Part shown: positions 1-23,341 of the stretch, piece after piece | How the letters are laid out: each line of letters begins with the position of its first letter | Numbering within the stretch: position 1 is the stretch's first letter | IMG/VR virus record: IMGVR_UViG_3300009124_000108 | Location: 1-23,341 of that record | Reading direction: 5' to 3' (one strand) | From: a virus | DNA length: 23,341 bases | Made by a program: the position numbers and the translations under genes | Notes under the pieces: generated by a model | What the model was told of the DNA's origin: nothing | Database searches by the model: none | The model's input: the letters and a program-made list of their open reading frames with translations, nothing else

Positions 1-1380
1 ATTTGAAATTCTAAAGTGGCCTTTTATAGTAGAAGTGGAGTCATCAATTGTTCTTAAAAATGGTTGAATATCAGTTGTATTATCATCCTCATCACTAATA
101 TAAAGATTAAGTGCTCCAGAGAATGGAGATTCACTAAACTTTAATTTTCCTGATCCTGGATCCGAATTTGTTGTGTCGGTGCTAAAAGTATAATCAAAAG
201 TAGCACCACCAAAGTTACCATCATTTCCTTGACTTCCTTGAGAACCTTGTGACCCTTGACTTCCTTGAGAACCTTGGAAACCTTGATTACCTTGAGAACC
301 TTGGTTCCCTTGATTCCCTTGGTTACCTTGTGATCCCTGAGCACCCTGTGCACCAATTGGATCAATCCAATGCCAACCACTACCAGTAGAACTTAATACA
401 GAACCCGCAAGTCCTACATTATCATATTGATCATGAATGGTACCAGCAATCTTAAGATTAGAATTTGCTTCTAAATCTCCCTGTACTGTAGCAATACCAC
501 TTACATATAAGGAATCTGCATTAATAATTGCTGTATTTGCTAAACCAGTAATAGTTACATTACCAGTTGATTGATCAATTTGTATATGATCTCCTGCGGT
601 AATGGAAGTGACTATACCAGTTAAATATATGCCATCTCCATAGTAAGTTGTTACACCAGATGGAGAGCCAACGGTTGCTCCTAATCCAGATGATGTAACT
701 TCAAAGTTGCCGATAGTAGAAATTCCATTAGATTGGTTGACATCAAGAGAAGTTACAGATGCAATGCCACCAATAACATTTTCTACCGTGACTAGATCGA
801 CTGTAACTGTACCAACACCAGTACTATCACCAATTACAGTTACATTTGATCCTCTGAAATCGAGTGCGGTAAATGTACCTGCAATTGAAATAAGAGACCC
901 TTCATCATACAGACTTATACCCTCAACTGCTCCTGCAGATCCTTGTGCAATCCATTGTGGAGGTAATCCTGCTCCTCTTGACGCAAGTATTTGTCCAGTT
1001 GAACCATTTTCAAATGCAGATGTTACACCAGTATTTGCTTGATATAAAATTTGTCCATCGCTTCCACCATAGATGTTAGTTGCATAAGTTGCACTTGTGA
1101 CACCAGTTAAACCATCTGCCTGTCCATAAATTCTGTAAGCAGAAACAATACCAACTGCAAGTTTAGATGTGTTAGATGATGTTACTTCTGCATCAGGATT
1201 TGTAGTGCCAATTCCGACACTATTTGAAATATAACCACTTCCTTCTACATGTAATGACTGACTAGCAGAGTCTGTCCCGATACCAAGACGACCAACAACT
1301 TCAAGTGAAGTGAGATCTTCACTATGAGAACTTACACCAACTTTGAGATTTAATTGGTCGTTACTTGTATACTTAGGCAT
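1..1380 (-). CDS. Tail fibre protein with collagen-like segment, partial (C-terminus outside window)
   Basis: The reading frame opens at ATG (1380-1378) and stays open for 460 codons to the left edge, so the C-terminus is missing. It starts MPKYTSNDQLNLKVGV and is rich in Gly, Ser, Thr and Val. Recognisable pieces are LGIGTDSASQSLHVEG (a trimeric fibre-type phrase found in many marine phage fibres), a GGSDGQILYQ...GSTGQILAS...PPQWI unit also found in the 973-residue fibre, a TTYYGDGIYLTGI motif, a 16-triplet collagen-like run and a C-terminal part that begins ATFDYTFSTD. It lies 5 nt downstream of the 114-residue gene, in the same orientation and with no obvious Shine-Dalgarno, so it is probably read through from the same late transcript. 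I infer a trimeric tail fibre or decoration fibre. The fold family and receptor cannot be named. Confidence 0.85.
   Translation of the reverse strand, partial: MPKYTSNDQLNLKVGVSSHSEDLTSLEVVGRLGIGTDSASQSLHVEGSGYISNSVGIGTTNPDAEVTSSNTSKLAVGIVSAYRIYGQADGLTGVTSATYATNIYGGSDGQILYQANTGVTSAFENGSTGQILASRGAGLPPQWIAQGSAGAVEGISLYDEGSLISIAGTFTALDFRGSNVTVIGDSTGVGTVTVDLVTVENVIGGIASVTSLDVNQSNGISTIGNFEVTSSGLGATVGSPSGVTTYYGDGIYLTGIVTSITAGDHIQIDQSTGNVTITGLANTAIINADSLYVSGIATVQGDLEANSNLKIAGTIHDQYDNVGLAGSVLSSTGSGWHWIDPIGAQGAQGSQGNQGNQGNQGSQGNQGFQGSQGSQGSQGSQGSQGNDGNFGGATFDYTFSTDTTNSDPGSGKLKFSESPFSGALNLYISDEDDNTTDIQPFLRTIDDSTSTIKGHFRISN
211..354 (-). repeat. Collagen-like (Gly-X-Gln)n segment
   Basis: Sixteen uninterrupted Gly-X-Y triplets are encoded. 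The first fourteen are Gly-X-Gln with X mostly Ser or Asn, once Phe and twice Ala; the last two are Gly-Asn-Asp and Gly-Asn-Phe. Gly and Gln codons vary (GGT/GGA/GGG, CAA/CAG), so the repeat is kept at protein level rather than being a fresh DNA duplication. Collagen-like triplets in phage fibres are known to form trimeric rods. Here the segment follows the phrase GWHWIDP and precedes a globular-looking part, so it is probably a flexible stalk. Confidence 0.9.
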
Positions 1381-1385
1381 TGTTA

Positions 1386-1730
1386 TTACTGATTAAGTGT
1401 CTCTAAAATTGATGAGATAAATTTCACATCGGTATCACTACTGGATGAAATTACAAGTACGTCACCAGTTTCAAGAACAAGTTTACCGTTAGTAAGAGTC
1501 ACTGCATCGTTTGCTCCTATGGGAAATCCTTGAAGAATTTCTGTTGTTACAGCAACTCCTGCAGTCGTTCTCTCATGAGAGAAATTAATTGTTTGGGTGG
1601 TTGAACCTGTATTACTTGTTTGTGCAAGAAGTACAATACCACTATAACCAACTGGTGCAGTGTAGATTCCAACTGAACCTGTTGTGACAATTCCAGTGAT
1701 TGTTCTATAATTGTTAAGGGCTAATGCCAT
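1386..1730 (-). CDS. Small virion structural protein (hypothetical), 114 aa
   Basis: A 114-residue protein (MALALNNYRTITGIV...) made almost entirely of predicted beta-strand, rich in Thr, Gly and Val, with no Cys, signal peptide or membrane segment. The phrase TAPVGYSGIVLLAQTSNTG and the later LVLETGDVLVISSSSDTD resemble small beta-sandwich proteins encoded among the tail-fibre genes of T4-like cyanophages. No enzymatic motif is visible. It starts 3 nt after the stop of the 973-residue fibre gene. Its very strong ribosome site GGAGGAGGAG is provided by the Gly-Gly-Gly-Asp end of that gene, so its output should be high and linked to the upstream gene. An accessory fibre or decoration component is plausible but inferred from context. 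Confidence 0.75.
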   Translation of the reverse strand: MALALNNYRTITGIVTTGSVGIYTAPVGYSGIVLLAQTSNTGSTTQTINFSHERTTAGVAVTTEILQGFPIGANDAVTLTNGKLVLETGDVLVISSSSDTDVKFISSILETLNQ

Positions 1731-1733
1731 TTT

Positions 1734-4655
1734 TTAGTCTCCTCCTCCTAATGCGAGAATATATGGTGTGATGTTTGCAAACAAACTTCTTTGATATGAA
1801 TCACCACTAACCGAACCATCTAACTGGTTGATGATAACACCATCACCAATTCGGAAATTACCAGCTTGATCAGTTGAAGTAAATACAACCAACCCACCAT
1901 CACGATTAACAACTTCATTTTCTTGAATTCCTACACCACCTCGTTGAGGAGTTGCTGTAGCAATTGTGTTTCCAGAACCAATGTATTCAAATGCATGACT
2001 GGAAGCAAGTATTCTACTCTGTTTAAAGAATGGAACACTAGTTCCTACACCTACCGCATAAGGAATGTTTTCAGTAAATGTTACTGTAGTGATACCTCCA
2101 ACAACTGGAGTTGCACTACTAACCACATAATATGTAGGTAAGGTAGTTGCTGTACCTGTAGCAGTTGTTCCAGAATCTGGTGCACTGAATGTAATTGTGG
2201 GAGTAGTGGTATAACCCCTTCCACTTGAAATCAAATCAATTGAAGTTACAGTCCCGTTTGTGACACTTGCAACTGCGGTAGCTTTAATTCCCCAAGATTC
2301 TGAGGGATCACTAATAGTAATAGTAGGAGGAATATCGCCATATCCACTACCACCATTTGTGATTTCAATATCGGAGATGGAATAATAAAGATCGTCAATA
2401 TAAACTACTTGTCCATCATATGGTCTTGAAACGAATGCGGAAGCAACACCAGCTCTTTCATAATTATGTGAAAGTGTTGACACTCCAACATATGCAGAGA
2501 AACTATTTGCTGCACCAACTGCGTCAACTGTAAAGATATAACCAAATGCACCAGAAGGGTAAGTTACAATACCTGGTCCAGATGAACATGAGAATTCAAG
2601 ATCTCTAATTTCTACTGACTGACCAACATTGAAACCATGATTACTGTCAGTAGTGATTGTAAGAATACCTACATTATTATCATAAGATGCTGTAGTAATT
2701 CCAAGAGTACTTACACCAACATTTAATGTTAAAGTATTTGATTCATCGTTTACTGCAGTGGTAACAGTACCGATAAAGTTTTGTGGTCCAATTCCATCAG
2801 CAACTAAACCAAGTCTGCCAAATGAAGAGTTAGAGTTTGTAAGATCACAAGCACCACCATTTATACATACGATACTTTGATCGGTACAAATAGTAAAGAT
2901 AGAAACTAACTGAGCATATCCTTCATTAGAAATTGAAACACCAATACCACCTTGATTGTATTGTGTATATGAGTCAACAACCATTGATTTGAGATCACCA
3001 ATAGCATGGTTACCATCAATCTTCATACCAATACTATCAGAAATAAAGTTGGTACAGTTTCTAACGTATGGTGATTGGTTAATATATGCTGGTTTATCAG
3101 GGTTGAATGCAATTACTGCCTTACCCTCATTTAAAGTTCCTGTAAAAGAGACATCACCAATGTAGTCACCAACAGTTACATAAATGAAATCTTTATCAAC
3201 ATTTTGTGGTGAAAGTGATACATCTCTAAGACTATCACCATCAATTGATACCTGAGCCGGCATAATCAGAGGATTATTTTCTGAATAATTACCAGCCGCA
3301 ACTTTAATTACACTCCCTTCAGTTGCAACTGTAAGTGCTGCTCCAACTGTTCTCTTTGCGGTTCCTGGTGTCAATCCATTATTGGAGTCAGAACCATCTA
3401 CGTTTACATAAAAAACATTTGTGACTGATTGTGGAGTAACCCCAGTCAGTTTTGAACCATCACCGTAATAAGTAGTTGCTGAAACAATACCTGAAGCATA
3501 TATGTCATCAGTGACTGTTACACCAAATCCAGTGGTTTCAAATTTCTTGGAGTTGTTGTAGTAGAGTTCTACTGATGCGTCTGTGTCGAATTTTGCAGAA
3601 GTCTTAGAGAAGAGAGCATTTTCAATATTTAAAATTGAACCACCAATATTGATAGGTCTATTACCGAATCCAGCAAAATAAGTTTCATTAGAAGTAGAAC
3701 TATGATATATTGACAATTCATCTCCAAGGACTATTTTCGAATCATCTGCAAAATCCAACTCACCAGTCGTGTAGTCCCACGACATTGTTTTATTTGCTGC
3801 CAATCCAGATGGAATGAACTCTACATCATTTGTGAAAGTGGAAATGCCACTTACATTGAGGGTTGTTACATCAGCAGTTCCACCGTCTACATTTGTTGCA
3901 ATACCTGATGTGTTTGCATAATTTACATTGAGTGATCCTGGGCTAATCCATTGGGGTGCTGCAGTTCCTTGAGCAGAAAGAATATATCCAGATGCTCCAA
4001 CTGGTACAAATTCTGTATTATCTACAGAACTCTGATAGGGTATTCTACCTGCAGAACCTCCCGATAAGTTTGTAGAAATACCAGTACTATCAGCATATGA
4101 TACGTTGATAGATGTTAAACTTGTCCAAGATGGAGCAGATGTTCCATTAGATTGGAGAACTTGACCTGCAGTACCAACTGCGGTAAATCCAGTATCGTTT
4201 GAACCTACTTGATATAAGACTGCACCAGCAGTACCACCTTTTACATCGGTAGTAAGACCAGCATTACCTGCATATGTGGCTGAAGAAACTGAAGAAACAT
4301 CAAGTGTTACTTGCCCCTTTCCATCGCCTGGAGTAACAACAATTCCCGATCCAGCGACAATTGTAGTAACAATTCCTGTTAAATTGGTACCATCACCATA
4401 ATAAGTTGCACCGGTGACAATACCTGCAGTTGTAACACCTGTTAAAACTGAACGGTATAACGAAGTACCCCTTGTTGAAGTAAGATATTTTGCAGTTAAT
4501 GCAAGACCAACACTAACATTGTTAGTTACTGCAATACCTAGAGTGGTTATCTGGTCTGTTACAATAAGATTGCCACTAATAGTAGACGGGCCTACAAGAA
4601 CAGGTCCTGTGGTGTTATACCTATTGGCAATCTTATCGACCCTTAATAGTGACAT
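1734..4655 (-). CDS. Large beta-helix tail fibre / adhesin protein, 973 aa
   Basis: The start MSLLRVDKIANRYNTTGPVLVGPST is typical of marine phage fibres. The N-terminal third holds a TYYGDGTNLTGI motif and two tandem copies of a roughly 58-residue unit (GGTAGAVLYQ... and GGSAGRIPYQ...). The middle, from about residue 415 (FYVNVDGSDSNNGLTPGTAKRT), looks like a right-handed parallel beta-helix of the pectate-lyase type, running through GNHAIGDLKSMVVDSYT and GYAQLVSIF. The region after about residue 750 carries GGSGYGDIPPTITISDP repeats, and the C-terminus carries an ASSHAFEYIGSG module. The last two parts recur in the 1632-residue protein. A TATAAATA late promoter lies 28 nt upstream. No catalytic residues for a depolymerase could be assigned, so receptor binding is an inference. 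Confidence 0.85.
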   Translation of the reverse strand: MSLLRVDKIANRYNTTGPVLVGPSTISGNLIVTDQITTLGIAVTNNVSVGLALTAKYLTSTRGTSLYRSVLTGVTTAGIVTGATYYGDGTNLTGIVTTIVAGSGIVVTPGDGKGQVTLDVSSVSSATYAGNAGLTTDVKGGTAGAVLYQVGSNDTGFTAVGTAGQVLQSNGTSAPSWTSLTSINVSYADSTGISTNLSGGSAGRIPYQSSVDNTEFVPVGASGYILSAQGTAAPQWISPGSLNVNYANTSGIATNVDGGTADVTTLNVSGISTFTNDVEFIPSGLAANKTMSWDYTTGELDFADDSKIVLGDELSIYHSSTSNETYFAGFGNRPINIGGSILNIENALFSKTSAKFDTDASVELYYNNSKKFETTGFGVTVTDDIYASGIVSATTYYGDGSKLTGVTPQSVTNVFYVNVDGSDSNNGLTPGTAKRTVGAALTVATEGSVIKVAAGNYSENNPLIMPAQVSIDGDSLRDVSLSPQNVDKDFIYVTVGDYIGDVSFTGTLNEGKAVIAFNPDKPAYINQSPYVRNCTNFISDSIGMKIDGNHAIGDLKSMVVDSYTQYNQGGIGVSISNEGYAQLVSIFTICTDQSIVCINGGACDLTNSNSSFGRLGLVADGIGPQNFIGTVTTAVNDESNTLTLNVGVSTLGITTASYDNNVGILTITTDSNHGFNVGQSVEIRDLEFSCSSGPGIVTYPSGAFGYIFTVDAVGAANSFSAYVGVSTLSHNYERAGVASAFVSRPYDGQVVYIDDLYYSISDIEITNGGSGYGDIPPTITISDPSESWGIKATAVASVTNGTVTSIDLISSGRGYTTTPTITFSAPDSGTTATGTATTLPTYYVVSSATPVVGGITTVTFTENIPYAVGVGTSVPFFKQSRILASSHAFEYIGSGNTIATATPQRGGVGIQENEVVNRDGGLVVFTSTDQAGNFRIGDGVIINQLDGSVSGDSYQRSLFANITPYILALGGGD
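3885..4245 (-). repeat. Two tandem ~58-residue fibre repeats in the 973-aa protein
   Basis: Two adjacent units share the pattern GG(T/S)AG-(A/R)-(V/I)-(L/P)-YQ, then F-(T/V)-(A/P)-VG-(T/A)-(A/S)-G, then QGTAAPQWI or NGTSAPSWT, and end in N-V-(S/N)-YA-(D/N)-(S/T)-(T/S)-GI-(S/A)-TN. A third, diverged copy sits in the partial fibre gene at about 920-1065. The boundaries are approximate. Confidence 0.7.
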
Positions 4656-4682
4656 TATCTATAATGTTTTGTCCGTTAGTTT

Positions 4683-4690
4683 TATTTATA
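4683..4690 (-). promoter_or_regulatory. T4-type late promoter TATAAATA for the 973-aa fibre gene
   Basis: An exact TATAAATA on the minus strand, the T4 late-promoter -10 consensus, ends 28 nt before the ATG at 4655. In T4-like phages this element is read by host RNA polymerase with gp55 and the sliding clamp. It is in the only intergenic space upstream of this gene. Confidence 0.75.
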
Positions 4691-4699
4691 ATATATCAA

Positions 4700-4707
4700 G
4701 ATAAATA
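4700..4707 (+). promoter_or_regulatory. Late-promoter-like GATAAATA for the plus-strand Cys-rich gene
   Basis: GATAAATA on the plus strand differs from the T4 late consensus only at the first base and ends 27 nt before the ATG at 4735. It is back to back with the minus-strand TATAAATA, with 9 nt between them, so the 79-bp gap would be a divergent late-promoter pair. Confidence 0.55.
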
Positions 4708-4734
4708 TTTTCAATCAATTCAGTATTTAACAAG

Positions 4735-5061
4735 ATGAAAAAGGGTGAATTTTGTCCTCTAATTCAGAAAAAATGCGTAGAAAATAAGTGTGCTTGGTAC
4801 ACTCAAGTTAGAGGTACAAATCCTAATACTGGTCAAGAAGTAGATGAATGGAAATGTGCCGTTTCGTGGATGCCAATGATGGCAGTAGAAATTGCACAAA
4901 AGTCAAATCAAACTGGTGCAGCTGTAGAAAGTTTTAGAAATGAAGTTGTAGAAGCTAATCATCAAAATCAAAAATTGTATGCTCATGCATTACAACAGGG
5001 GATTGTTCATGCCCAAGTGACGCCTCATCCCCCTATCGATACATTACCTCCTAGTCCTTAG
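4735..5061 (+). CDS. Cys-rich conserved hypothetical protein, 108 aa
   Basis: This is the only gene on the plus strand. The N-terminus holds four cysteines, at residues 7, 14, 19 and 41 (CPLIQKKC, then NKCAWY, then WKCAVSW), a spacing that could hold a metal ion or cluster. The Cys part is followed by an amphipathic helical stretch (about residues 43-85, with GAAVESFRNEVVEANHQNQ) and a Pro-rich tail (HPPIDTLPPSP). I recognise the style of this protein from T4-like cyanophage genomes, where it is called hypothetical. The function is unknown. It overlaps the end of the 764-residue fibre gene by 11 bp, tail to tail. The start at MKKGEF is favoured because it follows the divergent promoter region, although no strong Shine-Dalgarno is present. 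Confidence 0.8.
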   Translation: MKKGEFCPLIQKKCVENKCAWYTQVRGTNPNTGQEVDEWKCAVSWMPMMAVEIAQKSNQTGAAVESFRNEVVEANHQNQKLYAHALQQGIVHAQVTPHPPIDTLPPSP

Positions 5062-7345
5062 AAGCTAATATGACATCAATATATGAAACTCTGAAGTCTA
5101 TTGATGCACCAGAACTTCCTGCATTATTGATAGTAATTGGGTGATTGTGATTAGTGCTCTGTGTTGCTGATGTGAGATTTATATTATGACTGTGAACCCC
5201 GGCTTCTTCAAAATCAGTTGTAGTTGCCGTGTACCTATATTCTTTTCCGACCTCATTACCACCAGAATCGATCGACAAACCTTTATTTTCGTTGATTGAA
5301 GTAACTGCAGTAAATGAGTGTGTAACATCGGCAGATCCTGTTGTCGTATTAGCATCACCTACAGCATGTGTATGATTAACATTATTATCGCCACTAGATG
5401 CGGTATGATTATGTTCTAAAAGAGGGACATTTCTTGTTGTAAATGTAGAAGTAAAACTATTATTTCCACCAGAACCACCACCATCACCAGAAACAACTCT
5501 GAGTGCTTTATTGTTGTGATTTGTTAATTTAGTCCAACCAGTCGGAGCATTGGTCTGATAAAATAACATTACAGTTCCTGCTGGAATAAGATCCAACGCG
5601 GTTTCATATGCGGTCTTAACTGCATTTGCTGTAGCAGCTAAAGTGGTAGAAGAACTATCAATATCATTATATAATTGTACTACACCCTGAGCTGTTGTTG
5701 ATGCATCAGGAATTCTATCTGCATTGATAGTACCTTGTGAAATATTGGAACCATTAAGGTTGGTAATATTATCACCTTTACCTGCAATATTTTGGGCAGT
5801 GAGAATATTTGTAGAGGGATTGTAATTAAATCCGCCTGCGGTAGTACTCATCTGGAGACTTTGATAACCAGATGTATTGACCGAAGAGAATAATACTCTA
5901 TAATTACTGTCAGTATTGGATATATTTACATCTACATTATCTGAATAAGTTGCAGTACCAGCTAAACCAGCGGTAACTGTAGTTGCAATAATATTGGTAG
6001 CAGAGAATGTATTTGTGGATGGATTATAGATCAGTTTAGCATTATCCTGATCAATATACATTCTCTGATATGCCGACCCATTAGTATCACTGAAGATTAT
6101 TTGATAATTTGTATTATCGTTCTTTTGGTCAACATTAATATTATCAGCACCGGTTGCAATACCAGAAAGATTTCCTTCAAATCTGGTAGTAATTAACTTT
6201 CCTGTTGATGGGTTGTATGTGAGACCAGAACTATCAGTGTCAATATATGGTCTTTGATAAGCAGAACCACTCGTATCACTAAAGAGAACTTGATAATTTA
6301 CATTATCATTTTTAAGATCAATATTTATTCTATCTGATCCTGTTGATACACCTACAAACTGAAGTGCTGTAACAATACCAGAGCTTACACTAAAGTTAGG
6401 ACCTTTCAGATTATTGATTGTACCAATACCAGATACATATATCTGTTCAAAATCTGCTTGTGTATCACTGTCTAATAATTGAGTAACTGTTAATACTCCA
6501 GTATTAACTGATTTTCCATCATTATTGATATAAATGGTTCCACCCATTCCAGAAACATTAGATGCCTGATAATACAGAACATTTGGAGAATTAAATGGAA
6601 CTTTAAATGTTACAATACCAACCTGAGAACCATTTCCATCTACACCATCACTGTAGATATTATTTAAATCTGCTGTTGGTGAAGATTTAATGTAGAATGG
6701 AAATCCTCCAGCATTTACATCAAATCTATAATTTTGACCTCTTGAAAGATAAATCTCTGGATTATCGGCATTTTGAGTGAATCCAATTCCAGGAGGATCA
6801 CCTGCCGCTAAAAATCTAAAAGTATTGCTAGTTACTTCTTCAATATCAAACTTTGTATATACCTCAGCATTATTTGCAATAAGATTATTATCGACAGTGA
6901 CATTCGTAAATGTTACTGTACCACCTGCAGAAATTTGACCAGAGAGAGCAGTTGCTTTGATGTCACCAGTAACTTCAACATCACCAAAAATATATGCTGC
7001 TGTAGTTCCTGTAGAAACAGGACCATAAAGATCGAGTGTATATACAGGAGTTGTTGAACCAATACCAATTTTCTTATCTAAAACCGATGCAGTAATAAAG
7101 GTACCACCTACACCAATATCATAACCACCTTGTGCAGTTATAATTCCAGTAAAGTCTCCTCTTTGTGCAGAGATTGTTGTCCCTACAGAAAGAGAAGTAC
7201 TTACTTCTGCATTACCAATGACGACTAATTTTTTGTCAGCTTGTGTGGTACCAATACCCACTTTATCAGTATCGGCATCCCCGTAAATGAGATTTTCGTT
7301 TACTTGGATGCCATTTTTTATGACAAAATCTTTATCGACTGCCAT
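5051..7345 (-). CDS. Tail fibre / receptor-binding protein with collar-type, His-rich tip, 764 aa
   Basis: The start MAVDKDFVIKNGIQVNENLIYG is a common N-terminus of T4-like cyanophage fibres and is preceded by AGGAG with good spacing. The N-terminal part contains fibre phrases such as VGIGTTQADKKLVV and KIGIGSTTPVYTL. Three tandem repeats of about 65 residues follow (near residues 330-520). The C-terminus from about residue 585 reads IPAGTVMLFYQTNAPTGWTK, which matches the phage tail-collar domain also seen in short tail fibres of the gp12 type. The last 125 residues hold several His-X-His motifs (EHNHT, NHTHA, VHSHN, NHNHP), as in metal-binding fibre tips of T4 gp12 and gp37. The protein is probably the host-contacting fibre. 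It follows the 1632-residue gene by 43 nt. Confidence 0.85.
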   Translation of the reverse strand: MAVDKDFVIKNGIQVNENLIYGDADTDKVGIGTTQADKKLVVIGNAEVSTSLSVGTTISAQRGDFTGIITAQGGYDIGVGGTFITASVLDKKIGIGSTTPVYTLDLYGPVSTGTTAAYIFGDVEVTGDIKATALSGQISAGGTVTFTNVTVDNNLIANNAEVYTKFDIEEVTSNTFRFLAAGDPPGIGFTQNADNPEIYLSRGQNYRFDVNAGGFPFYIKSSPTADLNNIYSDGVDGNGSQVGIVTFKVPFNSPNVLYYQASNVSGMGGTIYINNDGKSVNTGVLTVTQLLDSDTQADFEQIYVSGIGTINNLKGPNFSVSSGIVTALQFVGVSTGSDRINIDLKNDNVNYQVLFSDTSGSAYQRPYIDTDSSGLTYNPSTGKLITTRFEGNLSGIATGADNINVDQKNDNTNYQIIFSDTNGSAYQRMYIDQDNAKLIYNPSTNTFSATNIIATTVTAGLAGTATYSDNVDVNISNTDSNYRVLFSSVNTSGYQSLQMSTTAGGFNYNPSTNILTAQNIAGKGDNITNLNGSNISQGTINADRIPDASTTAQGVVQLYNDIDSSSTTLAATANAVKTAYETALDLIPAGTVMLFYQTNAPTGWTKLTNHNNKALRVVSGDGGGSGGNNSFTSTFTTRNVPLLEHNHTASSGDNNVNHTHAVGDANTTTGSADVTHSFTAVTSINENKGLSIDSGGNEVGKEYRYTATTTDFEEAGVHSHNINLTSATQSTNHNHPITINNAGSSGASIDFRVSYIDVILASKD
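5138..5417 (-). other. His-X-His metal-site cluster at fibre tip
   Basis: Codons for HNH (about 5404-5415), HTH (about 5365-5375), HSH (5186-5194) and HNH (5141-5149) lie within the C-terminal domain of the fibre. In T4 gp37 and gp12, His-X-His pairs from three chains coordinate Fe or Zn along the trimer axis. The same arrangement is inferred here; the metal cannot be read from sequence. Confidence 0.55.
5785..6350 (-). repeat. Three tandem ~65-residue repeats in the 764-aa fibre
   Basis: Each copy begins (S/A)D-(R/N)-(I/V)-(N/D)-(I/V)-(D/N), continues with N-(Y)-(Q/R)-(V/I)-(L/I)-FS and Y-Q-(R/S), and ends with the phrase YNPSTG or YNPSTN followed by a short Leu/Thr/Ala/Asn strand. The first two are closest (SDTSGSAYQR and SDTNGSAYQR). 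The third is more diverged. They likely form a repetitive trimeric shaft. Confidence 0.75.
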
Positions 7346-7385
7346 TGGATCTCCTGGGCTTCACTATCCACCCCTATTTTTTTAT

Positions 7386-7393
7386 TATTTATG
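7386..7393 (-). promoter_or_regulatory. Late-promoter-like CATAAATA upstream of the 764-aa fibre gene
   Basis: CATAAATA on the minus strand differs from TATAAATA at the first base only. It overlaps the stop codon of the 1632-residue gene and ends 40 nt before the ATG at 7345. It belongs to a set of four NATAAATA octamers in this window, each upstream of a gene. Confidence 0.45.
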
Positions 7394-10300
7394 AACTTAT
7401 AGTACCAAATGACTTCCACTCATTGTTTGTGGTATATACCCAACCAACAGTACCTCCAGATGATGGATTCGCGTTGAATACAATATCTCCTGGATTACCC
7501 GCTTGGACAGGAATTGATATTCCAACAGTTACCTTTCTTGAAACATTGGCATCACCCTGTATGAAAATACTATTAGCTTCAATACCATCATCAGATGTGC
7601 TGATAACTTTTTGAGTAAACTGAACTGGTCCATTAAATTCTGAAAGAATGTTGGACTTATCACCACCATCAACAACAAGATTTCTCTCAACCTTAACAAT
7701 AGATCCTTCAACATAATTAAAGTCAGAAATATCTTCAGAAATACCAACAGTGAATGGATCTTCACCTGTCACAGTTTGAACTGGAGTATCATAAACCTGT
7801 TCTCTTCCCGTATTAGAAGCAATTCTCTTATTGCCGATGAAGAAATCACCTCTATCATTCATACCAGTGTAGTTTACAACACCACCACCAATTTTTTGTG
7901 CCTGAACATTAATCTGTTCATTCAAGGTTAATTGTTTTGTTTGTTTATTGGGGAATGCAGTAGAGTAGTTGCCAGGACCATAACCGATATATTCAAAAGT
8001 ATGTGCAGATGCACGAATAATAGAGTTTCTTCTAAACTCTAATGGGAAGAAATTGATTTTTCTAATAACTGATCCAGAAACATGAGTATCAGCAATTGTT
8101 CCATAAACACCTCTAAAGACCTTTAATTGCGTAGTTCCATTAACTCTACTTACAGTAGTTTTAATTCTCATAATTTCATCATCAACTTGGAGATAATCAC
8201 CAATCAAGAATCCATAACTTGTCATGTTTGAAACATTGATGGTGTCAGTCGTCTTACTGGAAATTGCAGAAGATAGAGTAGTTGTAATACCAGCATAGAT
8301 GGATGATTCTCTACCATGCAATCTACCATCAGCAACAACAATGTCTCCAAAATTGTCTTGATAAGGACTGGATTGAATTCTAATGGTACCACCAGTTGAT
8401 GGTGTAACTGTATTAACACCGACTGAAAGAACTACAGTCGTGAGACCAACCTTATCAATACAAACAAATGAACCGTTAAAGAATGAGTCTGTAGCACCAC
8501 TGACTACAACACTATTGTTTACTCTATATTCATTGGCATAGTTTGTAGTAACTGTTGCGATACCAACGTCTTTATTGTAAACAAAACTATTAACAGTGTA
8601 GGATGGCCCAATAAGGGTAAAGTTTCCAGAACCAACTTCATCTAGTCCAAGTCCAAGAGTAGAAATTCCAGGAGAACTACCTACAGGAACAACTTCAATC
8701 TCATCAATTGCCGGAATTGATGTAATTCTATAATTTGTATTATATTGTCTACCCTCATAACCTCTAATGCCCGAGATATTGATGGTATCACCTCTGTTAT
8801 CGTAGATCTTGTTGACACTACCAGTTGCAATAGTATATCCAGTAGTAGTTGCAACTCCAACAACTCTAAATGTATCACCTTCAACAAATGATGAACCACC
8901 ATCCATAATTTGAATGTCTATAATTTCACTAGAAGATGTACCATCAACAGTGATCAATGCTGTGGCATTTCTACCAATCGAACCAGGACTTGTATTTTGT
9001 AGAGTAGCATTGTAGATATATTGTATTGACGAAGAACCATCACCATATCCCGCACCAGGATTATCAATAACCGCTCTAGTAATTCTATTCAATCCATGAT
9101 CGTGGTCAGTATAGATGGTATACGCAGTTCCGACATTATTGGATATGATATCAGTGATACCGATACCAATTCCACTATCTTGGAAGAAATCTCCTAAAGA
9201 TTCACCAGTAGCACTATTCTTCGTATTATCAATAATGACTTCGCCAATATTATTTGGAATTGCATATGAGATAGAACTATCCGCTGTTGTTACTGGATTA
9301 TCTCTATCCAATTGCGGATAAAGATTTTGTACTGGTTGCGAGAATTTATAATCTTCTGTATTGAATGGAGAAATTGAAGGATTAATATCCGCCTTTAAAA
9401 TACTTAGATAGTAAATACCATCCTGTTCTCCATTTTTATAATCATTAATGGTTTCTACGTCATAAACATAGTAATCTTTGGTAAAGTTCTTCTTACTTAC
9501 AGTAGGAAGTGATGTAGTTCTCTGAGATGTATTGTTGGTAAATGTACCAGGATTAGATGTAATACTACTAACCGAGAAGGTTTTAGCACTAGAGATACCA
9601 GTAACTTCATATGTACCATTATAACCAGAGTTACCTACTCCAACTGTTGGGAATAAAGAACTAATTACATTATTAATGGTAACCTTAGAACCAACCGAAA
9701 GTTTGTGTGGTTTTTCTGTAGTATAATATGCAGTACCTAGTCTATAATCAACATTTGCGAGGAAATTAAAGTTCTTCATTTGAGCATCATTGCTCATAGT
9801 GACAGAAGAAGGATTGAATTCAAGTGCGACTTCGGCATTTGTATCAGCACTTACAGTGTTTGATTCCTGAAGAATATATCCATCGAGAGGTGGTCTTGCA
9901 GAATCTGATCCTGTACTTGAAGGAATTACAAATCTGAGTTTATGAATTCTGTCATCAGATTGTCTAGTATCTTTCTTTCTTGTGAAATAAGTTCTTGGAG
10001 TCGCGTCACCCAATCCACCACCAATTATCTTACTGTAAATATTATTTTCTGTAGACGCAGCAGAAACATTTACATACCACTGATTTTCAGTAGTATCATA
10101 TTGAACCGGATGTCCGATATCACCAGCAAGTTTATCACTAACTCTACTTTCTACCGTCAACGTATCGCCAAAATTGTTGATAGAAATCTTACTTCCAGAT
10201 AAAGAATCATTGAATGACTGAGCAAGTTGAATCTGATCACTTCCAAGACCATCAACGATTGCAAAATAAATTTTATTTGAATCTAAACCATCAGGAAGTC

Positions 10301-12287
10301 TTCCATTATTTGAAAAGATTCTTACTGATTCTCCTTGTAGGAATTGATGATCATCAATAAAAGTTAAAGTTGAACTCGTAATACTATTTCCAGTAGATAC
10401 GTTTCTTCCAACTACAGATACCTTTTTACCAGTTGTCTTTGTTGTATCATTAGCAGTGTCGTCCATGACGACTCTTGCGCGGAATGTCTTTAAATTTCCT
10501 GAAACAGGGATAACTACATTCAATTCTTCATCATTCTTTGCACCAAATCTATATCCTTGAATAACCGTATTCGGTCCTTCGTCCTGATTGGTGAAGTTAT
10601 AAAGATATAACTTAGAATTGTCAGCAACACTCGTAGTTTTTGTGATGTCAATTGCTGGGAATTCAACTGTTGAATACTCAGGTTTCAGGGTTTTTGGTGG
10701 AATAATCTGAGTAATATAACCAACATTATCTTGAGAGAATGAATCAACTTTATATCCTTTTGATGTTAAAGCAATTTGACCAAAGTTTGAGTTTGAGTTG
10801 GTAACCGAGAAATCACCACCAGATTCTACAATAAACTGATTAGAATAACCAATAGCAAAAATAGATACTAACTGAATAAAACCATTATTCGATGCTTTAA
10901 CGTGATAATTGGTATATGATGGCTTATAAACTGCATCAATGTCCGAATGTAGATTTGCTACAGTTGTAGAATCATCAAATGAACCACTAGTTGAATTATA
11001 CTTTACAAATGCATTATCATCTACCTGTAAACTGATACCAGTAAACTGTGCAACAACCATGGACTTGAATCCATCAGTACTATTACCATCAGCATGCATA
11101 CCACACATACCGTAAATAGATCTCTGAGAGACATTGAAGATATAAGGAGATGCACTAGTGACAGTATCTGTAGAAAGATCTACTGTAGAACCACTTGGAT
11201 TTGGAAGAGGAGTGCCAGGTGAATTGGGAACCTCATACTTGAATCCAGTAACACCAGTTTCGTCCGCGGTTGTTATTTCAGTTACAAGATAAGTTCCATT
11301 ATATCTGGTATCAGTTACATTATTGATTGTTACATTGGTATCAACATTCAGTCCAATAATACCTTCCGTAAGTTTAACATCGATAATGGAAGTTGGGGTA
11401 ACACCATCACCCGCTTTAATACTACTAATTCCAACTGAACCAGACAATGGACCAACGATTCTATATTCGTCAATCTTTGGTTGGATATCTACTCCAGAAC
11501 TTGGATAATCTGGTTCAATTTCTCTTCCACTTGCTGGACCATAAACGATACCAAGTTTTTCATAGTACATATCCAGATCTGTACGATCTGTGGCATATGT
11601 AACAAAATCATCGTCAATGTTTACATTATTTCTACCGTCCGCATATTCAAATGTGGTCAGTTTATGGTGAGAGAATGTTGGTTTGAATGTGTTATCGCTA
11701 TAATCTTTGTAACAGGATCTATTAGTATCTGCATCTTTGATGGAGAAACTATTCATATATGTAGCACCAGTCATCCTAAAGATGGCTGATCTCTCAATCA
11801 AATCATTCTGAGGATTTGGTACATATATTGGTCTAATTAAAGTCTTTCTAAGATCTTGTCCAACAATAGAAACACCTCTAGGTACAATAACCCCACCATG
11901 AATACTATTCAACTTATAGAGAATATTATTTGCATCTAGAATGTTGAAATTAGTGGTATTACTGAATGAAGTAAAGTCAGACGAAGTGATACCACTTCTC
12001 AACAAGAATGTATTCAAACCTGTAGGAATCCAACCAGGTCTGTTATCAATATAATGTACACCAGGAGAAAGATAGATAGTTGTCTTTTCAAATCTATCGT
12101 TATCAAGACCTTTTTGATAGGAGAATCTCGCTGCTTCAATAAGAGCTCTTTGAAGAGTTTTGAATGGACGAGAGAAAGAATTGCCTTGATTCTCTACACC
12201 ATCTGTCGCATCCAAATTGTTTGGATCGACATACAAAATATTTCCTTTTACATTCTTCAGAAAGTTGTCTAAACGTGACAGAGGCAT
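7389..12287 (-). CDS. Giant beta-helix tail fibre / structural protein, 1632 aa
   Basis: The start at 12287 (MPLSRLDNFLKNVKGNILYVD) is chosen over an in-frame TTG 15 nt upstream, because it is an ATG after a GAGAAAG ribosome site and matches the N-terminus I know from T4-like cyanophage structural proteins. Residues 20-140 contain the phrase RPFKTLQRALIEAARFSYQ and PGVHYIDNRPGW, the entry to a pectate-lyase-like beta-helix. The segment SMVVAQFTGISL through FIQLVSIFAIGYSNQ (about 10780-11065) and the C-terminal ASAHTFEYIGYG module (about 7975-8025) also occur in the 973-residue protein. The middle is a series of Thr/Ser/Asn-rich beta domains with SGYNGTYEVTGI-type strands. It is the largest gene here and sits under its own late promoter. 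The enzymatic role, if any, is unknown. Confidence 0.85.
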   Translation of the reverse strand: MPLSRLDNFLKNVKGNILYVDPNNLDATDGVENQGNSFSRPFKTLQRALIEAARFSYQKGLDNDRFEKTTIYLSPGVHYIDNRPGWIPTGLNTFLLRSGITSSDFTSFSNTTNFNILDANNILYKLNSIHGGVIVPRGVSIVGQDLRKTLIRPIYVPNPQNDLIERSAIFRMTGATYMNSFSIKDADTNRSCYKDYSDNTFKPTFSHHKLTTFEYADGRNNVNIDDDFVTYATDRTDLDMYYEKLGIVYGPASGREIEPDYPSSGVDIQPKIDEYRIVGPLSGSVGISSIKAGDGVTPTSIIDVKLTEGIIGLNVDTNVTINNVTDTRYNGTYLVTEITTADETGVTGFKYEVPNSPGTPLPNPSGSTVDLSTDTVTSASPYIFNVSQRSIYGMCGMHADGNSTDGFKSMVVAQFTGISLQVDDNAFVKYNSTSGSFDDSTTVANLHSDIDAVYKPSYTNYHVKASNNGFIQLVSIFAIGYSNQFIVESGGDFSVTNSNSNFGQIALTSKGYKVDSFSQDNVGYITQIIPPKTLKPEYSTVEFPAIDITKTTSVADNSKLYLYNFTNQDEGPNTVIQGYRFGAKNDEELNVVIPVSGNLKTFRARVVMDDTANDTTKTTGKKVSVVGRNVSTGNSITSSTLTFIDDHQFLQGESVRIFSNNGRLPDGLDSNKIYFAIVDGLGSDQIQLAQSFNDSLSGSKISINNFGDTLTVESRVSDKLAGDIGHPVQYDTTENQWYVNVSAASTENNIYSKIIGGGLGDATPRTYFTRKKDTRQSDDRIHKLRFVIPSSTGSDSARPPLDGYILQESNTVSADTNAEVALEFNPSSVTMSNDAQMKNFNFLANVDYRLGTAYYTTEKPHKLSVGSKVTINNVISSLFPTVGVGNSGYNGTYEVTGISSAKTFSVSSITSNPGTFTNNTSQRTTSLPTVSKKNFTKDYYVYDVETINDYKNGEQDGIYYLSILKADINPSISPFNTEDYKFSQPVQNLYPQLDRDNPVTTADSSISYAIPNNIGEVIIDNTKNSATGESLGDFFQDSGIGIGITDIISNNVGTAYTIYTDHDHGLNRITRAVIDNPGAGYGDGSSSIQYIYNATLQNTSPGSIGRNATALITVDGTSSSEIIDIQIMDGGSSFVEGDTFRVVGVATTTGYTIATGSVNKIYDNRGDTINISGIRGYEGRQYNTNYRITSIPAIDEIEVVPVGSSPGISTLGLGLDEVGSGNFTLIGPSYTVNSFVYNKDVGIATVTTNYANEYRVNNSVVVSGATDSFFNGSFVCIDKVGLTTVVLSVGVNTVTPSTGGTIRIQSSPYQDNFGDIVVADGRLHGRESSIYAGITTTLSSAISSKTTDTINVSNMTSYGFLIGDYLQVDDEIMRIKTTVSRVNGTTQLKVFRGVYGTIADTHVSGSVIRKINFFPLEFRRNSIIRASAHTFEYIGYGPGNYSTAFPNKQTKQLTLNEQINVQAQKIGGGVVNYTGMNDRGDFFIGNKRIASNTGREQVYDTPVQTVTGEDPFTVGISEDISDFNYVEGSIVKVERNLVVDGGDKSNILSEFNGPVQFTQKVISTSDDGIEANSIFIQGDANVSRKVTVGISIPVQAGNPGDIVFNANPSSGGTVGWVYTTNNEWKSFGTISS

Positions 12288-12300
12288 CTTTCTCGCACAC

Positions 12301-12320
12301 AATATCTATTATTAGATATT
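12301..12320. repeat. Perfect 8-bp inverted repeat in leader of the 1632-aa gene
   Basis: AATATCTA, a 4-base spacer TTAT, then TAGATATT form a perfect palindrome. It spans the expected transcription start, overlaps the late-promoter-like octamer and ends 13 nt before the ATG at 12287. It could be a DNA operator or part of a 5' leader hairpin. It is AT-rich, so chance is possible. Confidence 0.4.
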
Positions 12321-12324
12321 TATT
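12317..12324 (-). promoter_or_regulatory. Late-promoter-like AATAAATA for the 1632-aa fibre gene
   Basis: AATAAATA on the minus strand is one base from the T4 late consensus. It lies between the terminator of the upstream cassette and the giant fibre gene, with 29 nt between its end and the ATG at 12287, nearly the same spacing as the exact TATAAATA of the 973-residue gene. Confidence 0.55.
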
Positions 12325-12327
12325 ACA

Positions 12328-12358
12328 TAAAAAAACCTCCCCTAAAAGAGGAGGTTGA
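12328..12358 (-). terminator. Rho-independent terminator after the small-gene / tRNA cassette
   Basis: On the minus strand a 7-bp perfect stem AACCTCC / GGAGGTT (12356-12350 with 12340-12334) closes a 9-nt loop and is followed directly by a T run (TTTTT then AT). It is downstream of the 104-residue gene and upstream of the fibre-gene late promoter, so it would separate the two transcription units. Confidence 0.85.
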
Positions 12359-12408
12359 TTACCACAGAGTGGCACTAATTCACACGGAAGGTAACCTATA
12401 TTATAACA

Positions 12409-12723
12409 TTAGATCATATCGTTGTCAAGTAGATACTCTACTGTGTTTGCGACATCATTCATAGCATCACGAAGTTCGTCTTTATTTCCACTTTCTTGAA
12501 TTTTTGGGTTTTCATCTGAAGAGAGAGTCCATCTCCATTCTTCCATATCTTTAGAGTACCAAAAATTAACTTTCATATGTTTAGTGTAATGACTGCTTTC
12601 GCAACGGAAATACAACCTTAATTGTATTTCTTTCTCTTCATTATATTTAACAGGTTCAGGAATCTTATATGGATTTCTAGATTTGACATATATTTTGTCG
12701 TATTTGGTTGGTGTTAATGTCAT
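12409..12723 (-). CDS. Hypothetical protein, 104 aa
   Basis: A soluble, charged protein (MTLTPTKYDKIYVKSRNPYKIPEPVK...) with no membrane segment or signal peptide. The middle is beta-rich and aromatic (IQLRLYFRCE, HMKVNFWYSKDMEEWRWTL). The end is an acidic helix (KDELRDAMNDVANTVEYLLDNDMI). I do not recognise a family. It is the last gene of the early-looking cassette: it follows tRNA-Leu by 56 nt and is followed by the terminator. The ATG at 12723 has only a weak ribosome site. A TATACT -10-like box at 12741-12746 lies 17 nt upstream, with a poor -35 (TTGTAT). Confidence 0.7.
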   Translation of the reverse strand: MTLTPTKYDKIYVKSRNPYKIPEPVKYNEEKEIQLRLYFRCESSHYTKHMKVNFWYSKDMEEWRWTLSSDENPKIQESGNKDELRDAMNDVANTVEYLLDNDMI

Positions 12724-12740
12724 GTATTTTTGTATTAGTA

Positions 12741-12769
12741 AGTATAGATTGATGTAGAATCATATACAA
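12741..12769 (-). promoter_or_regulatory. Weak sigma-70-like promoter before the 104-aa gene
   Basis: TATACT (12746-12741) lies 17 nt downstream of TTGTAT (12769-12764) on the minus strand. The -10 matches 5 of 6 and equals that of the stronger promoter at 13605; the -35 matches only in its first three bases. It lies between tRNA-Leu and the 104-residue gene. Tentative. Confidence 0.3.
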
Positions 12770-12779
12770 TTCAAGTCAG

Positions 12780-12863
12780 TGGGCATGGCGGGACTCGAAC
12801 CCGCACGAGATTACTCTCAACGAATTTTAAGTTCGGTTCGGCTACCAATTACGACACACGCCC
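12780..12863 (-). tRNA. tRNA-Leu(UAA)
   Basis: Read on the minus strand, the acceptor stem GGGCGTG / CATGCCC pairs fully with one G-T wobble. A D-arm with GG in its loop, an anticodon loop CTTAAAA with anticodon TAA, a long class II variable arm (TGAGA / TCTCG stem) and a T-arm GCGGG-TTCGAGT-CCCGC are all present. The discriminator is A, as expected for Leu. No CCA is encoded. The anticodon stem CCGAA / TTCGT has a C-U mismatch at its first pair (27-43). The tRNA reads UUA, a frequent codon in AT-rich phage genes, so it probably supports phage translation. It sits inside the small-gene cassette, 32 nt after the stop of the 110-residue gene. Confidence 0.95.
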
Positions 12864-12883
12864 GTTTTGTACATCAGTTCTAT

Positions 12884-12912
12884 ACTATAACAAAGTTAGT
12901 GATATCCGTCAG
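12884..12912 (-). promoter_or_regulatory. Possible sigma-70 promoter upstream of tRNA-Leu
   Basis: On the minus strand CTGACG (12912-12907), 17 nt, TATAGT (12889-12884). The -35 matches TTGACA at 4 of 6 positions and the -10 matches TATAAT at 5 of 6. It overlaps the 3' end of the 110-residue gene and lies 20 nt before the tRNA. It could give the tRNA a separate transcript. Confidence 0.45.
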
Positions 12913-13198
12913 GATAATACTCTTTGTGGACATCATTTTCATCATCATCCAAAGACATCTCTACCGTTTCCTCAAGAACCCAAGAATCTTCACTTTCTAA
13001 AAAATTGACTATTTTGTCCCAAAGTTCGGGTGGGAAGTCATCAATAAACATTCCCCAAGTTCCTGGGTTCTCATCATCACCATCAGGTTCCCAAGTACAG
13101 TATTTGATATCATTACGATAGATTTCGAAAAGAAAATCAAATACGTTAGATTGGTCTTCTTCAGTTTGACAGTAGATTTTTAGATTATTCAGTCTCAT
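12896..13198 (-). CDS. Hypothetical acidic protein, 100 aa (or 110 aa from an upstream ATG)
   Basis: An acidic, soluble protein whose body reads MRLNNLKIYCQTEEDQSN, then a beta/aromatic middle (DIKYCTWEPDGDDENPGTWGMF) and an Asp/Glu-rich C-terminus (EMSLDDDENDVHKEYYPDG). No family is recognised. Two starts are possible in the same frame: the ATG at 13228, which adds MSIVHFTPQL, and the ATG at 13198. I prefer 13198 because the first ten codons of the longer form lie entirely inside the 51-codon gene read in another frame, and the shorter form overlaps that gene by only 14 nt, a usual phage arrangement. An AAGGAA about 12 nt before 13228 keeps the longer form possible. Confidence 0.7.
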   Translation of the reverse strand: MRLNNLKIYCQTEEDQSNVFDFLFEIYRNDIKYCTWEPDGDDENPGTWGMFIDDFPPELWDKIVNFLESEDSWVLEETVEMSLDDDENDVHKEYYPDGYH

Positions 13199-13340
13199 AA
13201 GTTGGGGGGTGAAATGCACAATACTCATTAAAAGTAATTTTCATTTCCTTGTTAGTAAGATTAGCATGTTTTGCTGCTTTTGGCAAGTTCCATTTTGCTT
13301 CAAACAACATTTCCATTGACTTTCGTGTTTCAGGCCTCAT
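13185..13340 (-). CDS. Small protein with possible helix-turn-helix, 51 aa
   Basis: A short reading frame from ATG (13340-13338) to TAA (13187-13185). The protein begins MRPETRKSMEMLFEAKW and ends FHPPTYETE. The core NLPKAAKHANLTNKEMKITF has the alternation of a small helix-turn-helix unit (helix, NLT turn, helix), and I have an impression of similar short proteins in T4-like cyanophages. It fills the otherwise empty gap between the 77-residue gene (stop 8 nt upstream) and the next gene, which supports its being real. No good Shine-Dalgarno is seen, so it may be translated by coupling. A DNA-binding role is only a guess from the pattern. Confidence 0.6.
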   Translation of the reverse strand: MRPETRKSMEMLFEAKWNLPKAAKHANLTNKEMKITFNEYCAFHPPTYETE

Positions 13341-13348
13341 ACTTATGA

Positions 13349-13582
13349 TTAGTTGGATACGGATTCAAGTGGTTCTGCATATGCGATACAATTTTTTGGA
13401 ACAACTGCACGGATCAATTCAAGTACATTCATGAATTCATCCACATTATCACAGTCAACGATACGTGTTTCACCATAGTTAGAATAAAGATAAAACTTAC
13501 GAAGACATGTATCAACAACAACTCTTGTAAGCCACTCATCATCTTGTTCAAGAGGATAATTGTCTGGTTCTGATTGGCTCAT
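13349..13582 (-). CDS. Hypothetical protein, 77 aa
   Basis: First gene of the early-looking cassette. The 77-residue acidic protein (MSQSEPDNYPLEQDDEWLT...) has a disordered acidic start, a beta/helix core (VVVDTCLRKFYLYSNYGETRIVD) and an Ile/Val-rich helix (VDEFMNVLELIRAVVP). It has three Cys, with no motif spacing. Similar short acidic proteins are frequent in cyanophage hyperplastic regions, but I cannot assign a function. A TAGGAG sequence lies about 15 nt upstream, just after the -10 box of the promoter at 13605-13633. The transcript leader would be only about 20 nt. Confidence 0.7.
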   Translation of the reverse strand: MSQSEPDNYPLEQDDEWLTRVVVDTCLRKFYLYSNYGETRIVDCDNVDEFMNVLELIRAVVPKNCIAYAEPLESVSN

Positions 13583-13604
13583 AGTTTTTCTTGACCACTC
13601 CTAT

Positions 13605-13633
13605 AGTATAGATCAATCCAACAGAGGTGTCAA
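13605..13633 (-). promoter_or_regulatory. Near-consensus sigma-70 (early-type) promoter of the small-gene cassette
   Basis: On the minus strand TTGACA (13633-13628), a 17-nt spacer, then TATACT (13610-13605). The -35 is a perfect match, the -10 matches 5 of 6 and the spacing is ideal. The -35 box contains the TGA stop of the 229-residue structural gene (13632-13630). Such host sigma-70 type promoters serve early genes in T4-like phages, whereas the surrounding structural genes carry late octamers. It would drive the 77-, 51- and 100-residue genes, tRNA-Leu and the 104-residue gene, up to the terminator at 12328-12358. Confidence 0.85.
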
Positions 13634-14319
13634 TCGTTATATGGCCACTTATCATTCTGTCCCATCTCTACAGGGAGTGGTGCAATATCTTTCCTTGTTC
13701 CTGTAATTGTATAGTAACAGTCAATAGTGGTACCATTACCAGATTTTATAATGACGTTTTTACCCCATTGAATATCTTGAACAATAAGATCTTGAGAATA
13801 TCCAATTTGAGTCAATTGAACTGAGATAGACTCAGAATCAACTAATTTTGTCCAATATTCTGGAAGTACAATCGTATTAGAACCTTTCAATCTCCCACGA
13901 ATATAAACTCCATTCTCTGGACCTTCAAGACATGCATGAACAAGTTTCATATCATCCTTAGTGGGATGATCGATCACAAACGGTTTCACTGAAAATGTGC
14001 CAGTATTCGCAATTACTGTTCCAGATACAGTAAGTGATTTTCCGAGGAAATCAGTTACAGATGCGGTTCCACAGTCACCTGCAATTGTAATATCACCTGC
14101 AATTGTAATATCATTATTGACCTTAAGATCATCAATTTGTGCAGTCGAATGATACAACTGATCACAAGGAGAAATTTCTACATCTAAATCAACATCTTCA
14201 ACATCATCACGATTAAATTTTGCGATATATGAATAGATTGTTGATGGTGTACCTGTTACTTGTTTGTCGGTACAATCCTGTTTGCCAAAACTTCTTGGTG
14301 TAAATCCTGAAAAAGCCAT
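13630..14319 (-). CDS. Tail tip / fibre protein with IDHP-type C-terminal domain, 229 aa
   Basis: Start MAFSGFTPRSFGKQDCTDKQ, preceded by AAGGA with good spacing and located 2 nt after the upstream stop. Residues 60-110 are short beta repeats (NDITIAGDITIAGDCG, LTVSGTVIANTGTFS). The C-terminal half begins VIDHPTKDDMKLVHACLEGPENGVYIRG and is homologous to the C-terminus of the 257-residue gene just upstream. This domain occurs in several marine phage structural proteins. Its fold and activity are not established to my knowledge; from its position after a fibre-like repeat it may cap or fold the fibre. It is the last gene of the hub operon, and its stop codon lies within the -35 box of the next promoter. 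Confidence 0.8.
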   Translation of the reverse strand: MAFSGFTPRSFGKQDCTDKQVTGTPSTIYSYIAKFNRDDVEDVDLDVEISPCDQLYHSTAQIDDLKVNNDITIAGDITIAGDCGTASVTDFLGKSLTVSGTVIANTGTFSVKPFVIDHPTKDDMKLVHACLEGPENGVYIRGRLKGSNTIVLPEYWTKLVDSESISVQLTQIGYSQDLIVQDIQWGKNVIIKSGNGTTIDCYYTITGTRKDIAPLPVEMGQNDKWPYND

Positions 14320-14321
14320 TA

Positions 14322-15095
14322 TTAGTCCTTAATATCGTAGTGGTATCCTGAAATTGAATATTGTTGATTATCTCCTGGATAATCTGCTGGGGTCTTACCC
14401 TTGTATTCTGGAATTAGACTTTCTCCATCCTTTCTTTCCGCATATACATGATAAAAACAATGGATAGGAATACCAGACTTAGTTTGAAGATAGACTTTAT
14501 CCTCATCAATTCTTTTAACCATAATATCTTGATGTGCTCCGACTGGAGTTAAACTTACGGTGATGGAGTCTTTGTGAACAAAATCTTTCCAGTATGATGG
14601 AAGTTCAATAACATCTTTATTTTTAAGTGTTCCCCGGATGTAAACATCATTGGTAGGAGCTTCTGGACAAGTATGTCTGAGTCTCCATCCCTTTTTAGAG
14701 GGATGAGGAATATCAAAGTTCTTCTTCCTAGAAAGAACATGAAGACCGCAACGAGAAACAACTTCTCCTTGAGCAATCACATGTAATCCTACATTAACAC
14801 TAAAGTTTGTGTCAACATTACCCATAAATGCTGCTGGTCCAACAACAGAAAGAGAGTAAGGATTGCTGACTCCCATACAAAGTGAGCCAGGAATAAATGG
14901 TGGTGGTGACTCTGGATTGACCAGTGGACCAATCATAGATGATGCCCAAACATTTGGGAATGTTGCCGTTCCTGTGATAGTAGGACCCTGTAAGTAAGCA
15001 GAACCTCTAATTTCTGCTGGTCCTCTACCTAATGCTTCTGGTTTACCAAGACCAAGGAATAATCTTTTACCAACATTTATATCAGGTACTTTCAT
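14322..15095 (-). CDS. Tail tip / fibre protein, paralogue of the next gene, 257 aa
   Basis: Start MKVPDINVGKRLFLGLGKPE at an ATGA overlap with the 191-residue gene, implying translational coupling. The N-terminal 120 residues are Gly/Pro/Val-rich with fibre phrases (GPTITGTATFPNVWASS, SLSVVGPAAFMGNVD). The C-terminal domain begins FDIPHPSKKGWRLRHTCPEAPTNDVYIRG and aligns with the downstream 229-residue protein over about 100 residues (HPxKxxxxLxHxCxExPxxxVYIRG, then xLPxYWxxxV, then VxLTxxGxxQDxxV). The two genes look like an old tandem duplication with different N-terminal attachment parts. A structural role near the baseplate spike is inferred from the operon context. Confidence 0.8.
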   Translation of the reverse strand: MKVPDINVGKRLFLGLGKPEALGRGPAEIRGSAYLQGPTITGTATFPNVWASSMIGPLVNPESPPPFIPGSLCMGVSNPYSLSVVGPAAFMGNVDTNFSVNVGLHVIAQGEVVSRCGLHVLSRKKNFDIPHPSKKGWRLRHTCPEAPTNDVYIRGTLKNKDVIELPSYWKDFVHKDSITVSLTPVGAHQDIMVKRIDEDKVYLQTKSGIPIHCFYHVYAERKDGESLIPEYKGKTPADYPGDNQQYSISGYHYDIKD

Positions 15096-15667
15096 ACTTT
15101 GTTTTGCTCCTCGTTAAGTGAACCACCTAAAGATCCTTTTATACTTGTCGCACCATCCGCAACATCTACAAGTCCTCCGTATATATTCAAGATACCTCTA
15201 CCTATCATTTCTACAGTTTTTTCTGAAAATATTTTTGTACTGACTGTGGAGTTTACATCAATAGTTTGTGCTTTAATGATGACTTTATCATTTGCATCGA
15301 TTATAATGTTTCCATTCTCACCATCAGCTCCAGATGCAATTAAATCAATATTGATTCCCTCAATTCTTACCCTGCCACTTGGTGCCCTTAAAACTAAATC
15401 ACCACTTACTGCTTCAACATATACACCAGGATGATCATCTGGAACATTATCCCCTGCTCTTACCTGAAAAGAACCAGGAGAACGACAGATTGTTCCATAC
15501 TTTCTATGTTTCTCACCAGTAGAATCTAAGGTAATATAGTGATTAGATACTGCACCATTTCTCAGAAGAACTCCAGATAAAACATTATCCTGAGTTAGAT
15601 GTCCAAACTTTAATTCTCCTTGTGCTGTACCATATCTAATAGTATGATAATTTTTTAATTCTGCCAT
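15092..15667 (-). CDS. Baseplate spike / needle beta-helix protein (gp5 C-terminal-like), 191 aa
   Basis: After an N-terminal part with VLLRNGAVSNHYITLDSTGEK, the segment from about residue 85 to 180 is a run of regular short strands (GDLVLRAPSGRVRIEGINID, NIIIDANDKVIIKAQTIDV, EKTVEMIGRGILNIYGGLVD). This looks like the triple-stranded beta-helix that forms the membrane-piercing needle in T4 gp5 C-terminal domain, P2 gpV and VgrG proteins. In T4 this part is fused to gp5; here it is a separate gene whose ATG overlaps the gp5-like stop (TAATG). That order supports a spike that docks on the gp5 OB domain. No PAAR motif was seen. The call rests on pattern and context. Confidence 0.65.
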   Translation of the reverse strand: MAELKNYHTIRYGTAQGELKFGHLTQDNVLSGVLLRNGAVSNHYITLDSTGEKHRKYGTICRSPGSFQVRAGDNVPDDHPGVYVEAVSGDLVLRAPSGRVRIEGINIDLIASGADGENGNIIIDANDKVIIKAQTIDVNSTVSTKIFSEKTVEMIGRGILNIYGGLVDVADGATSIKGSLGGSLNEEQNKV

Positions 15668-18039
15668 TAGACTTTACCTACACAATCAATAACCGTAACT
15701 ACCTTATCTTGTGTTGTTGGTTCCTTAAGTTTATCGTCACCAACTCTATCTATACACAATCTTGGACGTAATACTGCATTATAACCTGTATTGGATTGAA
15801 TGTAAAGTTGTGGATATTCAGTAAACCCTTCTCCACTCTCAGTAACTTTAATTGAAGTAACTCTACCCTGACTATCAAATTTAGGTTCTGCAATTGCTCC
15901 AATATCAGGTTCTATTACAATCCTGTCACCTTCAGAATAATTAATACCACTTTCTTGAATTAGAACATCACAAAGATAAAGAATAACTGGATATGAACCA
16001 GTCGATAGTGATGGATAATTTCCAGATACTCTAGAGAAATCGGGTTGTGGTGATGTGAAGACACCTGGTAGTGTAACTAAAACACCATCGCCACCACAGA
16101 TTTCTTCACCACCACCCTGGTCTCCTGGTTGTGCTTCTGTGACAATACAAACTCCTGGAGGTAAAGTTACTTCATCACCAGGATTGACTGTAATAATATT
16201 TCCTGGAGGTTTTGGTGTATCGTATGATCCATCTGGATGCTTAACAATAGTATCTTCTGGATCTGCCCAGGTATACTCATTACCTCCTTTACTACCATCT
16301 GGTGCAGGTAAATATCCTGTACCAGGTTCAATAATTTCAATATCTACAACACCAGACTGAATATTTCCGTCATCATCGGTATAATCCTCAACAATTGGTC
16401 TAATTACCGCACCCTTTCCCTTTCCACAATTATCAAACACATTTCCATAAGTTTTGGTTTTGTCATATCCGACACCAAAACTTATCATATCAATACCAAT
16501 CACCTCACCAGCTGCAGATATAATTAGATTACCTAATGCTCCTGTTCCTGTCTCCGCACCAAAGAATTGAGCGACAGGAGGACCACAAAGTTGTGGACCA
16601 ATATTACATGCATCTAAACTGAATACATTATCAAAATTCAAACTAAAATCAAAATTATCAACATCAGTTAGATTTTGAACACCTGCAGCTAAATTTTTAG
16701 CTTTACCAACAATGGTATCAATACTAGTTTTACTTATTGGTTTAGCACCACTTAAGATATTCCACTCATTAACTGTAGAACATGCAGGTTTTTCTTCACA
16801 AGATAGGAAAGAGAGAAGATCTGTTAAAAGACCTAAAATGTCCCCTGCAATTGATGTTGCTTGTCCTACAAGAGAATTGATAGATGATAAAGCTTTATTG
16901 ATTTGGCCAGATAGAGTACCAAGAATCTGACCCAATGTATTAGCAATAAGATTTTCAACTATACATTTTGCACCGTTGATGACTTTATTTGCAGCATTTT
17001 GTAGAAAAGATTGAATATTAGCTAAGAGAGCTTTGATAAATTTTCTAAACAAACAAGCAATCAAATCATTAATTGACTCAACTGCAGTTTTAAGTTGAGG
17101 TCTTTCATTTGGGAACAAAAGAAAGTAAGTATCCTTCAATGTACTATTGATTTTATATGTGACATATTTTTGAACTTGTTTGAAGACCCACTTTATACTT
17201 GAAGCAACTAATTTAGATGCCTTTGCAATCTTTTCATTTATGGCCTCTTGCTCATCCGATATTTGGTTTTGGACTGCGCTACTGTATTTGTATATCGATT
17301 TTTGTATCTTCTGAATCTCTACAATTATATTCTGAATGTCTTTTTGAATCTTACCTAATGGAATTGGATCACAATCAGATGACTGAGCTAACGGTTGGCT
17401 TTTTTCATCTGCGGAAGATTCCGATGCAGCGTCCTTCTTTGAATTAGAAGTTGTTGCCGACTCATTTACATTTTGATTATTTGGTTCACCAGATGTATCT
17501 CCTTGAGTATTTGAGTTACCATCGGTCGTCTGTGATCCACCTTGTTTTACTATCTCACCACCCTTATTGACGTTTTGAGAATAGTATGCAACATAATCAT
17601 TTGGAGTATAACCACTAAAAGGAACAAACCTGGCTTTAGATATATTTTTACTTACCGCGGCATATTCATTCTGACCCAATACTCCCATGATAACAGGAGT
17701 TTGTGCATCTTCTCCATCTAAGAAGAAACCAAAAACAAATGTTCCTTGAGTTAAGTTTGCAGATTGTGAAGATGCACGAAGACCACCACCAGCAGTCACT
17801 GGATACATTACATATGCCCAAGGAAGTTCTTCATCAGTAATTCTATCAGAATCTGCCGTGTGGTATCCCATGATACGAACACGATATCTCTCAGAAAAAC
17901 CCAAAACACTTTCATTATTATCAACTGGTAGACCAGGTATATTATCTTTCCATGAAGATTCTGGAGCTATCTGTCCTATCCACCAGATAAACCCATCTCG
18001 ACCTACAAAATATCTTTTAAAGAGTCCTTGTTCTATCAT
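15667..18039 (-). CDS. 5: Baseplate hub protein, gp5-like OB-fold without lysozyme, 790 aa
   Basis: Residues about 10-125 match the N-terminal OB domain of T4 gp5 (FVGRDGFIWWIGQI, RYRVRIMGYHTAD, EELPWAYVMYPVTAGGGLRAS, FVFGFFLDGEDAQTPVIMGVLG). No lysozyme catalytic pattern follows. Instead there is a Ser/Asn/Gln/Thr-rich linker (about 150-220), a long helical and amphipathic region (about 225-415) ending in Cys-containing turns (CEEKPAC), and then a C-terminal beta part with Pro/Gly-rich segments and three GxGY/GxGF turns (SFGVGYDK, IEPGTGYLPAP, SGEGFTEYPQL). Size and layout resemble gp5 of marine T4-like phages. It overlaps the gp27-like gene by ATGA, as expected for hub partners that form the gp27-gp5 complex. 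Confidence 0.85.
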   Translation of the reverse strand: MIEQGLFKRYFVGRDGFIWWIGQIAPESSWKDNIPGLPVDNNESVLGFSERYRVRIMGYHTADSDRITDEELPWAYVMYPVTAGGGLRASSQSANLTQGTFVFGFFLDGEDAQTPVIMGVLGQNEYAAVSKNISKARFVPFSGYTPNDYVAYYSQNVNKGGEIVKQGGSQTTDGNSNTQGDTSGEPNNQNVNESATTSNSKKDAASESSADEKSQPLAQSSDCDPIPLGKIQKDIQNIIVEIQKIQKSIYKYSSAVQNQISDEQEAINEKIAKASKLVASSIKWVFKQVQKYVTYKINSTLKDTYFLLFPNERPQLKTAVESINDLIACLFRKFIKALLANIQSFLQNAANKVINGAKCIVENLIANTLGQILGTLSGQINKALSSINSLVGQATSIAGDILGLLTDLLSFLSCEEKPACSTVNEWNILSGAKPISKTSIDTIVGKAKNLAAGVQNLTDVDNFDFSLNFDNVFSLDACNIGPQLCGPPVAQFFGAETGTGALGNLIISAAGEVIGIDMISFGVGYDKTKTYGNVFDNCGKGKGAVIRPIVEDYTDDDGNIQSGVVDIEIIEPGTGYLPAPDGSKGGNEYTWADPEDTIVKHPDGSYDTPKPPGNIITVNPGDEVTLPPGVCIVTEAQPGDQGGGEEICGGDGVLVTLPGVFTSPQPDFSRVSGNYPSLSTGSYPVILYLCDVLIQESGINYSEGDRIVIEPDIGAIAEPKFDSQGRVTSIKVTESGEGFTEYPQLYIQSNTGYNAVLRPRLCIDRVGDDKLKEPTTQDKVVTVIDCVGKV

Positions 18040-19346
18040 TTAAATCCCGTTTTCGTTCCGAATGAATCTCTAACCAAAGCTAATCGTGTAAAAGTTTCTC
18101 TTGGAGTAACTCTGTGACATACACTCGCTACCATATATATCCCACCAGTTTGCTTATTCTTCTCCTTATTTCTGTCACCAGAAACTTCAGGAAAATCACA
18201 TTTGATAATATCACCAGCTTTGATACTAAAGTCTGCTGCAATAGTAATATTTGTCTTAATAGTGAACATTTGGTTGTATCTCATGACTGATTGGGCCATG
18301 GTACTTTCTGCCTCATAATTACCTGCAGTTTTATTTTGTTTCCATTGAGTCAATTGATCATTACCTCTACCATTGGGCATTGTTCCTACATCAAATACAT
18401 GACTCATCAATCTTGTAGGAGATTCGGTAAATTCTTTGGCAACCAAGTCACCTCCAAAATATTTACCAGCCTTACCAACATTATCTGGTTGGTATTTGTA
18501 TTGTTTTACATAATAATCCATCGAAAATGGATTAAAGTAGATTGATCTACTATTATATGTTCCAAGAGTCAGATTTTGTTTTAGATCAATATCACTATCA
18601 ATAGAATAGTCTAAGACATTACCATCATATTCTTCTGGAGTTTGACCAGTATTATTAAAAATATATTTCTTGACCGGTTCTTGTTCAAACAAAGAATCAA
18701 TAGACCTAAAATTGAATCCATCTCTTGTTTGGTAGAAAAGAAATCCTGCTCTTGATCCTACATCCTTATCTGGAACAGCTTTTGATGCTAACCAAGTACA
18801 AGTGTAAAAAGGTTTTCTATCATTACCAATAAAGTTATAACTCAGTGATGTGTTATCAATCTTTTCAATTTTACCATCTATTGAAGTTATAATTTGGTTT
18901 ATGTGATCAGATATTTTTCCCTCATACCTTTCTACGACTCTTTGTTGTTCGTTAGAGAAAAATTCTTTAGATGCAAAATCTATAAAGAAAACATCTTTAG
19001 ATGTACCTGGATCAGCATCTCGAACTCTATTTACATACAGACCTTTCAGTTCTTTGAATGACAACTTATTATCATTATTATCTTCAATCACAATATCTGT
19101 TCTTTCACCACCTCTTATGGGAAGTTCATCCAAAATACCCTTTGAGGTAATAACTTTATCACCATCGGTTTTATATCCACTGTCTACAATTACTGCAGTA
19201 GCAGTTACATTGTTCGACAAGACACTTTCATAATAACGAAATTCAACCACTCCACCAGATAGGTCTGCAGCTTTATTGTTCTGATTTGAAGAAATCTGAA
19301 ACTTTTGAATATTACCAGGAGATGTAGGTGCGTTTTGTGAGGGCAT
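18036..19346 (-). CDS. 27: Baseplate hub protein, gp27 / gpD-like, 436 aa
   Basis: Position and size (T4 gp27 has 391 residues) suggest the tail-hub torus that receives gp5. The N-terminal beta barrel part reads GGVVEFRYYESVLSNNVTATAVIVDSG and GGERTDIVIEDNNDNKLSFK, similar in style to late-control gpD/gp27 proteins. The middle carries FFIDFASKEFFSNEQQRVVERYEGKISDHI, and the C-terminus has a second barrel-like part (SIKAGDIIKCDFPEV, GGIYMVASVCHRVTPRETFTRLALVRDSFG) typical of hub proteins. It starts on a TAATG overlap with the 883-residue gene. Sequence similarity to T4 gp27 itself is too weak to see by eye, so the symbol is a context-based assignment. Confidence 0.7.
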   Translation of the reverse strand: MPSQNAPTSPGNIQKFQISSNQNNKAADLSGGVVEFRYYESVLSNNVTATAVIVDSGYKTDGDKVITSKGILDELPIRGGERTDIVIEDNNDNKLSFKELKGLYVNRVRDADPGTSKDVFFIDFASKEFFSNEQQRVVERYEGKISDHINQIITSIDGKIEKIDNTSLSYNFIGNDRKPFYTCTWLASKAVPDKDVGSRAGFLFYQTRDGFNFRSIDSLFEQEPVKKYIFNNTGQTPEEYDGNVLDYSIDSDIDLKQNLTLGTYNSRSIYFNPFSMDYYVKQYKYQPDNVGKAGKYFGGDLVAKEFTESPTRLMSHVFDVGTMPNGRGNDQLTQWKQNKTAGNYEAESTMAQSVMRYNQMFTIKTNITIAADFSIKAGDIIKCDFPEVSGDRNKEKNKQTGGIYMVASVCHRVTPRETFTRLALVRDSFGTKTGFK

Positions 19347-21997
19347 TATCCTTGTTTATATAAGAATCCCATAAGTTGAGACTTGTAATAGCTATTTACT
19401 ACGTCTTTTGTACTTCCACCTACGATAACAGGTCCACTACCTCCTCCACCACCCATCATTGGAGATTGTGTAGGAACTGGAACTGGTACTACATTACTGC
19501 TTTGACCACCTGACATCTCATAAGATGCATATCTCTGAACATTACTCGATTGTGTAGGTACAGTTTGAGTTGGGGAAATATTTACTTTTTGTTGAGTCTG
19601 TCCAGTCATTTGACCAGTTGGATTTTTAGAACTCAAGATAAGGTGACCAACAAATGGTGAAGGATCTCCCATTCCACCATAATCGGTACCATCTTTCACA
19701 TTATCAACCTCAAAGTGAAGGTGTGGTCCTGTGGAACTACCTGCTCCTTTATCACCCTGTGCACCACCAGTTCTACCCAATGCTGTTCCTGCAGGTATTT
19801 TTTGACCCGCACTTACTAAAAATTGACTCAAATGAGCAAGTCTAAATTGTAATCCAAGTGAAGGTGACCAGGCGTCAACAACAAAACCATAACCACCAGC
19901 CTTCGCCGCAAACATAATTTCAACATCAGTATCTAATGCAACATATGTTCCTGTTGGAGTGCCAATATCAATACCCCCATGTAATCTACCCCATCTTTGA
20001 CCATATCCAGATGTTACTTGATATCCACTTACCATATCACCCTTCTTTGCACCGGTGGTGTTACCACCTCTTTGTATAATACCAGAATAACTTTGACTTG
20101 TACTTCCAAGTTGGGCCTGTTGAGTTTGTTGAGTTTGTTGATTACTACTCTGAGAAACTGGGGTCGGTAAATTTGATGTAGAAGTAGTTTGTGTCAATGG
20201 TCCAGGTCTAGAATTGGCAGCTGCCATTTGAATACTAAACCCACCACCAGTTCCAAGATAATTTTTGGCAGCAACACTTAAATCCAACATATGATTTGAT
20301 TTGTGACCTGCTACACCTGGTCCCACATCATTCACTCTTATAACAGCCTTCTTACCCTGAGAATTTGTCACTATGACATGGAATGGTTTCTTCAATGTTC
20401 TTCCACCTGGAAATCTCCTAGCAGGAACTGTCATATGAGATGGTAACATTGCTAATAGTGGTGGAAATGCTGCCGCAGAAAATACCTCTGGTCTATATCC
20501 TTCTCCCGTAGATGTTGCAGGGAGTCCATCTGCTGTTTTATATCCACTAGCATTGATACCACCAAGTGATGGGTCATAGTACGTTGTATGTGCACCTGTA
20601 ATATTGAGACCACCAGCAACACTTCCCGAACCAGCACTTCCAGTACTTCCCGAACCAGTACTTCCAGTGTTTGATGTTGTATTTCTTGGAGGTTGATTAT
20701 TATTGGTGGTTTCAGTTATTTTCGGAATGATACCCATCTTTTGTTTGATGAGTTCATAAAGTGCCTTTCCTCCCCAATCACCAATCATACTACCAAGGAT
20801 TGCACCAGCAGCTGTTCCAGCAAAAGGAAATACCAATGATCCAATACCTCCACCAATCCATGCACCAATACCACTTCCAATTGCACCAACTACAGCTCTA
20901 TCAAGTGGTTCTCCCAACAAAAGATCAATAAACAATCCAATAAATGAACCAATTACAGGTACTCTTTTAAAAATTGACTTAATTTTAAAAATTCTTTTAG
21001 CACCTCGACCAAAAAGACTTCTCCCAACTTGTTTTGATGATTCTTTTGAAGCTGTTTTAGCCGTACTACTTGCTGCACTTCTAGCAGTGGCAGTAGCTGC
21101 ATTGGTGGAGGAGGATGCACCTTTAACTGCAGCTTGAGCTCCGCCACCTGAGACTAAACGTTTTACTTTTCCAACAATGTTCTTAACAAAATTTACAAGA
21201 CTTCCACCAAGTCCACCAAAAACTTTTTTAATTTTAGGACCAATTCTTTTGGTTACATTTTTCAACCCTTTGCCAGTTTTAAGTAATAAATTATAGGATC
21301 CTTTCAAGAATGATTTGATTGGTCCTCCAAATACCGTACCTATTCCTAGTATTGTATGTTTAATTAGATTAAATGGATTTTCAAAGTTTTTTATTATTGT
21401 GCTAAATAAATTTTCAATAGTTTTGTAATTATTCAACAAAAATAATATCAATCCACCCATCAATATATTTGTAATAAAGTCAAAAATTCCACCTTTCATA
21501 GTGGATGATATACCTATTCCAGGAATATTAATTCCACCTCTTTTTTTCTCTAGACGTTCTTCAATTCTTTTAGTCTTTTCTTTATTAGCCTTTCTCTTTG
21601 TTTCTTTAGATAATTCTTTTTTTGCCTTTTTCTCAGAATTTGCAAATTCGACAAGTGACTTTGTTGTTCTGTTTATATTTTCAAGTTGTTTACTTAATGA
21701 CTGATATGATACTTTATCTGTCTGTGTTGTTTGACTTGTTCTTCCACTAGTTCTGTAAACAGAACTAGAAACTTTTATTTTAGAAACTTTCTTTCTTCTT
21801 GGAATTGATGTTGTTGATGATGTCGTTCCTGTGGTGCCTTTACCTTTCTTATCGACGGTTGCTTTTGATTTACCTACCTTCTTATTCCCACTACTTACAA
21901 ACTTTTTTGCAGCACCCTGCGCAAACTTACTTGTTACTCCCTTCGTTAAAGAACCTGATGCAACTCTTGCAACACCTGAAAGTAATGGAAGTACCAT
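19346..21997 (-). CDS. Tape-measure-like tail protein with RlpA-type barrel and M23 endopeptidase, 883 aa
   Basis: Residues 1-160 are very basic and helical. A hydrophobic segment (about 171-188, DFITNILMGGLILFLL) and a Gly-rich hydrophobic stretch (about 346-420) look like membrane-inserting tape-measure parts. Residues about 470-582 match the RlpA/expansin-like double-psi beta barrel (HTTYYDPSLGGINASGYKTA, FHVIVTNSQGKKAVIRVNDVGPG, DLSVAAKNYLG) with the conserved Asp at 557. Residues about 655-790 are a LytM/M23 metallopeptidase with HGGID (His673, Asp677), His722 and HLHFE (His759, His761), so the zinc site is intact. The tail is Gln/Pro/Gly-rich. M23 enzymes cut peptidoglycan cross-links and RlpA barrels cut or bind glycan. 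This is probably the virion-borne wall-opening enzyme. It follows a GGGGTAG ribosome site, 4 nt after the previous gene. Confidence 0.85.
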   Translation of the reverse strand: MVLPLLSGVARVASGSLTKGVTSKFAQGAAKKFVSSGNKKVGKSKATVDKKGKGTTGTTSSTTSIPRRKKVSKIKVSSSVYRTSGRTSQTTQTDKVSYQSLSKQLENINRTTKSLVEFANSEKKAKKELSKETKRKANKEKTKRIEERLEKKRGGINIPGIGISSTMKGGIFDFITNILMGGLILFLLNNYKTIENLFSTIIKNFENPFNLIKHTILGIGTVFGGPIKSFLKGSYNLLLKTGKGLKNVTKRIGPKIKKVFGGLGGSLVNFVKNIVGKVKRLVSGGGAQAAVKGASSSTNAATATARSAASSTAKTASKESSKQVGRSLFGRGAKRIFKIKSIFKRVPVIGSFIGLFIDLLLGEPLDRAVVGAIGSGIGAWIGGGIGSLVFPFAGTAAGAILGSMIGDWGGKALYELIKQKMGIIPKITETTNNNQPPRNTTSNTGSTGSGSTGSAGSGSVAGGLNITGAHTTYYDPSLGGINASGYKTADGLPATSTGEGYRPEVFSAAAFPPLLAMLPSHMTVPARRFPGGRTLKKPFHVIVTNSQGKKAVIRVNDVGPGVAGHKSNHMLDLSVAAKNYLGTGGGFSIQMAAANSRPGPLTQTTSTSNLPTPVSQSSNQQTQQTQQAQLGSTSQSYSGIIQRGGNTTGAKKGDMVSGYQVTSGYGQRWGRLHGGIDIGTPTGTYVALDTDVEIMFAAKAGGYGFVVDAWSPSLGLQFRLAHLSQFLVSAGQKIPAGTALGRTGGAQGDKGAGSSTGPHLHFEVDNVKDGTDYGGMGDPSPFVGHLILSSKNPTGQMTGQTQQKVNISPTQTVPTQSSNVQRYASYEMSGGQSSNVVPVPVPTQSPMMGGGGGSGPVIVGGSTKDVVNSYYKSQLMGFLYKQG

Positions 21998-22001
21998 CTA
22001 T

Positions 22002-23341
22002 CTACCCCACTATATTGTAAATTGACTTGACAACAATCAAATCATAATTGCTGGTGTCTTCAGCACCAAAATTTGGAACTTTTCCTTGAGATGCAGAAGA
22101 TCCACTACTTGGAACTTGTTGAGAAACAGGAACTGGAAGAACTGTTGTTCCTCCTCCACCAGCCCCCATTGCAATAGGAGGTCCAGGAGGTCTTACAATA
22201 CCACCACCAGGTTGAACTACCGTGGGAGAAGCACCACGATTTAGTTTTGCCTGAATAGATTGTGCTTCTTTACTTCCTGATTTAGCAAACATATCCAATA
22301 AATTTGGTGTTTGCCCCACCGATTGAGGAACCGAACCCCCACCTTTCAGACCTGGCAACATTGAACCAAGAACCTTATTTGCTAAAGCAAGTGAATGTTT
22401 ACCAACTTTACCTTGGGACACCTCACCCAAATACATCCCAATTGCAGGATCATCAATAGCAGCAACCTCAAGAATAGTACCTCCAGCAGCAGTAACCCCC
22501 TTTGCTTCCACAGGAACACCAGGATAATTTCCAAATACTGATGCCATCGCTCTATCGATTGCTGATATTTTATTTGAGTGTGGGTTTAAAACTCCAGCTC
22601 TTCCACCCCTTGCATCAAAATGTAAGTCAACAAATTGAGATCCTTGTGAAGATTCTACTCTACCTGGTAATCCTTTTAGTCCTTTATTACCTTTGTATGC
22701 AGTAATATTTTCAAAAGATATCCTACTGGCGAGTTCTTTGTTCTGTCCAACTAATTGTTTTATCGTTTTAACAAGATGTCTTGTTGCTCTCCATTCTGGA
22801 ACTCCGCCATTTGCAAACTGTGATGTTCCTTCAACAGGACGACCATCAGACCCAAGTGCAATACCTTTCATTGCATTTTCTTCTGATGGTGAATGACCGG
22901 CACCAATAACAAGTTTTCCTACTTGTCCACCACCTTCGAACCCTTGAATACTACCAAACTTCGGTTTGTTTGTACCACCAGCTAAAGCATTTGCAGCAAG
23001 AAGATTTTTGGCACCATATGCTGCTACTGCTTTTTTACTCATCATAATTTCCCCAGGTTGGGCAGCAATCAATTGAGTATCCTTTCCAAGTCCTTTAATT
23101 TTCAGACCACTCTTTCCATCTATTGCACCACCATCAAATAATGAAAGGTTCTTAATATCAATAACAGTTCCACCACCCTCTTGTTGTTGTATCCAGTCTG
23201 GATATTCAATTTTTGGAATATTTGGAATTTTTATTTCTGGAATGTCTGGAAACTTTATATTCCCAACACCTGGCACAATTCTACCGATCTGTTTAAGTGC
23301 GTACTCAATTTCATTAAACGCACTATTCAATGCTCGAATAG
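22002..23341 (-). CDS. Tail protein with amidase_3-like domain, 5'-partial
   Basis: The frame is open through the right edge, so the N-terminus is missing. The first ATG inside the window is internal, and an in-frame TTG at 23330 is not a credible start. The visible 446 residues begin with a helical part and an Ile/Pro-rich stretch (IKFPDIPEIKIPNIPKIEYP). The phrase QPGEIMMSKKAVAAYGAKNLL and Gly-Gly-Gly runs are typical of tail tape-measure proteins. Between about 22420 and 22910 are GAGHSP (His codon 22895-22893), PEWRATRHLVKTIKQL (Glu 22796-22794), VDLHFDA (His 22622-22620) and ILEVAAIDDP (Glu 22469-22467), the order of zinc ligands and catalytic Glu in N-acetylmuramoyl-L-alanine amidases of type 3. 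The C-terminus is Pro/Gly/Ser-rich. Confidence 0.75.
   Translation of the reverse strand, partial: IRALNSAFNEIEYALKQIGRIVPGVGNIKFPDIPEIKIPNIPKIEYPDWIQQQEGGGTVIDIKNLSLFDGGAIDGKSGLKIKGLGKDTQLIAAQPGEIMMSKKAVAAYGAKNLLAANALAGGTNKPKFGSIQGFEGGGQVGKLVIGAGHSPSEENAMKGIALGSDGRPVEGTSQFANGGVPEWRATRHLVKTIKQLVGQNKELASRISFENITAYKGNKGLKGLPGRVESSQGSQFVDLHFDARGGRAGVLNPHSNKISAIDRAMASVFGNYPGVPVEAKGVTAAGGTILEVAAIDDPAIGMYLGEVSQGKVGKHSLALANKVLGSMLPGLKGGGSVPQSVGQTPNLLDMFAKSGSKEAQSIQAKLNRGASPTVVQPGGGIVRPPGPPIAMGAGGGGTTVLPVPVSQQVPSSGSSASQGKVPNFGAEDTSNYDLIVVKSIYNIVG

Follow-up and report, generated by a model that had tools for sequence, protein, structure and literature searches.

The T4-like cyanophages rank with the most abundant viruses of the sea, and their tails raise a simple question: which protein opens the cell wall if the central spike lacks the lysozyme of T4 gp5? 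In the searchable literature, we found no clear assignment of either the gp29 tape measure or the wall-penetrating enzyme of these phages. The locus studied here resembles that of T4 in encoding a gp27-like hub and a spike with a Gp5_OB domain, and the presumed role, local cutting of the wall at infection, is the same. It differs in that T4 gp5 itself carries the lysozyme, whereas the predicted wall enzymes here reside on two proteins, termed A and B, that are encoded before the hub. We propose that A and B are probably tape-measure-like proteins of the tail lumen that deliver interchangeable wall hydrolases and thereby take over the task of the T4 gp5 lysozyme. Records currently list the two genes under names such as endolysin, chitinase, or hypothetical protein. 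If our reading is true, it would provide a likely identity for both the cyanophage tape measure and the wall-penetrating enzyme, explain the lysozyme-less gp5, and make the wall-cutting cargo a fast-changing, testable component of the infection machinery.

A constant gene order around the tail hub

The window, i.e., the whole stretch of DNA analysed, is a linear 23.3-kb virus fragment. It belongs to a T4-like marine virus with a cyanobacterial host, and its closest isolates are the Synechococcus myoviruses RN05-S, S-H68, S-B05, and RB11-B. According to the list of open reading frames (ORFs), A, B, and the genes for the gp27-like and gp5-like proteins lie on the minus strand (Table 1), with a gap of 4 bases between A and B. 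Gene A is truncated by the end of the window, and its product therefore lacks the N-terminal half; the full-length orthologue in RN05-S measures 831 aa and is labelled 'endolysin' in the record. Orthologues of B are labelled 'peptidase family M23', and that of RN05-S measures 939 aa.

In the isolates, the genes follow the order gp4, gp26, gp51, A, B, gp27, gp5, and the order gp26-gp51-A-B-gp27-gp5 was constant across the relatives' loci compared. The arrangement noticed originally in the window is present in these relatives and, instead of being peculiar to the window phage, is general in T4-like cyanophages carrying such a gp27. The late-promoter motif ATAAATA does not exceed chance frequency in the window. 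In S-B43 (locus L005, 7789-9921), A is shortened to 710 aa, and the next gene encodes a fibre on the opposite strand. The genes B, gp27, and gp5 do not adjoin this A, which has no annotation in the deposited record.

Table 1. Features of the A-B-gp27-gp5 locus in window coordinates.
Feature	Position	Strand	Basis or remark
Gene A, candidate tape-measure-like tail protein with predicted amidase cargo	22002..23341	-	ORF; 5' end lost at contig end
Gly-rich segment '...AQPGEIMMSKKAVAAYG...' of A	22965..23204	-	Conserved among A proteins
Amidase_3-like cargo (predicted N-acetylmuramoyl-L-alanine amidase fold), A aa 136-336	22332..22934	-	AF2, Foldseek, and conservation
Putative metal/catalytic residues of A: His149; Glu182; His240; Glu291	22893-22895; 22794-22796; 22620-22622; 22467-22469	-	
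C-terminal tail of A (...DLIVVKSIYNIVG)	22005..22142	-	Sequence comparison; retained despite cargo swaps
Gene B, candidate tape-measure-like tail protein; cargo: M23 and predicted DPBB	19346..21997	-	ORF
N-terminal backbone of B: coiled/basic, hydrophobic segments, glycine zipper (aa 373-413)	20678..21997	-	Homologous to N-terminal half of A
Predicted double-psi beta-barrel (DPBB) cargo, B aa 461-611	20165..20617	-	Pfam, AF2, Foldseek
Conserved Asp557 within DPBB segment RVNDVGPG	20327-20329	-	
Peptidase M23 domain of B	19670..20023	-	Pfam, 1.1e-13
M23 motif: HxxxD (H673/D677); HxH (H759/H761)	19967-19981; 19715-19723	-	
C-terminal tail of B (...VNSYYKSQLMGFLYKQG)	19349..19450	-	Sequence comparison; conserved
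gp27-like hub protein	18036..19346	-	phrog_350, E=1.1e-91; start codon overlaps B stop
gp5-like central spike	15667..18039	-	Gp5_OB domain; lysozyme domain not recognisable

Profile searches find no lysozyme in the gp5-like spike

The sole Pfam domain in the gp5-like protein of the window is Gp5_OB (28.1 bits against a cut-off of 25). Pfam profiles for the lysozyme family PF00959 matched neither this protein nor 25 further homologues, among them those of P-SSM2, Syn9, S-PM2, S-CREM2, S-N03, HTVC008M, and phiM12. The identical search recovered PF00959 in T4 gp5 at 1.3e-12. Judged by profiles, the spike is thus without a recognisable lysozyme, as originally noted. Since the homologues show no lysozyme, the 'tail lysozyme' label that PHROG attaches to the gp5-like family appears to be inherited from T4. 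Two gp5-like proteins of ca. 1150 aa (L022, 9289-12744; L035, 14466-17918) contain insertions of ca. 380 aa that matched no Pfam family.

Wall-active folds in A and B

The candidate amidase domain of A has no match in Pfam. Its AF2 model (pLDDT 80.5, pTM 0.80) retrieved 24 Foldseek matches at E<=0.001 with a best E of 1.3e-6, and the top 25 entries were almost all amidases or amidase endolysins. Matches to the Amidase_3 enzymes Ami1, PlyPSA, CD27L, and Nostoc AmiC2 fell at about 1e-6 to 1e-5, and the model accordingly places the domain in the Amidase_3 fold. Four candidate residues, H149, E182, H240, and E291, are kept in sequence order among relatives with the same domain type (type 1). The residue pattern is recognisable in a divergent second type present in RB11-B, S-B43, and locus L021, and the profiles of the two types align at E=1e-41. 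Sequence profiles of the PDB returned nothing useful for either the amidase or the DPBB domain.

B certainly contains an M23 peptidase domain by Pfam (aa 672-766, E=1.1e-13, 51.6 bits against a cut-off of 28.7), and its zinc motif is intact (HxxxD at 673-677, HxH at 759-761). The DPBB region scores 20.8 bits in Pfam (E=4.6e-4), below the gathering cut-off of 28.8. An AF2 model built on an alignment of 23 relatives (pLDDT 79.6) predicts the double-psi beta-barrel fold. Its best Foldseek match is the hub of cyanophage A-1(L) (8kea_A, 5.7e-5), followed by PA4485 (4avr_A, 1.1e-4, TM 0.73 by target), with kiwellins and expansin ranking lower. Compared with E. coli RlpA, hhalign gave 81% and aligned the RINDRGP-like Asp segment; Asn104, Asp105, and Asp120 (numbering of alignment A6) are invariant in all 23 sequences. 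A counterpart of the RlpA His segment TAAHPTLP was not found in the B DPBB, which reads SAAAFPPL there, and a literature search on the RlpA residues gave no result.

The folds predicted for the two genes before the hub were thus recovered, M23 by Pfam and the amidase and DPBB by AF2 and Foldseek. For the 'RlpA-type barrel' the agreement extends to the DPBB fold; membership in the RlpA lytic transglycosylases was rejected on the low Pfam score and the non-conserved His segment. The bonds suggested at first (stem peptide, glycan, and cross-bridge) also need correction: the predicted amidase would cut the MurNAc-L-Ala bond and the M23 domain the peptide part, with the glycan left to the DPBB. Because whole domains with catalytic motifs recur in dozens of related contigs, the wall-active folds in A and B are not a chance finding.

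A and B are paralogues by sequence comparison

A and B have homologous N-terminal backbones according to one hhalign comparison (97.9%, E=4.8e-13, 212 columns) and to BLAST, which detects the relationship inside the single genomes of S-PM2, Syn9, ACG-2014f, and S-H34. These two lines of comparison identify A and B as paralogues, i.e., sister tail proteins. The C-terminal tails of both are kept even around unrelated middles. An iterated HMM search with the backbones strayed into the coiled regions of gp5, and its result was set aside. In S-CRM01 (L083, 6347-8941), a single gene of 864 aa with a GH24 domain occupies the place of A and B; since it aligns with parts of both, the two may have fused, or one may have been lost.

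Catalytic cassettes exchanged between related viruses

The repertoire at A comprises Amidase_3-like domains of types 1 and 2, GH24 lysozyme, Amidase_2, Phage_lysozyme2, GH19, DPBB, and M23. At B, M23 occurs alone or together with DPBB, Phage_lysozyme2, SLT, GH24, or a SleB-like domain, and SLT_3 and Amidase_2 are also found. DPBB, GH24, Amidase_2, and M23 each occupy A in certain phages and B in others; the T4-type GH24 lysozyme is on A in loci L028 and L029 and on B in ACG-2014f, S-N03, and S-CREM2. Cargo was labelled with small local profiles seeded on segments located by Pfam or by eye, and the labels 'SLTx', 'CHAP-like', and 'LDT-like' are therefore provisional.

One such exchange separates RN05-S and RB11-B, which were grown on one host strain, Synechococcus MW02. 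Over the 7.2 kb that run from the end of B across gp27-gp5, the identity of the two phages is 98.3%, against 92.5% upstream and 88.5% between the cargo blocks. Exactly two blocks of DNA cannot be aligned, namely the A cargo (RN05-S locus 10854-11568) and the B cargo (13017-14299). This natural swap on a shared host makes direct experiments possible.

Across wider distances, at a gp27 identity of only 27-39%, the DPBB is mostly still 75-81% identical to that of the window, a contrast to which slow evolution of the DPBB could contribute. When cargo is mapped by parsimony onto a 42-row gp27 tree, at least 17 changes are required at A and at least 22 at B, as raw counts without a shuffle control and with unknown cargo treated as one state. 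Taken at the sequence level, these comparisons show that catalytic cassettes are exchanged between related viruses around nearly constant tail genes, which bears out the 'modular' character initially suggested for this tail-lysis arrangement. The peptidase genes of P-HM1 and P-HM2, which share a position and are too diverged to cluster (Sullivan et al. 2010, PMC3037559), are a candidate equivalent of the A/B locus.

Two A proteins have unusual contents. That of S-CREM2, gp208 (L079, 5484-10181), seemingly carries three cargo domains: amidase-like (793-975), CHAP/NlpC-like (1060-1205, identified by eye), and GH19 (1326-1479). That of S-PM2, p207 (L007, 1821-5324), has, beside Phage_lysozyme2, an ADP-ribosyltransferase domain at its N-terminus (ART, E=1.3e-5, above the cut-off), which by its sequence is a possible injected non-wall effector.

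Proposed placement of A and B in the tail

The tape-measure identity of A and B is one that we infer, because direct profile homology was not found. Sequence likeness to tape measures takes the form of local matches, to phrog_167 at E=8e-10 and to the solved tape measure 9ki1 (9ki1_g, 2-3e-4) at the glycine zipper of B; the Gly-rich segment of A containing AQPGEIMMSKKAVAAYG weakly matched a PHROG tape-measure family (E=0.094). Direct homology to T4 gp29 or to pelagiphage tape measures was rejected as not significant in profile comparison, with hhalign probabilities of at most 14% against T4 gp29 and the tape-measure candidates of HTVC008M, phiM12, and Melnitz-2. The leading genera matched by tblastn with T4 gp29 include no cyanophage genus. 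Position is suggestive: in HTVC008M and phiM12, the annotated tape measure adjoins gp51, the slot taken here by A and B, and the locus contains no further gene that could be recognised as a tape measure.

Further evidence comes from S-CREM2, whose ORF208 and ORF209 occupy the A and B positions and were detected in virions by mass spectrometry with 73 and 71 unique peptides; the authors regarded both as endolysins, maybe in the capsid (PMC10665884). With a tail of 418 nm, S-CREM2 encodes A and B proteins of 1565 and 1456 aa, compared with 933 and 722 aa in S-N03 (138 nm) and 936 and 735 aa in S-H34 (129 nm), a comparison that includes one long-tailed phage and in which part of the extra length is cargo and low-complexity sequence. 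The extra length of S-CREM2 A consists of low-complexity sequence and additional domains. In B, it is mainly a 13-residue repeat with a fixed Phe (25 of 40 Phe/Trp spacings equal 13, z~23), and W/F-anchored repeats have been reported in tape measures (PMC3271669). The window A and B proteins show no 11- or 13-residue Phe/Trp spacing.

In the mechanism that we consider probable, the N-terminal backbones, with their coiled and hydrophobic or glycine-zipper segments, and the C-terminal tails would anchor A and B in the tube above the gp27-gp5 hub, with the exchangeable catalytic cassettes held in between. Upon tail contraction, the lysozyme-less gp5 spike would pierce the outer membrane, after which A and B would be expelled into the periplasm in front of the DNA. 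There, the three domains would open a local hole in the wall by attacking the MurNAc-L-Ala bond (amidase), the glycan strand (DPBB), and the peptide (M23), and the hydrophobic segments may then aid DNA passage through the inner membrane. We tentatively entertain a broader version, in which A and B form a two-protein tape measure that fills the tube and also serves as an all-purpose cargo bay. Whatever enzyme domain is slotted between the fixed ends would then be injected; most of these would be wall hydrolases suited to the wall of the host, others non-wall effectors such as the S-PM2 ART domain.

The main rival places A and B on the outside of the virion, as associated lysins that belong to the baseplate hub and are exposed where the tail ends. 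The genes do adjoin gp27 and gp5, and the gp15 hub of A-1(L), whose structure is the best Foldseek match of the DPBB, bears lysozyme, DPBB-type, and peptidase domains (PMC10966104). The gp27 hub of the present locus is, however, a separate protein, and an exposed hub part would account poorly for the glycine-zipper and hydrophobic segments, the weak similarity to tape measures, the much greater length of both proteins in long-tailed S-CREM2, and the lack of another recognisable tape-measure gene at the locus; we regard this placement as unlikely. That A and B act late, as endolysins at lysis, is what the records of RN05-S, RB11-B, P-RSM4, S-N03, and S-CREM2 imply with the names 'endolysin', 'peptidase M23', or 'chitinase'. 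Sizes of 500-1565 aa, genes inside the baseplate-hub block, and the many peptides from purified S-CREM2 virions (PMC10665884) led us to reject an identity taken from these names, and S-PM2 encodes a distinct GH24 lysozyme of 169 aa at another genomic site, which together leave a role at lysis very improbable.

The domains might instead be relics or binding modules with little catalysis, exchanged by neutral recombination, and the DPBB without the His-containing RlpA segment would fit such a state. Yet the M23 metal residues are intact, the putative amidase metal residues are kept, and the three invariant DPBB residues persist in all 23 sequences. Moreover, cargo is repeatedly replaced by other functional wall-enzyme families, which argues for selection for wall cutting and makes a relic state scarcely credible. 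Tape-measure-like A and B proteins that deliver active wall hydrolases to the periplasm remain the reading that we favour.

Relation to known systems

The single elements of this arrangement are already known from virion-associated lysins, the TM4 tape measure, and the A-1(L) hub. The hub protein gp15 of the Anabaena myophage A-1(L) is similar to A and B in bringing several wall-active folds into a cyanophage tail, among them a peptidase and a DPBB-type 'endoglucanase', and these two domains lyse Anabaena cells (PMC10966104). In A-1(L), however, the hub itself bears all the domains and gp13 is a tape measure apart from it, whereas here the domains are on two pre-hub proteins. The tape measure of mycobacteriophage TM4 contains a peptidoglycan hydrolase motif and assists infection (Piuri and Hatfull 2006, PMC1796659). 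TM4 is a siphovirus with one tape measure, in contrast to the two tandem paralogues encoded here for a contractile tail, each of which can bear enzymes of several interchangeable classes. The Sle1 effectors of actinobacterial contractile injection systems are related to tape measures and, as proposed for A and B, carry exchangeable functional domains inside a contractile tail; these domains belong to a bacterial injection system and are not wall hydrolases, unlike the predicted wall hydrolases of a phage infection apparatus considered here (PMC13277306). In the searchable literature, we found no description of a tandem pair of tape-measure-like paralogues that both carry interchangeable wall enzymes and stand in for the gp5 lysozyme.

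Other features of the window

A tRNA-Leu (taa) gene lies at window positions 12779-12863, between the tail genes and a large fibre-like ORF, and RN05-S has a tRNA-Leu at the equal position. Two adjoining ORFs at 13630-15095 (229 and 257 aa) have homologous C-terminal halves and appear to be a tandem duplication, with cross-hits to phrog_28536 and phrog_17490. The tail fibre-like ORF at 1-1380 contains collagen-like Gly-x-y repeats (GSQGNQG...) at window positions 227-338.
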